Assembly: GCA_027459665.1 (NCBI GenBank)
Contig: DAIDHN010000005.1
Span: forward strand, 1-64,000
Origin: Chthonomonadaceae bacterium
Lineage (GTDB): Bacteria; Armatimonadota; Chthonomonadetes; Chthonomonadales; Chthonomonadaceae
Length of the DNA: 64,000 bases
Direction: 5' to 3'
A model generated the notes under the pieces. The model did not search any database. It saw only the letters and a list, made by a program, of their open reading frames with translations, and had not been told where the DNA came from. A program made the translations under genes and the position numbers. Below, piece by piece: positions 1 to 64,000 of this stretch (position 1 is its first letter; the number at the start of each line of letters is the position of its first letter).

Positions 1-2
1 AT

Positions 3-809
3 GTGAAGGCGATGATTGATGGGCAGTTGAGGAGGCATACCCTCGCCGCTCACTACAAGGCATACGAAAGCGAATATGCAGCTGCTCTGCAAAACCCCCT
101 GGTGTTTTTCAAGTGGGCATATGCAACATTTACCCTGGCTGCAAGCGAATCACCCAATCAGTTTGCATCTCACCAGAGAAACCTGATTTTCGCAGCATTC
201 ACCACACTGCCCTCGCCGCATGTACCCGCATACGATGCGTTGAGGCTGATATGCACGCCAGGCTATGTCTGGGGTTTCCACCACTTTACATCGTCGCCCA
301 ATGCCATTCCGCCATTTCCGCCGAGGGGTTTGCAGCTTGCCTGGCGCTACCGCACCTGGCCGCAGCTGCTTGCTTCAATCTGTTTGGATTACGCCACCAA
401 CCTTGCTGACAACCAAAAGCTGATTCACTTGCTGAATGTACTAAAGCCATTGTACAGCCGCACCATATGGTACAAAGAGGCGCTGGCTATTCTCTATTAT
501 GTACGTGTCAACGGGCAGATGCACATAGATAAGCCCCCGGCATCTGTTGCCCGGTACACGGTGAACCTGTACAACGAGGCGATAAAGCAGCGCAAAAGCC
601 AGCCGGGCGAAGTGCAGCGCGAAAACATTATGAGGTTACCCTTCAGCAATACAGAGTGGGACATTGATGATATTTATTCAATCTATACCTGCGATCCTTC
701 TCTTGCGCCCCCCGGCTACAAGGTGCCTAAAGGAGCCTCGCCGCTCAGTGCCTTCAATGACTATCCCTGGGCATTCAAGAAGCCCAGGCATGGCAAACAG
801 CCACGCTGA
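3..809 (+). CDS. Hypothetical protein, possibly 5'-partial
   Basis: The open frame runs from a GTG at the left edge of the window to a TGA and encodes about 268 residues. No ribosome binding site can be seen because the window begins here, so the true start may lie upstream. The protein is rich in aromatic residues and arginine, has no clear signal peptide or membrane segment, and contains several Tyr/Trp-rich helical-looking stretches in its middle third. I do not recognise the family and assign no function. It is co-directional with the pirin gene, about 130 bases away, with no obvious terminator between them. Confidence 0.55.
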   Translation: MKAMIDGQLRRHTLAAHYKAYESEYAAALQNPLVFFKWAYATFTLAASESPNQFASHQRNLIFAAFTTLPSPHVPAYDALRLICTPGYVWGFHHFTSSPNAIPPFPPRGLQLAWRYRTWPQLLASICLDYATNLADNQKLIHLLNVLKPLYSRTIWYKEALAILYYVRVNGQMHIDKPPASVARYTVNLYNEAIKQRKSQPGEVQRENIMRLPFSNTEWDIDDIYSIYTCDPSLAPPGYKVPKGASPLSAFNDYPWAFKKPRHGKQPR

Positions 810-940
810 CGGGTATTATTGGGCAGCTGTCAACAAGATACGAAACGGGCGGGGTAAGCGCTGCAAAGCATCTGCCCTGCCCTTTCTGCTGCAATTACAG
901 GTATGCTTCTTTCATCTATTCTGGCTGCAAGGAGCGTCAT

Positions 941-1843
941 ATGTCTATACGACCGGTAAAGCGAGTAGCGCAGGCTCGCCCCGCCATGGAAGGGGCGGGA
1001 GTGCACCTTCGACGTGCCTTCGGATTTGGAGACACCTCCGAGGTAGACCCTTTTCTGCTTTTTGACGATTTTCGCAACGAAATTCCCGAAGACTACCTGG
1101 CAGGGTTTCCCTGGCACCCGCACCGGGGCATTGAAACCATTACCTATGTGCTGGCAGGCACAGTAGAACATGGCGACAGCCTGGGCAACCAGGGCGCAAT
1201 ACAGGCGGGAGACGTACAGTGGATGACAGCCGGACGGGGCATTATTCATCAGGAAATGCCCAAAGGCAATGCCGCCGGCCAAATGCACGGGTTTCAACTC
1301 TGGGCCAACCTTCCCTCTGACCTCAAAATGACTGCACCGCGCTACCAGGAAGTGCATTCTGCCGACATCCCCGAAGTCACAGACAACGACGGCACCCATG
1401 TACGCGTAATCTGCGGCAGCTTCTGGGGCGCCAAAGGGCTGGTAGACGGCGTTGCCGCAGACCCCGTTTACCTCGATGTTTCGGTGCCGCCGCGAATGCG
1501 CAAAAAACTGCCCGTAGAAACCACCCGACATGCTTTTGCCTACGTGTTTGCAGGCTCTGGCAAGTTTTGCAACGCCTCCCAGCCGCTTTCGGTGCCTACA
1601 GAGGGTGTGCAGTGGCTGGATACCCAGCCGCCCGCAGACGCCGGCAACCACTCGCTGCTCATTTTTGACCGAGGCGATGAAGTAGAAGTGCAGGCGGGTG
1701 AAGAAGGCATTCGGTTTCTGCTCGTTTCGGGCAAGCCGCTGGAACAGCCCGTGGCATGGTACGGCCCTATTGTAATGAATACCCAGGAAGAGCTGCAGCA
1801 GGCATTTCAGGAACTGAGAGCAGGCACATTCCTGAAAACCTGA
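941..1843 (+). CDS. Pirin family protein
   Basis: This 300-residue protein has the two-cupin layout of pirins, which are metal-binding cupin proteins. Some act as quercetin 2,3-dioxygenases; others interact with regulators or metabolic enzymes. The N-terminal cupin shows the metal ligands His59 and His61 in an HPHRG motif, then His103 and Glu105 in an HQEM motif, at nearly the spacing of human pirin. The length matches the family. An AAGGAG ribosome binding site lies 6 bases before the ATG. The gene stands alone, with a likely promoter for the next gene just downstream. The fold and metal site are well supported; the substrate or partner cannot be inferred. Confidence 0.93.
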   Translation: MSIRPVKRVAQARPAMEGAGVHLRRAFGFGDTSEVDPFLLFDDFRNEIPEDYLAGFPWHPHRGIETITYVLAGTVEHGDSLGNQGAIQAGDVQWMTAGRGIIHQEMPKGNAAGQMHGFQLWANLPSDLKMTAPRYQEVHSADIPEVTDNDGTHVRVICGSFWGAKGLVDGVAADPVYLDVSVPPRMRKKLPVETTRHAFAYVFAGSGKFCNASQPLSVPTEGVQWLDTQPPADAGNHSLLIFDRGDEVEVQAGEEGIRFLLVSGKPLEQPVAWYGPIVMNTQEELQQAFQELRAGTFLKT

Positions 1844-1874
1844 ACCTGCCGGCAAAGCAATGCCTCAACCTATT

Positions 1875-1905
1875 TTGCCCCTTCCTTGCGTATTTGGGTT
1901 ATAAT
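1875..1905 (+). promoter_or_regulatory. Putative sigma-70 promoter for the glycosyltransferase gene
   Basis: A perfect -10 hexamer TATAAT (1900-1905) follows a TTGCCC -35-like hexamer (1875-1880) with a 19-base spacer. The spacer is longer than ideal, so the -10 carries most of the support. It lies between the pirin stop and the TTG start at 1987. Confidence 0.4.
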
Positions 1906-1986
1906 GAGCATATCTATGCGCATTTTGTACAAATATACGGCCACCGAGCGGTAAAAGGCAGTGAGCAGAAGGGGAGTGAGGAGAAC

Positions 1987-2781
1987 TTGAGCAATACGAC
2001 ATTGGGCCAGAATACGGCTGACCAAACGGGAACACCGGTGTTCTCGCTGGTGATACCTGCCTACAATGAGGAAGCGCGCATTGGCCCGGCTCTTTTGAGA
2101 ATGCGTGAATACCTTGACCAGCAGCCCTACCCCTGCGAAATTCTGGTGATAGATGACGGCAGCACAGACGATACCTGCCGCGTTGTGCAGGCTGTAGAAC
2201 CGGGCAGCACTCTGGTGCGCCTGCACTCGTATACCCCCAACCGGGGCAAGGGATACGCGGTGCGCTATGGCATGCTGCGCGCGCAGGGAGAACGCGTGCT
2301 GTTTGCAGATGCCGACCTGGCCACCCCCATTGAAGAGATGGAACACCTGATGCAGGCGCTGGACAACGGGGCCGACATTGCCATAGGCAGCCGGGATATG
2401 CGCGGATCGCACCTGGACAAAAGACAGTCGGCGGTGCGCGAACTGGGAGGCAAGCTGTTCAACCGAGTGGTGCGCCTGCTCACCGTGCCCGGCATACACG
2501 ACACGCAGTGCGGCTTCAAACTGTTTACGCGCAGTGCAGTGCAGCAGGTGTTTCCGCGCTGCCAAATCGACCATTTTGCATTTGATGTAGAAATGCTTTT
2601 CATTGCCACGCGCCTCTGCGAACTCAAAACAGCCGAGGTGCCCGTGCGATGGGCGCACCAGGAAGGCTCGAAAGTGAGATTTCTGCGCGACGGCCTGCGC
2701 ATGCTGCGGGCTGTGTGGCAGATACGCACCACGCGCTACACGCCGGCAGCACACACCCAGGCGGAACTGCACCCCAGATGA
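1987..2781 (+). CDS. Family 2 glycosyltransferase (dolichyl-phosphate glucosyltransferase-like)
   Basis: A 264-residue GT-A fold glycosyltransferase. The N-terminal LVIPAYNEE motif and VIDDGSTDD nucleotide-binding motif are followed by a DADLATP segment that serves as the metal-binding DxD, then a CGFKLF motif typical of polyprenyl-phosphate sugar transferases such as DPG synthases. It probably moves a sugar from a nucleotide donor to a polyprenyl phosphate at the inner membrane. No C-terminal membrane segments are present. The start is a TTG preceded at good spacing by GAGGAG; no ATG or GTG occurs in frame nearby. The stop overlaps the following methyltransferase start in an ATGA, so the two are translationally coupled. 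Confidence 0.9.
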   Translation: MSNTTLGQNTADQTGTPVFSLVIPAYNEEARIGPALLRMREYLDQQPYPCEILVIDDGSTDDTCRVVQAVEPGSTLVRLHSYTPNRGKGYAVRYGMLRAQGERVLFADADLATPIEEMEHLMQALDNGADIAIGSRDMRGSHLDKRQSAVRELGGKLFNRVVRLLTVPGIHDTQCGFKLFTRSAVQQVFPRCQIDHFAFDVEMLFIATRLCELKTAEVPVRWAHQEGSKVRFLRDGLRMLRAVWQIRTTRYTPAAHTQAELHPR

Positions 2782-3515
2782 ATGTTGCCGAATACGAGCG
2801 CATGTACCGCCTGGAAGATACCTACTGGTGGTTTGCAGGCAGGCACAGGCTGGTGGAACTCCTGCTGAAGCAGCGCATTTCCCCTGAACGCAAGGCAGTG
2901 CTGCTGGATATGGGATGCGGCACCGGAGCCATGTCCGCCCGCCTGCAGCAGTTCGGCACAGTGGTATCGGGCGACTTCTCGGTGGATGCGCTTCAGTTTT
3001 CCCGCCGCAGAAAGCTGCAGGGCCTGGTAAGGGCAGATGCCATGCGCCTGCCGTTTCGCAGTTCCTCTTTTGACGCTGCAGTTGCAATGGATATGCTGGA
3101 ACACCTTCCCGATGACTGCGCAGCGCTGTGCGAGTTTGTGCGCATACTGCGCCCCGGCGGCCTGTTGGTGGCTACCGTGCCTGCACATGCAAAGCTCTGG
3201 AGTGAGCATGACATCGCGCTGATGCACTTTCGTCGTTACCAGCGAGAAGAGTTTGCAGGCAAAATAATGCAGGCAGGTTTGCAGATAGAGCGCATTTCGT
3301 ACTTCATGACCATGCTCTATCCATTTGCAGCCGTGCAGCGCCGCCTCAATGCGCGCCGGCAGCCCGGCGATCCTCCAAAAGCAGCCATGCCCATTTTCCC
3401 TGCCCCTGTAAACAGCGCCCTGGCAGCGCTCCTCAAAACCGAAGCCTCTTTTGCCTCAAACAACAGTCTGCCCTGGGGAACCACCATTTTTTGCGTGGCA
3501 AAAAAACCCGAATAA
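2778..3515 (+). CDS. Class I SAM-dependent methyltransferase
   Basis: A 245-residue protein with a Rossmann-type methyltransferase domain. The SAM-binding glycine motif reads LLDMGCGTG near residue 50, and an acidic motif followed by a VAMDMLEHLPDD segment matches motifs II-IV of the Methyltransf_11 group. An N-terminal YWWFAGRH segment is common in methyltransferases linked to cell-surface glycan or lipid synthesis. It starts inside the stop codon of the GT2 gene (ATGA), so it is probably co-translated with it, and the pair may modify one polyprenyl-linked sugar or lipid. The exact methyl acceptor is unknown. Confidence 0.88.
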   Translation: MNVAEYERMYRLEDTYWWFAGRHRLVELLLKQRISPERKAVLLDMGCGTGAMSARLQQFGTVVSGDFSVDALQFSRRRKLQGLVRADAMRLPFRSSSFDAAVAMDMLEHLPDDCAALCEFVRILRPGGLLVATVPAHAKLWSEHDIALMHFRRYQREEFAGKIMQAGLQIERISYFMTMLYPFAAVQRRLNARRQPGDPPKAAMPIFPAPVNSALAALLKTEASFASNNSLPWGTTIFCVAKKPE

Positions 3516-3516
3516 A

Positions 3517-3542
3517 GTAACATACTGCAAGGGCCGTCCGTC
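3517..3542 (+). promoter_or_regulatory. Possible ECF-sigma promoter upstream of the sigma gene
   Basis: GTAAC (3517-3521) is followed 17 bases later by CGTC (3539-3542; another CGTC at 3535). ECF sigma factors commonly recognise an AAC-containing -35 and a CGTC-like -10, and many control their own gene. A similar GTAACA/CGTC pair precedes the second ECF gene of this window. This is a short-motif inference. Confidence 0.25.
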
Positions 3543-3626
3543 TAATACTAAAACAGCGGGAGCCGACCAATGCAGCGGGCAAATGCCATTAGCTGGAGCG
3601 AAAACCGGAAAACAGGGAGCGTCTTT

Positions 3627-4196
3627 ATGCCGGACGACGATGCGCCTGTGATAGAACGTGCGCAGCAGGGGGATTCTGCTGCCTTCGACCTGCTGTTTGA
3701 AAAATATCAGGAATATGTGTACCACATTGCCTATGGAATAGTGGGGCGGACGGATGAAGCGCGCGACATTGCGCAAGATGTTTTTGTGCAGATTTACCAT
3801 GCCCTGCCCCGTTTTCGCCGGGGTGCGCGATTTTCCACCTGGCTTTACCGCATTGCAGCAAACCGCGCCACCGATGCAGTACGCTCTGCTGAACGCAGAC
3901 AAAAACTGGTCTCTGTGATGCAAAAACAGAACGAAGATGCCGAACGGCCATTTACCAGCCAGATCGAGGAAGAAGACGCCGTGCAGCAGGCCCTGATGCG
4001 GTGCCCCATTCACCACAGGCGGCTTCTGGTGCTGCGCTACTACCGCGAACTTGACATGGAAGAAATTGCAGCCATTGAAGGCTGTTCGCTGGTAGCCGCC
4101 CGCGTACGCCTGCACAGGGCAAAAAAAGAGTTTACAAAACAGTACACAGGTTCGCAGACGGGCATTGCGGAAACTCTGGAGGGGGAAGCTGGATGA
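3627..4196 (+). CDS. ECF-type RNA polymerase sigma factor
   Basis: A 189-residue sigma-70 family protein of the extracytoplasmic function group. Region 2 covers about residues 25-90 (EARDIAQDVFVQIY and FSTWLYRIAANRATD motifs) and region 4 covers about 115-170, with a helix-turn-helix around EEIAAIEGCSLVAARVRLH. Regions 1 and 3 are absent, as is normal for this group. The ATG at 3627 has a GGGAG site 7 bases upstream; an earlier ATG at 3570 would add a non-conserved tail. The stop overlaps the start of the next gene, a zinc anti-sigma factor, in an ATGA, the standard arrangement of a sigma/anti-sigma pair. Confidence 0.93.
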   Translation: MPDDDAPVIERAQQGDSAAFDLLFEKYQEYVYHIAYGIVGRTDEARDIAQDVFVQIYHALPRFRRGARFSTWLYRIAANRATDAVRSAERRQKLVSVMQKQNEDAERPFTSQIEEEDAVQQALMRCPIHHRRLLVLRYYRELDMEEIAAIEGCSLVAARVRLHRAKKEFTKQYTGSQTGIAETLEGEAG

Positions 4197-4993
4197 AACA
4201 GGAACCTGCTGTCAGCTGCCGGCGAGTAATGCGCCTTGCAGAAAAAGCGCTGGAGGCGCAGCTCGCCCCGCAAGAAATTCGCCAAATGCAGCAGCATCTG
4301 CATTGCTGCCCGGCATGCAGCAGCGCATGGGAAACCATGCAAAAGGCCGAAACTGCACTGCGCACCGCTGCCCGGCGGCTCCCTGCTTCGGCAGGGCTGG
4401 CAGAGGGGTTTGCAGCACGCCTTGCGGCCTCTGTTCCCCCGCACCGCAGGGCAGTTCGCTGGCAGCGTGCGGCAGCGCTGGCGCTGACAGCGGCTGGACT
4501 GCTGCTGCTCTTGCCGCACGCTGCACTGTACAGAAAAACGCCCGCACCTGCCAAACAGAGCGCTCTTGCATACAAACCGCCGACTTCTGCGCCCGCCCGC
4601 ATGCAAATGGCGTATGCAGGGCAGATCAGCAAACCGGCGCCGGCTTCACGCCTGTCGGCTGCAGCGCATTCTATCATAATTCGACCGCCAAATACTCACC
4701 GAAAAATGCCGACCAAACCTGTGCAGGCCCTGCTGCGCCCCAGCCCTGCACGCGCTGCGGCACATGCGCCAGCTGCAAAGCGCGCCGCCCCGCACGCTGT
4801 AAGAATAGCGGCCGCTCTGCCAAATACAGCCGAGGCTTCTTTTATGCAAGCAGCCCTGCCGCCTGCCGAACTTGCCAGCCTGGAAAAAACTGTGAGCCTG
4901 CACGTGGTAGACCCAGGCCGCAGGCTGAATGCACAGCTGCAAATCTCCAGCGCAAAAGGAGATACTACGGTGACGCTGAATACCACGCCCTAA
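4193..4993 (+). CDS. Putative zinc-binding anti-sigma factor, single-pass membrane protein
   Basis: A 266-residue protein. The N-terminal 80 residues hold a His35-x3-Cys39-x2-Cys42 motif, the signature of ZAS-type anti-sigma domains that bind zinc and clamp ECF sigma factors. A hydrophobic segment at about residues 90-107 spans the membrane, and the remaining 160 residues, rich in Ala and Pro, should face the periplasm. The gene overlaps the ECF sigma gene by 4 bases, so it is the likely partner that holds the sigma factor inactive. The periplasmic part has no recognised sensor domain. The zinc motif, topology and position support the role; binding itself is inferred. Confidence 0.8.
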   Translation: MKQEPAVSCRRVMRLAEKALEAQLAPQEIRQMQQHLHCCPACSSAWETMQKAETALRTAARRLPASAGLAEGFAARLAASVPPHRRAVRWQRAAALALTAAGLLLLLPHAALYRKTPAPAKQSALAYKPPTSAPARMQMAYAGQISKPAPASRLSAAAHSIIIRPPNTHRKMPTKPVQALLRPSPARAAAHAPAAKRAAPHAVRIAAALPNTAEASFMQAALPPAELASLEKTVSLHVVDPGRRLNAQLQISSAKGDTTVTLNTTP

Positions 4994-5029
4994 ACACACA
5001 GAAACGTATTTGCTGTGAGGAGAAAGAAA

Positions 5030-5836
5030 ATGCGCTCTGCAAAAATAACGTTTGCCGCACTGCTGCTGTTTCTGGTGCAGCATGCTGCTTTTGCAGTCCC
5101 TTCTGTGCAAGCAGCGCAGAAGCAGCCGGGGGTAACCATTGCCGCCGCGAATGTGCGCACAACCCAGGTACTCGCCATGGTGTTTGCACAGGTGCACCAA
5201 CAGTTTGTTTGCGATGGAGACATAGGCGGCAGCATTACTCTTTCGCTGCAGCAGCAGCCGCTGCCTGTGGCACTGAAAGCCATTTGCAGCGAAGCATACC
5301 TGCGCTACTACACAGACAGCAGGGGAATAACCCACTTCACCCGCGACCAGAAAGCGCTGCAGACAGCCATTTTGCACATCAAAACCAGCGCCGCTCTTCT
5401 GCAGCAAATGCGAATGCTCGGCATGCCTTCTCCTGCAGCGCCGCATGCCTTTATGGCATATACCGCCCCGCCAGGCCACTTCCAGCCCCTTACCCCCTGG
5501 GATGAACAGATGCGCCTCAACCACCTGGTAGGTTTTCAAATTCCTGCCGGGCAAACCATCACAGTAGCGCAGGCCCTGCAGGAATTTGGCAGGCAGGCGG
5601 GCATTGCCATCGATGTAGACCCTGAAATTGCACTCGATACCCATTTCAGACTGAATGGGCATCTGGTGCGCCCCCTGCCGCAGGCGCTTGCACTGCTGGC
5701 AGGCGTGGCACACCTCGACTACTTTATAGTAGGCAGCCATTACTACGTAACCACAGCGCCCGACTTTCATATTTTCTATGGCGCCTCAACCCAGCCGCGC
5801 GTCAGCTATCCCGAGGGCAGCCAGGCAAAACCCTGA
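5030..5836 (+). CDS. Exported protein with two STN (secretin/TonB short N-terminal)-like domains
   Basis: A 268-residue protein with an N-terminal signal peptide (about 25 residues ending near AAFAVPS). Two segments, about residues 33-95 and 167-235, each fit the STN pattern: a short strand, a helix with a residue run like LAMVFAQVHQQF or LQEFGRQAGIAI, then small beta strands. STN domains usually sit at the front of secretins or of TonB-dependent transducers, where they signal to FecR-type anti-sigma factors. Here no barrel or secretin follows. The ATG is chosen because TGAGGAGA lies 7 bases upstream; an in-frame GTG at 5015 precedes that site. It follows the anti-sigma gene by 36 bases, so it may be the signalling partner. 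Confidence 0.72.
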   Translation: MRSAKITFAALLLFLVQHAAFAVPSVQAAQKQPGVTIAAANVRTTQVLAMVFAQVHQQFVCDGDIGGSITLSLQQQPLPVALKAICSEAYLRYYTDSRGITHFTRDQKALQTAILHIKTSAALLQQMRMLGMPSPAAPHAFMAYTAPPGHFQPLTPWDEQMRLNHLVGFQIPAGQTITVAQALQEFGRQAGIAIDVDPEIALDTHFRLNGHLVRPLPQALALLAGVAHLDYFIVGSHYYVTTAPDFHIFYGASTQPRVSYPEGSQAKP

Positions 5837-5933
5837 AAACTGTTTTCTTTTTTCTCCTGAAGACGGGTAGGAATGTTGCATGCCGATGCAGAATATATAC
5901 TGCAACCAATTCTGCCCCGAAGGGAGTTTTGTC

Positions 5934-7190
5934 TTGCGCATACTCATGCTTTCCTGGGAGTACCCGCCCCGCATTGTAGGGGGCATTGCCCGCCATGTAG
6001 AAGAGCTTGCCTGGGAACTGGCCGCCCTGCCGGATACGGAAGTGCATGTAGTTACCTGCGAGTTTGAGGGGGCGCCCGCAGAGGAAACAGTGCGCGGCGT
6101 GCATATCCACCGGGTGGCGCCCTATACCGCCCCAGGCGGATACACAGACTTTTTTCACTGGGTACACCGCCTCAACGACGCCATGCGCGACCGTGCGCAC
6201 GAGCTGATAAAAGCCTGGCTGGCCCCCGCAGCACGCGGCAAAAACCTGAAAAACCCCAAAAAACTTCCCGAAAAACAGACCATTGTGCTTCATGCACATG
6301 ACTGGCTGGCGCATTTTGCCGCTGCAGAACTCAAGCACACCTACAAACTGCCCCTTATCGCAACCATTCATGCCACCGAATTTGGCCGCAACAATGGCAT
6401 TCATTCCCCCATCTCACGCTACATCGACCAGATAGAGCGGGAGCTGATCACCGAGGCATGGCGGGTAATTGTATGCTCCGAATTTATGCGCGGCGAGGTG
6501 GAATACGCCCTGCAAACCCCGCGAGACAAGGTAGACATTGTGTACAATGGAGTACACTGGCAAAAGTTTGATTTCCCCTTCCCGCCCGAAGAGGCAGCCG
6601 CTTTTCGCAGCGCCTACGCCTCGCCGCATGAGAAAATAGTGATGTTTGTAGGAAGAGGCGTAAGGGAAAAAGGATGCCAGGTACTGATAGATGCCATGCC
6701 CCGCGTGCGCGCTGTGTACCCCAATGTAAAACTGGTAATTGCAGGGGGCGGATACCGGCAGCATCTGATGGAACAGGCACGGGCGCTGGGCATTTGGGAG
6801 CAAACCTACTTCACAGGCTTTATACCAGATGAAAAACTGCTGCGCCTCTACCGTATTGCAGATGCAGCCTGCTTCCCCAGCCTCTACGAACCGTTTGGCA
6901 TTGTCGCGCTGGAAGCAATGGCGGCAAAGTGCCCTGTAGTTGTTTCAGATGCAGGCGGCCTCAAGGAAGTTGTAGAACACAACGTGACGGGCATCACTAC
7001 CTGGATCAACAATCCAGACAGTCTGGCATGGGGCCTTCTTCATTCCCTGCTCAATCCGGGGCACGCACATGAAATGGCAGAAACCGCCTTTGAGCGCGTG
7101 GAAACACTCTTCAACTGGGCGCGAATTGCCGCGCAAACCCGCGAGGTTTACCTGCGGGTAATACAGGAATACCGCAACAGCAACTGGTAA
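5934..7190 (+). CDS. Family 4 glycosyltransferase (glycogen synthase-like)
   Basis: A 418-residue GT-B fold glycosyltransferase. It opens with ILMLSWEYPPRIVGGIARHVEELA, shown here in part, the N-terminal motif of GT4 enzymes near bacterial alpha-glucan and glycogen synthases, with the GG loop that contacts the donor phosphate. The C-terminal half carries FVGRGVREKG and the EPFGIVALEAMA motif with the conserved Glu residues of the EX7E element. It likely transfers a hexose from a nucleotide sugar in the cytoplasm. The start is a TTG with AGGGAG 7 bases upstream; the earlier in-frame ATG at 5880 lacks a ribosome binding site. The next gene, an alpha-galactosidase, begins 15 bases downstream. 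Confidence 0.88.
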   Translation: MRILMLSWEYPPRIVGGIARHVEELAWELAALPDTEVHVVTCEFEGAPAEETVRGVHIHRVAPYTAPGGYTDFFHWVHRLNDAMRDRAHELIKAWLAPAARGKNLKNPKKLPEKQTIVLHAHDWLAHFAAAELKHTYKLPLIATIHATEFGRNNGIHSPISRYIDQIERELITEAWRVIVCSEFMRGEVEYALQTPRDKVDIVYNGVHWQKFDFPFPPEEAAAFRSAYASPHEKIVMFVGRGVREKGCQVLIDAMPRVRAVYPNVKLVIAGGGYRQHLMEQARALGIWEQTYFTGFIPDEKLLRLYRIADAACFPSLYEPFGIVALEAMAAKCPVVVSDAGGLKEVVEHNVTGITTWINNPDSLAWGLLHSLLNPGHAHEMAETAFERVETLFNWARIAAQTREVYLRVIQEYRNSNW

Positions 7191-7205
7191 CGGGAGAACT
7201 TCTCT

Positions 7206-9257
7206 ATGACTATTCCCATTTCTGCCCCCGCGCCTTCGCGAGGGCGCATTCGCACTGCCTCGTTTGCCGGCCTTGCACTGCTTTCAACAGCGCTGCTGTA
7301 CGCTACAGCACTGCAGCAGGCCCCCCTGCACCTCTGCCCGCGCTGCATGGAGGCCGCGCAATGGTCTGGCATATTTCAGGCCAGCCCCCAAAACGGAAAA
7401 CTGCGCCTGGAGCAGATCAATATCTCGCTGACAGAGCAGGGCTATGGAACCCCGCATGCCGACAAAAGCGTAGACAACAAACCGCTCACAATGCATGGCA
7501 CGGTATACAGCAGAGGTCTCGGCACACATGCCAACTCGGCCCTCGCCATTCGGCTCAACGGGTCTGCGACGAGTTTTCAGGCTCTTGTAGGCATAGACGA
7601 TGAAACCAATGGCAAAGGGCTGGTAGATTTCGAAATCATTGTAGATGGCAGGGTAGCTGCAAACAGCGGACTGCTGCACGGCGGGCAGGCACCTGTTCCT
7701 ATCTCGGTAAATCTCGCCCGAGCCAGGCAAATGCTGCTGCTGGTGAAGGCGGGGAGAAGCAGCATTGATTTCGACCACGCCGACTGGGCCAATGCGTTCT
7801 TTACCCTCGCGCCCGGTGCAAAATCGCTGCCCACCGCAGTACCTATTCCCACCGAGCCGCCGCGCATGGTGATCCCGCCGCCCAACCCGCATCCCGCCAT
7901 TCATGGGGCAGCCATTACCGGCGCCACTCCGGGCTACCCGTTTCGCTTTCTCATCCCGGCCACTGGGCAGAAACCGCTTTACTACGCTGCACACCATCTG
8001 CCTGCCGGTCTCACTGTAAACCACGTTACGGGCGCTATTACCGGCCGCCTGCCCCACAAAGGGGTATGGCATGTAGAACTGGCAGTAGCCGGCCCGCGAG
8101 GGCATGCCGACCGCATGCTCACCATAGTGGGCGGATGGCACAAGCTGGCGCTTACCCCTCCCATGGGCTGGAATTCGTGGAACAGCTGGGCGGGCAATGT
8201 AAATCAGCAGCGCGTAGAAGATGCTGCAAAGGCTATGATAAACAGCGGACTGGCAGCACACGGCTATCAGTACGTAAACATAGACGATACCTGGGAAGGC
8301 CCGCGCGATAAGCAGGGCTTTATTACCACCAATAAAAAATTCCCCAATATGGCGGCGCTGGCCAGATCGGTACATGCCATGGGGCTGAAACTGGGCATCT
8401 ATTCATCGCCCGGCCCGTTTACCTGTGCAGGTTACCCCGCAAGTTACCGGCATGAATTGCAAGACGCACAGCGCTATGCGCAATGGGGAGTGGACTATCT
8501 GAAATACGACTGGTGTTCTTACGGCCAGAAGGCCAATGGCTCTGGCGTGGAATATTTTGCAAAACCCTACTGGATTATGCGCAAATCCCTGGACATGGTG
8601 CCCCGAGACATTCTCTTCAGCTTCTGTCAGTACGGCATGGGAGACGTGTGGAAATGGGGGGCGCGAGCAGGAGGAAACTGCTGGCGCGATACCGGCGACA
8701 TCAATGACAGCTGGGGAAGCCTGAGCGGAATCATCAACCGGCAGATAGGAATCAATCAGTACAACGGCCCAGGCCACTGGAATGACCCGGACATGCTGGT
8801 GGTGGGCGATGTAGGCTGGGGCAATCCGCACCCCTCGCACCTTACCCCCAACGAGCAGATTATGCACATCACCATGTGGTGCATGTTCTCTGCACCGCTG
8901 CTGATTGGGTGCGATATGACCCATCTCAATAAATTCACCCTCGCTCTGCTCACCAACGATGAAGCGCTGGCAATCAACCAGGACCCCATGGGCGTAACTG
9001 CGCATCTGGTGTACCAGAAAGGTGGTGCGGAAGTATGGGAACGTCCGCTCTCGGATGGAACCCATGCAGTAGCCCTGCTGAATATGGGCGATATGGATCA
9101 GAAGGTGGGTGCGACCTGGGCACAGCTTGGTCTGAAGGGCAAACTTCCGGTACGCGACCTCTGGCTGCACAAAAACCTGGGCCTGAAGCAGTATGGCGTT
9201 TCGTTCAAAGTGCCTATTCATGGCGCAGTGCTGCTGAAAATCGGGAAGGCACGCTAA
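7206..9257 (+). CDS. Exported alpha-galactosidase, NPCBM + Ig-like + GH27
   Basis: A 683-residue exported glycosidase. An N-terminal signal or anchor segment (about residues 14-35) is followed by an NPCBM carbohydrate-binding domain (about 55-205), a small Ig-like/He_PIG domain (about 235-305) and a GH27 catalytic barrel from about 318. The barrel opens with TPPMGWNSWNSW. The nucleophile is Asp435 in YLKYDWC and the acid/base is probably Asp498 in RDTGDINDSW. A beta-sandwich closes the protein. It should release terminal alpha-galactose, or related sugars such as beta-L-arabinopyranose in some GH27 members, from plant polysaccharides outside the cytoplasm. A strong terminator follows 13 bases after the stop. 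Confidence 0.93.
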   Translation: MTIPISAPAPSRGRIRTASFAGLALLSTALLYATALQQAPLHLCPRCMEAAQWSGIFQASPQNGKLRLEQINISLTEQGYGTPHADKSVDNKPLTMHGTVYSRGLGTHANSALAIRLNGSATSFQALVGIDDETNGKGLVDFEIIVDGRVAANSGLLHGGQAPVPISVNLARARQMLLLVKAGRSSIDFDHADWANAFFTLAPGAKSLPTAVPIPTEPPRMVIPPPNPHPAIHGAAITGATPGYPFRFLIPATGQKPLYYAAHHLPAGLTVNHVTGAITGRLPHKGVWHVELAVAGPRGHADRMLTIVGGWHKLALTPPMGWNSWNSWAGNVNQQRVEDAAKAMINSGLAAHGYQYVNIDDTWEGPRDKQGFITTNKKFPNMAALARSVHAMGLKLGIYSSPGPFTCAGYPASYRHELQDAQRYAQWGVDYLKYDWCSYGQKANGSGVEYFAKPYWIMRKSLDMVPRDILFSFCQYGMGDVWKWGARAGGNCWRDTGDINDSWGSLSGIINRQIGINQYNGPGHWNDPDMLVVGDVGWGNPHPSHLTPNEQIMHITMWCMFSAPLLIGCDMTHLNKFTLALLTNDEALAINQDPMGVTAHLVYQKGGAEVWERPLSDGTHAVALLNMGDMDQKVGATWAQLGLKGKLPVRDLWLHKNLGLKQYGVSFKVPIHGAVLLKIGKAR

Positions 9258-9270
9258 CTAGCAAAATGAA

Positions 9271-9302
9271 AAACCGGGAGGCAGATGCCTCCCGGTTTTT
9301 TT
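9271..9302. terminator. Bidirectional rho-independent terminator
   Basis: AACCGGGAGGCA (9272-9283) pairs perfectly with TGCCTCCCGGTT (9286-9297), giving an 11-12 bp GC-rich stem with a tiny loop. It is followed by seven T on the + strand and preceded by an A-rich run that acts as a U tract on the - strand. It lies between convergent genes (GH27 and anmK) and can serve both. Confidence 0.93.
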
Positions 9303-9340
9303 GTATATGGCGGTGGTATTTGCCTATGCGCCCTGCTGCA

Positions 9341-10504
9341 CTACACCCACTGTATCTGGCCCAGAATGGCGGGGCGCGAAGCACCTGTTGCCGCAGGCAC
9401 ATTGCAGGGCTTGTGCTGCAGGGTTTCGTAGCCAAGCAGTGCAAAAGCCAGAGCTTCCTTCGCATCATCCGGGATGCCGAACCGGGCATGAGTACACACC
9501 TGTGATGGCGCAAAACCTTCTTCAAGCATCTGCATCAGCACCGGATTGCGCACCCCTCCCCCGCCCGCTATCACCGTATGAATGGGGCCATGCTTCTGTG
9601 CCCAGTTTCGGCACGATGTCAGCACAGAATCTGCAGTAAACCGGGTAGCAGTGTGCAGTATATCGGAGGGTGTCAATTCCAGTTCATGCGCACGCTGCAG
9701 CAGCCAGGAGGCGTATTCCGCGCCAAACATTTCACGCCCCGTAGAGCGAGGCGGGGTACGCTGCAGAAAAGGATGAGCCATGCATTCCGCCAGCAGTTCA
9801 GGGTGGCATTTGCCTGCAGCGGCCAGCGCACCATCGCGGTCGCAGTTCCATTTTCCCTGTGTCACTGCGCTTGCCAGTGCATCCATCAGCATGTTGCCTG
9901 GGCCGGTATCAAAGGCAAGCACGTCTTGCAGGCTGCCCCCGGCAGGCAGCAGTGTAACGTTTGCTATTCCGCCCAGGTTCAGCATAAGCCGGTTTTCTGC
10001 GGGGTGCGCCAGCAAACGCCAGTCGGCATAGGGCACCAGAGGCGCGCCCTGCCCTCCCAGCGCCATATCCATGCTGCGAAAGTTGGCAATCACCGGTCTC
10101 CCTGTGCGTGCCGCAATTACAGCAGGCTCTCCCAGCTGCAGGGTGCCCCGACCAGTGTGCCGCCCCATAAAAAGCGGCTCAGGCTGGTGCCAGATAGTCT
10201 GGCCGTGCGATGCAATGGCCTCAACTTCCTGCATGGCCAATCCGGCATGATGCACAGCCTGCACAGCCGCCTCTGCAAAGCATTCTCCCAGCAGGTAGTT
10301 GAGCACCGTAATCTGCTGCAGCGCTGCATCGGGCCTGCAGCAGTTCAGAATGGTTTTGCGCATACCTTCTTCCCAGGGCATGAAGTAAAAAGAAAGCAGC
10401 TTCCATTGAAAGTGCGGCTCGGAAGAAAATTCCACCAAAGCCGCATCAATGCCATCCAGCGATGTGCCCGACATAAGGCCGAGTATGCGAGTAGGCCCGG
10501 GCAC
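9341..10504 (-). CDS. anmK: Anhydro-N-acetylmuramic acid kinase
   Basis: A 387-residue sugar kinase that phosphorylates and opens 1,6-anhydro-N-acetylmuramic acid to MurNAc-6-phosphate during peptidoglycan recycling. The N-terminal GLMSGTSLDGIDAAL motif is the ATP/phosphate-binding signature of the family; ASHGQTIWH and NLGGIANVT, with the following FDTGPGNMLMDAL, are further family hallmarks, and the length is standard. The start is a GTG with a purine-rich AGAGAG upstream. It sits 5 bases after a small membrane protein gene and ends at the bidirectional terminator. A peptidase gene in the same run fits a peptide and wall-recycling operon. Confidence 0.96.
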   Translation of the reverse strand: MPGPTRILGLMSGTSLDGIDAALVEFSSEPHFQWKLLSFYFMPWEEGMRKTILNCCRPDAALQQITVLNYLLGECFAEAAVQAVHHAGLAMQEVEAIASHGQTIWHQPEPLFMGRHTGRGTLQLGEPAVIAARTGRPVIANFRSMDMALGGQGAPLVPYADWRLLAHPAENRLMLNLGGIANVTLLPAGGSLQDVLAFDTGPGNMLMDALASAVTQGKWNCDRDGALAAAGKCHPELLAECMAHPFLQRTPPRSTGREMFGAEYASWLLQRAHELELTPSDILHTATRFTADSVLTSCRNWAQKHGPIHTVIAGGGGVRNPVLMQMLEEGFAPSQVCTHARFGIPDDAKEALAFALLGYETLQHKPCNVPAATGASRPAILGQIQWV

Positions 10505-10509
10505 GTTTT

Positions 10510-10782
10510 CTACTCTCTTTCCTGCTCTTTTTCCTGCGAGAAGCGTGCTGCCCTGCGTGCTATGGCAGGATCGCGGGCTGGCGCAGGATGAAACAGGGAG
10601 GCCATGTCTGCATAGGGGTTTTTGGGGCCGGGCTGGTTTTGCTCTTCTTCCAGCGAGCGCCGAAACTCTGCCAGCCCGCGTTTGAGCCGAACCACACTGA
10701 GCGCGCAGTAGCGTACCGCGGCCAGTATCAGCAGTATGTACAGGCCGTCGAGTACATAGCGCAACAGGGTCCAGACATTCAT
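10510..10782 (-). CDS. Small single-pass membrane protein, unknown function
   Basis: A 90-residue protein with one membrane segment (about residues 8-28) followed by a charged, Glu/Arg-rich cytoplasmic tail. The ATG has a good GGAGGGG site 7 bases upstream. It lies between the dipeptidase and anmK genes with gaps of 20 and 5 bases, so all three are probably one transcript. I do not recognise a family. Its conservation would need comparison with related genomes; the ribosome binding site and tight packing make it a likely real gene. Confidence 0.7.
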   Translation of the reverse strand: MNVWTLLRYVLDGLYILLILAAVRYCALSVVRLKRGLAEFRRSLEEEQNQPGPKNPYADMASLFHPAPARDPAIARRAARFSQEKEQERE

Positions 10783-10802
10783 TTCAGCCCCTCCTTCCCG
10801 GT

Positions 10803-12215
10803 TTACCTGCCCGCCAGCTGGTACAGTGCATTCGCGTAAATGCGTGCAGCGCGCACCAGGGTTTCTACCGCAATGCGTTCATCCGGTTCATGTGCTGGCC
10901 CGTCGCTGCCCTGCGGAAACGCTGCCCCGAATGCAACGGTGTTTGGCGTAGCCCGTGCATAGGTGCCGCCCCCTGTGGTAGCCGGCTGTGTCTGGGTATC
11001 GCCGGTTTCTTCGCGGTACGCGGCAAGCAGCGTAGCCACAGGTTCCTGGTCAAGCGGCACATACAGCGGCGGGCTGTCGTGCAGGTCTGCCAGCTTCCAT
11101 TCGCTTCCCTGCAGTTTTTGCAGCAGCGCAGCTTTCATCTCGTCCGCATTCCAGGTAACGGGGTAGCGCACATTGTAGGTAACGCTTACGGTTTGCTCAT
11201 TGCATTCAATCATGCCCAAATTGCAGGTAAGCGGCCCGGCAACGTCATCTGTATGGGCAATCCCCAGGGCGCCGCCGGTAAAGTCTACTGTTTCCACAAT
11301 TTGGTGAAGCCAGGGTTCCGTTTGGGCAAGGCCCGCTTCCAACAAAGCCTTTGCCAGTCGTGCTATCGCATTGTCGCCGTTTACAGGAGTACTGCCGTGC
11401 GCCGATTTGCCAATGGCGGCAACATGCAGTTCACCCTGCAGCCTCTCTACCTGCACGTTTCTGTCCCAGAATTTTTTCAGGGCGTTTTCTGCTGCTTCCA
11501 GTTCCGTCTGACTTCCCTTCAGCACAGCTTCAGCGAAATCGGGCACCATGTTAGGGCGCCTGCCCCCCTGTGCATGATCCACACGAAGCGTTGAAGAGGC
11601 AGCGCGTGCGTATTGCAGCACAATGTTGGCAATTCCCTTTTCTGCATAAATCAGCGGGAAGCAGGCATCCGGCGTAAACCCTGCTGCGGGCCGTTCCATT
11701 CCTGCCGTCTCAAAATAGTGGTGAACGCAGCCGAAACCGCTTTCTTCATTGCAGCCAAATATTATGCGAATACGTTTGTTCAGCAATGCGCCGCTTTCCA
11801 TCAGTGCCTTTGCAGCAAACAGCGCTGCATAGGTGGGGCCTTTGTCATCACTGGCGCCGCGCGCATAAATGTAGCCATCCTTCAGTTCCGCTCCGTACGG
11901 TGGAACGTTCCAGCGGTCTCCCTCCGGCACTACATCCAGGTGTCCCAGCACGCCTATGTATTCCGTACCGCTTCCAAATTCTGCATGCCCCGCATACCCG
12001 TCGCAGTCAAAGGTATCAAACCCCATCTTTTTGCAAAGCTCCAGCGTATAATCCAACGCGTCGCGCACCGGCCTGCCAAACGGCGCGCCTGCTTCCGGCT
12101 GCGCTTCTACGCTGGGAATGCGAAGCACACCCCGCAGAGATTCCACCATTTCTTGCTTGTGGCTCTCTATCCAGTCGTACATTCTGTGTACAACCGGGTC
12201 GTTCTGTGCACTCAT
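10803..12215 (-). CDS. pepV: PepV-like M20 family dipeptidase
   Basis: A 470-residue metallopeptidase of the M20 family, PepV/Sapep group, which cleaves dipeptides in the cytoplasm with two metal ions. Visible metal and catalytic residues are His92 and Asp94 in GHLDVVPEGD, Asp123/Asp124 in ASDDKGP and Glu157/Glu158 in CNEESGF. The length and the inserted lid domain match PepV rather than shorter ArgE or DapE enzymes. The ATG has an AAGGAG site 8 bases upstream. It is the first gene of a three-gene run with the small membrane protein and anmK, which suggests a role in using recycled peptides. Confidence 0.9.
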   Translation of the reverse strand: MSAQNDPVVHRMYDWIESHKQEMVESLRGVLRIPSVEAQPEAGAPFGRPVRDALDYTLELCKKMGFDTFDCDGYAGHAEFGSGTEYIGVLGHLDVVPEGDRWNVPPYGAELKDGYIYARGASDDKGPTYAALFAAKALMESGALLNKRIRIIFGCNEESGFGCVHHYFETAGMERPAAGFTPDACFPLIYAEKGIANIVLQYARAASSTLRVDHAQGGRRPNMVPDFAEAVLKGSQTELEAAENALKKFWDRNVQVERLQGELHVAAIGKSAHGSTPVNGDNAIARLAKALLEAGLAQTEPWLHQIVETVDFTGGALGIAHTDDVAGPLTCNLGMIECNEQTVSVTYNVRYPVTWNADEMKAALLQKLQGSEWKLADLHDSPPLYVPLDQEPVATLLAAYREETGDTQTQPATTGGGTYARATPNTVAFGAAFPQGSDGPAHEPDERIAVETLVRAARIYANALYQLAGR

Positions 12216-12305
12216 GGCAAAACTCCTTTTTGTTTTTTGCTTGCTATGTTTATACCCGAAACGCCTTTCCTGCCGTTTTCGGCAGTCACACTCGCAAAGA
12301 CCTGC

Positions 12306-13451
12306 TTACCCAACAAATTCTGCAGCAACAGTATCTGCCAAAAACAGTCCGCGCCTGCTCAGTCTTAGCGTTCCCCTGCGCAGCTGCACCAGCCCCTGCT
12401 GCTGCAGCCTGTTCAAAACAGCGGCGTAATGCAATAGAGGCGATATTCCAAAGCGCTGTTCAAGGGGCTGCAGGACAATGCCCGACCGCAGGCGCAGGCC
12501 CAGCATAATCGTTTCTCCCAGTGCTTCCGCCTCAGCAAGGCGCTCGCTTTCCACAAAGAGGTCTTCGGCGGCGTGTACTTTTTGTACATACCGTGCCGGC
12601 AGCCTCTCTCGTTTACTGCGTTCTCCGTTCAGATAAGAAACCGCTCCCGGCCCAATGCCCAAATGTTCCCGGTTGTACCAGTAACCCAGGTTGTGGCGGC
12701 ATTCATGGCCGGGCTTGGCAAAGTTGCTTACCTCATAATGCACATACCCGGCCCGCTGCAGCCGCCAAATGGCCCAGCGGTACATTTGCAAGTCTGTTTC
12801 CTCATCTGGCAGCGCCAGGCGGCCGCCTGCATGCAGCCGCTCAAAGCGGGTCCCTGGTTCCAGTGTGAGGCTGTAGAGTGAAAGATGCTCCGGCTGAAGC
12901 GACAGCGCTGCCTCCACGCTCTCTTTCCAGAGTGTGAGAGTTTGGCCGGGCAGCCGAAACATCAGGTCGAGGCTGATGTTTTCAAACCCTGCTTCTCGCG
13001 CTCTGTCAAACGCCTGCACCGCCTCTTCAGCGGTATGCGTGCGGTCGAGCTGCTTCAAAATGCCATTGTGCAGCGCCTGCACCCCAATGCTGATTCGGTT
13101 GAACCCAGCGCAGCGCAGCGCTGCAAAACGCTCTGAATCTGCGAAGGAAGGATTCGCCTCGGTGGAGATTTCTGCATCCTGCTGCATATCAAGGCACTCA
13201 CGTGCAGTTTGCAGCAGCCTGATCTGCTGGCTGGCTGGCAAAAAGGTGGGGGTGCCGCCCCCAAAAAAAACGGTGGAAAGCGGGCGCGCAGCCAGGGGCG
13301 CCGAACATCGCCGTAAATCCGCCTCCATTGCCTCTACTACGGCCTGCACCAGCGGGCTGTTTTGCGGTTCAGTGTATGTGTTGAAATCGCAGTATGCGCA
13401 GTGCCGAGCGCAAAACGGAATGTGAAAATAAAGCGAAAGCTCCTCATTCAT
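12306..13451 (-). CDS. hemW: Radical SAM heme chaperone HemW
   Basis: A 381-residue member of the HemN-like radical SAM group. HemW binds heme and delivers it to cytochromes and other enzymes; members were long mislabelled as coproporphyrinogen oxidase. Cys14, Cys18 and Cys21 (CARHCAYC) bind the 4Fe-4S cluster, and the following FNTY is typical of HemW. The fold continues through a FGGGTPTFLP motif and a C-terminal winged helix. The ATG at 13451 overlaps the tsaC stop in an ATGA, so it is coupled to that gene. HemW rather than true HemN is favoured by the short N-terminus, which lacks the extra HemN residues. Confidence 0.9.
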   Translation of the reverse strand: MNEELSLYFHIPFCARHCAYCDFNTYTEPQNSPLVQAVVEAMEADLRRCSAPLAARPLSTVFFGGGTPTFLPASQQIRLLQTARECLDMQQDAEISTEANPSFADSERFAALRCAGFNRISIGVQALHNGILKQLDRTHTAEEAVQAFDRAREAGFENISLDLMFRLPGQTLTLWKESVEAALSLQPEHLSLYSLTLEPGTRFERLHAGGRLALPDEETDLQMYRWAIWRLQRAGYVHYEVSNFAKPGHECRHNLGYWYNREHLGIGPGAVSYLNGERSKRERLPARYVQKVHAAEDLFVESERLAEAEALGETIMLGLRLRSGIVLQPLEQRFGISPLLHYAAVLNRLQQQGLVQLRRGTLRLSRRGLFLADTVAAEFVG

Positions 13452-14464
13452 AACTGGGTTTCCGGGGTGGAAGCCCGCATCAGTCTGTCGCGCACGGCCT
13501 CCCATTCAGGCGCCTCGGGCGGCAGAACAGCCACAATGTGCGTAGCGCCGCCAGCATCCAGCGTATGCAAAGCACTGTAGAGCAGCGCGGCATACCCTTC
13601 GGCTGTTTCAGACAGGCAGAGCAGAGGTATTTCGCCTGCGTTCATTTGCTGCATGGTAAGCAGGGCCGGTTTCGCCCCCTGCTGCAGCAGCTTTTCAGCC
13701 AGCCGCAGGGCATTTTCTGGCGAAGCCAGCAGCAGCGAGGCACGCGGGGCATAGTGGCGCGCCATCATGCCCGGTGCAGGCAGCGCAGCATCTGCGGCAT
13801 GCTGCGGGGTGGTACGCACTACGGTTCCTATGCAGCTTTCTATTTCAGAAACAGAGAGCAGGCCGGGGCGCAGCAGCACGGGCGCAGGAGCGGTGAGGTC
13901 GAGAACGGTAGATTCTATGCCCCCTGGGGTTTGGCCACCATCCAGCACCAGTGCAATGCGCCCGTTTAGGTGCTGCATTACATGCTGGGCGCTGGTGGGT
14001 GATATGCCATTGGAGCGGTTGGCGCTGGGGGCCGCTACAGGAACTTCTGCCTTTTGCAGCAGCTGAAGGGCATCGGGATGCGCAGGCACGCGCACTCCCA
14101 CGGTATCTCCGCCGCCGGTAACAGCATCTGGTATCAGCGGCGAACGGGGCAGCACCAGGGTAAGAGGCCCGGGCCAGAAACGCACGGCAAGCAGTTCTGC
14201 AGCCTCTGGCCATGCGCTCACCAGGGGCAGCGCTGCCTCTTTTGCAGCCACATGCACTATCAGCGGATTGCGCGAAGGGCGCCCTTTTGCCGCGTAAATT
14301 GCTTGCACTGCTTCGCTGTTTGTGGCGCATGCGCCCAGCCCGTACACGGTTTCTGTGGGGAAAGCTGCCAGACCTCCTTCCCGCAGCACGCGCGCTGCCT
14401 CTTGCAGACTGGCTTCCCTGTGCAGCGGGTCAAGCGAAAGCAAACGGGTTGGCAGTGGTTTCAC
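13448..14464 (-). CDS. tsaC: L-threonylcarbamoyladenylate synthase
   Basis: A 338-residue protein of the long (Sua5) form: a YrdC domain (about residues 18-205) plus a C-terminal Sua5 domain. It makes threonylcarbamoyl-AMP from threonine, bicarbonate and ATP, the first step of the t6A37 modification of ANN-decoding tRNAs. Motifs include FPTETVYGLG, the KGRPSRNPL loop that binds substrate phosphate, and PSANRSNGISPTSA. The start is a GTG that overlaps the mqnE stop by 4 bases, and its own stop overlaps the hemW start, so mqnE-tsaC-hemW is a coupled operon. Confidence 0.95.
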   Translation of the reverse strand: MKPLPTRLLSLDPLHREASLQEAARVLREGGLAAFPTETVYGLGACATNSEAVQAIYAAKGRPSRNPLIVHVAAKEAALPLVSAWPEAAELLAVRFWPGPLTLVLPRSPLIPDAVTGGGDTVGVRVPAHPDALQLLQKAEVPVAAPSANRSNGISPTSAQHVMQHLNGRIALVLDGGQTPGGIESTVLDLTAPAPVLLRPGLLSVSEIESCIGTVVRTTPQHAADAALPAPGMMARHYAPRASLLLASPENALRLAEKLLQQGAKPALLTMQQMNAGEIPLLCLSETAEGYAALLYSALHTLDAGGATHIVAVLPPEAPEWEAVRDRLMRASTPETQL

Positions 14465-15615
14465 ACGGCAGCAGGCTCTGCTGCTTCAGCCCCCACTTCT
14501 CTGTAAAGGCTGTCGCGTTCTACGGGAATGCGCCCGGCTTCTTCTATCATGCGTATCATTTGCGGCCGGGTAAGCACCTGCCGCTTGTTGCCTGGCTCAT
14601 CGTCTTTGTAGGTAATTTCATATTCATGCACAGTGCCGTCCACATCATCTGCTCCATACCAGAGGGCGGTCTGGGTAACCTGGGGCGTATTCATGATCCA
14701 GAATGATTTGATGTGGCTGAAGTTGTCTAGCATGAGCCGGCAAAGTGCAATGCTGCGCAGGTCATTGTAGCCGGTAGTATGCGGAATGTGTTCCAGTTCG
14801 GTGCCTTCCGGGTGAAAGGCCAGCGGGGTCATGGTGATGAAGTGGCCGGTTTCGTCCTGCAGCTCCCGCAGCCGCACCAGATGCTCCACGCGTTCCTGCG
14901 GGGTTTCTATGTGGCCGTAAAGCATGGTGGCATACTGTGTAAGACCTGCCTCTGCCACTGCCCGCGCAACATCCATCCATCCTTCCCCATCCAGCTTTCT
15001 GTCAAACAGCTCGCTGTGCACCCGTTCAGAGAGTATTTCAATGCCTCCCCCCGGCAGCGAGTCGAGGCCGGCTTCTTTCAGTTCCTGCAGGGTTTCTGCC
15101 AGCGGTTTACCCGCCTGCCTCTGTATTTCCACAATTTCAACCATAGTAAACGCTTTTATGTGTACGCCGGGTCGCGTTTCTTTCACGGTGCGCAGCAAGT
15201 CAAGATAGTACTGATAGGGCAGGCGGGGGTTGATGCCTCCCACCATATGTACTTCGGTGATGGGCACATCCATGTGCTGCAGCAGTCTCTCGCGAACGGT
15301 TTGCAGGCTCATTTCATAAGGGGCGGGGCCGCCTTTTTTTGCGTAGAACGAACAGAATTTGCAAAACTTGTTGCAGATATTGGTGTAGTTGATGTGCTGG
15401 TTGCGCACGTAGTACGCCTTTGCGCCATGTCTTTTTTCACGCACCAGGTTAGCCAGCCAGCCCATGCCCCCCAGATTGGGTGAAAGCGCAATGCGCACTC
15501 CCTCTTCATATGAGAGCCGCTGCCCTGCTTCCACCTTCTCATAAATATCCATCCAGTCTGCACCAAGCATATTTTCCGCAATTTTTCGCACACCGGTATT
15601 TTCTGCTACTGTCAT
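14461..15615 (-). CDS. mqnE: Aminodeoxyfutalosine synthase (menaquinone, futalosine route)
   Basis: A 384-residue radical SAM enzyme that joins 3-[(1-carboxyvinyl)oxy]benzoate with SAM-derived adenosyl to give aminodeoxyfutalosine in the alternative menaquinone pathway. The cluster ligands are Cys81, Cys85 and Cys88 (CNKFCKFC). Family motifs include VHMVGGINP, DSLPGGGIEI and MLYGHIE. The length matches MqnE. MqnC, its closest relative, also carries CxxxCxxC; MqnE is favoured by the SFYAKKG motif and full-length alignment features. It is the first gene of the mqnE-tsaC-hemW run and shows that the organism makes menaquinone by the futalosine route. The remaining mqn genes are outside this window. 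Confidence 0.93.
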   Translation of the reverse strand: MTVAENTGVRKIAENMLGADWMDIYEKVEAGQRLSYEEGVRIALSPNLGGMGWLANLVREKRHGAKAYYVRNQHINYTNICNKFCKFCSFYAKKGGPAPYEMSLQTVRERLLQHMDVPITEVHMVGGINPRLPYQYYLDLLRTVKETRPGVHIKAFTMVEIVEIQRQAGKPLAETLQELKEAGLDSLPGGGIEILSERVHSELFDRKLDGEGWMDVARAVAEAGLTQYATMLYGHIETPQERVEHLVRLRELQDETGHFITMTPLAFHPEGTELEHIPHTTGYNDLRSIALCRLMLDNFSHIKSFWIMNTPQVTQTALWYGADDVDGTVHEYEITYKDDEPGNKRQVLTRPQMIRMIEEAGRIPVERDSLYREVGAEAAEPAAV

Positions 15616-15653
15616 TGGTATTTGCCTTGCAACCAGAATAAAAGCATACAGAT

Positions 15654-15659
15654 ATTATA
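15654..15659 (-). promoter_or_regulatory. Candidate -10 element for the mqnE operon
   Basis: On the - strand a perfect TATAAT lies about 40 bases upstream of the mqnE ATG. No convincing -35 was found at 16-18 bases, so only the -10 is annotated. Confidence 0.4.
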
Positions 15660-15791
15660 CCGCCCCGGTATGCCAGGAATACTGCAGTTTGCCTTTGCGG
15701 GAAGCACCTATTGTGAGGCAGCTAAAAAAGGAATGAGCACAGCGCTAAAATAACTTACACCAACACTGAACTCTTACACAGTCTCTACGTT

Positions 15792-15820
15792 TTGACAAAT
15801 CCCCTGAGTCATGTTATACT
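15792..15820 (+). promoter_or_regulatory. Near-consensus sigma-70 promoter with extended -10
   Basis: TTGACA (15792-15797), a 17-base spacer, and TATACT (15815-15820) preceded by TGT make an extended -10. This is one of the two best promoters in the window. It drives the frameshifted Cys-rich gene and the paralogous membrane protein gene behind it. The same hexamer plan, with a TTTACA -35, the same 17-base spacer, a shared CCCTGA in the spacer and the same TGTTATACT, precedes the second paralogue at 60.2 kb on the other strand. Confidence 0.85.
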
Positions 15821-15873
15821 GCAAAAAGCAATGCGCAAACATAGGCAGCACACACTGCCGGGAGGTCAAGATC

Positions 15874-16243
15874 ATGACATCAATCACCCCCCCCCCGCAC
15901 CCGCGGGGAGGATGTTTCTTTTGTAGCAGTCTGCATACTCATAAGTCTACTTGCCATAGCTGGCGCAGCAGCGCTTCGGTTTCCCGCCCCCTGGGGTGCA
16001 GCGCCTTTCTGCCGCACTCTGCAAAACTCACTTGAACCACCCTGCCACCCCTGTGCAGTGGGAGCATGCCCTGCTTCTGCAAATGTCCAGCCCAGTCACA
16101 GTATCGCCTGCAGCGCCGACCAAACTTCCTGTGAGATGTACCCAGCCATTGAGTATACCTATCCGGGCGGCAGCACTTGCACAGCCATCACCCAGTGTAC
16201 AGGTGGAAATCGGGTGCCTGGCCACTGCATCATCGGCAACTGA
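15874..16243 (+). pseudogene. Cys-rich exported protein gene, frameshifted at a 10-C tract (pseudogene or phase-variable)
   Basis: An ATG with a GGGAGGT site upstream begins a frame that ends after 54 mostly nonsense residues. Removing one base from the 10-C run at 15887-15896 joins the first codons to a frame open to a TGA at 16241-16243, giving a protein of about 122 residues. It has a short charged N-terminus, a hydrophobic export segment (VAVCILISLLAIAGAAAL) and a tail with about nine cysteines. That second frame has no usable start of its own: a TGA at 15875 closes it upstream and its first GTG lies at 16058. A near-consensus promoter precedes the gene. It could be a slipped-strand phase-variable gene in the OFF state, a young pseudogene, or a sequencing error in a homopolymer. 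Confidence 0.7.
15887..15896 (+). repeat. Homopolymer of 10 C within a coding start region
   Basis: Ten consecutive C, thirteen bases after the A of the ATG at 15874. With 9 (or 12) C the frame continues into the Cys-rich protein; with 10 it ends early. Tracts of this length near a start codon are typical slippage sites in contingency genes. Confidence 0.95.
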
Positions 16244-16266
16244 ACCGTATTTTGAGGGAGGATGCC

Positions 16267-16923
16267 ATGGAGGAAGAGAGCAAACGCCGCAGCCTTCGCC
16301 GCAGAGCGCTGGCCGGGGTGTGCCTTGCCCTTGTGCTCGCTGTGCTGCTGGGTGCGGGGCGGTGGGTGTACGAGCGCTATGTGCCTTATTCTATTGAAGT
16401 CAGCAAGGTTCCCTCTGCTGCCAAAGAAAAGCAGATAGAGCAGGCAATGAAGCGCATAGGCGATGCCTGGCTGCGGTACAAGCCAACAGCCGCCCAGCTT
16501 TCGGCTACCACCCTGGGAGTTTACTACCTCAAGGATAGTTTAGCAGGTCGCATGTTACAGCATCTCCATCTCGATTCCAGCATAATGGAATATAACACTG
16601 GCAAGCGTTATCCCAGTCGCTATGGTTTAGTCTGCAGAGAGTTTGAGCAGCACACCAACCGGTACTACCACGATGGCAGGCAGGTAAGCATTACCCGCGG
16701 TTTTTGGCTGGTATACGACTCAAAAACGCGCAGCGTGCTGCACATTCCAGCCTGGCAGGTGCACTGGGCGCCTTCATATCAGGTCCAGAAGCCAACTCTG
16801 CACTCAGCAGGCGGGTCACAGGGTAATTTTCAACTCCCGCTGTTTCCCAACGATCCACGGTATGCCGACCTCTATGCCCACACCACCAACGGCAGCATAC
16901 CTGGCGTAAACATAGTAGAGTAG
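16267..16923 (+). CDS. Single-pass membrane protein, window-specific paralogue family (copy 1)
   Basis: A 218-residue protein of no family I recognise. A charged N-terminus is followed by one membrane segment (about residues 14-31), then a domain expected outside the cytoplasm with the motif VSKVPSAAKEKQIEQAMKRI and a distinctive NGSIPGVNIVE end. A protein encoded at 59397-60005 on the other strand shares most of these residues, including the KRIGDAWLR, ITRGFWL, TRSVLHIP and PGVNIV blocks. The ATG is set by GAGGGAGG 5 bases upstream. It follows the frameshifted Cys-rich gene by 23 bases and likely shares its promoter. Function unknown; the export topology suggests a cell-envelope role. Confidence 0.85.
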   Translation: MEEESKRRSLRRRALAGVCLALVLAVLLGAGRWVYERYVPYSIEVSKVPSAAKEKQIEQAMKRIGDAWLRYKPTAAQLSATTLGVYYLKDSLAGRMLQHLHLDSSIMEYNTGKRYPSRYGLVCREFEQHTNRYYHDGRQVSITRGFWLVYDSKTRSVLHIPAWQVHWAPSYQVQKPTLHSAGGSQGNFQLPLFPNDPRYADLYAHTTNGSIPGVNIVE

Positions 16924-17068
16924 CGGAAGTGGCGATAACGAGGCTTCCTTTCTGAAGCGATTATGACACACAAGTATAACTTAGCTACCTGTCTAAATTT
17001 TGGGGGAATTATACAACCCCTGTATCTGTCTCACCCCACACAAACGACACTGCTCGATGTGCAGGCAT

Positions 17069-17092
17069 GCGCCCCGAATCAATTCGAGGCGC
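17069..17092. other. Hairpin between convergent genes, possible weak terminator
   Basis: GCGCCCCGAAT (17069-17079) pairs with ATTCGAGGCGC (17082-17092) with one mismatch, between the membrane protein gene and the convergent aldo/keto reductase gene. No U tract follows on either strand, so intrinsic termination is doubtful. Confidence 0.3.
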
Positions 17093-17107
17093 GGCCAAAC
17101 GTACTGG

Positions 17108-18085
17108 CTACAGGTTGATGGCGCGCATGCCCTGAGCATGATAGCGTTCGCCAGAGGTAACGCCTGTCGGAAACACCTTCTGAATGCGATCCAGCTGCTC
17201 TGCAGTGAGCTGCACCTCGAGAGCGCCAATATTCTCGGCCAGGTAGCTTCTGCGCTTCGTGCCTGGGATGGGCACAACCCCCTGCGACAGCACCCAGGCA
17301 AGCGCAAACTGAGCCGGGGTGCAGCCTGCCTCCTGAGCCATCTGCTGCACTGCGGCGGCCAGATGAAGGTTGCGCTCAAAGTTTTCACCCATAAACCGGG
17401 GATGATTTCTGCGCCAGTCATCTGCCGGAATGTCTTCCTGTTTTTGAAAACTCCCCGTTAGAAAACCGCGGCCCAGCGGACTGTAGGCAACAAAACCGGT
17501 GCCCGTCTGCCGGCACGCTTCCAGTATCTCTGCTTCGGGGTCTCGCGACCAGAGTGAATATTCGGTTTGCAGTGCAGCAATGGGGTGCACAGCCACCGCT
17601 CTGCGCAGGGTAGCAGGCGCTGCTTCCGACATGCCTAAAAAGCGTACCTTGCCCTGCTCTATCAGCCTGGCCATGGCACCCACTGTCTCTTCTATGGGAA
17701 CCTGAGGGTCTACGCGGTGCTGGTAGTACAGGTCTATGTAATCTACCCCCAGCCGCTTCAGGCTGGCCTCGCATGCCTGCTGCACATACTCAGGCCTGCC
17801 GTTTACCCCAAGAAACTCCCCCTGAGTACCGCGAACATTGCCAAACTTGGTGGCCAGTATCACTTTGTCTCGCCTGCTGCGAATGGCCTTGCCCACCAGT
17901 TCCTCGTTTTTGCCCACCCCATACATATCTGCCGTGTCAAGAAAATTGATGCCTGCATCCAGCGCATAATGAATGGTTGCAACGGCCTCTGTTTCATCTG
18001 CCGCACCATAAAACTCCGACATGCCCATGCACCCCAGCCCCAGTGCAGATACCTGCAGATCGGCGCCCAGTTTTCTTTGCAGCAT
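17108..18085 (-). CDS. Aldo/keto reductase
   Basis: A 325-residue NADPH-dependent oxidoreductase of the aldo/keto reductase superfamily, near the YghZ/IolS-type and AKR13-like bacterial enzymes. It opens with [13 protein letters not shown], and the catalytic tetrad is visible as Asp and Tyr in FLDTADMYG, Lys in LATKFG and His in YYQHRVD. The C-terminal [14 protein letters not shown] segment binds the cofactor 2'-phosphate. The ATG at 18085 has a GGGGAAAG site; further in-frame starts upstream would add a non-conserved tail. It is divergent from aspS and stands alone. The substrate is not predictable. Confidence 0.92.
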
Positions 18086-18248
18086 TGCTTTCCCCTTTCG
18101 CAAACGCACATGTTTTTCTATTCTGAATACGCCCCAGCCGGCACAATGAGTGCGCCTGCAAAAAAGACTCTGCATACTTTTTTCTGTGCAACCTGTCTGC
18201 ATAGTAGATAACCTGCCAAAAGCGCAAGAGCGGCGATGCCGAGTTTTA

Positions 18249-18277
18249 TTGCCGCAGCACGCTGGTGCGGGTACAAT
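18249..18277 (+). promoter_or_regulatory. Putative sigma-70 promoter for aspS
   Basis: TTGCCG (18249-18254), a 17-base spacer and TACAAT (18272-18277) lie about 70 bases before the aspS GTG. Hexamers and spacing are good matches. Confidence 0.55.
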
Positions 18278-18345
18278 GAAACCCCGGAATAGAGGACAAA
18301 GGGCGCACAGGCAGTGAAGCGGCGCTCAAAAGAAGGAGAAAGCGC

Positions 18346-20154
18346 GTGAGTGACTGGCAGCGTACAGTGGAATGCGGAGTGCTGGGCGAAGCAGAAGAAA
18401 ATCAGCAGGTTCAGCTCAATGGATGGGCGCACAAGGTGCGCACGTTTGGCGACCTGGTATTTATAGACCTGCGCGACCGTACCGGCATTGTACAGGTAGT
18501 GGTAGACCGTGAGGAAACCCCCGAACTGGTAAATACTGCCAATACACTGCGCTCTGAATTTGTTCTGTCTATACAGGGCACCGTGCGCAAGCGTATGCCT
18601 GGCACAGAAAACCCGCGCCTGCAAACAGGCAGCATTGAGGTGGCAGCAAAGCAGATTACTGTACTCAACCCCTCACGCCACATTCCATTTCAGATCAGCG
18701 ATGAAGAACAGATGCAGAATGTGGATGAAAGCCTGCGCGTAAAATACCGCTACCTTGATTTGCGACGCCCTAAAATGTTTCAAATGCTGCAGCTGCGCCA
18801 CTCGGTAATCAAAATCATTCGCGACTTGCTTGATGCCGAGGGGTTTCTAGAGATAGAAACCCCCCTCTTCACCCGTTCTACCCCAGAAGGCGCACGCGAC
18901 TATCTGGTTCCCTACCGCCTTCAGCCTGGGCTTTTTTATGCACTGCCCCAGTCTCCGCAGCAGTACAAGCAGCTGCTTATGGTTGCCGGCGTGGAGAAGT
19001 ATTTTCAAATTGCACACTGTTTTCGAGATGAGTCGCAAAGGTCAGACCGCCAGCCTGAGTTTACCCAGCTGGATGTAGAAATGTCTTTTGTAACTCAGGA
19101 ACAGATTCTGCAGCTGATAGAACGCATTATGACCACAGTGGTAGAACAGGTAAGCACTAAAACCTTTCCACGCCCGTTTCCGCGCTTCACCTACGATGAG
19201 GCCATGGCGCTGTACGGCACAGACAAGCCCGACATACGCTTTGGGCTTACCCTAACCGACCTGGGCAGTGCTGTGAGCAGGTGCGGCTTCTCGGTATTCG
19301 ACTCTGCGCTGGAAGCAGGCGGCACGGTGAAAGCAGTACGCTATCCGGGCGGGGCATCGCTTTCACGCAAGGAAGTGGATGCTCTCGCCGCGCTCTGCAA
19401 GGAAGCCGGCGCCGGCGGGCTTGCTACTATTGCCGTTGCCCAGCCAAACCCTGATGAGATAAAGTCGGCGCTCAGCAAACACCTTGCCCCCGCCGTAATG
19501 CAGCAGATACTGCAGAACTGCCAGGCAGAGCCAGATGACCTGATTTGCATAGTGGCGCACCAAAACCCAAAAACAGTGGCGGCGGCCCTCTCGCGCCTGC
19601 GCCTGGAAATAGGTGCGCGCTGCGGCCTGAGAAACCGCGATACGCTGGCGTTCTGCTTTGTTACCGACTTCCCGCTGGTGCAGTGGAACCAGGAGGAAAA
19701 CCGCTGGGAGCCAGAACATCACCCGTTTACCATGCCGCTGGAAGAACACTTTGAATTTCTTGAATCTGATCCGGGCAAAGTGCGCGCGCAATGCTACGAC
19801 CTGGTATGCAATGGGCAGGAATCGGCTTCCGGCAGCATTCGTATACATCGTGCCGACATACAGGCGCGGGTTTTTGCCCTGCTGGGTATCTCTGAAGAAG
19901 TGCAGCGTGCGCAGTTTGGGCATCTGCTCGATGCGTTTTCGTATGGTGCGCCGCCCCATGGCGGGTTTGCACCCGGCATAGACCGCCTGATTATGAACCT
20001 GCTGGACGAGCCAAACATCCGCGAGGTAATCGCCTTCCCCAAAATGGGCCTGGGCTACGACCCGATGATGGATGCCCCTGCGCCGGTAGACCAAAAGCAG
20101 CTGAAGGAATTGGGGCTGATTATTGCACCGCCCCAGCAAGCCAGAAAAGAGTAG
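18346..20154 (+). CDS. aspS: Aspartate--tRNA ligase
   Basis: A 602-residue class II aminoacyl-tRNA synthetase of the bacterial type. The N-terminal OB fold (about residues 15-110) recognises the anticodon. The catalytic core contains the FLEIETP motif 1, the GARDYLVPYR and FRDESQRSDRQPEFTQLD motif 2 regions and motif 3 near GIDRLIMNL. A GAD insertion domain lies at about 290-420, as in bacterial AspRS. It charges tRNA-Asp; whether it also charges tRNA-Asn cannot be judged here. The GTG start has an AGAAGGAGA site 8 bases upstream. An LprI-like gene follows after only 3 bases. Confidence 0.97.
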   Translation: MSDWQRTVECGVLGEAEENQQVQLNGWAHKVRTFGDLVFIDLRDRTGIVQVVVDREETPELVNTANTLRSEFVLSIQGTVRKRMPGTENPRLQTGSIEVAAKQITVLNPSRHIPFQISDEEQMQNVDESLRVKYRYLDLRRPKMFQMLQLRHSVIKIIRDLLDAEGFLEIETPLFTRSTPEGARDYLVPYRLQPGLFYALPQSPQQYKQLLMVAGVEKYFQIAHCFRDESQRSDRQPEFTQLDVEMSFVTQEQILQLIERIMTTVVEQVSTKTFPRPFPRFTYDEAMALYGTDKPDIRFGLTLTDLGSAVSRCGFSVFDSALEAGGTVKAVRYPGGASLSRKEVDALAALCKEAGAGGLATIAVAQPNPDEIKSALSKHLAPAVMQQILQNCQAEPDDLICIVAHQNPKTVAAALSRLRLEIGARCGLRNRDTLAFCFVTDFPLVQWNQEENRWEPEHHPFTMPLEEHFEFLESDPGKVRAQCYDLVCNGQESASGSIRIHRADIQARVFALLGISEEVQRAQFGHLLDAFSYGAPPHGGFAPGIDRLIMNLLDEPNIREVIAFPKMGLGYDPMMDAPAPVDQKQLKELGLIIAPPQQARKE

Positions 20155-20157
20155 CCT

Positions 20158-20529
20158 ATGAAAACCGTTTATGCCCGGATGGCTGCGGGGGCAGCGCTCT
20201 GTTTTACCGCCGGCATTGCATTTGCACAAACGCAGCTGCAACTGAACCAGCAGGCAGCAGGGCGGCTGGCACTGCAAAACAGAAAAATGCAGACACAGCT
20301 TTATGCTCTCAAAAGCGCTCTTGGCGCTGATCAGCAAAAACTGCTCTCTGGTGCGCAGAGGGCATGGCTCAGGTACCGTACCGCAGAAGCAGCCCTGCTT
20401 GCTTCCAAAGCATCAGGGGGCAGTATGTATCCCATGCTGTATGCACAGGCCCAAGAGCAGATTACCGCTCAGCGCCTGCGCCAGCTGAAGGCAGATGCCA
20501 AGTTGTTTCGTACCGAAGGTGACTTGTAG
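20158..20529 (+). CDS. LprI-like (DUF1311) exported protein, possibly truncated by an amber codon
   Basis: A 123-residue protein with a signal peptide (about residues 1-23, ending AGIAFAQ). The mature part has the GAQRAWLRYRTAEAAL segment and a GGSMYP loop typical of the LprI/DUF1311 family of small periplasmic proteins, some of which inhibit lysozyme. The helix pattern, with heptad-like spacing of Leu and Gln, fits. The reading frame ends at a TAG (20527-20529), yet the same frame continues for 31 more sense codons with a coding-like amphipathic composition to a TGA at 20623-20625, so the protein may have lost a tail. The ATG is 3 bases after the aspS stop. Confidence 0.65.
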   Translation: MKTVYARMAAGAALCFTAGIAFAQTQLQLNQQAAGRLALQNRKMQTQLYALKSALGADQQKLLSGAQRAWLRYRTAEAALLASKASGGSMYPMLYAQAQEQITAQRLRQLKADAKLFRTEGDL

Positions 20530-20641
20530 GCTGTAGATACCGTACTTACCCGCCGCAAACTGTTCGCGCACAATCTGGCGCAGTTTCTAGATACCCCGCA
20601 GATTGAAGCGGCAGAGGCATACTGAGCAGCACCTGCAGGTC

Positions 20642-21481
20642 TTATCCCGGAGGGTGCAGAAGCAGGGAAACCGATATAGCCAGCCCTATAGCGATGACTA
20701 TGCGCCGCACGTTTTGCTGCCCGATTCGCTTGGCGTAATGCGATGCCGTGAGGCCGCCGCCTATCGAGCCGGTCATCATCAGAAACGCTATGGGCCAGTC
20801 TATCAGCAGGTTTTTTCCCGCTCCCACCCCTTCTCCCTGCGGAACGCGGGAAAAAACAAATACCAGCAGCGCCATTAGGTTGACCAGGCCAGCGATGCAG
20901 TTTTTTATTCCGTTCATGCGGTGCATATGCTGAAAGCCCACATAGCCAAGCAGCGTGAGGATAAGAATGCCCAGCCCTGCCCCAAAGTACCCTCCGTAAA
21001 AAGCAAAACAGCCCATCAGCAGCGATGCTGCAATCCAGAAAGGGGAAAACGGCGGGCGGTCTTTCAGCGGTTCTGCCTCAAAGTGTGCGGCCCGCTCTCT
21101 TGCTCTGCGGGTAAGCAGGCCCTGCGAGGCGAAAAGCAGAGTGGTTGCCAGCAGCAGCCAGGGTACAATGCGCCCAAAGAGAGTGTCGGTGGTATGAGTA
21201 AGCAGTAGCGCTCCCGCCAGACCGCCCAGCACGCCGGGCACCCCAAACCAGAGCAAAATAGGCGGCAGGTCAGATACATAGCGCCGGTACCCCCACAAGC
21301 TGCTGATTACCCCCGGCCAGAGGGCCATGGTATTGGTGGCGTTTGCTACACGCGCTGAAAAGCCTGCTGCCAGCAGGGCAGGAAAGGTAAGCAGCGTGCC
21401 TCCCCCTGCCAGAGAGTTTGCCATGCCTGCCAAAAACGCAGCGCAAAACAGAAGCAGGTCGCGAAGAGGATGCAGTGTCAC
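20642..21481 (-). CDS. TSUP family (TauE/SafE) membrane transporter
   Basis: A 279-residue membrane protein with about eight transmembrane segments and the internal duplication of the TauE/SafE sulfite-exporter family. The first repeat shows FLAGMANSLAGGGTLLTFPALLAAG, seen here in pieces, with the conserved G-G-G before TFP; a matching FYGGYFGAGLGILIL sequence opens the second repeat. Members export sulfite, sulfoacetate or other organic anions, but the substrate here cannot be told. The start is a GTG in a GTGA overlap with the stop of the ftsB-like gene, so it is the last gene of the eno-pyk run. Confidence 0.9.
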   Translation of the reverse strand: MTLHPLRDLLLFCAAFLAGMANSLAGGGTLLTFPALLAAGFSARVANATNTMALWPGVISSLWGYRRYVSDLPPILLWFGVPGVLGGLAGALLLTHTTDTLFGRIVPWLLLATTLLFASQGLLTRRARERAAHFEAEPLKDRPPFSPFWIAASLLMGCFAFYGGYFGAGLGILILTLLGYVGFQHMHRMNGIKNCIAGLVNLMALLVFVFSRVPQGEGVGAGKNLLIDWPIAFLMMTGSIGGGLTASHYAKRIGQQNVRRIVIAIGLAISVSLLLHPPG

Positions 21482-21798
21482 GGACGGGGTATGCGAAGGC
21501 GGTGTTCATGGGGCGGCAGGTAGCCCATTCTTCTGGCAGCCTGTTCCAAGCCTTGTTTAGTAGAAAGCGCCTGAATTTGCAGCGCTTCTCTTTCATTTTG
21601 CATCTGCAGATGTTTTACTTTCTTTTCCAGTTGATTGTCTGCTTTTTGCCATTGGTGCAGGGTCTGGTAGGGACGTGCGATGTCTGCTCCCAGCCAAAGG
21701 CTAGCCGTCCAGAGCAGCACAATGATGGGCAGCCGCCATGCAGAAGGCGCTCTGTACGCTTTATTGGTGATTCCTTTTCTGGTACGAACGGCGGCTAT
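21478..21798 (-). CDS. FtsB/DivIC-like septum formation protein, apparent AUA start
   Basis: A short bitopic protein: a basic N-terminus, one membrane segment (about residues 22-37, with WRLPIIVLLWTASLWLG) and a coiled coil (HQWQKADNQLEKKVKHLQ and following) ending in ARRMGYLPPHE, like the EKLGYVKPGE end of DivIC/FtsB division proteins. It lies just downstream of pyk and eno; an eno-ftsB linkage is common in bacteria. From 21822 to 21478 the frame is open, but the only canonical start is a GTG at 21720 inside the membrane segment, without a ribosome binding site. An AUA at 21796-21798 has AGGAG 7 bases upstream and would give a complete 106-residue protein, so I place the start there. Confidence 0.7.
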   Translation of the reverse strand: MAAVRTRKGITNKAYRAPSAWRLPIIVLLWTASLWLGADIARPYQTLHQWQKADNQLEKKVKHLQMQNEREALQIQALSTKQGLEQAARRMGYLPPHEHRLRIPRP

Positions 21799-21822
21799 CT
21801 TCCTGCTCCTGGTTGATGTATT

Positions 21823-23257
21823 TTACAGCGGCGCTCCTGCCTCATGCACGCGGATCAGGTTGGTTGTACCGGGATGATTCACTGGCACACCGGCAGTAAG
21901 CACCACACAATCGCCTGCCTGTATATGTTTTGACTGCAAAGCAAACTGCAGGGTTGCACTCATCATGCTGTCGGTATCTTCTACTGTTTCTACCAGACAG
22001 GGAGTGACCCCCCAGGTCAGTGAGAGTGCGTGATAGGTATCTTCCTGATTGGTCACACCCAGTATGGGAACCGGCGGCCTGTGGCTGGCCACCTGTCGAG
22101 CGGTGCTGCCCGAAGTGGTGGCGCACAAAATAGCACGCGCCCTCACCTCGCGCGCAATATCTGCCGAAGCACGGCTCACTGCGGCGGTAATATCATTGGG
22201 TTCTTCCAGGCGCTGTGCATATCCCTGGTGCTGTGCAAACGCCGTATCTGTGCGCAATGCAATGCGCGCCATGGTTCGCACCGCTTCCAGCGGGTACTGG
22301 CCAGAAGCAGTTTCACCAGAAAGCATTACTGCATCTGTTCCATCTAAAATGGCATTGGCAACATCTGCCGCTTCTGCACGGGTAGGCCGCGGGCAGGAGA
22401 GCATAGATTCAAGCATTTGTGTAGCGGTAATTACCGGTCGTGCAGCCCGATTGCAGGCTCGAATCAATCGTTTTTGTACGATCGGCACTTCGTCATAATC
22501 CATTTCTACACCCAGGTCGCCTCGCGCTACCATAATACCGTCTACCGCTTTGAGAATGGAAGCAAAATTCTGCACCGCCTCCATTTTTTCAATTTTGGCC
22601 AGCACCGGGCGTCGTACATGCATATCGCGCATCAAATGGTAAATAGGCTGCAGGTCATCTGCCGAGCGTACAAAAGAGGCGGCCACCCAGTCCACTCCCT
22701 GCTGCAGGCCAAACTCCAGGTCGACCAGGTCTTTTTCGGTAACGGCAGGTATAGCGATGCTGGTGCCGGGGGCGCAGATTCCCTTGCGCGAACGTATGCC
22801 TCCTTCTGTAAGGCATTTTGCCCACACAATGTGTCCTGGGGTGTGAGGCTGCCCTTCGCTGCCCAGCACCCGCATGGTAATTTTGCCATCATCCAGCAGC
22901 AGTGTTCTACCCGGGGTGAGAGCAGCCATCAATTCTGGCAGAGGAAGCGGAAGCAGACAGCAGTTTTCTTTCTGCTCTGGTATTTCCTGGCTGGTAAAAC
23001 CCACTGTCTGATTTTTTCGCAGCATTATCTCAGGTGGATGCAGGTCTCCCAGCCGCATTTTGGGGCCGGAAAGGTCTTGCAGAATAGCCAAAGGCTTTTT
23101 CATATCCCTTGCCAGGCTGCGCAGGTGTGCGATTACTTCTGCATGCTCTTGGTGGGTGCCATGAGAAAAGTTTAATCGTGCTACATCCATGCCGGCCCGC
23201 ATGAGCTGTTCCAGCATTTTGCGGCTGCGGCTGGCCGGCCCGATGGTACAGACAATT

Positions 23258-23283
<26 letters not shown>
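21823..23283 (-). CDS. pyk: Pyruvate kinase
   Basis: A 486-residue glycolytic enzyme that converts phosphoenolpyruvate and ADP to pyruvate and ATP. It opens with TKIVCTIGPASRS, has ARLNFSHGT for potassium and ATP binding, a B-domain insert (about residues 75-180), the catalytic LAKIEKMEAV lysine, MVARGDLGVE for metal binding and SGETASGQYPLEAV. A C-terminal allosteric domain follows. The ATG is marked by a strong AGGAGGAAG directly upstream. Its first 26 bases overlap the small gene ahead. It sits with eno in one transcript, so the last two steps of glycolysis are co-expressed. Confidence 0.97.
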
Positions 23284-24911
<1,628 letters not shown>

Positions 24912-24978
24912 TCACCCTGTTGTGTACAGATGTTTTGAGAATGCATTGTCTGCAGAATGCTGTTTTATGCTTTATGCA

Positions 24979-25007
24979 AAAGAGGATGCACTCTGCAGGC
25001 AGTGCAT
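24979..25007 (-). terminator. Terminator-like hairpin after the outer-membrane gene block
   Basis: AGTGCAT (25001-25007) pairs perfectly with ATGCACT (24986-24992) right after the stop of the OmpH-like lipoprotein gene; on the - strand a CTCTTTT run follows. The stem is short and the U tract is mixed, so strength is uncertain. Confidence 0.45.
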
Positions 25008-26117
25008 TTACTGCTGCACAGCTCTCAGGGCAGCGGCGGTCTGGCTGGTAATATCAAGTGCGCCGGGGGTGTGAGGCGGCACCAGCCTGCACCCCAGTTT
25101 TGCGGCGGTTTTTTCTGCCTGGTCGCGTGCTTCCATGCGTGCAAAGCGCAAAAGAGCCTGCAGCTCGCCCGAAACATCAGCCCGTGTACGGTTTGCTGCC
25201 AGGCGGGTTTGCTGCAGCGCAGCAGACAGCGCAGCAGACATTGCAGCAGTGCGCTGCATAACAATTTGCCTGCCCAGTTTTGGCGCACCGGGCGGACCGG
25301 TGAGAGGCTGCAGTATTCCGGTGCCCAGGTTTACATGCAGCTGAGCCAAAATCTGCTTTTGCTCTGCTACCGCCTGTTCAACCTGCCGATCTACGTTGGC
25401 AGCAAGTTTTTTTTGATAGGCGGCCAGGCTGGCGGCCAGGTCTCTCTTTGCTTCTGTAAGAGGCTTTGCCATGGCCGCCTGTACCGCAGCCGCTACCCCC
25501 GCCCGCAATGCTGCCGTCTGCTTGTCTATTTCTGCAATGCGTTGGTCTGCAATGCTTCTCTGCTGCAAATAATCGCGGCGGGTTTGCCCGGTTGAGGTAA
25601 TGGCATTTCGGTTAAGAACAGCACGCCGCAGCAGAAGTGAATCAAGCTGATATTGAAGCGTATTGATTTTACTGTCTGCCTTCATTTGCAGGCGCGTACG
25701 CAGTTCTTGCAGTTTTTGCCGGTATGCGGTTTCCATCTTTTCTGTTTGGCTGCGCTCATACAGAGCATATGGCAAGCGAGAGGCAAGCTGCAGCATATGG
25801 ACATACCTTTGCGCATAGCGCCTCGCCTGCTGGCCTGCCCGCTCAACATGGTTGGCTGCCAGGCTCAAATTCAGGCCGGCGGGCGGCTGCAGCGCAGAAG
25901 GAAAACGTTCGGCAGAGGCAGGCGGGGGAAAAGCAGACCGATGAGAAAGAAAGCTGTTTGCATTTGCCTGCAGCAGAGCAGCCTGCCGGCCGGCAAGTGT
26001 AAACGGCAGCAGAGAGGGCACATTTACCCAGGCAATACGCACAGAAGGGGCTGGCCGGTGCGAACAGCCGCACAGCAGGCACAAAAAAGCAATGCCAACA
26101 TAACCGGCCCGTTTCAT
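25008..26117 (-). CDS. Lipoprotein with OmpH/Skp-like coiled-coil region
   Basis: A 369-residue lipoprotein. The signal peptide ends in a lipobox LCGC with lipidated Cys18. Most of the mature protein is charged and Gln/Ala-rich with coiled-coil character. The last part, DQAEKTAAKLGCRLV and then GALDITSQTA, resembles the beta-strand end of Skp/OmpH proteins (a VV...A.DIT pattern). It follows ompH by 7 bases and belongs to the bamA-ompH run, so it is probably a second, membrane-tethered chaperone-like protein. An alternative is an unrelated coiled-coil envelope lipoprotein; the similarity is by eye. Confidence 0.75.
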   Translation of the reverse strand: MKRAGYVGIAFLCLLCGCSHRPAPSVRIAWVNVPSLLPFTLAGRQAALLQANANSFLSHRSAFPPPASAERFPSALQPPAGLNLSLAANHVERAGQQARRYAQRYVHMLQLASRLPYALYERSQTEKMETAYRQKLQELRTRLQMKADSKINTLQYQLDSLLLRRAVLNRNAITSTGQTRRDYLQQRSIADQRIAEIDKQTAALRAGVAAAVQAAMAKPLTEAKRDLAASLAAYQKKLAANVDRQVEQAVAEQKQILAQLHVNLGTGILQPLTGPPGAPKLGRQIVMQRTAAMSAALSAALQQTRLAANRTRADVSGELQALLRFARMEARDQAEKTAAKLGCRLVPPHTPGALDITSQTAAALRAVQQ

Positions 26118-26124
26118 TACACTG

Positions 26125-26784
26125 TTATTTATTCAGAATCTTCAGCACAGAGTCGGTACAGTCTATCTGAGCATAAGGTGCTATATCTGAGCTGAATACA
26201 ATGCTGATCCCTTCTTGTTTTGCTACCTGGGTCAGGGCTGAATTGATGCTTTTCTTAACCTGCACCTGCTCCTGGTCTATATCGTTTTGAAAAGTCTGTT
26301 TTGCCTGAGTGGCCAGCGCAGAGACATTGCTGTCGGTGCTAGCTTTGCTGGCGGCAAACGTATCTATCTGCTGTTTTTGGGCGGGGGTGGGGTTTTGTAT
26401 GCTTGAAAGCGTCTGCACCTGCTGCGCATACTGTGCGCTCTGACTCTGCAGCTGCTGCAGCTGGGTTTTGTCTGCTGCGGTAAGCCCCTTGGGTGTGCCC
26501 TGCATGGCCAGCAGATCTGCCAGCTTTTGCTGATCCTGTTCCGCAAGATACGGGTTTGCCTCATACACATTCAGCCTGTCTCGCATAGCATTTTGTTTCT
26601 GCTGCAGCTGCTGGTTGAAGTCTTTGATTACCTTGTACTCGTTCTGCAAACGGTCTATGTGTATGACCCCTGCACGAAAACCGCCGTTTTTATCCTGCCC
26701 GTGCGCACCTGTAAGCGATGCTACAATACAGAGCGCTACAATACCCAGAACAATGCCATTCCATTGTCGGTTAGTTGCCGTCAC
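26125..26784 (-). CDS. OmpH/Skp-like periplasmic protein
   Basis: A 219-residue protein with a signal peptide (about residues 1-29, ending TGAHGQ). The mature part opens with AGVIHIDRLQNEYK, the N-terminal strand and helix of the OmpH/Skp family, has a long Gln-rich coiled coil (about 50-185) and ends in a strand GISIVFSSDIAPYAQIDCTDSVLKIL that matches the C-terminal OmpH pattern. Skp proteins hold unfolded outer-membrane proteins in the periplasm. The start is a GTG, since an in-frame stop lies just upstream. It follows bamA by about 70 bases, the arrangement seen in many diderm bacteria. Confidence 0.9.
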   Translation of the reverse strand: MTATNRQWNGIVLGIVALCIVASLTGAHGQDKNGGFRAGVIHIDRLQNEYKVIKDFNQQLQQKQNAMRDRLNVYEANPYLAEQDQQKLADLLAMQGTPKGLTAADKTQLQQLQSQSAQYAQQVQTLSSIQNPTPAQKQQIDTFAASKASTDSNVSALATQAKQTFQNDIDQEQVQVKKSINSALTQVAKQEGISIVFSSDIAPYAQIDCTDSVLKILNK

Positions 26785-26855
26785 TTGTGTTCACATTCCT
26801 TTCCTGGTAGAGGCTCTTCTTGAATAAGAGAGCCGAAACAGTTGGCTGTATTCTG

Positions 26856-28787
26856 TTAGAACGACTGCCCTATGCTAAAGTCGGCGCGTCCCCCCTCATC
26901 TCCAAAGCCATAGTCCAGGCGGAGAGCGCCAATAGGGGTTTGCACCAGCACTCCCAGACCTGTGCCCAGGTGGAGGCGAAACCCTCCCTGCTGAAAGTTG
27001 TTGATATTCACATTGGAATACTTTCCCCCCCAGGCATCTCCCGCATCTACAAAAAGCACGCCTACAAACCTGCGCGCCAGCGGCTGCCTAAGTTCTACAG
27101 AGGTAAGCAGTTCATACTTGCCCCAGAAACGGGCGTCCCGGTATCCTCGCAGCGTATCGCCGCCGCCCAGAAAAAACTGCTCGGCAAAGGGCAGAGTTCC
27201 GGTAGATGCCCCCAGCACTGCCCGCAAGGCAAGCACGGTTTCATCTTTGGTAGGGTCTGTTGGAGGGCGCTGCCCAGAAAGACTGATGTACTGGCGCGCC
27301 TCCAGATTGAAGCGCAAAAAGTTGGCGCTTCCATACACGCCGGGTACAAATATACCCGGAATAGTAACAGGAGCCTGCAAATTGGCGTGGCCCGCCTCTA
27401 TGGAAAGCGTTTGCACCCCGCCTTTGGCAGGGTTGAGATAGTAGTCGCGGGTGTCGTGGCTAAAAGATGTGCCCAGGGTGAATACTGGCCCGTTCTGAAT
27501 GATCTGCAGGTCGGCCAGAGGCAGATTGAGCAGATCGGTGCGAATAGTCTCTCCTCTAAAAAAGAGCGAGCCGTTTACATACCTGCTAAACGGACGGCCC
27601 ACAGAAACATAGCCTCCTGTGTGCTGCTCATTGTAGTATGAGTTTCCGCCAAATGTGGTATTGCTCACTCCGCTGAATGAGGAAAACCCGTTGGAGAAGC
27701 GGTAAACGGTTTTATCGTAGAGCTGCATGCTGAGGCTAGTGTGATGCGAGTCGAGATACGGTTCTATGAAGCCCAGCTCCACGCTGTTGCGCCCCAGTGC
27801 GCCGCCTGTAGAGGCACGCAGGCTGAGGGTTTCTCCGGTGCCGCGGAAGTTTGTGTCTACTGCCTCTGCATAGCCAATAATGTGTTCTGCCGGGCTGTAG
27901 CCAACGCCGCCGGTAATGGAACCGGTTCGCTTCTCCTTGATATTGATGTCAATAGCATACTGTGCCGGGCCGGTTTGTACCGGCGCCACCTGCACATTGT
28001 CAAATATGCCCAGGTTCAGCAGCGATTCCTGGTCTCTGCGCAGCGTACGTATGTTGAAGTAGCTGCCAGGCTTGGTATGCAGTTCTCGTGTTACCACATA
28101 CTTGCGAGTTTTGTGCAGGCCGTCTATTTTAATGGAGGAAACGCGGGGCACAATCAGCGGAACCTGCAGAATGCCGTTTTTATCTACATTCACTTCAGCG
28201 CCCACCTGCATGGTGTAGCCCTGCTTTGTATAATAATCTTGAGCGGCAGTATAGTCGGTAATGAATGTGCTTGCGTTGAAAATGGGGTTTGGCATCTGCG
28301 CCGAGGGCAGCATATTTTGAAAGAACTTGAGTACAAACTGTGGTTTGATTGGGCCAGAGCCGGTGAGGGTAATGTTTTTCACCACCGGGTACTCATGCAC
28401 TTCTATCAGTACTTTGCAGGTGCCGTTGGGCGGGCTGGGTTCTTCTGCCTCCACTATCACCGGGTTATTGTTTGAGTCGGCGAGAGTGGTTCCAAAATAG
28501 CCGCTGGCAAGCAGATTCTGAATCATCTGGTTTTGCAGTTCCGGCGTAAACGGCTGCCCGACTTTTGCTCCGCTGGTGGCTATGATGTAGGCGCTGTTCA
28601 AGATGTGGTTGCCGGTCACTTCAAAACTGACAATACGAGGCGCACCTGCAGGGGCAGTACTTGCAGAAGCTCCCGGAGAAGCCGTTTGAGCAATTGCACG
28701 AAGAGGGGCAAAAAATAAAACTGGGATCAGCACTGTCCCGACGCCCAGCAGCAGCCACACCCCAGACCGGTTGTTTTTCCAATCCAT
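26856..28787 (-). CDS. bamA: Outer-membrane assembly protein BamA (Omp85)
   Basis: A 643-residue Omp85 protein, the core of the machine that folds beta-barrel proteins into the outer membrane. After an N-terminal signal segment (about residues 10-35) come three POTRA domains (about 51-135, 135-215, 216-287), fewer than the five of E. coli. A barrel runs from about 290 to the end, with the FLGGGDTLRGYRD lid-lock motif, GVLFVDAGDAWG and a terminal Phe (FSIGQSF), the C-terminal signature of barrels. The ATG at 28787 has AAGGAG at 12 bases, slightly long. The gene follows an ECF sigma gene and precedes ompH. Confidence 0.94.
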   Translation of the reverse strand: MDWKNNRSGVWLLLGVGTVLIPVLFFAPLRAIAQTASPGASASTAPAGAPRIVSFEVTGNHILNSAYIIATSGAKVGQPFTPELQNQMIQNLLASGYFGTTLADSNNNPVIVEAEEPSPPNGTCKVLIEVHEYPVVKNITLTGSGPIKPQFVLKFFQNMLPSAQMPNPIFNASTFITDYTAAQDYYTKQGYTMQVGAEVNVDKNGILQVPLIVPRVSSIKIDGLHKTRKYVVTRELHTKPGSYFNIRTLRRDQESLLNLGIFDNVQVAPVQTGPAQYAIDINIKEKRTGSITGGVGYSPAEHIIGYAEAVDTNFRGTGETLSLRASTGGALGRNSVELGFIEPYLDSHHTSLSMQLYDKTVYRFSNGFSSFSGVSNTTFGGNSYYNEQHTGGYVSVGRPFSRYVNGSLFFRGETIRTDLLNLPLADLQIIQNGPVFTLGTSFSHDTRDYYLNPAKGGVQTLSIEAGHANLQAPVTIPGIFVPGVYGSANFLRFNLEARQYISLSGQRPPTDPTKDETVLALRAVLGASTGTLPFAEQFFLGGGDTLRGYRDARFWGKYELLTSVELRQPLARRFVGVLFVDAGDAWGGKYSNVNINNFQQGGFRLHLGTGLGVLVQTPIGALRLDYGFGDEGGRADFSIGQSF

Positions 28788-28865
28788 TCGCAGTCCATTC
28801 TCCTTTACATTCCTGCAGACATGCTCTTCTGCTTCGCTGCAGCCAGTGCATCGCACTCTGCTCAG

Positions 28866-29438
28866 CTACTCCATTAAAAAGTAGGGTTCCAGTTTGCGCC
28901 GCAACATGGCACGTGCGCGTGAAAGACGTGTTTTCACGTTTTCCAGCGTGAGGCCGGTTGCTTCTGCAATCTCGTTGTAAGATAGATGCTGAAACTCTCG
29001 CAGCATCACTACCTCACGATACTCCATGGGCAGCGCCTCTATGGCAGCGTGTATACGTTCGCCCAGCTCTTTCTCTTCCAGCACTTTCTGGGGTGCATGG
29101 GTGTAGTCGGGCACTTCCCGCGTAATGCCTTCCTCATCTGGCAGCTGGGTTTGATCAAGCGACTCCATGCGCACATGTTTTCTGCGCTCCCGCTGTCGTA
29201 TGCGATTGATGCACAAATTGCGTGCAATCTGGTACAGCCAGGTAAATACCTGTGATTCCCCCCGAAAAGCGCCATAATGCCTGAAGGCATTGATAAAGGT
29301 TTCCTGGGTAACATCGGCAGCTTCTTCATAGTCGCCCAGCATTTGAAAAACCAGGTTAAAAATGCGCTTTTCGTACTGCTCAACCAGCGCATCAAAATCC
29401 CGCTGATACCCCGCATCTTCTGAAGGCGCCGCTTTCAT
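28866..29438 (-). CDS. ECF-type sigma factor upstream of bamA
   Basis: An approximately 190-residue sigma factor with region 2 (EEAADVTQETFINAFRHYG and FTWLYQIARNLCINRIRQ) and region 4 (YREVVMLREFQHLSYNEIAEATGLTLENVKTRLSRAR) typical of RpoE/SigW-like ECF factors. The ATG at 29438 gives a standard length; an in-frame ATG at 29594 would add about 52 non-conserved residues but has a weak GAGG site, so the start is uncertain. No anti-sigma gene is next to it. It lies 78 bases ahead of bamA and is co-directional, which suggests envelope-stress control of outer-membrane biogenesis, as with RpoE in Proteobacteria, but this is inference. Confidence 0.9.
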   Translation of the reverse strand: MKAAPSEDAGYQRDFDALVEQYEKRIFNLVFQMLGDYEEAADVTQETFINAFRHYGAFRGESQVFTWLYQIARNLCINRIRQRERRKHVRMESLDQTQLPDEEGITREVPDYTHAPQKVLEEKELGERIHAAIEALPMEYREVVMLREFQHLSYNEIAEATGLTLENVKTRLSRARAMLRRKLEPYFLME

Positions 29439-29679
29439 AGATCGCACCACATCCACCCTGGGGGCAGACGCTTCTCCTGGGCTGCAGAATTGCACACCAG
29501 ATACAGCAGCCAGCCGCAATGGAAATGCAGGCAGCGCACACTGCTTTTCTGCTTCTTTGCCTGTGCGGTTCTGAAGAAAACGGGGGATTGCCATCTGGTT
29601 GCCTCATACGCCGGATGCACTGAAAGCAGCATGCACAGCGTTTGGTATCGAGCTGTTTTGTACGCAGTCAATACCATTG

Positions 29680-29704
29680 GACGCATAATACCCCGCGTTG
29701 TTAC
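29680..29704 (-). promoter_or_regulatory. Possible ECF-dependent promoter upstream of the sigma gene
   Basis: On the - strand GTAAC (29700-29704) and CGTC (29680-29683) are separated by 16 bases, the usual ECF plan. The element resembles the one ahead of the ECF gene at 3.6 kb, and could mean autoregulation. Evidence is motif-only. Confidence 0.3.
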
Positions 29705-29787
29705 ATCCCTTTCCCCTGCTTGCACCTTCTTGCCGTTTTCAGGCTGCAGTTGTTCTCTTCACGGGTATATAGTATGGCACATGCTGG

Positions 29788-32700
29788 CTAGAAGCGCGTG
29801 ATGCCTTCTATGCTGAGTGATTGAACATTTTGTTCATTCTGCTCCAGAGAGAGCTGAAACCGCGGGCTGAAGCGAAAACTGAACTTGATGTCTGAAAGTG
29901 CATGCGTGCCGCCCAGAGTGCGGGTATAGCTTACATACAAAGGCCCAAACAGCCTGCGCGCCAGGGTAAACGATAAACGCTGCACCGGGTCGTACTGCAA
30001 AGCCAGCTCTTCAAACCCCAGCTGCTGGGCGGGTTTGGCAAAAAGCGTTGGCAGCACAGAGTTGGCTACCATGCTCGTAATCTGCTGGGCTATCGCCTGG
30101 CCGGGGTTTTTCTCCAGCCCCTGTATGGCCCCTACCCCCAGCGCATCGGCAACCTGAGAAAACAGCACCTGCTGATCGCCAGAAAAGTCTGGCGGGTTGG
30201 TTTGAAAATCGAGATGCAGGCGTGACTGACCAGTGACCGGGTTCACTGTTTGACCAGTAATTGGCCCCTGGGCAGTAACGATTACCTGGTATTTGCGCTG
30301 CCCGCTAAAGGTGTTGGGGTTGGGCAAAAACAGGCTGGTTTGGGCGCGCACATTTACTGTTAGGCCCAGCACAGGCTGATCTGGCAGGCTTGGATCACGA
30401 GTGGGATATGCCAGCGTGATTTCACCCGGAGGCATCACAGAAAAGCGTGCGGTAGGAAAAGAAAGCACTCCGCGCTGTACCGTAAGCCTGCCGTACAGCT
30501 GCAGAGGAGGCGTCTGCCCGGCGACCCCCTGTGCGGCGCCCGGCGCGGTGTGCCTGCCTGTAACTTGTATGGCACCCTCAACCTCCCCGCTGAGTGCAGA
30601 GGTAGCTACCTGCACATTGCGCTGCAAATGCAGGCTCACATTCAGTTTCTGCAGCAGAGGAAGAGTGAAATTTCCTCCGCCTGTGTTGCCAATTTGTGCA
30701 GGCGGAGAAGCGTAGGCATTGTTCACCGTAATTGTCCCGGTGAGTGAAGGGCGCAGCAGCGTACCGGTCAGGTGCATGTCCAGCGCGGCTTCACCGCGCA
30801 GCACGCCGCTGTTCACGCCGGGCAGAGGGTTTTCGTTAAAAAGTGCTTTGGAAGCCCGCAAATAAATGCCGCCATGCTGTTCAGGTTTTCCTGAAAGTGG
30901 AAGGGAGCCGCTGAGGGTAATATGTGAACCGGTGGCGAGAGCTGCCGGAAGACGGGTGTTGTACAAGTGACTTTCCGCCTGAAAACCGTTTTCTACCTGC
31001 ACCGAGGCGCCATTGAACAGCAGTGAGCCTTGCAGGTTTTGCAAACCTGTGTGCAAATACTCTATTTTGCCGCTGGCAGTAGTAAAGCCAACGCGCAAAA
31101 TTTTGCTTTTTAACTGCAGCTGTCCAGAAACACGAGGCTGAGCAATGGTGTTGTCGATGCTTGCTGCTGCTTCAAATGTACCGTCGCTGTCTAGGGCTAC
31201 TCCGGGCATGAGGGCAGTAAGCGCCTGCAGGCTCTGGGTGGGAATAGTGGCAGTGAGATGCAAAGGTGCGTTTTGTGGGAAATAAGGCTGCTTCCATTCA
31301 AAACCTGCCGAGCCTTGCAGCTGCCCCTCAAAATGCCCTGGAGAGCCATCGAGGTGCCTGTAATTGCGTGTAAAAGTAATCAGGTCGGCACGGAGTTCGG
31401 GCTGCTGCAGCGTAATTTTGCCCGCGGTAATCTGGTTGATGACCTGCCCGTTCCATTCTACGTTGCTGAAGCTGGCCGAGGCTTCTATGCGGGGGGAATG
31501 TATGGGGCCGGAGGCGGTGAGTATCACATCGCCCGAACCCGACAGGGTTTGCAGCTTTTGCATCCATGTATTGCCGCCTGCCGGCATGGGAAGCGAATGT
31601 ACCAGGCCGCCCAGATTGAGGTTGTATATGCCGGCATCCAGCGCCAGGCTGCCCTGAAAGGCCGCCTGCGCACTTTGCGCCAGCACAATGCCCAGCGGGC
31701 TTTGTATGCGCAGGGCAGGGCCGGATGTATTTTCGGCAGGCATTTGAAAGCCATGCCTGTCGCCCGAAGCGCTGGCCTGCAGGCTGTTGATGACGGCACC
31801 GCCTATTTGCAGACCGCTTCCCTGCAGTGTTGCAACAAGATGCGGGTTCTTCAGGCTGCCTGCTGCATGCAGAGCGCCAGAAAGTGAACCGTTGAGGGCA
31901 AAGCCAGGGGTGTTGAGCCAGTCTGCAACCCCCTGGGCGCTGCCTGAAGCGGCAGATGTTTGCAAAAACAGGGCTTTCAGGTCGGTTAGTTTCAGCCCAT
32001 GCCACAGCATGCTTCCCTGCAGCGTCTGTTTGCTGGGGCGGTACTGGGCATTTTCTACAGATATCACTGGCAGCGGCGGCACTGTGCCGGGCAGCGTAAG
32101 CGTAAGCAGAGGCATTTTTATCATATCAGGCGTGTACTGCAATTGTGCTGCCAGAGTGCCGGCATTGTACTGGCGCCATGCAAAATTTTGCACTGTAAGC
32201 TGCGCACTGCCCTGCGGATGTTTTAGGGTGCCCTGCACTGTTGCCTGCAGCGAAAGGGCGCCGCTCAGGTCGGAGCGTGTCACCCCGGATACTGCAGTAA
32301 TCAGATCAAGCAGGCGCAGACCGTTTGCCCGCAGCCGGGCCTCTATTTGTTTTTGCGGGCTGAGGGTGCCGTCAAAAGCAACGTCTCCCCCGGCACCGGC
32401 AAGATGCACCTGCGCCTGCAGCTGTTTCGCTGCATTGTAGCTCACCAGTGCAGTTGCAGAAGAAAGCGGTATGCCGTGCAGCAGGGCGTGCTGTACTGTA
32501 ACCTGCACAGGGTGTGCAAGATAGAGGTTCGGGTAGATACCTTCCACATCCACCAGGCTGGTGCTGATAGTGCCAAGCGCAGGCGGCAGCACATTGGGGT
32601 CGGCAGGGGTATCGAAGTGCGTTCCAGCCAGTTTCAAAAGGTCTTCTACATCAAAAGAGCGGGCAAGAGCATGCAGGTCAAGATGAGGTTTTTTGGTATT

Positions 32701-34737
32701 GTAGTGCAGCATTTCGCCCGAAAACTGTACAATACCGGGGTACCTTTCGGCAATGCCGCGTGCAACCGCTACCGTTTTTCGAGTAATTTCAAAGTGGGTG
32801 GCCACTCTGTCAAACCGAATGAGGCCGCCTCCTACGTTGAATGCATTGAACAGCCCATCCAGTTCAGGCTGATGAAACGTGCCTCCCAAATGTGCCCGCA
32901 AATATCCCTCCCCGCTCAGACGCTGCACACTAAACAGAGGCTGTGTCTGCTGTGCATCTGCAGCAGTTTGAATAGTTTTGGCAGGCAGCAGTGCGGCGGC
33001 TATCTCTTTCAGGTTCAGTTCATCTCCCTGCAAAATCAGGTTGTAGCGCTGCTGCTGCAGGTTCACCACCCCTTTTGCCTGCAGTTCTCCGCGGCGGTCA
33101 TTCACCTGCAGCGTATGCAGCACTATACGCCTCCCGGCTTCTGAAGCAGCTGCGTAAAGCGAGTGAATACGCTTTCCCGCATAGCCTGGGTCTCTGGCAT
33201 ACAGCCTGGCAGTAACAGCAGGGGTATGCCCCTGCCTGCCGCGCATGGTGAAATCAGCCTGTGCTGTGCCTGCAAGCCGGGTATGCAGTACCGGGTTCAA
33301 CCCTGCCAGGCTGACATTGCGCGCACGGGCATTCAAACTAAAGCTGCCCGGATGGCGCAGTTGCACAATGGCCTGTATACTGGCAGCACCGCCTGCAAAC
33401 CCTCCTTGTATATTGGCGGCGAGCTGCTGGTTGTGAATCAGTGCATGTATCCTAATGTTACGCGCATCAAAACCTGCATAGCCCGCCCCGGGCAGCAGCG
33501 CATCTGCGGCAACTACAGGGTTTGCAAGCGGTCCGGCTGCCTGAAACTGCACGCTGCCCTGTGCAAAAGCGGTTCGCAAATTGGCTGCAAGCTGCGTATC
33601 ATGCCCATGCAGCAGTTTTTGAAGAGCCGGCTGCTTTTTCAGCATGCTGTAATTCAGACCTGTTACACTGCCGCGCAGCGCTATCAAGGGCGAACGGTGA
33701 GCGCCCTGCCAAAGGCGGTTGATTCGTGCTGCCGTGCCCTTCAGCGCATACTGCGCACCTGCCGCGCTCCCCTGCATCTGAACCCTCAGGGTATTGCCCG
33801 CCAGGTGCAAAGAGAGTGTCTGCGCCCTTACAATGCCCGGAACGCCCTCAACACGCCCCTGCACATTGTGCAGGCTGGCATTTGCCGAGGCAATAAGGCT
33901 CTGAAAAAAACCGCCCGTGCCAGGCTGATACAAAAAATTGAGCTGCACCCTTCCACTGCCATGCACAAGCCTCAGAATGCGGGCTGGAATAAACCGTGAT
34001 ACAATGCTGGCAGCCTGCACGCCGTGCAAATCAAAAAGGCCGGCCAAACGCAGCGGCGCAGTGTGAAGCACCCCCTGCCCCTGTATAGATGTAAGGGGAC
34101 TGGCGGCGGCCGTACTGACTATCTGAAAGGCATAGGCGCTGCTGGGCAAAAACTGCAGATGAAAATTGATGTGCTGCAGGTACACCTTTACCTGCTGCTG
34201 CGGCGCATAAGATGCATGGGGCAGAGCGTTGTCTGTGTAGTGCAGCATGCCGTTTTGCACCACAATCTGATCGATAATAGGCTGGCTGCTTCTCTGTGAG
34301 GGATGAAGAAGTGAAGCAAAATTCCAGATGCCCCTGCTGTTGCGCGCAAGGGAGAGATGAGGATTTTTCAGGGTGATTTGTGAAATAGGAGGCTGCAGAC
34401 GCCTGCTGCCAAAAAATAGCTGCGGGCTGTACTGCACTGCAATGCTTTGTACGCTGCCGGGGGCAGGCTGACGACTGTGAGGGTCTGGACCAACAGACAC
34501 ATTTTTCAGAATGACTTCATTGGGCCGAAGCGACCACGGGCTGTGTCGAAAAAGTACGTTTTGCACCACAATCCGCCTGTGCAGCGAACGGGTAGCTTCT
34601 ACCGAAAGAATTGAGGCGAGGCGCCTGCCGTTTTGCAGCCAGAAAGCAATGTGCTGCAGCGTCAAAAAAAACAGCAGCGCCAAAAGCGCTATCGGCAGTA
34701 GCGGTATGAAATTGGTACAGCGTTTCAACACGCGCAT
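29788..34737 (-). CDS. TamB/AsmA-like translocation and assembly protein
   Basis: A 1649-residue protein with one N-terminal membrane anchor (about residues 12-32) and a very long beta-helical region of repeating short strands, ending in a DUF490/TamB domain (about the last 350 residues). TamB-like proteins bridge the inner and outer membranes and carry phospholipids or help barrel insertion. The N-terminal 200 residues fit the AsmA-type start (VRRIVVQNV and VILKNVSVGPD strands). The ending, with GPLYVSYTRTLGG and SFRFSPRFQLSLEQN, matches the barrel-like C-terminal strands of TamB. It lies upstream of the sigma and bamA genes on the same strand and is only 51 bases after lipA. Confidence 0.9.
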   Translation of the reverse strand: MRVLKRCTNFIPLLPIALLALLFFLTLQHIAFWLQNGRRLASILSVEATRSLHRRIVVQNVLFRHSPWSLRPNEVILKNVSVGPDPHSRQPAPGSVQSIAVQYSPQLFFGSRRLQPPISQITLKNPHLSLARNSRGIWNFASLLHPSQRSSQPIIDQIVVQNGMLHYTDNALPHASYAPQQQVKVYLQHINFHLQFLPSSAYAFQIVSTAAASPLTSIQGQGVLHTAPLRLAGLFDLHGVQAASIVSRFIPARILRLVHGSGRVQLNFLYQPGTGGFFQSLIASANASLHNVQGRVEGVPGIVRAQTLSLHLAGNTLRVQMQGSAAGAQYALKGTAARINRLWQGAHRSPLIALRGSVTGLNYSMLKKQPALQKLLHGHDTQLAANLRTAFAQGSVQFQAAGPLANPVVAADALLPGAGYAGFDARNIRIHALIHNQQLAANIQGGFAGGAASIQAIVQLRHPGSFSLNARARNVSLAGLNPVLHTRLAGTAQADFTMRGRQGHTPAVTARLYARDPGYAGKRIHSLYAAASEAGRRIVLHTLQVNDRRGELQAKGVVNLQQQRYNLILQGDELNLKEIAAALLPAKTIQTAADAQQTQPLFSVQRLSGEGYLRAHLGGTFHQPELDGLFNAFNVGGGLIRFDRVATHFEITRKTVAVARGIAERYPGIVQFSGEMLHYNTKKPHLDLHALARSFDVEDLLKLAGTHFDTPADPNVLPPALGTISTSLVDVEGIYPNLYLAHPVQVTVQHALLHGIPLSSATALVSYNAAKQLQAQVHLAGAGGDVAFDGTLSPQKQIEARLRANGLRLLDLITAVSGVTRSDLSGALSLQATVQGTLKHPQGSAQLTVQNFAWRQYNAGTLAAQLQYTPDMIKMPLLTLTLPGTVPPLPVISVENAQYRPSKQTLQGSMLWHGLKLTDLKALFLQTSAASGSAQGVADWLNTPGFALNGSLSGALHAAGSLKNPHLVATLQGSGLQIGGAVINSLQASASGDRHGFQMPAENTSGPALRIQSPLGIVLAQSAQAAFQGSLALDAGIYNLNLGGLVHSLPMPAGGNTWMQKLQTLSGSGDVILTASGPIHSPRIEASASFSNVEWNGQVINQITAGKITLQQPELRADLITFTRNYRHLDGSPGHFEGQLQGSAGFEWKQPYFPQNAPLHLTATIPTQSLQALTALMPGVALDSDGTFEAAASIDNTIAQPRVSGQLQLKSKILRVGFTTASGKIEYLHTGLQNLQGSLLFNGASVQVENGFQAESHLYNTRLPAALATGSHITLSGSLPLSGKPEQHGGIYLRASKALFNENPLPGVNSGVLRGEAALDMHLTGTLLRPSLTGTITVNNAYASPPAQIGNTGGGNFTLPLLQKLNVSLHLQRNVQVATSALSGEVEGAIQVTGRHTAPGAAQGVAGQTPPLQLYGRLTVQRGVLSFPTARFSVMPPGEITLAYPTRDPSLPDQPVLGLTVNVRAQTSLFLPNPNTFSGQRKYQVIVTAQGPITGQTVNPVTGQSRLHLDFQTNPPDFSGDQQVLFSQVADALGVGAIQGLEKNPGQAIAQQITSMVANSVLPTLFAKPAQQLGFEELALQYDPVQRLSFTLARRLFGPLYVSYTRTLGGTHALSDIKFSFRFSPRFQLSLEQNEQNVQSLSIEGITRF

Positions 34738-34788
34738 AGCGTGGTCTTTCTGAAGGACGCCCGCCCGCCTGCGGCGGACGGAACGTTG

Positions 34789-35682
34789 TCAGGCGCTTAC
34801 CCCAACCCTTGCCAGGCGGTCGGCCAGCAGTTTCTCTGAAAACGCCTGCGCATTGTATGAGGAGCGTACAAATGGCCCCGAGGCTACAAACAGAAACCCC
34901 ATCTCTTCCCCAATACGTTCATACTCTGCAAAACGATCGGGATGTATGTATTCAACCACGGGCAGATGCCTGTCGGTGGTAGGGCGCAGATACTGCCCAA
35001 TGGTTACAGCGCTCACCCCTGCTTCCCGCAAATCGCGCAGGGTTTGCAATACTTCTTCAGGGGTCTCCCCCAGCCCCAGCATTATGCCCGATTTGGTGTG
35101 AATATCAGGGTTCATCTGCTTCACTGTGCGAAGCAGGTCAAGGGTTCTTTCGTATTTCGCCTGCGGGCGCACTGTGGGCGAAAGCCGCTGTACGGTTTCA
35201 ATGTTGTGGTTGTAAATATCGGGCCGCGCTTCTACCACACGCCGAATGCACCAGCGCTTGCCCTTGAAATCGGGGGTAAGCACTTCTACAATCACCCCCG
35301 GAATAGTCTCTCGCAGGGCGCGTATGGTATCGGCAAACTGCCCCGACCCTTCGTCTGCCAATTCATCGCGAGCAACCGATGTTACCACCACATGCTTCAG
35401 CCCCATGGCGCGCGCAGCTTCGGCCACACGCCGAGGCTCATCTATATCCAGTTCTTCCGGCCTGCCTACCTTAATGGCGCAAAAGCCGCAGTTGCGGGTG
35501 CAAATATCTCCAAGTATCATAAAGGTAGCGGTTTGTTTTGACCAGCATTCGCCTATATTAGGGCAGCGCGCGCTTTCACATACGGTGTGCAGCTTGTCTG
35601 CGCGCATCATCTGCTCCACATGCAATACTGTTTCCGGGCTGGGCACGCGCTTTGTAAGCCATGCCGGCAGTCGGTTATTCAC
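34789..35682 (-). CDS. lipA: Lipoyl synthase
   Basis: A 297-residue radical SAM enzyme that inserts two sulfur atoms into octanoyl chains on the E2 or H proteins to make lipoyl groups. Both clusters are visible: the auxiliary 4Fe-4S ligands Cys35, Cys40 and Cys46 (CESARCPNIGEC) and the radical SAM ligands Cys61, Cys65 and Cys68 (CTRNCGFC). The TLEPGHDR-like end is here FVASGPFVRSSYNA, typical of LipA. The start is a GTG with GGGAG 8 bases upstream. No lipB or lipM is next to it. It is the first gene of the long - strand block that includes TamB. Confidence 0.97.
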   Translation of the reverse strand: MNNRLPAWLTKRVPSPETVLHVEQMMRADKLHTVCESARCPNIGECWSKQTATFMILGDICTRNCGFCAIKVGRPEELDIDEPRRVAEAARAMGLKHVVVTSVARDELADEGSGQFADTIRALRETIPGVIVEVLTPDFKGKRWCIRRVVEARPDIYNHNIETVQRLSPTVRPQAKYERTLDLLRTVKQMNPDIHTKSGIMLGLGETPEEVLQTLRDLREAGVSAVTIGQYLRPTTDRHLPVVEYIHPDRFAEYERIGEEMGFLFVASGPFVRSSYNAQAFSEKLLADRLARVGVSA

Positions 35683-35988
35683 TTCTTGTTCTCCCTGTTG
35701 TGCAGAGTTTACATGCTGAGGGTTGTAAAGCCGCTCTGCAGCGCGCCTGCATTTTTGGCACGTATAGTACAGAGTACTGTTTGAATAATTATGATACGAG
35801 TGTACCGCACACAGGGTTCTGAAGCAATGACTTGTGCGAAAGAGCGGCGAATTTCAGGTATCTGCCTCTGCTGTGAACACTGCCTGCCCTGCATCAAAAG
35901 CTGTAGGCATTATTTTTGGCATGCTGCTGCATGCAGCACACCCTGGCAGGCAAAATATGTGGGCATGCCTCGCGGGCTGGCGCAAAAA
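35683..35988. other. Intergenic region, no gene supported
   Basis: About 300 bases lie between the lipA start and the end of the nitrate reductase gene. Two short open frames (about 60-90 codons) cross it in both directions, but they lack ribosome binding sites, have Cys/His-rich random composition and overlap each other, so they are not called. A near-palindrome AGTACAGAGTACT occurs at about 35767. It holds the lipA promoter region, but I cannot name clear hexamers. Confidence 0.4.
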
Positions 35989-38157
35989 TCAGCGTGCAAT
36001 CTCCACCCGGCAGGCGCAGGTTTTGAACTCTGGAATTTTAGATACCGGGTCTAAAGCGCGAATAGTAAGCAGATTGGCCGACTTTTCATCGCCCCAGTGA
36101 TAGGGAATGAATATGGTGTCAGGCCGAATAGACTGCACCACCATGGCATGCAGCGTCACTTCTCCACGCCGTGTTACTACCCGTACCAGGTCTGTGCTGC
36201 GCACCCCCAGCCGCGCTGCCAGTTCTGGGTGCATTTCCACCTGCGGTTCAGGGTACTGCTTTACCAGCCCTGCAATGCGCCGGGTTTGGGTGCCGCTTAG
36301 ATACTGGCTTACCACGCGCCCCGTGGTAAGCACTATCGGATATTCCTCATCGGTTTCTTCTGCGGGCGGTTTGTACTCTACTGGCTGAAAGTGCGCCCTG
36401 CCGTCTGTGGTAGGAAACCGGTGGTTTTCAAACAGGCGCGGCGTTCCCGGGTGATCCAGGGCTGGGCACGGCCAGAAGACTCCGTTGCTGCTCTCTATTT
36501 TTTCGTAGGTGATGCCGTAGTAGTCTGCTGCCCCCCCGCGGGAAGCAACACGCAGTTCGTTGAATATATCTTCGGGGCAGGAATAGTCAAAATACTCCCC
36601 CCGCCCTAAACGCCGGGCAATATCGAGAATAATGTGCCAGTCGGTGCGCGCTTCACCTGGGGGGTCTACCGCCTTGCGTATGCGTATCACTCGCCCTTCT
36701 GCGCTGGTGGTGGTGCCCTCATCTTCTTCATGCAGCGAGCCGGGCAGCACAATATCGGCATGCCGGGCTGTTTCGCTCAGAAAGAAATCTACCACACTAT
36801 AATGTTCCAGCCTGTTGAAGGCTTCTTTGGTAAAATTGGCATCGGGCAGAGAAACCACCGGGTTGAAGCAGATGCTGAACAGCCCTCTAATTTCTCCCGA
36901 GTGCATCAGCTGTATAATTTCCTCTGCGGTGTGCCCCTTGTGAGGCATTTCAGATTCGGCAATTTTCCATACCTCTGCAATATAGCGGCGATGTTCGGGG
37001 TTTTCTATATCACGGTTGCCGGGCAGCTGGTCGCACTTGTGCCCGTGTTCTCTTCCTCCCTGCCCGTTTCCCTGGCCGGTAATGGTTCCATACCCACACC
37101 CAGGTTTGCCAATGCGCCCGGTGGCCAGCACCAGATTGATGCAGGAAAGCACGTTGTCTACCCCGCTGGTGTGGTGTTCTATGCCGCGTGCATGCAGCAA
37201 AAAGCTGCTTTTTGCCGGCCCCCACATCTCTGCAGCACGCACTATCAGGGCAGGGTCTACCCCCGAAAGCTTTCCGGCCACTTCGGGCGTATATGCCAGC
37301 ACTGCTTTTTCCACTTCTTCAAAGCCGGTTGTGCAGCTGTCAATAAACTCCCTGTTTACCCAGCCGCGCTGCAGCATTACATGCAGAATGCCATTCATCA
37401 GGGCGGCATCGCCTCCCGGCCGTACCGGAATATGCAGGTCGGCAGTGCGCGCCAGCGGCGTAATGCGCGGGTCTATCATAATCAATTTCGCGCCTCTATC
37501 GCGAGCGCGCCATATATAGTCTGTTGTAATGGGGGCGCACTCTGATACGTTTGCGCCAGTGACCATAATCACATCGGCCAGCACAATGTCTTCCCATGAG
37601 TTTGCTGCCCTGTCTATGCCGAATGCTTTTTTGTTGCCCGCTCCTGCAGAAACCATGCAGAGGCGTCCGTTGTAATCGAGGTTGCTGGTTTGTATGGCTA
37701 CCCGTGCAAATTTGCCCATCAGGTAAGATTTTTCATTGGTGAGCGAAACCCCCGAAAGCACTGCAAAAGCATCTTTGCCGAAGGCTTTTTGTATACGTCT
37801 TATTTCATCTACGGTACGCTGCAGCGCCTCTTCCCAGCTGATTTGCACAAAGCCTGCATCGGTACGCCTCAAGGGATGCAGCAGGCGGTCGGGGTGCTCG
37901 TTTTGCATGTAGCGCTTGATGCCTTTGGGGCAGAGCTTGCCGCGGTTGAACGGAAAGTCTTCTCTGGGTTCAAACCCCACTACCTTGTTGTCTTTTACTT
38001 TGAGATTGATGCCGCACTGCTGCCCGCAGAAACAGCAGTGCGTAGCTACCAGACGATCGGGGTCGCCTGCTGCCTGCCATCCCCCAGGGGGCACTTCAGG
38101 CAGGGAGGGGCCGAACTGCTTTTTCAGCTCTGGTAGGTTGAGAGGTGGTTTTGCCAT
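35989..38157 (-). CDS. Molybdopterin nitrate reductase catalytic subunit (NarB/NasA-like)
   Basis: A 722-residue Mo-bisMGD oxidoreductase. An N-terminal 4Fe-4S motif uses Cys41, Cys44, Cys48 and Cys76. The Mo ligand is probably Cys167 in the [11 protein letters not shown] segment, as in NapA and NarB nitrate reductases, rather than the Sec/Cys context of formate dehydrogenase. Further motifs are [20 protein letters not shown] and a C-terminal molydopterin-binding domain (about 600-722). There is no Tat signal, so it should be cytoplasmic. It is the last gene of a run holding a NarK-like transporter, a NarI-like membrane protein, Rieske and 4Fe-4S proteins, which supports nitrate reduction. 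Formate dehydrogenase cannot be fully excluded. Confidence 0.82.
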
Positions 38158-38181
38158 GGTTTTTATTCCTGAGGTGAATTA

Positions 38182-39225
38182 TCAAAGAAAACCGGGGCCG
38201 CCAATAGCCTGCAGCTGATTGGCGGCCAGCATTCTTCTGCGGCAGGCAGGGCATACATCCTGATAATGCGTGCCGTCTTCAAAAACATAGTTGACGCCAA
38301 GTTCATCCAGAACCTGCTTCAGGTCTTGCACATGCATCGAGGAGGTATACGGCTCCCCGCAGCGCACGCAGAGGGCAGGCGGAACAACGGCGCTTTCCTC
38401 GCGGTAAAAGTGCACCCCCAAATTGGCCGGCCTTTGAAAAATGTGAAAGAATTTGCCGAAGGGCAGGTACAGCAAAGTGAGAATTACACTGAATGCATGC
38501 AGCTGGGCTATAAAACTGTACGAATATCCGCGCAGCCAGAGTGCGCTCATGGTGAGCATAAGGCCGGTAATGCACACCGAAAACAGCAGAAGCAGAGGCA
38601 GAAAATCCATGCTGAAAGACTGCAGGCTAAGCGCCCCTCTGTCTGAAACTCTTCTGCGCATTGCCAGTGCCATGCCTGCCAAAATCATCACCGCTGAGAA
38701 GTCGAGAATATGAAAAGTAAACCAGCCTGCCAGCGAATGGGCCGGGAATACCGCAGCGCAGAAGCCAAACACAATGGCCTGATAGGCAGCCGGGTTATGC
38801 GGGTCGGAGTTAAAATGCACCCACCCAAACACCAGCGGGAAAGTAACCATAATGGCCAGTATGCACCCCCAGGAAATAAGCACATGCGCTCCCCAGCGCA
38901 CCGGGCTTCGTTTGCTGATAAAGGTTTGCAGCACAAAACTCTCCCAAAACAGGCGCAGCATGTGCAGCAAATTGGCGGGCAGTTTGCCGGCCCGAAAAAA
39001 AAGCTGCCATCCACGCCGCCAGTACATCTGTGTAGGCGGTTTTTGCAGCCAGACAGAATAGCGGTACGTTACTCCAAAAGCTGCAAAAACCACCGCACAG
39101 GTATAGGCGGTGAGCGCAGGGTCGAAATAGCGCATTTCTCCCGAACCAAAGTAAATGCCCGCCACAAGCAGTGCCGATATAAGCAGGCTGTTGGCAAGCG
39201 CTTTGCGATTGAGACTTTCCAGCAT
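38182..39225 (-). CDS. NarI/HdrE-like membrane cytochrome with C-terminal CxxC...CxxC domain
   Basis: A 347-residue protein with about six transmembrane segments. Histidines in RWGAHVLISWG, FPAHSLAGWF, FTFHILDF, QLHAFSV and FFHIF are at positions fit to bind b-type hemes, as in NarI and HdrE-type quinol-oxidising subunits. A soluble C-terminal extension (about residues 290-335) carries CVRC and CPAC, a pair likely to bind zinc or iron, which I have not seen described for NarI. It lies between the nitrate reductase and NarK-like transporter genes with short gaps and likely passes electrons from menaquinol toward the catalytic subunit. The heme role is inferred. Confidence 0.75.
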   Translation of the reverse strand: MLESLNRKALANSLLISALLVAGIYFGSGEMRYFDPALTAYTCAVVFAAFGVTYRYSVWLQKPPTQMYWRRGWQLFFRAGKLPANLLHMLRLFWESFVLQTFISKRSPVRWGAHVLISWGCILAIMVTFPLVFGWVHFNSDPHNPAAYQAIVFGFCAAVFPAHSLAGWFTFHILDFSAVMILAGMALAMRRRVSDRGALSLQSFSMDFLPLLLLFSVCITGLMLTMSALWLRGYSYSFIAQLHAFSVILTLLYLPFGKFFHIFQRPANLGVHFYREESAVVPPALCVRCGEPYTSSMHVQDLKQVLDELGVNYVFEDGTHYQDVCPACRRRMLAANQLQAIGGPGFL

Positions 39226-39281
39226 TATTTCCTTTCAAGCAGAAGAATACAGTTTGCACCGTATCCTTCTGCTGCTGCGCG

Positions 39282-40478
39282 TCAGTGAGGAGCGGCTGTA
39301 GCTGCAGGCGCGTGTTTCGCCTGATTCATCAGCCGCCGGCTGGCTTCCAGGCAGATGAGGCAGAACACCGCAAGCAGCACAAACCCCAAAGCGTAACTGC
39401 CTGTCCAGCCGTGAATCAGACCCAGCACCAGTGGTGGAAAGAAGCCTCCCAAGCCGCCCATTGCCCCCACCAGGCCGGTAACTGCCCCGGTATCTTTAGA
39501 GAAGTACTGCGGAACAAGTTTGAATACTCCCCCATTGCCCATGCCAATGCATGCTGCTACCCCCAGAGCGCCAATGGTAAACGGCGCCATAGACTGCATT
39601 GTAAGGCCAAGTGCAAACACTGCGGCAGCGGCAAAAATAGCAGTCAGCAGGCGCGCCCCTCCTATTTTGTCGCTCAGCCAGCCGCCCACAGGTCTCATAA
39701 CTGTTGCAACAACCACAAACCCGGCAGCTCTCATACCTGCATCGGTCGAGGTAAGGTGAAACATATCCTGCAGCAGTTTGGGCAGCCCAATGCCCAGCGC
39801 CACAAACCCTCCAAAGGTAACAAAATAGAAGAAAGAGAGCAGCCAGGCCATTGGGCTGGATGCCAGCAGACCAAGCATGCCTCCCAAAGTGCGCCGCGCT
39901 GCTGGAGCGGGGGCATTGCGGGCAAACAGCAGAAACAGCAGGCCGTATACAAACGATACCGCTCCAAAAACCCGGTACACAGGCTGCCAGCCACCCATTT
40001 CTCCTGCCAGCAAAGGCACCCCGAAAAGTGCAATGCTCTGCCCAATATTCCCAGTTCCGTATACACCCAGTGCAAAGCCCTGTTTTTCAGGCGGGAACCA
40101 GCCCGATGTAAAGCCCACGCCTACAGCAAACGAAGCGCCTGCCACGCCCAGCAGCAGCGCCCAAAAAAGAAAGGCGCCGTACCCGGTTACACTGCCCAGC
40201 ATAAATGAGGGAAGAGCAAGAAACAGCAGCAGTATGCCCATCACTATGCGCCCCCCGTACTTATCGGTAAGCATTCCCAGTGGAAGGCGTAAAATTGAAC
40301 CCAGCAGCACAGGAGTGGCAATAAGCAGCCATACTTCCTGCCTGGTAAGGTGCATGCTTTTGTGAAACACGTTGGCCAAAGGGGAAATCATTCCCCACAC
40401 GGCAAAGGCAATCATAAATGCGGCAGTTGAAAGAAACAGCGCCGAATTGGGATTACCGCTCGCTTCTTCATTTTTCAT
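39282..40478 (-). CDS. NarK/NasA-type nitrate/nitrite transporter (MFS)
   Basis: A 398-residue major facilitator protein with 12 predicted membrane segments. It carries the RLPLGMLTDKYGGRIVM loop of the family and two glycine-rich nitrate signature regions: GVAGASFAVGVGFTSGWFPPEKQG, seen in parts, and the later GMGNGGVFKLVPQYF. Such proteins bring nitrate in or exchange it for nitrite. The ATG has a GGGAG site upstream. Position inside the nitrate reductase run, just before the membrane cytochrome, fits well. Transport direction and coupling are not predictable. Confidence 0.92.
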   Translation of the reverse strand: MKNEEASGNPNSALFLSTAAFMIAFAVWGMISPLANVFHKSMHLTRQEVWLLIATPVLLGSILRLPLGMLTDKYGGRIVMGILLLFLALPSFMLGSVTGYGAFLFWALLLGVAGASFAVGVGFTSGWFPPEKQGFALGVYGTGNIGQSIALFGVPLLAGEMGGWQPVYRVFGAVSFVYGLLFLLFARNAPAPAARRTLGGMLGLLASSPMAWLLSFFYFVTFGGFVALGIGLPKLLQDMFHLTSTDAGMRAAGFVVVATVMRPVGGWLSDKIGGARLLTAIFAAAAVFALGLTMQSMAPFTIGALGVAACIGMGNGGVFKLVPQYFSKDTGAVTGLVGAMGGLGGFFPPLVLGLIHGWTGSYALGFVLLAVFCLICLEASRRLMNQAKHAPAATAAPH

Positions 40479-40485
40479 CTATTCT

Positions 40486-40737
40486 TTATCTCCCGCTTTT
40501 CCCTTCCTTATCCAGGGAAGCAAGCGCCTTGAGAGCATACAGAGTGAGTGCAAAACAGAATGCAGAGGCAAGAAAGGTTGGAACAGCCAGAGAGTTGTTG
40601 GCCGCCATAAACGCTTCCATGGCAATGTTCAGCAGCCAGAGCTGCAGCAGCAAAAGTATCAGCACCATGATCAGCACGGCGCTGGCGCCCTCTGTTTTCT
40701 GCTGCATGCGGTCTGGCCGCGGGCTGCGCAGTCTCAT
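40486..40737 (-). CDS. Small two-segment membrane protein in the nitrate cluster
   Basis: An 83-residue protein with two hydrophobic segments (about residues 17-42 and 50-70) and charged ends. It starts inside the stop codon of the Rieske gene (ATGA) and ends 8 bases ahead of the transporter gene, so it is part of the run. I do not recognise the family. It may stabilise the electron-transfer complex in the membrane, as small subunits of bc and Nar complexes do; this is context-only. Confidence 0.7.
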   Translation of the reverse strand: MRLRSPRPDRMQQKTEGASAVLIMVLILLLLQLWLLNIAMEAFMAANNSLAVPTFLASAFCFALTLYALKALASLDKEGKSGR

Positions 40738-41228
40738 GAACCTATTACCCCGGTGGCAAGCACCCGCCCTTCTTCTACATGCAGAGCAATGCGGGGCAGC
40801 GGGCGGGGAGGCGGGCCTGCCAGCACTTGGCCGGTGGCTGCATCAAACATGCCGTTGTGGCAGGGGCATTCCAAACGATTGCGCTCTTCAGAATAGAGCA
40901 CAGGGCAGCTCAGGTGCGTGCAGCGCTGACGGTATGCCACATACTGCCCGCTCTGCAGGCGAATGAGCAGTGCAGGGTCGCTGGGAGTGGGGTAATAAAA
41001 CAAAAGCGCCCTGCCAGGCTGCAGACTGGCCGCCCCTGCTATCTCTACAGGCTCTGCTGCCTGTTCACTCTGTTGTTTGCGACGAAGCACAAAATATCCG
41101 TTTCCTATCAAAACCGCACCAGATGCAAGAGCCAGAAACCTGGTGAACTCTCTGCGGGTAACGTACTGGTCTTCTTCCTGACCAATAGGAAAATCTTCAC
41201 GCCAGTGAATGCGATGTTCTTCCGTCAT
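40734..41228 (-). CDS. Rieske 2Fe-2S protein
   Basis: A 164-residue protein. An N-terminal TRREFTRFLALASGAVLIG segment is Tat-like and forms a membrane anchor (about residues 26-48). The C-terminal Rieske domain shows both halves of the 2Fe-2S site: CTHLSC and CPCHNG, with one Cys and one His in each half binding the cluster and the flanking Cys pair in reach of a disulfide. The ATG at 41228 has GGAG upstream and overlaps the end of the 4Fe-4S gene by 32 bases. In the nitrate cluster it probably carries electrons between menaquinol and the reductase, in place of a bc1 complex. Its partner is inferred. Confidence 0.92.
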   Translation of the reverse strand: MTEEHRIHWREDFPIGQEEDQYVTRREFTRFLALASGAVLIGNGYFVLRRKQQSEQAAEPVEIAGAASLQPGRALLFYYPTPSDPALLIRLQSGQYVAYRQRCTHLSCPVLYSEERNRLECPCHNGMFDAATGQVLAGPPPRPLPRIALHVEEGRVLATGVIGS

Positions 41229-41826
41229 GTTGCGCTCCATTGCGTTGTATGGGGGCAATATCGCCCACCCGTATATCAATGCGTACCGGTTCTTGTGCAG
41301 AAACCTGCTCTGGCACTACCAGCGAAACCAGTGTTTTCACAACCTGCCCGCCAAACTGAAAGGTGTTTGCCAGTTTTCCCTTCCTGCGCTGCTGCCATTC
41401 TTCCAGTGATCCAAAATAGAGCGCTTCTGAAGGACACACCGTGGCGCACATAGGGCGCTTGCCTGCCGAAATGCGGTCATAACACATATCGCACTTGAGC
41501 ATTTGATCTGGTTCAGCAGCATACTTGGGCACACCAAACGGACAGGACATTACGCAGTTCTGACACCCGATACAGCGGGGCTTGAGCGATGAAAATACAA
41601 TTCCTTCAGGGCTTTGCTTAATCGCATCAGCCGGGCAAACCTGTGCGCACACCGGGTTTTCACAGTGCATGCAAATCTGCGGGGCAGTTTGCAGCGTCTG
41701 GCTTCTATCGAGATACTCCAAATGTATCAGTGATACACCCCGGTGGGTGCCGCACTCGGCACAGCCGTGTACACACGCCTGGCAGCCAATGCAACGCGCA
41801 GGGTCTATAATGAACACATTTTCCAC
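41197..41826 (-). CDS. 4Fe-4S dicluster electron-transfer protein (NrfC/DmsB-like)
   Basis: A 209-residue ferredoxin-type protein with four cysteine clusters: CIGCQACVHGC, CMHCENPVCAQVCP, CIGCQNCVMSCP and CDMCYDRISAGKRPMCATVCP, the pattern of NrfC, DmsB and NarH-like electron-transfer subunits. It has no signal peptide and should be cytoplasmic. It starts with a GTG and AAGGAA upstream. Its end overlaps the Rieske gene. In this run it likely hands electrons to the molybdopterin subunit. Confidence 0.92.
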   Translation of the reverse strand: MENVFIIDPARCIGCQACVHGCAECGTHRGVSLIHLEYLDRSQTLQTAPQICMHCENPVCAQVCPADAIKQSPEGIVFSSLKPRCIGCQNCVMSCPFGVPKYAAEPDQMLKCDMCYDRISAGKRPMCATVCPSEALYFGSLEEWQQRRKGKLANTFQFGGQVVKTLVSLVVPEQVSAQEPVRIDIRVGDIAPIQRNGAQHDGRTSHSLA

Positions 41827-41909
41827 AGAAGCTTTCCTTCTCCATAAACGGTTTTATTCTCCTGTTCTCTGTTCTTCAAAGAATTCCTGCCTGTTTCATC
41901 TGTATAAAT

Positions 41910-42632
41910 CTACTTCTCCCCAGATGCTGCTTCATACTGCTGTTCCATCTGCAGCGCCCGAGGAAAAAGAATGTTGTTTTCTTTGTGAACATGCTGATGC
42001 AAATCACTTTCCAGTTCAGAAAGAGCGTCAAGCAGCGCACGCCAGGTATTGCACGCGTGTGCAGGAGGGACATATCCGCCAGTGAGGCTGTGCAGCTGCT
42101 GCAGCATTGCGCCTGCAGCCTCATGCTCTGCTTCCATTTGCTGTATGGGGCTTATCAGCATGAGCTGCCTGCCGGTCAGCGTCCCCCGCTCCATCTGCAC
42201 TATCCATGGAAACAAAACCACCTCTTCCTTGTGCGTATGCTGCTCCAGTTCTGCCTTCAAACGCCCAAATACTGCTTTTACCTGCAGCAGTTCAGGGTTT
42301 TTTGCCCCATGTGCCGCCGCCGCTTTTTCTGCAAGACGGCCAATGCGGGGCAAAGCCTCACGAAGCCAGTTGTGATGCACAGCCACAATATGACCAGCCA
42401 GTTCTTCCAGGGTAGCCTGTGTCCAGTCATGTTCCTGGCCTGCAGGCACATCCAACTGCTCCAGCGCTGCCATCACCTGCTGCAGAGATACGTTTCTTTC
42501 TTCACACGCCTGCTGCAGGGTTTTTTTGCCTCCGCAGCAGTAATCAATGCCATTTTGCTCGAATACCAGCGAGCGTGAAGGGCGCTCTGCCACCAGTTTG
42601 CCCACCACATCTTCTGCATGAATAAAAGTCAC
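41910..42632 (-). CDS. Di-iron repair-of-iron-centres protein (ScdA/RIC-like)
   Basis: A 240-residue protein with an N-terminal ScdA_N/DUF542 domain (about residues 5-60, with FEQNGIDYCCGGKKTL) and a hemerythrin-like domain (about 80-225). His in HIVAVHHNWL, HTHKEE and HQHVHKEN contribute to a di-iron site. RIC proteins repair Fe-S clusters damaged by nitric oxide and peroxide. It heads the nitrate reductase run, so nitrosative stress from nitrate metabolism is a fitting target. The GTG start has AAGGAA at good spacing. Confidence 0.92.
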   Translation of the reverse strand: MTFIHAEDVVGKLVAERPSRSLVFEQNGIDYCCGGKKTLQQACEERNVSLQQVMAALEQLDVPAGQEHDWTQATLEELAGHIVAVHHNWLREALPRIGRLAEKAAAAHGAKNPELLQVKAVFGRLKAELEQHTHKEEVVLFPWIVQMERGTLTGRQLMLISPIQQMEAEHEAAGAMLQQLHSLTGGYVPPAHACNTWRALLDALSELESDLHQHVHKENNILFPRALQMEQQYEAASGEK

Positions 42633-42679
42633 TTTTCTGTTCCTTTCTGCAGGCGCGCATTGTAGATGAACTGGGGTGT

Positions 42680-42709
42680 ATTATATAAAACTTCCGGCGG
42701 CGCTGTCGT
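42680..42709 (-). promoter_or_regulatory. Putative promoter for the RIC/nitrate reductase run
   Basis: On the - strand a perfect TATAAT (42680-42685) with an ACGACA -35-like hexamer 18 bases ahead. It lies about 50 bases upstream of the RIC start, in the space shared with the divergent metF gene. Confidence 0.45.
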
Positions 42710-42757
42710 CCTATTTCCGGCGGATTTGCTGCCTGCCTTCGCACGCCGAAGTTACGG

Positions 42758-42763
42758 TATACT
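42758..42763 (+). promoter_or_regulatory. Candidate -10 element for metF
   Basis: TATACT lies 38 bases before the metF ATG. No convincing -35 at the right spacing. Confidence 0.35.
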
Positions 42764-42800
42764 AAAGTATCTATTTTTATGTTTTGCAGGAAGCACCAAC

Positions 42801-43718
42801 ATGCATATTCAGGATATTTTCGCAAAGGGACGCCCAACTTTCAGCTTTGAGTTTATGCCTCCCCATTCAGACAATGATGCTGAGCTGCTTTATAAATCAG
42901 TAGAAGAACTGCGCACGCTTCAACCCGATTTTGTATCGGTAACCTACGGAGCAGGCGGCAGTACACGCCAGCGCACTAATGACCTGGTGGTGCGCCTCAA
43001 AGAACAGTCTGGCTGCGACCCGGTGCCGCACCTCACCTGTGTCTGCCACTCACAGCAAGAAATAGACACCATACTGCAGCGCTACGCTGAGCACGGCATA
43101 TCAAACATCATGGCGCTGGGAGGAGACATACCGCGCACAAGGCCAGACCACGACCGTTCGACAGATGCTTTTCGCTACGCAGCAGACCTGGTGCGCCACA
43201 TCAGGCAGTTTGGCGAACAGATGCTGCATCCCGACCCGCGCGGTTTTGGCATAGGCGTGGCAGGCTTTCCCGAAGGACACCCGTTCACCCCCAACCGCCT
43301 GCTGGAAATGGATTACCTGAAAGCAAAGGTAGACGCCGGGGCAGATTACATAGTGACCCAGCTTTTTTTTGACAACCGCGATTTCTACGATTTTCGCGAG
43401 AGATGCGACCTGGCCGGCATTAAAATCCCTATTCTGGCAGGAATTCTGCCCATACTTTCCGAAAGCTCAATGCAGCGCACTGCTTCGCTGACACTGGGGG
43501 TGCGTATTCCAGCCGGACTGCTGCGCGCAGTACGCCGCTGCAATGGAGAAGATGAATACGTACGGCGTGTGGGCCAGCAGTGGGCAACGGAACAATGCCG
43601 CGATTTGCTTGACAATCATGTAGACGGCATTCACTTTTACACATTCAACCGCTCTCAGGCAACCCGGCGCATCTACGCAAATCTGGGCGTAAAAGATTCC
43701 AGCGGGCTTGCTGTCTAA
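42801..43718 (+). CDS. metF: Methylenetetrahydrofolate reductase
   Basis: A 305-residue flavoprotein that reduces 5,10-methylene-THF to 5-methyl-THF for methionine synthesis. It opens with FSFEFMPP (the catalytic Glu), has SVTYGAGGSTR for FAD/folate binding, a conserved GGDIPR, the GVAGFPEGHP motif and ADYIVTQLFFDN. The length suits the bacterial single-domain enzyme. The ATG has an AGGAAG site upstream. It is divergent from the RIC gene and followed after 53 bases by an MocA-type oxidoreductase. Confidence 0.97.
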   Translation: MHIQDIFAKGRPTFSFEFMPPHSDNDAELLYKSVEELRTLQPDFVSVTYGAGGSTRQRTNDLVVRLKEQSGCDPVPHLTCVCHSQQEIDTILQRYAEHGISNIMALGGDIPRTRPDHDRSTDAFRYAADLVRHIRQFGEQMLHPDPRGFGIGVAGFPEGHPFTPNRLLEMDYLKAKVDAGADYIVTQLFFDNRDFYDFRERCDLAGIKIPILAGILPILSESSMQRTASLTLGVRIPAGLLRAVRRCNGEDEYVRRVGQQWATEQCRDLLDNHVDGIHFYTFNRSQATRRIYANLGVKDSSGLAV

Positions 43719-43771
43719 CTGCAAACTGTACCATTCAGTGTGTCTGCCAGGTTTATAGAAGGAGGGAAAAC

Positions 43772-44797
43772 GTGTCTGAAGAATACCGCGTAGGCGCAGC
43801 CTGCCTGTCGCATGACCATGTGTGGGGAGAATTATGGCACTGGAAGCAGCAGCCGGGCGTGCAGCTGACAGCAGGGGGCGATGATGAACCTGAACTGCTT
43901 GAGCGCCTGCAAAAAGAATTTGATGTAGAACGCATCTACTCATCATGGCAGGAACTGCTGGAAAAAGAAGACCTGCAGATTTTGCAGGTTGCTGGAGGAA
44001 ACAGCGAAAGCGCAGACATTGTAGAGGCCGCCGCCGCACGGGGCATTCATGTATGCGTAGAAAAACCGATGGCGGCTACGCTGGAACAGGCCGACCGAAT
44101 GCTTGCCGCCGCAGAGCGCGCAAACATTCTGCTGCTCATTAACTGGCCTACGGCCTGGAGCGCCGCCTGGCAGGAGCTGGTGAAACGCATACAGGCCGGT
44201 GATATTGGAGAAGTGCGCTATACACGCTATCGCAGTGCGCACAGCGGGCCGATTGCTATTGGCTGCAGCCCGCAGTTTGTACGCGATCTCACCACTCCCT
44301 CTATCAACGGCGCCGGCGCCCTGATGGATTACTGCTGCTACGGCGCTAACCTTGCCGCCACGCTGCTGGGCAGACCAGACAAAGTAACCGGCATGCGGGG
44401 GCATTTCGGCACTGAACCAGCCTATGCCGCCTCAGAAGACAATGCGATTATTGTTGCGCAGTACCAGCATGCCTTCGGCGTATGCGAGGCCAGCTGGAGC
44501 CAGCCCGTAGGCTATGCAGAGGCAAACCCTGTAGTATACGGAAGCAGCGGGTCGCTGGCTGTGCTGCACGGCAGGCTGCTTTTGCAAACGCCGGGCAGCC
44601 CTGTGCAGGAAATTACCCCTGCCCCTACGGAAGAGCCGAAACGCAGCGCGCCTGAATACATGCTGCACTGCCTGAAAACAGGCTCGCCTATTGAAGGGTT
44701 TTGCTCGCCGGCAGTAAGCAGAAATGCACAGGAAATTTTGCAGGCGGGATTGGATTCGACCAATACGCTTGCAACCCGCACCCTGCCAAACACCTAA
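43772..44797 (+). CDS. Gfo/Idh/MocA family oxidoreductase
   Basis: A 341-residue NAD(P)-dependent oxidoreductase. It has the EKPMA motif of the family near residue 91, where the Lys helps catalysis, and an N-terminal dinucleotide fold. The usual GxGxxG at the front is degenerate (VGAACLSHDH), as in some members that act on sugars or inositols. The C-terminal half has the typical alpha/beta domain. The GTG has a GGAGGG site 5 bases upstream. The substrate is unknown. A transporter-like gene follows with a 20-base gap. Confidence 0.87.
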   Translation: MSEEYRVGAACLSHDHVWGELWHWKQQPGVQLTAGGDDEPELLERLQKEFDVERIYSSWQELLEKEDLQILQVAGGNSESADIVEAAAARGIHVCVEKPMAATLEQADRMLAAAERANILLLINWPTAWSAAWQELVKRIQAGDIGEVRYTRYRSAHSGPIAIGCSPQFVRDLTTPSINGAGALMDYCCYGANLAATLLGRPDKVTGMRGHFGTEPAYAASEDNAIIVAQYQHAFGVCEASWSQPVGYAEANPVVYGSSGSLAVLHGRLLLQTPGSPVQEITPAPTEEPKRSAPEYMLHCLKTGSPIEGFCSPAVSRNAQEILQAGLDSTNTLATRTLPNT

Positions 44798-44817
44798 CAG
44801 CACAGGGAGACACTCTC

Positions 44818-46083
44818 GTAGAGGCTGTACACAACAATCTGCACAGATTTGCCGCAGTAGTCATATTTGCCCTGGTTTACTTCATCATACTGGCAGGCAG
44901 CAAATCGCCGCGCAAGCTTGACCGCCCTGCTGCTGCATTGATGGGTGGGGTGCTTATGGTGCTTGCAGGGGTGTTGACGATGCATCAGGCAGAGAGCGCC
45001 ATCAGCATCTCTACGCTGGCGCTGCTTTTCGGCATGATGGTGGTGATTCATTACGCCACCATCTCCGGCCTGCTGGAGATGGCGGCAGAAACCCTGCTTA
45101 CCCGCTGTCACACCCCTAGAAGGCTTCTGTTTGCGGTTTGCATAACCGCCGGCGTACTTTCTGCACTTTTTGTAAATGACACTATCTGCCTGCTTCTAAC
45201 CCCGCTGCTGCTGGTAATGTGCAAGCGCGCCAGCCTCAACCCCAGGCCCTTTCTTATTGCACTGGCTACCAGTAGCAATGCAGGGTCTGTTATGACTCTC
45301 ACCGGCAACCCCCAAAACATGCTGATTGGCCAGAGTTCGCACTGGGCATGGGGCGCTTTTGCAGTACGCATGATTCCGGTGGGCATTTTCTGTCTGCTCA
45401 TCAACTGGCTTCTGGTGTTTGCCTTCTACCATGCAGACCTGCCCGGCGTGCCGCTCAACTGGCAGCAGCCCCGCAAAGAACGGCTCAATAAAAAACTGGC
45501 CGTGCGCACACTGTTCACGCTGGCAGGGCTGCTGATACTTTTGCTGATGGGTGTAGAGATGAGCCTGGCAGCGCTTTGCGCTGCAGTTGCTATACTCGTA
45601 TTGGCAAACCGCCCCCCCGAAGAGGCTTTTGCTCAAGTAGACTGGGCGCTGCTGCTCTTTTTTGCAGGGCTGTTTGTAGTGGTTGCAGGCGTTACCGCAA
45701 GCTGGGGAGAGGCGCTGGCCCGCATTGTGCCCCTGCTCACAAAACAACCGGGCACACCGGCGCAAATGCTGCGCTTTTCTGCTGCTGCGGTGATAGGCGG
45801 AAACCTTTTCAGCAACGTGCCTTACGTAATGCTGCTGAGGCAGTGGATTGTGCACCAGCAGGGAGCACCGCTTCTCTGGCTTACTCTGGCCGCCTCCAGT
45901 ACCCTCGCCGGCAATCTCACTCTTACAGGGAGCGTAGCCAACCTGATAGTCGCCGAAAAAGCACGCGAGACCACCAACCTTACCTTCTTCGATTTTCTCA
46001 GGGTAGGGCTGGCCTCAACCCTGCTTACCGTGCTGGCCGCCCTCTGCATTCTTTGGGGGTACGCCCGCTTTGGGTTTGTTTGA
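44818..46083 (+). CDS. ArsB/CitM-like ion transporter, apparent GUA start
   Basis: A protein of about 421 residues with 10-12 membrane segments, of the ArsB/NhaD/CitM (ion transporter) superfamily. Conserved are the DRPAAALMGG segment after the first helix, the FVNDTICLLLTPLL and SSNAGSVMTLTGNPQN motifs of the first half and the FSNVPYVMLL and LTLTGSVANL motifs of the second. Substrate could be an anion or sodium. The first helix begins near 44845, yet the only canonical in-frame starts are a TTG at 44701 deep in the previous gene and an ATG at 44941 after the first helix. A GTA at 44818 has AGGGAGA 7 bases upstream and is the best-supported start. Confidence 0.85.
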   Translation, partial: VEAVHNNLHRFAAVVIFALVYFIILAGSKSPRKLDRPAAALMGGVLMVLAGVLTMHQAESAISISTLALLFGMMVVIHYATISGLLEMAAETLLTRCHTPRRLLFAVCITAGVLSALFVNDTICLLLTPLLLVMCKRASLNPRPFLIALATSSNAGSVMTLTGNPQNMLIGQSSHWAWGAFAVRMIPVGIFCLLINWLLVFAFYHADLPGVPLNWQQPRKERLNKKLAVRTLFTLAGLLILLLMGVEMSLAALCAAVAILVLANRPPEEAFAQVDWALLLFFAGLFVVVAGVTASWGEALARIVPLLTKQPGTPAQMLRFSAAAVIGGNLFSNVPYVMLLRQWIVHQQGAPLLWLTLAASSTLAGNLTLTGSVANLIVAEKARETTNLTFFDFLRVGLASTLLTVLAALCILWGYARFGFV

Positions 46084-46386
46084 CACAGGGTTTTTTGCAG
46101 CAGAATCAGGTTCTGCATCGCGCTTTTTGTCGGGTAAAACACATACCACCAGCAAACCCGCAGCGCCAAATGGGGGCAGCAGGCCCAGCAGGCCCAGCAG
46201 AGGATTGTGCCCTTTGGCACGCGCATAGTTTACACACCCCATACCCGTAAAAAGCATGCCGGCTACCCCGCAGGCAAGTATTACGCCATGCGGCGCCCTG
46301 AGGTTGGTAGCAACAAAGCCGCCCATATTGCACAGTATTCCCACCCCTATTCCAAAGCGTGCAGGTATGCTGTATTCCAGAATCAT
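46015..46386 (-). CDS. Small membrane protein, unknown
   Basis: A 123-residue protein with about three hydrophobic segments (GVGILCNMGGFVA, GVILACGVAGMLFTG and LLGLLGLLPPFGAAGLLVV) and a charged tail. Its end overlaps the 3' end of the convergent transporter gene by 69 bases. The segment pattern and GLLPPFG resemble small bacterial membrane proteins with a repeated glycine motif, but no family is certain. Confidence 0.5.
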   Translation of the reverse strand: MILEYSIPARFGIGVGILCNMGGFVATNLRAPHGVILACGVAGMLFTGMGCVNYARAKGHNPLLGLLGLLPPFGAAGLLVVCVLPDKKRDAEPDSAAKNPVSNKPKAGVPPKNAEGGQHGKQG

Positions 46387-46423
46387 TCTTGCTTTTTTCC
46401 TCTCTGCACTGAACCGAAACAGT

Positions 46424-47161
46424 CTACTGCCGGTGCACCCTGTTCAGCGGAAACACCTCTACATCTACTCCGGCGGCATAGTGCGCCAGAGGCTCAGCAG
46501 AAGGGCGGCGCAGTCCTGCAGTCTCCAGTAGGTTCTCTTTGAGCAGCTTTACCCTTGCCTTCTGCAGCGGATAGGGCGTATGATGCACGCTGCCCCGATA
46601 CAGAATACCCTGTTTGCAGGCATAGAGCAGGTAGCGTTCTGCCAGAAAAAACTCCAGCGAGCCTGGCGCTGCCTGCATGGGCGCAGAACAGGCTTCTGCT
46701 TCTGCCTGGCAGAAAGCCCCCGCCGCCCGCCTGCTGCAGTAACTTGTGCGTGCCTCATGCTGATGCACGCTCATGCGCGCTGCAAAGTAGGGCAGCCGCC
46801 AGATGGTGCGGGCAATGGCCACAGCAATGGGCTGAGCGGCATCCAAACTAAAAAACCATACGCCAGGCTTGCTATTGCAATGCACATAGGTGCGTACATT
46901 GGTTTCAGCAAAGCAAGAAAGCCAGGGCAGGGGCGGTGCCCATACAGGATGCACTTTCTGCATGAGAAAAGGAACCAGGCCCACCCATGCCTGGCCGTCA
47001 AAGGTATCTACCTGCAGCCCGGCAGGCAGCAGAGGTTCTATCTGCTCGGCAGGAAATGGCCAGTGCAGAAAAAGCAGGCTGCGCCACTGCTGCCGCATCA
47101 CAACCCGCTGCGGGGGCCGCATAGTTTCGGCAATGCGCTGCTGCAGGGTGGGCTGGTTCAT
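46424..47161 (-). CDS. DUF2071 (YqjF-like) family protein
   Basis: A 245-residue protein with the hallmarks of DUF2071/YqjF: an opening WRSLLFLHWPFPAEQIEPLLPAGL, seen in parts, VDTFDGQAWVGLVPF, and an ETNVRTYV stretch followed by a GVWFFSLDA strand. The domain is a compact beta-rich fold of unknown biochemical role. The ATG at 47161 overlaps the stop of the DCC gene (ATGA), so the two are coupled. In-frame codons upstream belong to the neighbour. Confidence 0.9.
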   Translation of the reverse strand: MNQPTLQQRIAETMRPPQRVVMRQQWRSLLFLHWPFPAEQIEPLLPAGLQVDTFDGQAWVGLVPFLMQKVHPVWAPPLPWLSCFAETNVRTYVHCNSKPGVWFFSLDAAQPIAVAIARTIWRLPYFAARMSVHQHEARTSYCSRRAAGAFCQAEAEACSAPMQAAPGSLEFFLAERYLLYACKQGILYRGSVHHTPYPLQKARVKLLKENLLETAGLRRPSAEPLAHYAAGVDVEVFPLNRVHRQ

Positions 47162-47568
47162 TTTCTGTTTTCCGTGCAGCTGCAGCTGGTTTGCGTCATT
47201 CCATCGCCTCGAAGCAAGCGCATGCCAATCCATGCCCTGTTGCGTGCAACCAGCCAGTACCCGGCTTCTACTATCCATATCAGAGGCGGAATGCCCAGCG
47301 CCCATGCCAGAATGGGATGGTTTGTGTGCTTCAGTATGTAGAGAACTGCCCGCCCTGCCCGCAGCACTTTGCCCTGCGGGGTAATTACATGCAGCGCCCT
47401 GCTGCACTCTTCTCTCAACTTAGGCGTCATGCTGTCGAGGGTACACAGCTGATATGGCATATCGTTCAGCAGGTGCGCAGCATCGTGCCTGCGCACACAG
47501 GCTATTGCCCTGCTGCACAGGCCGCACTCGCCGTCCCATAAAATCAATGGAAGCCCGCTCTGCTCCAT
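47158..47568 (-). CDS. DCC family thiol-disulfide oxidoreductase-like protein (DUF393)
   Basis: A 136-residue protein of the DCC/YuxK family. WDGECGLC near the N-terminus is the DGxCxLC signature with a redox-type CxxC. The later ALHVITPQGKVLRAGRAVLYIL segment and a hydrophobic middle match the family. Members often sit beside DUF2071 genes, as here, where its stop overlaps the start of the next gene by 4 bases. Confidence 0.9.
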   Translation of the reverse strand: MEQSGLPLILWDGECGLCSRAIACVRRHDAAHLLNDMPYQLCTLDSMTPKLREECSRALHVITPQGKVLRAGRAVLYILKHTNHPILAWALGIPPLIWIVEAGYWLVARNRAWIGMRLLRGDGMTQTSCSCTENRK

Positions 47569-47656
47569 GTTTTTACTCCTTTACTTCTTTTACGCTTACA
47601 TGCGCTGCTGCGCTGTCGGCCTTTGGAGTATTTTGCACATGGCAGCAGACAATGCG

Positions 47657-47690
47657 AAAGGCTGGCCCGCACTCTGGCAGGCCAGCCTTT
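47657..47690 (-). terminator. Hairpin terminator of prs
   Basis: AAAGGCTGGCC (47657-47667) and GGCCAGCCTTT (47680-47690) form a perfect 11-bp stem with a 12-base loop, 31 bases after the prs stop. The - strand U tract is short (three T), so it is probably a moderate terminator. Confidence 0.7.
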
Positions 47691-47720
47691 TCAGGTCGGC
47701 AGTCACTGCAGTGTATGGTT

Positions 47721-48683
47721 TCAGTGTCTGGCGTAATGCCTAAACAGTTCGCTTACCGAGCTGTCGTCATGAATGCGCTGCACAGCGTCTGCAAGCAAAG
47801 GGGCTACCGAGATCACCTTGATTTTGGGAATTCGCTTCTGTTCAGGCAGAGGCAGTGTATCGGTTACCACCAGGGAGAGAAGTGGAGAGCAGCTGATGCG
47901 CTCGATGGCTTTGCCAGAGAGTACCGCATGGGTGCAGCAGGCATGCACACCCGCCGCGCCTCTTTCCATCAGCGCTTCGGCGCCCTGCACAATGGTGCCG
48001 GCGGTATCTATCATATCGTCAATCATTACGCACACCTTGCCCTTTACATCGCCTATAATCTCCATAATCTCCACCTTGTTTGGCTCTGGGCGTCTTTTTG
48101 CAATGATTGCGATAGGGGTTTTCAGGGTTTCGGCAAGTGCGCGGGCGCGGGCTACTCCGCCTACATCGGGCGAGACTACCACGGTATTGCCGTTGTAGAT
48201 GCCCTCTTTTATCAAATACTCGGCAATAAGCGGGCCAGCGTACAAATGATCTACAGGCAAATCAAAAAAGCCCTGTATCTGCCCGGCGTGCAGGTCTACG
48301 CAGAGTACACGGCTTGCCCCAGCCTGCGTAATCAGGTTGGCGATGAGCCGTGCTGTTACAGGTTCGCGAGGCTGCATCTTCTTGTCCTGCCGGGCATAGC
48401 CGTAATAGGGCAGCACTACGGTGATACGCTGCGCAGATGCTCTCCGAAAGGCATCAATCATGATGAGCAGTTCCATCAGATTGTCGTTTACAGGAGAACA
48501 GGTTGGCTGCAGAATAAAAATATCCTGCCCGCGTGCGCTTTCTTCAATCTTCACACAGATTTCGCCATCTGAAAAGTGCGATACCTTGATGGCGCCCAGG
48601 CTGGTATCCAGTTCGCTTGCAACGCGTTCCGCAAGTTCTGGGTTTGCGTTGCCCGCAAAAATTTTCAGGTCAAAGCTCTGCAT
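47721..48683 (-). CDS. prs: Ribose-phosphate pyrophosphokinase
   Basis: A 320-residue class I enzyme that makes PRPP from ribose-5-phosphate and ATP for nucleotide, His and Trp synthesis. It opens with [16 protein letters not shown], and has [13 protein letters not shown], the ATP-binding [10 protein letters not shown] flexible loop, [11 protein letters not shown], the PDVGGVARA site and the PRPP loop [13 protein letters not shown]. The ATG has a GGAG site 7 bases upstream. It lies downstream of glmU on the same strand, a linkage (glmU-prs) seen in many bacteria. Confidence 0.98.
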
Positions 48684-48818
48684 CCGCGCTCTCCTCTATT
48701 CACGATGCTGATTTCGTTGTATCATGCAGCCGCTTCATTGAGCGGCGAATTCTGCCACAGAAACATTCTGCGGTTTTTTGCCCCTTGCAGTCAGCTCGTC
48801 CCCGGAAAGTGTGTCCCG

Positions 48819-48843
48819 GCTTCTCTCATAATTAAAGAGAAGC
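48819..48843. other. Hairpin between glmU and prs
   Basis: GCTTCTCT (48819-48826) and AGAGAAGC (48836-48843) form a perfect 8-bp stem with a 9-base AT loop. No T run follows on either strand, so it may be an RNA processing or attenuation element, not a clear terminator. Confidence 0.35.
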
Positions 48844-48880
48844 GCGCGGCGTCCTTGCCTGAAAAAGAAGACAGCCCGTA

Positions 48881-50308
48881 TCAGCTTCTGGTTTCGGCTG
48901 TTTGCGGCTGTTTTTTACGCGCCCGATACTGCGCTGCCCAGTCTGGTTTGATCACCACACGCTCACGCGCTATTGCCAGAGCGTTTTCGGGCACATCTTC
49001 GGTCACAGGAGAGCCTGCGGCCACAAATGCGCCATTGCCCAGCGCGACAGGTGCAATCAGGGTAGAATGCGAACCTACAAACACATCCTCGCCCACCACC
49101 GTGCGGTGCTTGCTAAACCCGTCATAGTTGCAGGTAATTACGCCTGCCCCAATGTTGGTGCGCGCACCCACTTCAGAATCACCCAGGTAAGAGAGGTGCA
49201 TTGCCTGCGTCCCCTGTCCCAGAGTAGTATTCTTTATTTCTACAAAATTTCCTACCCGCGCTCCGGTAGAAATCCTGCTTCCCAGCCGCATTCTTGCGAA
49301 AGGGCCAACCCGCACCCCTTCTTCCAGTACAGAGTCGCTCACCCATGAGGCTGCTACTTCCACGCCGTCGCCCAGTGTGCTTCTTTCTATACGTGAGTGC
49401 GGGCCGAGAATGCATCCGTAGCCGGTGCGGGTTCCATTCAGCAAAAACGTGCCTGGCTCCACAATGCTGTCCTGCCCGATTTCCACATCTACGTCTACAT
49501 ATGTGCTGGCAGGGTCTATAATAGTCACCCCGGCCAGCATCCATTTTTCCAGCAGGCGCAGGCGCATCAGGTTTGTTGCCTGCGCCAGTTCTACACGCGT
49601 GTTTACCCCCAGCACCTCTCGTGCATCCTGCACAAGCATAGTCTCAACCTGCGCGCCCTGTTCACGCAAAATACCCACCGTATCGGTAAGGTAGTACTCT
49701 TTTTGGGCGTTGTTGCAGTCTATCAGCTCCAGCGCACTACGCAGCACAGATGCCTCAAAAGCATACACCGACGGGTTGCATTCGGTAAGAGTGCGCTGTT
49801 CGGGGGTGGCGTCTTTCTCTTCTACAATGGCCAGCAGCTCGCCAGTGGTTTCGCGAACAATGCGCCCGTAACCAGTGGGTGCCTCAAGGTGCATGGTCAG
49901 CATGGTCATGGCAGCGCTGCTCTGTTGTCGCAAATGCATCAGCCCCCGCAGGGTTTCGGGCCGAATAAGGGGGGTGTCTCCCGCAAGCGTGAGTACGGTA
50001 CCGCTCCAGTTGGCCAGCAGCGGCATGGCGGCCCGCACTGCATCTGCCGTACCGCGCGGTTCATGCTGCAGTGCATACTCAACATCCTCATCCAAGCCGC
50101 CCCGCACCTGCTGCGCCTCGTGCCCTATCACTACCACAACACGCTCTACCCCTGCAGCCCTGCAGGCTCGAATTACGTGGGAGGTCATGGGCAGTCCGCA
50201 CACAGGATGCAGGGGCTTTGGAAGAAGAGAACGCATGCGTGTAGACCTGCCAGCTGCAAGAATGATGGCCGCTGCCGGCGCAAGCTGCACAGTTGATGGG
50301 TTAGACAT
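48881..50308 (-). CDS. glmU: Bifunctional GlmU (UDP-GlcNAc synthesis)
   Basis: A 475-residue enzyme. The N-terminal pyrophosphorylase domain has LAAGRSTRMRSLLPKPLHPV, seen in parts, and a GDTPL metal-binding Asp. The C-terminal left-handed beta helix (about residues 255-460), with repeated hexapeptides, acetylates GlcN-1-phosphate; His and Lys near YLGDSEVG and NYDGFSKHRT take part. It makes UDP-GlcNAc for peptidoglycan and lipid A. The ATG at 50308 is chosen: a longer frame starts at 50377, but that ATG lies inside the -10 of its promoter. Confidence 0.97.
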   Translation of the reverse strand: MSNPSTVQLAPAAAIILAAGRSTRMRSLLPKPLHPVCGLPMTSHVIRACRAAGVERVVVVIGHEAQQVRGGLDEDVEYALQHEPRGTADAVRAAMPLLANWSGTVLTLAGDTPLIRPETLRGLMHLRQQSSAAMTMLTMHLEAPTGYGRIVRETTGELLAIVEEKDATPEQRTLTECNPSVYAFEASVLRSALELIDCNNAQKEYYLTDTVGILREQGAQVETMLVQDAREVLGVNTRVELAQATNLMRLRLLEKWMLAGVTIIDPASTYVDVDVEIGQDSIVEPGTFLLNGTRTGYGCILGPHSRIERSTLGDGVEVAASWVSDSVLEEGVRVGPFARMRLGSRISTGARVGNFVEIKNTTLGQGTQAMHLSYLGDSEVGARTNIGAGVITCNYDGFSKHRTVVGEDVFVGSHSTLIAPVALGNGAFVAAGSPVTEDVPENALAIARERVVIKPDWAAQYRARKKQPQTAETRS

Positions 50309-50375
50309 ATACTCGGGAAACTCCGGAAAGCTTTGACGCCGTATACAGCGGTTTATTGTTTCACAGCGTATTTTC

Positions 50376-50405
50376 ATTATAAAGTGTGAGGGGGAATAAA
50401 GTCAA
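50376..50405 (-). promoter_or_regulatory. Strong sigma-70 promoter for glmU
   Basis: On the - strand TTGACT (50400-50405), an 18-base spacer and TATAAT (50376-50381). Eleven of twelve hexamer bases match consensus. The RNA start should fall near 50369, which rules out the upstream glmU start. Confidence 0.8.
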
Positions 50406-50631
50406 TAGCAGAGGCATTCATTTTGGCCAATATACCATACTGTTTCACATGCAAAAATGAGGCAGAGCAGTATATTGCAAAATACCAGCATAATGCGTCT
50501 GTATCTGCAGAAGAATGCAGATATTTGCTCTGTGCAAACGTACTTGTGTGATAAGCAGCAGTGCAGAAAATGCAGTCTTATAACAAATTAACGCAAAATG
50601 ATACATTAGAGCAACCTTCCTGTTGAATTTA

Positions 50632-50640
50632 TGGTATAAT
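50632..50640 (+). promoter_or_regulatory. Extended -10 promoter for the zinc-ribbon gene
   Basis: TGG-TATAAT is a perfect extended -10; the -35 is poor. RNA would start near 50647, leaving a leader of about 118 bases. Together with the glmU promoter and leader, this accounts for most of the 387-base gap; the part between about 50410 and 50620 is AT-rich with no supported feature. Confidence 0.6.
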
Positions 50641-50665
50641 ACAATAGATCAGGATGGCTGTATGT

Positions 50666-50754
50666 GACACGGTAGCAATTCCTCCTGCACTGTGTCCTGG
50701 CCGCCTCAGCACCGGCTTACGATATACGGAGCAGGGTGCAGCGGTACGGAGGGG
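50666..50754 (+). promoter_or_regulatory. Structured 5' leader with a loop complementary to the ribosome binding site
   Basis: GACACGGT (50666-50673) pairs with ACTGTGTC (50689-50696) with one wobble, exposing a loop that contains TTCCTCC. That loop can pair with the GGAGGGG ribosome binding site (50748-50754), so it may control translation. The pairing is a sequence inference only. Confidence 0.3.
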
Positions 50755-50764
50755 ATGATAAATC

Positions 50765-51085
50765 ATGAAGACCTGTCTGAAGTGTTCCTGTGGTAGGCGT
50801 ATTGTACGCAAAGATGTAATGCGCCAAAGGTTTTATGAACGACAGCTCGGCCCCAGTTATGTATACATTCGTTATCGCTGTTCTCACTGCAAACGACCTG
50901 GAGAGCATTTTGTACGCCAGGAAGAATGGTCGGATGAACTGCTGAATGATGTTATTGCAGAATCTTCAGATCTGCAGCAAAAACAGTTCGCCGCCCTCGG
51001 CCCCATCACTCTCACAGAAATGCGCAGTTTTCATCATGCCCTGGCAGACCTGAACAGCCTGCCCGACCCTACCAAAGAAAACTGA
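50765..51085 (+). CDS. Small zinc-ribbon protein
   Basis: A 106-residue protein with a four-cysteine ribbon: CSCGRR near the start and CSHCKR near residue 42, with an N-terminal CLKC possibly joining. A basic middle and an acidic, Gln-rich tail follow; there is no signal peptide. I do not recognise a family beyond a likely zinc-binding fold. A strong GGAGGGG site and an extended -10 promoter support the gene. It precedes holB by 37 bases. Confidence 0.75.
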   Translation: MKTCLKCSCGRRIVRKDVMRQRFYERQLGPSYVYIRYRCSHCKRPGEHFVRQEEWSDELLNDVIAESSDLQQKQFAALGPITLTEMRSFHHALADLNSLPDPTKEN

Positions 51086-51122
51086 CCAAACTACACTGCA
51101 GGAAGGGCGGCAAGAACCTTTC

Positions 51123-52238
51123 GTGACAAGATTTTGCACCCTTACAGGTCAGGAAAGCGCAATAGGCGCGCTTCAGCAGGCTTTTCGCAGTTCGGCCCTG
51201 CCCGGCTCTCTTCTGTTTACCGGCGCTGCCGGGTCGGGTAAAGCAGCCCTTGCGCTTGCAGCCGCGCAGACTGCCGCCTGCCACCGCCCCCTGCAGCAGC
51301 AAAACCTGTTTGATGCCTGCGGCCAGTGCCCTTCATGCCTGCTTGCCCAAGAAAATAAACACCCCGAAATAGTTTCCATTTTTCCTGCCGGAGAACAGCT
51401 GCAAATCTGGCAGCTCTGGGACCGCGACAATCATCCTCCCGGCGTGCTGTCACGATCGCTTAATTTTGCGCCTGTGCTGGGCAAAAAACGGGTGTTTATA
51501 ATCCATGAGGCAGAACGGCTTACCGAAGGCGCGGCAAACAGCCTGCTAAAAGTTCTTGAAGAACCTCCCGATTATGCGCTTTTTATTCTGCTTGCCGTGC
51601 ATTCTGCCCGCATACTTTCCACCCTGGTTTCGCGCTGCTGCCATATTCGCCTGCAGCCCGTTGCTGCCGCCGCTATTCAAAATCTGCTGCAAAGCCGCTT
51701 CAATCTGCCTTCAGAGCAGGCAGCTCTGCTGGCAGCCTGCTCTGAAGGCAGAATAGGGCAGGCGGTGCGCATGGCGGCTACCCCCGAAATTGGCAGCGAA
51801 ATGGAGAAGATTCTCGACTTTGCCTGTTCGCTGCCGCAGGCGCAACGGGCTTCTTCACTGCGCATTGCAGAACAGCTGCGCAAACTGGGCGCGCAAACCA
51901 TTGCGCTTGCCGGTCAGGAACCCGCAGAAGCAACTGGTGATGCAGACACTGCACCACGCGAACGAGCCGCACGCAGGCAGCTTGCTGCACTGTTTGAAAT
52001 GCTCATGACCTTTTACCGCGACCTGCTTGCCCTGTCGCTTTGCAGAGAGCAGGCCGTTCTCATTCACAGAGACCGCGCCGCCATGCTGCAGTTTCTGGCT
52101 TCCTGCGGTTCGCCTGAGCGCTGGAGCGAATGCCTCAACAGCCTTATGCTTGCACGCAGACGCCTGGATGCCAATGCTGCAGTGAACCTGCTCACCGAAT
52201 CGCTGGCAATGTCTTTGCTGAGACCGGAAGCCTCATGA
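51123..52238 (+). CDS. holB: DNA polymerase III delta' subunit-like
   Basis: A 371-residue AAA+ protein of the clamp loader. Walker A is GAAGSGKAA, followed by a zinc module (CGQCPSCLL) and a LLKVLEEPPDYALFILL segment typical of delta' and DnaX. The sensor and C-terminal collar domain follow (about residues 205-360). It helps load the sliding clamp. A separate tmk gene, often adjacent, is not present. The start is a GTG. The stop overlaps the ABC ATPase start in ATGA. Confidence 0.9.
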   Translation: MTRFCTLTGQESAIGALQQAFRSSALPGSLLFTGAAGSGKAALALAAAQTAACHRPLQQQNLFDACGQCPSCLLAQENKHPEIVSIFPAGEQLQIWQLWDRDNHPPGVLSRSLNFAPVLGKKRVFIIHEAERLTEGAANSLLKVLEEPPDYALFILLAVHSARILSTLVSRCCHIRLQPVAAAAIQNLLQSRFNLPSEQAALLAACSEGRIGQAVRMAATPEIGSEMEKILDFACSLPQAQRASSLRIAEQLRKLGAQTIALAGQEPAEATGDADTAPRERAARRQLAALFEMLMTFYRDLLALSLCREQAVLIHRDRAAMLQFLASCGSPERWSECLNSLMLARRRLDANAAVNLLTESLAMSLLRPEAS

Positions 52239-53158
52239 CATCTGCAGTGCAAACCCGAGACCTTACGCGCAGATTCAAGCGATTTACTGCAGTAAACTGC
52301 CTGAACCTGGAGATACCCCGCGGCGAGGTGTTTGGGCTGCTTGGCCCCAACGGAGCAGGCAAAACCACTACTATTCTTATGCTGCTGGGCAATGTGCGCC
52401 CCACTTCAGGAGAGGCGCTCATGCTTGGCCTGCCGCCCGGAAACCTGAATGCACGCAGACAGGTAGGCTATCTGCCCGAAAAATTTCAGTTTCATGATTT
52501 CCTCACTGCCACAGAATTTCTGCAGCTGCATGGCAAACTGGCCTGCATGAGCGCCCAGGAAAGAGCGAAACGCATACCTCAGGTGCTGGAACGCGTTGGG
52601 CTGGCAGACAGGGCAGGCTCTCGGCTGCGCGAGTTTTCAAAGGGAATGCAGCAGCGCATTGGCCTGGCGCAGGCCATACTGCACAGCCCCGAACTGATTA
52701 TTCTGGATGAGCCTACCTCTGCGCTCGACCCGCTGGGCCGAAGAGATGTGCGCGACATTGTAACTGAATTGAGAAACGAGGGCAAAACCGTCATCCTCAA
52801 TTCTCACCTGCTTTCCGAAGTAGAAATGACCTGCGACCACATTGCTATTATGAAAAAAGGCAGGGTGGCAGTGCAGGGCAGTGTTTCAGAGATGCTCTCA
52901 TTTTCGCACAGGGTAGAGGTGGAAGTAGCCCAGTTTTCTGATGCGGCTATGACTGCCATTCAGAAAGTCGTCACACGCCTGCGCATTACAAAGCTGCCGG
53001 TTACCCGCTTTAGTGCATGGGTGCAGAACGAGGAAGACATTCCGCTGCTGGCACAGACGCTGATACAAAACGGCGTGCTGCTCAAAGCTCTTGTTCCACA
53101 GCGCGAAACTTTGGAAGAAATGTTCGTACGAGTGGTAGAAGAAGAAGAAAAACAGTGA
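52235..53158 (+). CDS. ABC transporter ATP-binding protein
   Basis: A 307-residue ATPase of the ABC-2 type exporter group. Walker A is GPNGAGKTT, the signature FSKGMQQRIGLAQ and Walker B LIILDEPTSALDP, with the H-loop near LNSHLLSEVE. The extra C-terminal 80 residues are common in DrrA/NatA-like ATPases. The ATG overlaps the holB stop. No permease gene follows; an MFS exporter gene begins in the stop codon instead, so its membrane partner lies elsewhere. Confidence 0.93.
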   Translation: MTSAVQTRDLTRRFKRFTAVNCLNLEIPRGEVFGLLGPNGAGKTTTILMLLGNVRPTSGEALMLGLPPGNLNARRQVGYLPEKFQFHDFLTATEFLQLHGKLACMSAQERAKRIPQVLERVGLADRAGSRLREFSKGMQQRIGLAQAILHSPELIILDEPTSALDPLGRRDVRDIVTELRNEGKTVILNSHLLSEVEMTCDHIAIMKKGRVAVQGSVSEMLSFSHRVEVEVAQFSDAAMTAIQKVVTRLRITKLPVTRFSAWVQNEEDIPLLAQTLIQNGVLLKALVPQRETLEEMFVRVVEEEEKQ

Positions 53159-54420
53159 GCGATTCTTTCAAGCCTTCGCCGCCGCCGCCGAAACAGCACG
53201 ACCCGTATGCAGCGCTGCGTTACCGCGATTTCAGACTGCTGCTTACAGCCCGGTTTTTCAGTTCGCTGGGAGATCAAATGCTGGCGGTAGCCATTGGCTG
53301 GCAGGTTTACATGCTCACCCGCTCTTCTCTGGCCCTGGGGATTGTTGGCCTGGTGCAGGTGCTGCCAGTAATTTTCTTCTCGCTGCCTGCAGGGCACTTG
53401 TCAGACCACGCAAACAGAAAACTGATCACCCTGGCCACCCGTGCCATCCTTACCCTCTGCTCTGTAGCGTACGGGTGTTTTGCGTTTTTTCATACCCCCG
53501 TATGGCCCATTTTTGTTTTTCTGTTTTTGGCAGGCATGGCAAGCGCCTACAATGGCCCGGCAGGCAGCACGCTGATTGTATACACGGTACCCGAAGAGCA
53601 TTTTGCAAATGCCGCTACCTGGAGCAGCAACTCATGGCAGATTGCCTCTGCCTTAGGCCCGGCACTGGGCGGAGCAGGCATTGCCCTGATGCACGGCAGC
53701 ACCACAGGCATTTATTTTGCAGATGTAGCGCTCTCGGTTGTAGTGCTGGCAATGCTGGCAGCCATAAAAGGCGGCACCGAGGTGCAGCAAAAAAAATCTG
53801 CCACGCTGCAGTCGGTGCTGGCAGGCATACACTTCCTGCGAGAGTCGCCTGTGCTGCTTTCTGCCATCACACTTGATATGTTTGCTGTGCTGCTGGGAGG
53901 GGCTACCGCGCTTCTGCCAGTATACGCCACCAAAATTCTGCATGTCGGGCCGGTTGGCCTGGGCTGGATGCGAGCCATGCCTTCTATTGGAGCCTCGCTG
54001 ATGGCGCTTTTTATTGCACACCGGCGCCCTTTTCGCAAGGCGGGGCAGGCATTTTTGTGGGCGGTAGCGGGCTTTGGCGTATGCACCATTGTTTTCGGGG
54101 TTTCGCACATCTACCCTCTTTCGCTGGCCATGCTGTTTATTATGGGGGCGCTGGATAATATCAGCGTGGTAGTGCGCAGCACCCTCATGCTGGTGATGGC
54201 ACCGGATGAAATGCGAGGCAGGGTGTCTGCCGTCAACAGTATTTTTGTCAGCTCTTCCAACGAGTTGGGCGCTTTTGAATCGGGGCTGACTGCCTGGCTG
54301 CTCGGCCCGGTTCTGGCCGTTGCTGCCGGCGGGGCAGGCACCATTCTGGTGGTCATCGCCTGTGCCCTTATCTGGCCGCAGCTCAGAAACCTCGGCTCGC
54401 TGCAGTCTCCACACTCGTAA
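53155..54420 (+). CDS. MFS transporter (EntS-like MFS_3 group)
   Basis: A 421-residue protein with 12 predicted membrane segments of the MFS_3/EntS-type exporter group. It opens with FRLLLTARFFSSLGDQML and a GHLSDHANRKL loop-2 motif; a central AKKNGGTEVQQKK-like loop joins the two halves. Members export siderophores, macrolides or other small molecules; no substrate can be assigned. The GTG overlaps the ABC gene stop by 4 bases, suggesting co-expression. Confidence 0.9.
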   Translation: MSDSFKPSPPPPKQHDPYAALRYRDFRLLLTARFFSSLGDQMLAVAIGWQVYMLTRSSLALGIVGLVQVLPVIFFSLPAGHLSDHANRKLITLATRAILTLCSVAYGCFAFFHTPVWPIFVFLFLAGMASAYNGPAGSTLIVYTVPEEHFANAATWSSNSWQIASALGPALGGAGIALMHGSTTGIYFADVALSVVVLAMLAAIKGGTEVQQKKSATLQSVLAGIHFLRESPVLLSAITLDMFAVLLGGATALLPVYATKILHVGPVGLGWMRAMPSIGASLMALFIAHRRPFRKAGQAFLWAVAGFGVCTIVFGVSHIYPLSLAMLFIMGALDNISVVVRSTLMLVMAPDEMRGRVSAVNSIFVSSSNELGAFESGLTAWLLGPVLAVAAGGAGTILVVIACALIWPQLRNLGSLQSPHS

Positions 54421-54504
54421 CTTCGTACTGTATTCACAAAAGATTCAGCCTCGCAGCAAGGTAAAATAAAAACATTGCAGAGCAATTACAAAGGAGAACA
54501 CGTT

Positions 54505-55680
54505 TTGGCAATCACCCCGGCCAGCCGACTGGATAAAATACCACCCTACCTGTTTGCAGAAATTTCTGCAATCAAGCGAAAAGCCATTGCAGAAGGAAGA
54601 GACATCATCGACCTGGGCATAGGAGACCCCGATCAGCCTACCCCAGAACCAATCATAGAGGCACTTGCACAGGCAGCACACAACCCCTCAACTCACCGCT
54701 ACGATGAAACTAATGCCGGATGGGTGGAGTTTCTGGAGGCTGCAGCAGCATGGATGCATAAACGGTTTGGAGTGCAGCTGGATGCCGCCTCTGAAACCAT
54801 GCTGCTCATTGGCAGCAAAGAAGGTCTTGCGCACCTGGCATGGGCCTACATCAACCCCGGAGACGTATCGCTCTGCCCCGACCCTGCCTATACCGTGTAC
54901 AAGGTCAATACCCTGATGGCCGGCGGCGAAGTGATACTGATGCCTCTGCGCGAGGAAAACGGCTTTCTTCCAGACTTCAGCGCTATTCCTGCCGAAACCG
55001 CAAAAGCGGCGAAACTGCTCTGGCTCAATTACCCAAACAACCCAACCGGGGCGGTAGCTTCGCTTGAGTTTTACCAGAAGGCAGTAGACTTTGCACGCGA
55101 AAACAATCTGCTGCTGGTAAACGACGCCGCCTACGCAGATGTTTATTACGATACTCCGCCCCCTTCTGCACTGGAAGTGCCCGGCGCAAAAGAGGTAGTG
55201 ATTGAACTGCACTCGCTTTCTAAAATGTACAATATGACGGGCTGGCGCATTGGCTTTGCGGCGGGCTGCCCCGAGGCTATTGCCACCCTCAACCGAATGA
55301 AAGCCAATCTCGACAGCAAGCAGTTTCCTGCGGTTTCTCTTGCCGCCGCTCATGCACTGCTACATGTAGACAACCGCCCTACCCTGGAACTTTACCGAAA
55401 GCGGCGCGACATTCTCTGCCAGGGCCTCAACAGCCTCGGCTGGCAGGTGCGTACACCCGAAGCGGCCATTTACGTATGGGCGCGCGTTCCCCAAGGCTAT
55501 ACCAGTGCTTCCTTTGCGCGCCTGCTGCTGCAGGAAGCAGACGTGAATGTGATACCCGGCAGTGGATATGGTGAATGCGGTGAAGGCTTCGTGCGCATGT
55601 CGCTGACAGTGATGGGAGACAAAAACGGCGAACGCATTGAAGAAGCCGTACAGCGCATAGGGCGCGCAATCAACAAATAG
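54505..55680 (+). CDS. dapL: LL-diaminopimelate aminotransferase-like
   Basis: A 391-residue PLP-dependent aminotransferase of fold type I. It shows DLGIGDPDQPTPE at the front, NYPNNPTGA for substrate and cofactor, and the PLP lysine in SLSKMYNMTGWRIGF. This set, with SRLDKIPPYLFAEI at the N-terminus, is close to DapL, which turns tetrahydrodipicolinate straight to LL-diaminopimelate for lysine and peptidoglycan. The TTG start has AAGGAG 8 bases upstream. An alternative is a general aspartate-type aminotransferase, but DapL is favoured. Confidence 0.85.
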   Translation: MAITPASRLDKIPPYLFAEISAIKRKAIAEGRDIIDLGIGDPDQPTPEPIIEALAQAAHNPSTHRYDETNAGWVEFLEAAAAWMHKRFGVQLDAASETMLLIGSKEGLAHLAWAYINPGDVSLCPDPAYTVYKVNTLMAGGEVILMPLREENGFLPDFSAIPAETAKAAKLLWLNYPNNPTGAVASLEFYQKAVDFARENNLLLVNDAAYADVYYDTPPPSALEVPGAKEVVIELHSLSKMYNMTGWRIGFAAGCPEAIATLNRMKANLDSKQFPAVSLAAAHALLHVDNRPTLELYRKRRDILCQGLNSLGWQVRTPEAAIYVWARVPQGYTSASFARLLLQEADVNVIPGSGYGECGEGFVRMSLTVMGDKNGERIEEAVQRIGRAINK

Positions 55681-55686
55681 TTTTCG

Positions 55687-55714
55687 GCAGGTGCAAACCT
55701 TCTGCACCTGCTTT
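55687..55714 (+). terminator. Hairpin after dapL, possible weak terminator or attenuator
   Basis: GCAGGTGCA (55687-55695) and TGCACCTGC (55703-55711) form a perfect 9-bp stem, followed by only TTT. It lies between dapL and the lipoprotein hydrolase. Confidence 0.5.
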
Positions 55715-55733
55715 CACCCAAAGGAGGTGTGCC

Positions 55734-56459
55734 ATAAGAAGCCTCTCAGCATTACTGGCAGCAGTATCGGTACTCATTACAGCAGGCAGCATAACAGCCT
55801 GCGCTGCGCCGCAAAACTCTTCAAACGTCAAGACAGTGCATTACAGTACACGAGATGGCTGGACCATTGTTGGCGATCTCTATCTGCCTGCCGGCAAACC
55901 TGCCGGGGAAGCAATACTGCTGCATCAGCGGGGCGGAGAAGCGGCAGACTGGCGCAGCCTCTGCCTTACACTGCAAAGCAGGGGCATAGAGGCGCTGGCG
56001 ATAGATCAGCGCGGCACACACCGATCAACCACCGGCCCCGGCCCAATTGGAAACAATGCCCCCTGGTTTACAGGGCCAGACATAGCAGGCGCCATACACT
56101 TTCTGCGTGGTAAACGGGTAACGCTCATTGGGGCTTCTTATGGCGCAAACAATGCATTGCTTTATGCTGCAGCGCACCCGGCACAGATCAAGGGCATTGT
56201 GCTATTTTCGCCGGGGGTAAACTACAACGGATTGATGGCGCTGCCCGCTGCAAAAAAATGCACTGTGCCTACACTCATCATTTCAGCGCAGCACGACCCT
56301 ATTGCTGCAGACAGCCCCACCCAAATCAACAACCTGCTGCCCGCCCGCATTCACCGCCTTCACTACCTGCCGGGTTCGCTGCACGGCACTGCCCTGCTTG
56401 GCCCTGCGGTAAACAGCATGGTGGCAAAAACCTGCCTGTTCATGATGCATGGCCGCTAG
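55734..56459 (+). CDS. Lipoprotein alpha/beta hydrolase, apparent AUA start
   Basis: A 241-residue protein. The signal peptide, RSLSALLAAVSVLITAGSI then TAC, has a clear lipobox ITAC with lipidated Cys23. The mature part is an alpha/beta hydrolase: nucleophile Ser in GASYGAN, an Asp in SAQHDPIA and a His in GSLHGT. The only canonical in-frame start is a GTG at 55836, after the signal peptide. The codon at 55734-55736 is ATA, with a near-perfect AAAGGAGGTG site 6 bases upstream, so AUA is the likely start or a mutated ATG. It probably acts on esters outside the cytoplasm. Confidence 0.8.
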   Translation: MRSLSALLAAVSVLITAGSITACAAPQNSSNVKTVHYSTRDGWTIVGDLYLPAGKPAGEAILLHQRGGEAADWRSLCLTLQSRGIEALAIDQRGTHRSTTGPGPIGNNAPWFTGPDIAGAIHFLRGKRVTLIGASYGANNALLYAAAHPAQIKGIVLFSPGVNYNGLMALPAAKKCTVPTLIISAQHDPIAADSPTQINNLLPARIHRLHYLPGSLHGTALLGPAVNSMVAKTCLFMMHGR

Positions 56460-57300
56460 CGCCGAAATGGAGCTGCAGGGAAAAACCGCGCTGATTACAG
56501 GCGTAAGCCCTGGCATTGGCAGCGCCATTGCGCACCGCCTTGCTGCGGCAGGCGCGCGCATACTGGCCGCCGACCTGAATGCCGAGCTGGCCGAAAAAGC
56601 TGCCGAAGAGCTGAACCAAGCGTTTGGCGAGCAGTGCGCCCTGGCTGCCACGGCAGACTGCACCAGCCGAGCCTCTATGCAGGCGCTTGTAAAACAGTGC
56701 GCGCATTCGCTGGGAGGCCCCCATATTCTGATATGCACTGCAGCAGTGTTCTATCCACCAGATGAAACAGGACGCACCACAGAAAAAGAGTGGATGCGCA
56801 CCCTTGAAATCAATCTGCTCGGCTCTTACATTGCCGCAGATGAAGCCGGCAAACAGATGCAGACCCAGCAGGGGGGCGGCAGCATAGTACTGCTCAGCAG
56901 CGCCAACGCCCTGGTGCCCAAAAAGGGCAGCATGGCATACGATACAGGCAAGGCAGCCCTCAACCACCTGGTGCGCGAACTGGCGGTAGAGTATGCTCCT
57001 CGCGTACGGGTAAATGCGGTAGCGCCGGCTAGCGTGGTAGAAGGCAGCCTGCAGTTTCCCCGGGAGCGCGTTCTCAGCTCGCTCAAAAAATACGGCATTG
57101 AGCACACAGAAGAAGCTTCCACACAACAACTGCGCACTCTGCTGGCCGACTATTATGCGCAGCGCACCCTGCTGCAAAAACGCGTTACCCCCGATGCAGT
57201 GGCCGAAGCGGTTTTTCTAATGGCTTCTTCATACACTGCATGCACAACCGGGCATATTTTTCCGGTAGATGCCGGGCTTGCAGAAGCGTTTTTGCGTTAG
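56449..57300 (+). CDS. Short-chain dehydrogenase/reductase
   Basis: A 283-residue classical SDR. The cofactor motif is TGVSPGIGSAIA, the active-site Ser lies in VLLSSANAL and Tyr/Lys in YDTGK. The C-terminal VTPDAVAEAVFLMAS and GHIFPVDAGL segments are standard. It overlaps the hydrolase stop by 11 bases; an in-frame ATG at 56467 is a possible alternative start and neither has a good ribosome binding site. The sequence resembles SDRs that act on sugars and polyols, but the substrate is unknown. It converges with the GH127-like gene, 15 bases away. Confidence 0.9.
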   Translation: MAASAEMELQGKTALITGVSPGIGSAIAHRLAAAGARILAADLNAELAEKAAEELNQAFGEQCALAATADCTSRASMQALVKQCAHSLGGPHILICTAAVFYPPDETGRTTEKEWMRTLEINLLGSYIAADEAGKQMQTQQGGGSIVLLSSANALVPKKGSMAYDTGKAALNHLVRELAVEYAPRVRVNAVAPASVVEGSLQFPRERVLSSLKKYGIEHTEEASTQQLRTLLADYYAQRTLLQKRVTPDAVAEAVFLMASSYTACTTGHIFPVDAGLAEAFLR

Positions 57301-57315
57301 CCAGGGCGCATTGCC

Positions 57316-59301
57316 TCAGCGCTGCACCAGCCTGCCCCGCGTGCCCACAACCGGGAATGAAGTAATGCGCAGCCGCGCAGCCCCCATAGGAATCAGGGTA
57401 ATGCGCTGCACCGGCCCGCTGCCCTGTATAGGGCTGGGCGGCAGCGGACGCACAACCTGCTGTTTGTCTGCCATCCATGCCGGTATGCGCTGACCTCCTA
57501 CTTCCAGTTTGACGGGCGCTGTCTGCGGGGTGAAGGGGTTGCTTTGGGCAGGCGTACTGCGCCATACCAGCCGCATGCCTTTAACAGGGTTGGCTGCCGA
57601 AAGCGCCAACCCGTAATTCCAGGGGGTATCTGGCATCACTGCAAAGCGGGGCCATTTGCCGCTGCCTCCCACCTTGTCCCACTGCTCTCCAATGTCCAGC
57701 GAAAAGGTAAGCGGCCCATAGTTTACAGAAGCAGAGTTTTTGTTGGCCGCCCATCTTCTCACCTGTATGCGCATGGGCAGCATGAGCTGCACCCTGTCGC
57801 CGCGGCGCCAGTTGCGCTGCAGCACAAAGTACCCCTGCTTTGCTTTCACAGGCGCTTTACGCCCATCGATTTTTACAGCGGGGCTGCTGCACCAGCGGGG
57901 AATGCGCAGCAGAAGTGAGAACCGCACTGTTTTGGCCGGGAAAATTTGAAACTGCACACTGCTGCCAAACGGATAGCGCGTTGCTTCTACAATGCGCACA
58001 GGGGTGCCGTGGGCAACAACCGCACGCACGCTGCAGGCAGTGTACAGAGAGGCGCACAGCCCGCCTGAATCGGTAGCCAGCCAGCTGTTTTCATCATAGT
58101 AGGGCCAGCCCATGCCATAGTTGTGAATGCAGCATCTATACCCGTAGCAGGCGGGAGCATAGAACTGCATGGGCATTCCATTGTTGTTGAACTGCCCTTC
58201 TGTTCTTCCCCCGGCAGGCAGGGCAATAGAGTTGGCGGCAGTGATGTAATGCAGGCCATCCTGATTGGGAGTGAGTGCTGCCGGCAGCGAGTTGAATGCC
58301 AGGTCTTCTGTTCGGTCTGCCCAGTCCGATGCTCCTGTTATGCGCTGCATAATTTCGCAGCTGCGCATCAGCTCCACTATGCCGCAGGTTTCAAATCCCT
58401 GGCGCGGGTCGGTATCTGCCGGGCGCACGACTTCGTCTCCTGCAAAGCCTCCTCCCGGAAACTGGCCGTACTGATCTTTTATCAAATGGTAGTCAATCAG
58501 GCTGGCACGCGCATAAACAGGGTCATGCCCCAGCAGGCCATACTCTGCTGGTTCTCTAAACCCCTGTGCAAGGTTCACATTATGCAGGGTTGGCAGGTTG
58601 TCCATCCAGTTGGCAGAATTGTGATGAATTTTTTCGGTCAGCTGCAACGCCACAGGGTCTGCTGTCTGGTTGTAGTACCAAAGCAGTGTCTGAATTTCAT
58701 CGCCCCAGCGCGTGTCTCCCCAGCCCTGATGAAAGTCTGCATCTTTCACCTTCATTTGAAACTGAAAATACCGGTGCATAAAGCTCAGTATTGCCGGGTT
58801 TCGGGTGTACACGTAGTTGTGCTGCAGCACGGTAAGCAAAAGCATATGCGGCCACATGTCGGGCATGCCGTTTAGCGAGGTGCGCAGAGCATGCGGGCCA
58901 AACCAGCCATCTGCACGCTGATCATTGAGTATTCCCTGCACCCATTTTTCTGTGCTGGCCACAATCGTTTTGTCATGCAGCACATAGCCCAGGTCTCCAT
59001 ACCCCCGCAGCCAGTATCCCAATTCTTCCCATCCGGTATCAGCTTTTTTGTCTACCCAGCCATTGCCGGCATATTTGAGAAAGGGAGAAAGGGAGGCAAG
59101 CTGGCCGGTCATGCCGGTTTTCTCATTTTCCAGCTGTATTTTCAGCCATCCTTCAGGCTTTACTGCACCGGGTGCAAGTTCGACAAACTTCACGGCTTTC
59201 AAGGGAGCGCGCCCTGCCGGTGATGCTGCACCAGATGCCTGGGGCAGCACGATGGAAAGAGCGAGAAGGGGCAGCAGTCTGCTGCAGAAACGGTGGCACA
59301 T
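57316..59301 (-). CDS. Exported GH127-like beta-L-arabinofuranosidase
   Basis: A 661-residue protein of the DUF1680/GH127 group. It has a signal peptide (about residues 1-24), an (alpha/alpha)6 barrel and C-terminal beta domains. The zinc and catalytic residues of the family can be seen: Glu in GFETCGI, and the Cys pair in YRCCIHNYGMGWP, with further Cys nearby. It likely removes beta-linked L-arabinofuranose from plant cell-wall glycans in the periplasm or outside. With the GH27 enzyme it suggests plant polysaccharide use. The gene is separate from its neighbours by short gaps. Confidence 0.85.
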   Translation of the reverse strand: MCHRFCSRLLPLLALSIVLPQASGAASPAGRAPLKAVKFVELAPGAVKPEGWLKIQLENEKTGMTGQLASLSPFLKYAGNGWVDKKADTGWEELGYWLRGYGDLGYVLHDKTIVASTEKWVQGILNDQRADGWFGPHALRTSLNGMPDMWPHMLLLTVLQHNYVYTRNPAILSFMHRYFQFQMKVKDADFHQGWGDTRWGDEIQTLLWYYNQTADPVALQLTEKIHHNSANWMDNLPTLHNVNLAQGFREPAEYGLLGHDPVYARASLIDYHLIKDQYGQFPGGGFAGDEVVRPADTDPRQGFETCGIVELMRSCEIMQRITGASDWADRTEDLAFNSLPAALTPNQDGLHYITAANSIALPAGGRTEGQFNNNGMPMQFYAPACYGYRCCIHNYGMGWPYYDENSWLATDSGGLCASLYTACSVRAVVAHGTPVRIVEATRYPFGSSVQFQIFPAKTVRFSLLLRIPRWCSSPAVKIDGRKAPVKAKQGYFVLQRNWRRGDRVQLMLPMRIQVRRWAANKNSASVNYGPLTFSLDIGEQWDKVGGSGKWPRFAVMPDTPWNYGLALSAANPVKGMRLVWRSTPAQSNPFTPQTAPVKLEVGGQRIPAWMADKQQVVRPLPPSPIQGSGPVQRITLIPMGAARLRITSFPVVGTRGRLVQR

Positions 59302-59396
59302 AACAGTTTCTCCAAATGTTGCAGGTATGGCATTAGTATAAACTGTTTTTTATCATTTTGCCGTGCTGCTGCATACCCAATACTGCAAATGTGCAG

Positions 59397-60005
59397 CTAC
59401 TGTACTATGTTGACCCCGGGAGTGCTGCCGTTGGTGGTTCGGGCATAAAGGGATGCATAGTGAGGATCATTGGGAAATACATACATGCCGATTTGCCCTT
59501 CTGTTAGATGTACCTGTGAAACGGGAATGTGCAGCACGCTGCGCGTTTGCGTGTCATATGCCAGCCAGAAGCCGCGGGTAATGCCAACTGTCCTGCCGTT
59601 GTGGTAATGCGTGTTTATCTGCTGCACAAAGTCACGGCAGAGCAGAACATAGCGGCTTGAGTAGTTTTTGGCATCGTAGTTTTCACATATGTCGTGGTCA
59701 AGATGGCACTGCTGCACCTTTCGACACGCAAGACTGTCTTTCACGCCATAAACCCCCAGCCTGGTAGCAGCAAGCTCTTTTGCAGTTGGTTTACAACGCA
59801 GCCAGGCATCGCCTATGCGCTTCATTGCCTGCTCAATCTGCTTCTCTCTGGCGGCAGAAGGAACTTTGCTGATATGAACGTAAACCGGGATATTCTCCTG
59901 ATATTTTCTTTTGGCCACAATCAGTGCAATAGCCAGTGCAAGCACACAGCACAGCCCCATAAGCGCTCTTCTAAAGTACCGTGTGAGCTTGACTTCTTCC
60001 TGCAT
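59397..60005 (-). CDS. Single-pass membrane protein, window-specific paralogue family (copy 2)
   Basis: A 202-residue protein homologous to the product of 16267-16923. It has one membrane segment (about residues 13-32), then the shared domain with SKVPSAAREKQIEQAMKRI in pieces, KDSLACRK, ITRGFWLAYD, TRSVLHIP and an end PGVNIVQ. Compared with copy 1 it lacks about 10 residues near the end of the soluble domain and carries extra Cys. The ATG at 60005 has GGAGGG upstream. Its promoter matches that of copy 1. No Cys-rich partner could be found upstream. Function unknown. Confidence 0.85.
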   Translation of the reverse strand: MQEEVKLTRYFRRALMGLCCVLALAIALIVAKRKYQENIPVYVHISKVPSAAREKQIEQAMKRIGDAWLRCKPTAKELAATRLGVYGVKDSLACRKVQQCHLDHDICENYDAKNYSSRYVLLCRDFVQQINTHYHNGRTVGITRGFWLAYDTQTRSVLHIPVSQVHLTEGQIGMYVFPNDPHYASLYARTTNGSTPGVNIVQ

Positions 60006-60193
60006 GGCGCTACCCTCCCTGGCACAGCAAATGCCGGCATGATGCAGCTGGCATGCATCACCTGGTTGCAAAACAGCGGCAGCAGGGCGGTTGAGACGGG
60101 TTTTGCAGCCTGCGGCAGTACTGAGCTTGCAGGGGCAAAGCGAAGTCCTCTTGGCAAAACATGCGCCGTTTTCTGTTTTACACCTGAATTTGT

Positions 60194-60222
60194 AGTATAA
60201 CATGCACTTCAGGGCTTGTAAA
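60194..60222 (-). promoter_or_regulatory. Promoter of paralogue 2, matching that of paralogue 1
   Basis: On the - strand TTTACA (60217-60222), a 17-base spacer and TATACT (60194-60199) with an extended TGT. It shares the TGTTATACT core and a CCCTGA in the spacer with the promoter at 15.8 kb. A leader of about 180 bases precedes the gene. Confidence 0.75.
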
Positions 60223-60255
60223 AGCCAAATCACAAACATGCCGAGAGGCAGACAC

Positions 60256-61917
60256 TCAGTAATAGAAAGAGTTGCCGAAAATGGCAAGCCCTCCTGCCAG
60301 CCCTACATATACGTGCCCGTCTGCTACTGTGGGAACAGAGAATTTGGTAGGAGGATACGGAATAGTGATGGCCCGAAGCGTTGCCAGAGTAGTCGGATCG
60401 AAGGCATACAGGGTGGTTGTGCCGGCAGGGTTGCTGTACTGCGATACATCCAGCGCCCATACCACTGCGTGGTAGAGCCTGCTGCCCAGTTCTATGCCGG
60501 AAATAGAAGGCGTGCAGCCTGGATAATTAAATACTGGGCCGCTTTGCGCCACCTGCACAAGCTGATATGGATTGGGCGGCGCGGCGCTGTATGCAAAGGC
60601 ACGCAGCGAATCCCCCTGGCCGCCAAAGTAGAGAGTGTTGTTGCATACTGCCCCCTGCCCCCACAGCCCAAACTGGCTCGCATTCGGAATAGACTGAACC
60701 ACTCTGTCGAAAGTGGTGTTGTACTGGCCCATGTCATCCCGGTTGATTAGGTAGAGGGTTCCCTGCTTGCCCATCACTGCCATCAAATGAGGCGCTGTGC
60801 CAGGTATGCCCATGCTGTCTGGCAGCAGCAAGGCTCCCCCCGATCCCAGGTCTGCATCTGTATCATTCAGCTGCTGCTGGTTGTAAGGCGCAAAGTAATC
60901 AGTTAGGTGCAGCCCTCCCAGCGGAGAAAGTTTTAATACCGAGTCGCCATAATCGTTGTTTGGCGGGGTTGTGTTGTTTGCATCAAAGGTTCCGTTGCCT
61001 GTAACGCAAAACATATTGCCCTCTGCATCCACCGCTGGGCCGTCTCCGGCCATCCATACTGCACCCCCTGCAATTGGATACCCTGTAGTAATAGCATTGG
61101 GAGTAGTGCAGAAGGCTGTTGTCTGCCTGAGGGTGTTTTCATTGTAGCCAAGTATCCAGCCATGGTAGGGGCCGTTGTCGCCATGCGATGCATAGGCAAT
61201 ATAAATGATGCCATTGTACAGCAGCAGGGCAGAGCGCTGGTTGTTGAGCAGGGGGTCCCAGGAAAGTATGCCGCCCACGCTTCCATTTCCTATGCCGGGC
61301 ACGCTTGCCTGTATTGTAACAGGCGAGCCGGGAATCTCAGCGCCAGTTGCAATGTTGATGGCATGCAGCTGCTGTGTCACGCTGTTGTTTGGAAGCACAG
61401 AGTTGGACACAACGTAGATAACACGCTTGTATGGGTCTATCACAGGTGTGCCGGTGATTCCGATGATTGGGTTGATGTCGTTGCTGTTGACCATCGCCGA
61501 GGTGAGCGGGGTACCAAAATTTCTGTGCCATAGTACCTGGCCGCTGTCTGCATCCAGTGCATACAGGCTGTTGTTTTCGGTGGCTGTATACAGCACATTG
61601 TGCATTCCTTTTCCAGGAATGATCAACCGCGACATCAGCAGGGGCTGTGCATACACATCGCCATCGAGCGGCACAATGGTCTGAAGACCGAAAAAGTCTG
61701 GGTTGGCAACCACAAAAGGGCTTAGCAGCCATTCTTCAGTGCTTACTCCATCACGAAGCACATCATTGTGATAGGTGGTAACGTTGTCTAGACCTGTAGG
61801 GCGGTATATCTCCTGTGAACGGGATGGTAAAACATCTCCCGCAATAAGAAGGAAAAAAGCAAGCCCGGTTGTGACAGACTGAAGAAATTTAGACTGCAAG
61901 TGAAAACTGAAGGGCAT
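60256..61917 (-). CDS. Exported PQQ-like beta-propeller protein
   Basis: A 553-residue protein with a signal peptide (about residues 5-30) and repeated beta-propeller blades: segments such as LYTATENNSLYALDADSGQVLW (seen in pieces), VYVVSNS and LYAFDPTTLATLR are typical PQQ-type repeats, including WHRNFG. Such propellers can bind PQQ, sugars or other proteins; no PQQ-ligating motifs were found, so a quinoprotein role is not claimed. The ATG at 61917 has AAGGAG 7 bases upstream. It is driven by a perfect-consensus promoter, which suggests high expression. The C-terminus ends in an aromatic run (GNSFYY). Confidence 0.85.
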   Translation of the reverse strand: MPFSFHLQSKFLQSVTTGLAFFLLIAGDVLPSRSQEIYRPTGLDNVTTYHNDVLRDGVSTEEWLLSPFVVANPDFFGLQTIVPLDGDVYAQPLLMSRLIIPGKGMHNVLYTATENNSLYALDADSGQVLWHRNFGTPLTSAMVNSNDINPIIGITGTPVIDPYKRVIYVVSNSVLPNNSVTQQLHAINIATGAEIPGSPVTIQASVPGIGNGSVGGILSWDPLLNNQRSALLLYNGIIYIAYASHGDNGPYHGWILGYNENTLRQTTAFCTTPNAITTGYPIAGGAVWMAGDGPAVDAEGNMFCVTGNGTFDANNTTPPNNDYGDSVLKLSPLGGLHLTDYFAPYNQQQLNDTDADLGSGGALLLPDSMGIPGTAPHLMAVMGKQGTLYLINRDDMGQYNTTFDRVVQSIPNASQFGLWGQGAVCNNTLYFGGQGDSLRAFAYSAAPPNPYQLVQVAQSGPVFNYPGCTPSISGIELGSRLYHAVVWALDVSQYSNPAGTTTLYAFDPTTLATLRAITIPYPPTKFSVPTVADGHVYVGLAGGLAIFGNSFYY

Positions 61918-61990
61918 AACGGGCTCCTTTTTAGTACAGAGATTTATAATCTGCAGCAAATGTAACTCAATTTATCTGCATTGCAAACAT

Positions 61991-62019
61991 ATTATAGTAA
62001 ACTGCTGAATTTATGTCAA
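61991..62019 (-). promoter_or_regulatory. Perfect-consensus sigma-70 promoter
   Basis: On the - strand TTGACA (62014-62019), a 17-base spacer and TATAAT (61991-61996): both hexamers and the spacing are consensus. It drives the PQQ-like gene with a leader of about 67 bases. The rest of the 419-base gap up to 62336 is AT-rich and holds only the direct repeats given separately. Confidence 0.92.
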
Positions 62020-62254
62020 CCAGGTGCAGTATTGCAAAGCAAAAATTGTTTCGTGCAGAATCTGCCGTGCCCTGCTGAAGTCATCTCGCTTTACTGCATA
62101 AACCGTAAAAACCATGCCTTCACCACAGATAAATGCCAGTAGTTTGTGTAAACCCATCTATACTGATTAGCAGTACAGGCAGAAATCAGCGCGGAAAAAC
62201 GGTATTTATAACGAAGAACTTTTTTATGTACATCTGTCAAACTAGTAGCATAAA

Positions 62255-62290
62255 CATAACGTAAAGCAAGGTAATAGGCATAATGTAAAG
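62255..62290 (+). repeat. Direct repeats upstream of the surface protein gene
   Basis: CATAACGTAAAG (62255-62266) and CATAATGTAAAG (62279-62290) are 11/12 identical and start 24 bases apart, 47-82 bases before the 62337 ATG. They may be operator sites; two helical turns and a bit separate them. Confidence 0.5.
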
Positions 62291-62336
62291 ATGCTGCCAT
62301 CAAAGTGCGGCAAAATGTCGATTTACCAATGTTGTC

Positions 62337-63194
62337 ATGAGGTTTAGAGCTGTGGGTCCACGGTGGAGAAAGTACATGCCTGCCCTGCTTGCACTGGCAA
62401 TACTGCCTCAGGGAGCAAGCGCAAAAATGCCGCGCGGCTCGTTCCTGACCCGCCCGGCTTCCAACCCGCGCCAGCTCATGTATCTGCTAAAAACACACCC
62501 GCTGCTGCTTCGGCGGTATCAGCTTGTTTTTTCCATGTCGAAACAGCAGCTGCTTCACCTGTTTTCAACCATGCATCTTGAGCGCCTGTCTCACAACATC
62601 AAAGTAGAGGTCTGGTTTATACACCGGGTTCGTTCGGGAAAAGAATATGCCGGGTACCACGAAACGATTCTCAAAAAAGGCTCGCTGGTCTTTGCCGCCT
62701 CCAATGGAACCCCTTTTCTGGTGAAAACCTGCGGCAATCTTATTTCGCGTCTGCCCAGCCAGATTTTCCTGGTTGCCCGCCCCTCGCTCAATACAGGGCA
62801 AATCACTCTCAACACGCAGGCATTTCCATCTGCCAGCTTCTCTTTTCTGCCGCCTGCATCTTCCCCGCCCGGCGATGTTATTATTCCTGCATCAATTTCT
62901 GTATCAGGGGTAAACAGTATAATGCCGCCTCTGCTCGTCACTTCCAATTCATATCTGCCCTATGCCTGGCTGGCTCTGCCCGCCCTGATTGGAACAGTGG
63001 CAGGCACAGGCAGCGGCGGATCAGCAGCGATTGGGCTGCCGCTGCCTGCACAGGTGCAAACTGCATCGGCCGCTGCCTCCCAGCCATCTCTGTTTTCTCC
63101 TCCCGCTGTGCCTGAAAGCCCTCTGGGAGTCACAATGCTTTTTGGAGCGTCGGCTTTGCTCTACGCATTGTCCCGGCGCTCACACAGGCGCTAG
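62337..63194 (+). CDS. Exported protein with PEP-CTERM-like C-terminal anchor
   Basis: A 285-residue protein. It has a signal peptide (ending ILPQGASA), a beta-rich middle (a VWFIHRVRSG stretch and an ILKKGSLVFAAS hairpin) and a C-terminal VPESPLGVTMLFGASALLYALSRRSHRR tail, seen in parts: a Pro-Glu motif, a hydrophobic segment and an Arg cluster, like PEP-CTERM sorting signals, though PESP replaces PEP. That suggests exosortase-type processing, but no exosortase gene is in this window. The start is uncertain: the 62337 ATG lacks a ribosome binding site, while the ATG at 62376 has GGAGAAA upstream. Confidence 0.75.
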   Translation: MRFRAVGPRWRKYMPALLALAILPQGASAKMPRGSFLTRPASNPRQLMYLLKTHPLLLRRYQLVFSMSKQQLLHLFSTMHLERLSHNIKVEVWFIHRVRSGKEYAGYHETILKKGSLVFAASNGTPFLVKTCGNLISRLPSQIFLVARPSLNTGQITLNTQAFPSASFSFLPPASSPPGDVIIPASISVSGVNSIMPPLLVTSNSYLPYAWLALPALIGTVAGTGSGGSAAIGLPLPAQVQTASAAASQPSLFSPPAVPESPLGVTMLFGASALLYALSRRSHRR

Positions 63195-64000
63195 CCTAAA
63201 AACCCTCTGGTGCGCATCCAGTGTGCGCACTGGTCTGTCCAGGTTACAAAGGGAGCAGAGAGATTTCCCAACCCGTACCCGTGCGCCCCCGCTTCATACA
63301 TATGCAGTTCATTGGGCACTTTGCAGGCAAGCAGCGCCTGCGCCATCAGCAGGCTGTTTTCTGCCTGCACAGAGTCATCTGCCGTGTATACCTGAAACAC
63401 CGGCGGGGTTTGTGAAGTTACCTGTTTCTCGCTGCTCATCAGTTCTATCAGTTCGGCAGAAGGGTTTTCTCCCAGCAGCGCATACCGGCTGCCTTCATGG
63501 GCATGAGGCGGATACATGGTAATCACCGGATAGACAAGCACTGCCAGGTCTGGCCGGCAGGAGCATTGTTCAACCGGGTCGGCATGGCTTTGCCTGCCAG
63601 CATCAAAATGGGTAGCCAGTGAGGAGGCAAGATGCCCTCCCGCCGAAAACCCCAGTATGCCAACCCTTTCGGCATCCAGCCCAAGCTCTGCAGTGCGAAA
63701 TCGTGCAGTGCGCACTGCACGTGCTGCATCGTGCAGCATGGCCGGGTGCCTGTAATGCGGGTGCAGGCGATAGCGCAGCACCCAGGCGGTTATCCCCAGG
63801 CTGTTCAGCCACTCTCCTACAGGCTCTGCCTCATGGTCTGCCAGCGCCATATACCCTCCTCCCGGGCACACCACCACAGAGGCGCCGCACCGTTTGTCTT
63901 CGGGAGGCAGCATCAGCCTCAAAGTAGGCAGGGGCGCTTCAGCAGAAAGAAGTTCTTCACCTCCCTCTGGCCAGAGCGGCACAGGGTCTGGTATTTTTTG
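63191..64000 (-). CDS. Alpha/beta hydrolase (acetyl/xylan esterase-like), 5'-partial
   Basis: The frame encodes 270 codons and stays open to the right edge of the window, so the gene is partial at its start; the residues before the first GTG (63982) fit the IPxLWPEG opening of carbohydrate acetyl esterases. The nucleophile motif is GFSAGGHLA, the acid Asp lies near YTADDSVQAE and the His in AGAHGYGL. The family often deacetylates xylan or short esters. The last four bases, CTAG, are shared with the stop of the convergent gene. Confidence 0.88.
   Translation of the reverse strand, partial: QKIPDPVPLWPEGGEELLSAEAPLPTLRLMLPPEDKRCGASVVVCPGGGYMALADHEAEPVGEWLNSLGITAWVLRYRLHPHYRHPAMLHDAARAVRTARFRTAELGLDAERVGILGFSAGGHLASSLATHFDAGRQSHADPVEQCSCRPDLAVLVYPVITMYPPHAHEGSRYALLGENPSAELIELMSSEKQVTSQTPPVFQVYTADDSVQAENSLLMAQALLACKVPNELHMYEAGAHGYGLGNLSAPFVTWTDQCAHWMRTRGFLG

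Follow-up and report, generated by a model that had tools for sequence, protein, structure and literature searches.

The locus described here raises the question of why a small gene, seemingly for an exported cysteine-rich protein and equipped with a promoter, a ribosome binding site and an ATG, should lie out of register with that ATG across a run of ten C. The window, meaning the whole stretch of 64,000 nucleotides of Chthonomonadaceae DNA that was analysed, holds no other run of C or G of eight or more, and this one begins 13 bases past the start of ATG 15874. As a string it is about what chance gives for this composition (three overlapping matches to C8 were found in the window versus a mean of 2.67 in dinucleotide-shuffled windows), and it is the placement of the tract that needs explaining. 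The features concerned are the following.

15792 to 15820, plus strand: sigma-70-type promoter TTGACA-17-TATACT, its -10 preceded by TG, found by consensus scan (11 of 12 matches).
15860 to 15865, plus strand: Shine-Dalgarno sequence GGGAGG, read from the sequence and the same in a paralogous copy on contig C24.
15874 to 16035, plus strand: frame translated from ATG 15874 in the present register (the putative OFF product), 53 codons and then a stop.
15878 to 16243, plus strand: open frame of the predicted exported cysteine-rich protein, with an export segment and 10 Cys, in a register other than that of ATG 15874.
15887 to 15896, plus strand: C10 tract, where slippage is proposed; the genome has 13 C/G runs of at least 10, this one included.
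16267 to 16923, plus strand: partner gene with its own Shine-Dalgarno sequence (GAGGGAGG); the 218-aa product has a single membrane segment at the N-terminus.
59397 to 60005, minus strand: another partner gene, the third copy, at 60% identity.
60058 to 60162, minus strand: truncated cysteine-rich remnant adjoining the third partner copy, without a C-tract but with the motif CRxLQNxxxPPCxxC retained.

An initial annotation had read the locus as a possible phase-variable gene, and the promoter, ribosome site, ATG and C10 were all placed as it claimed. Its 122-residue frame with an export segment is also present, although the cysteines number ten rather than about nine, nine of them lying downstream of the hydrophobic segment VSFVAVCILISLLAIAGAAAL. 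The frame is shut upstream by the TGA at 15875-15877, as had been stated, and is open as far as 16243; it lacks an early start, but its earliest ATG, GTG or TTG is GTG 16058 at codon 62, and not at codon 51. An internal start was rejected, there being none of these codons ahead of or inside the export segment. The third frame through the tract, from ATG 15831 to TAG 15924-15926, was likewise set aside, since that ATG is without a Shine-Dalgarno sequence and its frame terminates shortly past the tract. A possible hairpin, CCCCGC-ACCC-GCGGGG, occurs right at the end of the tract (15893-15908) and is kept in the C24 paralog. The adjoining gene (14461-15615) encodes a radical-SAM protein, CofH/MqnE-like, whose closest named relatives, at 75–79% identity, are from Chthonomonadaceae and include a Chthonomonas calidirosea MAG.

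The cysteine-rich product is probably exported or membrane-anchored, presumably at the cell surface and with disulfide-linked cysteines, and may act together with the membrane protein of the adjoining gene. Searches of the order and of 61 relatives gave no homolog of either protein beyond their own genome, the weak matches (E ~1e-3) being taken as chance, and Pfam, NCBIfam and PADLOC yielded no usable result on the proteins of the window. AlphaFold2 models made from single sequences (mean pLDDT 50 and 46) were confident only in the helix at the N-terminus. A scan of genome contigs with the partner protein gave no match; two other places in the genome (L045:1521-1581 and L046:1279-1833) were noted for a C-terminal piece (RYAALYARTTNGSLPGV) and for what may be a distant relative of the 218-aa partner.

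Contig C24 repeats the whole unit of promoter, ATG, cysteine-rich frame and 218-aa partner. Its tract is C8-T-C4, three bases longer than C10, so that the offset from the ATG is identical, and with its T interruption it is probably the more stable of the two. From the ATG to about position 16075 the two copies differ by the tract and one substitution alone, the latter being synonymous in the cysteine-rich frame. Beyond that point they have diverged, with the cysteines conserved and a 3-nt indel, and the differences fall 10/17/29 over the three codon positions, with pN 0.22 versus pS 0.63; the remaining two frames of this half contain stops and have no such codon-position pattern. Because of this pattern, the low pN/pS and the stops in the other frames, the cysteine-rich frame is, by its substitution record, that of a protein under purifying selection, as seen in the 3' half. 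This selection does not prove use in the present register, since the 5' half looks recently homogenised. The initial annotation had suggested aligning the tract in related genomes. Orthologs of another tract gene, described below, do keep their poly-C, but the cysteine-rich family is confined to its own genome, and for this orphan family the comparison comes down to the C24 paralog with its 3-nt difference.

The genome (a 3.67-Mb draft in 118 contigs) was considered as a whole, with C/G runs of at least eight listed and nearly all of them retrieved. Oriented tracts were scored as start-proximal if they had a Shine-Dalgarno sequence and ATG no more than 50 nt before them and opened into a frame of 100 codons or more. 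Among oriented tracts of nine or more (9–12), 9 of 34 satisfied this, against 8 of 666 tracts of 5–7 in the same sequence (Fisher P 9e-9), and with gene families collapsed the figure for long tracts was 7 of 30 (P 7e-7). C/G runs of 8 and 9 are about threefold below Markov expectation, whereas runs of 10–12 are not depleted (13 observed versus 7.4 expected). The C10 of the cysteine-rich gene belongs to this genome-wide set enriched at gene starts. Start-proximal tracts turn up in no fewer than seven unrelated families whose downstream frames are intact, and every tract gene has an export signal immediately past the tract; in one family the signal is of the Tat type and RHS-like sequence comes after it, with a G10 copy in register and a G12 copy out. 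All three registers are found among the tract genes. Of the 14 examined in this genome and in relatives, 12 have the long frame out of register with the best-placed start, both offsets being represented, and a few of these also offer another upstream ATG in the long frame, though in a poorer position. Only two are clearly in register, which is below the one third expected at random, but not significantly so. The present register thus hides most of these long frames from their best start codon, and automatic annotation misses such proteins. A loss of mismatch repair was rejected as the cause, since both MutS and MutL are intact.

Some long tracts in the genome show other behaviour. Two tract loci (among L054 and L059 on contigs C20 and C79, and L066 on C71) match an intact family member up to the end of the tract, with 5' identity of 93.6% over 188 bp and 100% over 77 bp, and differ directly past it; in L054 the similarity returns further along, as though sequence starting at the tract had been lost. 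Recombination or deletion may have its break points at long C/G tracts. Two further tracts, a C9 (L062:1493-1501) and a C10 (L056:1506-1515), are close to the 3' ends of long frames, and the former directly precedes a C-terminal segment resembling a PEP-CTERM-type anchor, so that tract length could alter the C-terminus of the protein.

Tracts at comparable places also occur in other Armatimonadota. The tract gene on contig C79 has orthologs of 59–63% identity in three species of another genus, where poly-C runs of 9, 10 and 7 occupy an unchanged position. In two more distant Armatimonadota species, a shared gene carries C11 (G178, out of register) or C10 (G183, in register). The flanks match fully for 100 bases on the upstream side and 150 on the downstream side, and over 2366 aligned bases there is no gap other than the tract; the pairs G200/G201 and G200/G197 show a C9/C10 difference. 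Slippage predicts one-base differences of this kind, with the caution that draft assemblies may err by one base at just these places. One exported tract protein from a distant member of the phylum has weak dockerin, DUF6531 and RHS repeat matches, below Pfam cut-offs. A scan of 291 genomes of the phylum for the pattern SD-ATG-C9, with the reversed pattern as control, gave a clear excess for the genome studied here, with 8 matches (4 tracts) versus 0 for the control, and a few further genomes likewise stood out, but the 291 genomes taken together showed none that was obvious; any wider claim rests for this reason on the conserved examples. In the single-contig genome G002 (L104), two C14 tracts lie 73 bases apart, shortly past a Shine-Dalgarno ATG, with a relative of the Tat-signal tract family downstream of them.

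The explanation that best accommodates these observations is that C10 is a candidate simple-sequence contingency site, that is, a site of phase variation, to which we assign a probability of roughly 0.7. The strong promoter and ribosome site would cause translation to begin at ATG 15874, while slipped-strand mispairing on the C-tract during replication would change its length, and with it whether ribosomes enter the cysteine-rich frame or stop at about 50 codons. In the assembled state the cysteine-rich gene would be OFF, and C10 would be just one of a set of tracts placed ahead of exported-protein genes. The partner product is expected in either state, since its gene has its own ribosome site. 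Switching of the cysteine-rich gene would presumably be reversible, and a mixed population could be of benefit; with MutS and MutL intact, the rates may be moderate. As in known contingency genes, the homopolymer lies in the 5' coding region behind a Shine-Dalgarno sequence and start codon, and an intact frame, selected in its 3' half, continues past it. One-base, register-changing length differences among relatives occur in other tract genes of the phylum. The strongest support for phase variation, and for the initial annotation's reading, comes from beyond the window, in the start-proximal enrichment, the orthologous tracts and the one-base differences between sister species. Counted against it are the interrupted C24 tract, the intact MutS and MutL, by which slippage should be slowed, the low (though not significantly low) share of in-register tract genes, the restriction of the cysteine-rich family to its own genome, and the truncated third copy.

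Recoding is an unlikely alternative, in which RNA polymerase or the ribosome slips on the C-tract and yields some cysteine-rich protein while the DNA stays unswitched. The identical offset of both copies, the possible hairpin past the tract and the out-of-register state of most tract genes would all agree with it, but orthologs differ by single bases, and the direction of shift is not the same across homologs among the tract genes. A one-direction programmed ribosomal shift is excluded as the common mechanism because both offsets and the in-register state occur; slippage by RNA polymerase, being independent of register, is possible. Slightly less likely again is a dead gene, in which a fixed frameshift reached both copies when their 5' halves underwent gene conversion, the intact frame being a recent memory of function. 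Near-identical 5' halves beside diverged 3' halves are what gene conversion would leave, the third cysteine-rich copy is truncated, and two other tract loci are deleted directly behind the tract. Set against this, the cysteine-rich frame is stop-free in both copies with promoter, Shine-Dalgarno sequence and ATG retained, the sole 5'-half substitution is synonymous in it, and start-proximal tracts precede intact frames in seven or more unrelated families. The selection on the 3' half may predate the frameshift, the 5' halves looking gene-converted.

A one-base sequencing or assembly error in the tract of a gene that is truly in register and non-variable had been taken as the main rival, and runs of ten are indeed error-prone in a draft of 118 contigs. 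Error alone is nevertheless the least probable of the explanations, and quite improbable, because the C24 paralog carries the same offset with an interrupted tract of shorter runs. Nor would such error explain why long tracts sit beside the start codons of exported-protein genes across the genome, and even a wrong length would still leave a start-proximal tract of about nine.

Homopolymer phase variation has been studied chiefly in host-associated bacteria. Its mechanism is well known from them, and what is new here is its apparent occurrence in a phylum for which we found no earlier report, a literature search of partial coverage combining phase variation with Armatimonadetes, Armatimonadota or Chthonomonas having returned none. 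We give somewhat better than even odds to the wider proposal that Armatimonadota hold widespread poly-C/G switches past the start codons of exported-protein genes (cysteine-rich, RHS/dockerin-like and unknown families), kept across genera despite intact mismatch repair, as a phasome evolved outside host-associated bacteria. If true, environmental lineages whose mismatch repair is intact would also have evolved bet-hedging with exported proteins, and the tract set supplies specific loci that have orthologs in several species and are open to test in metagenomic reads already available.

Among known systems, the 5' homopolymeric tracts surveyed by Orsi et al. (2010, PMC2831843), with Listeria inlA as the example, were described as a general device for gene inactivation. 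The present tracts resemble them in lying near the coding 5' end, where a one-base change gives a short truncated peptide, but the surveyed tracts were poly-A or poly-T and mostly of seven bases or fewer, whereas those described here are poly-C/G of 9–12 and focused on exported-protein genes. GeneTack clusters (PMC3711429) include frame-shifted genes with a repeat at the junction that were classed as phase variation, many of them encoding surface or secreted proteins, and the present gene resembles them in being out of frame with a repeat at its junction; the main text of that paper makes no mention of Armatimonadetes. Closest are the poly-C/poly-G contingency genes of Campylobacter and Helicobacter, with coding G/C homopolymers of about 8–12, several per genome, and intact frames in or out of register whose products are mostly surface or exported proteins (PMC6321876, PMC8355987, PMC2823697). 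Unlike these, the present candidate set comes from an environmental, mismatch-repair-proficient member of the Armatimonadota and involves unnamed exported families; it has in common with them several long C/G tracts per genome ahead of intact frames for exported proteins.
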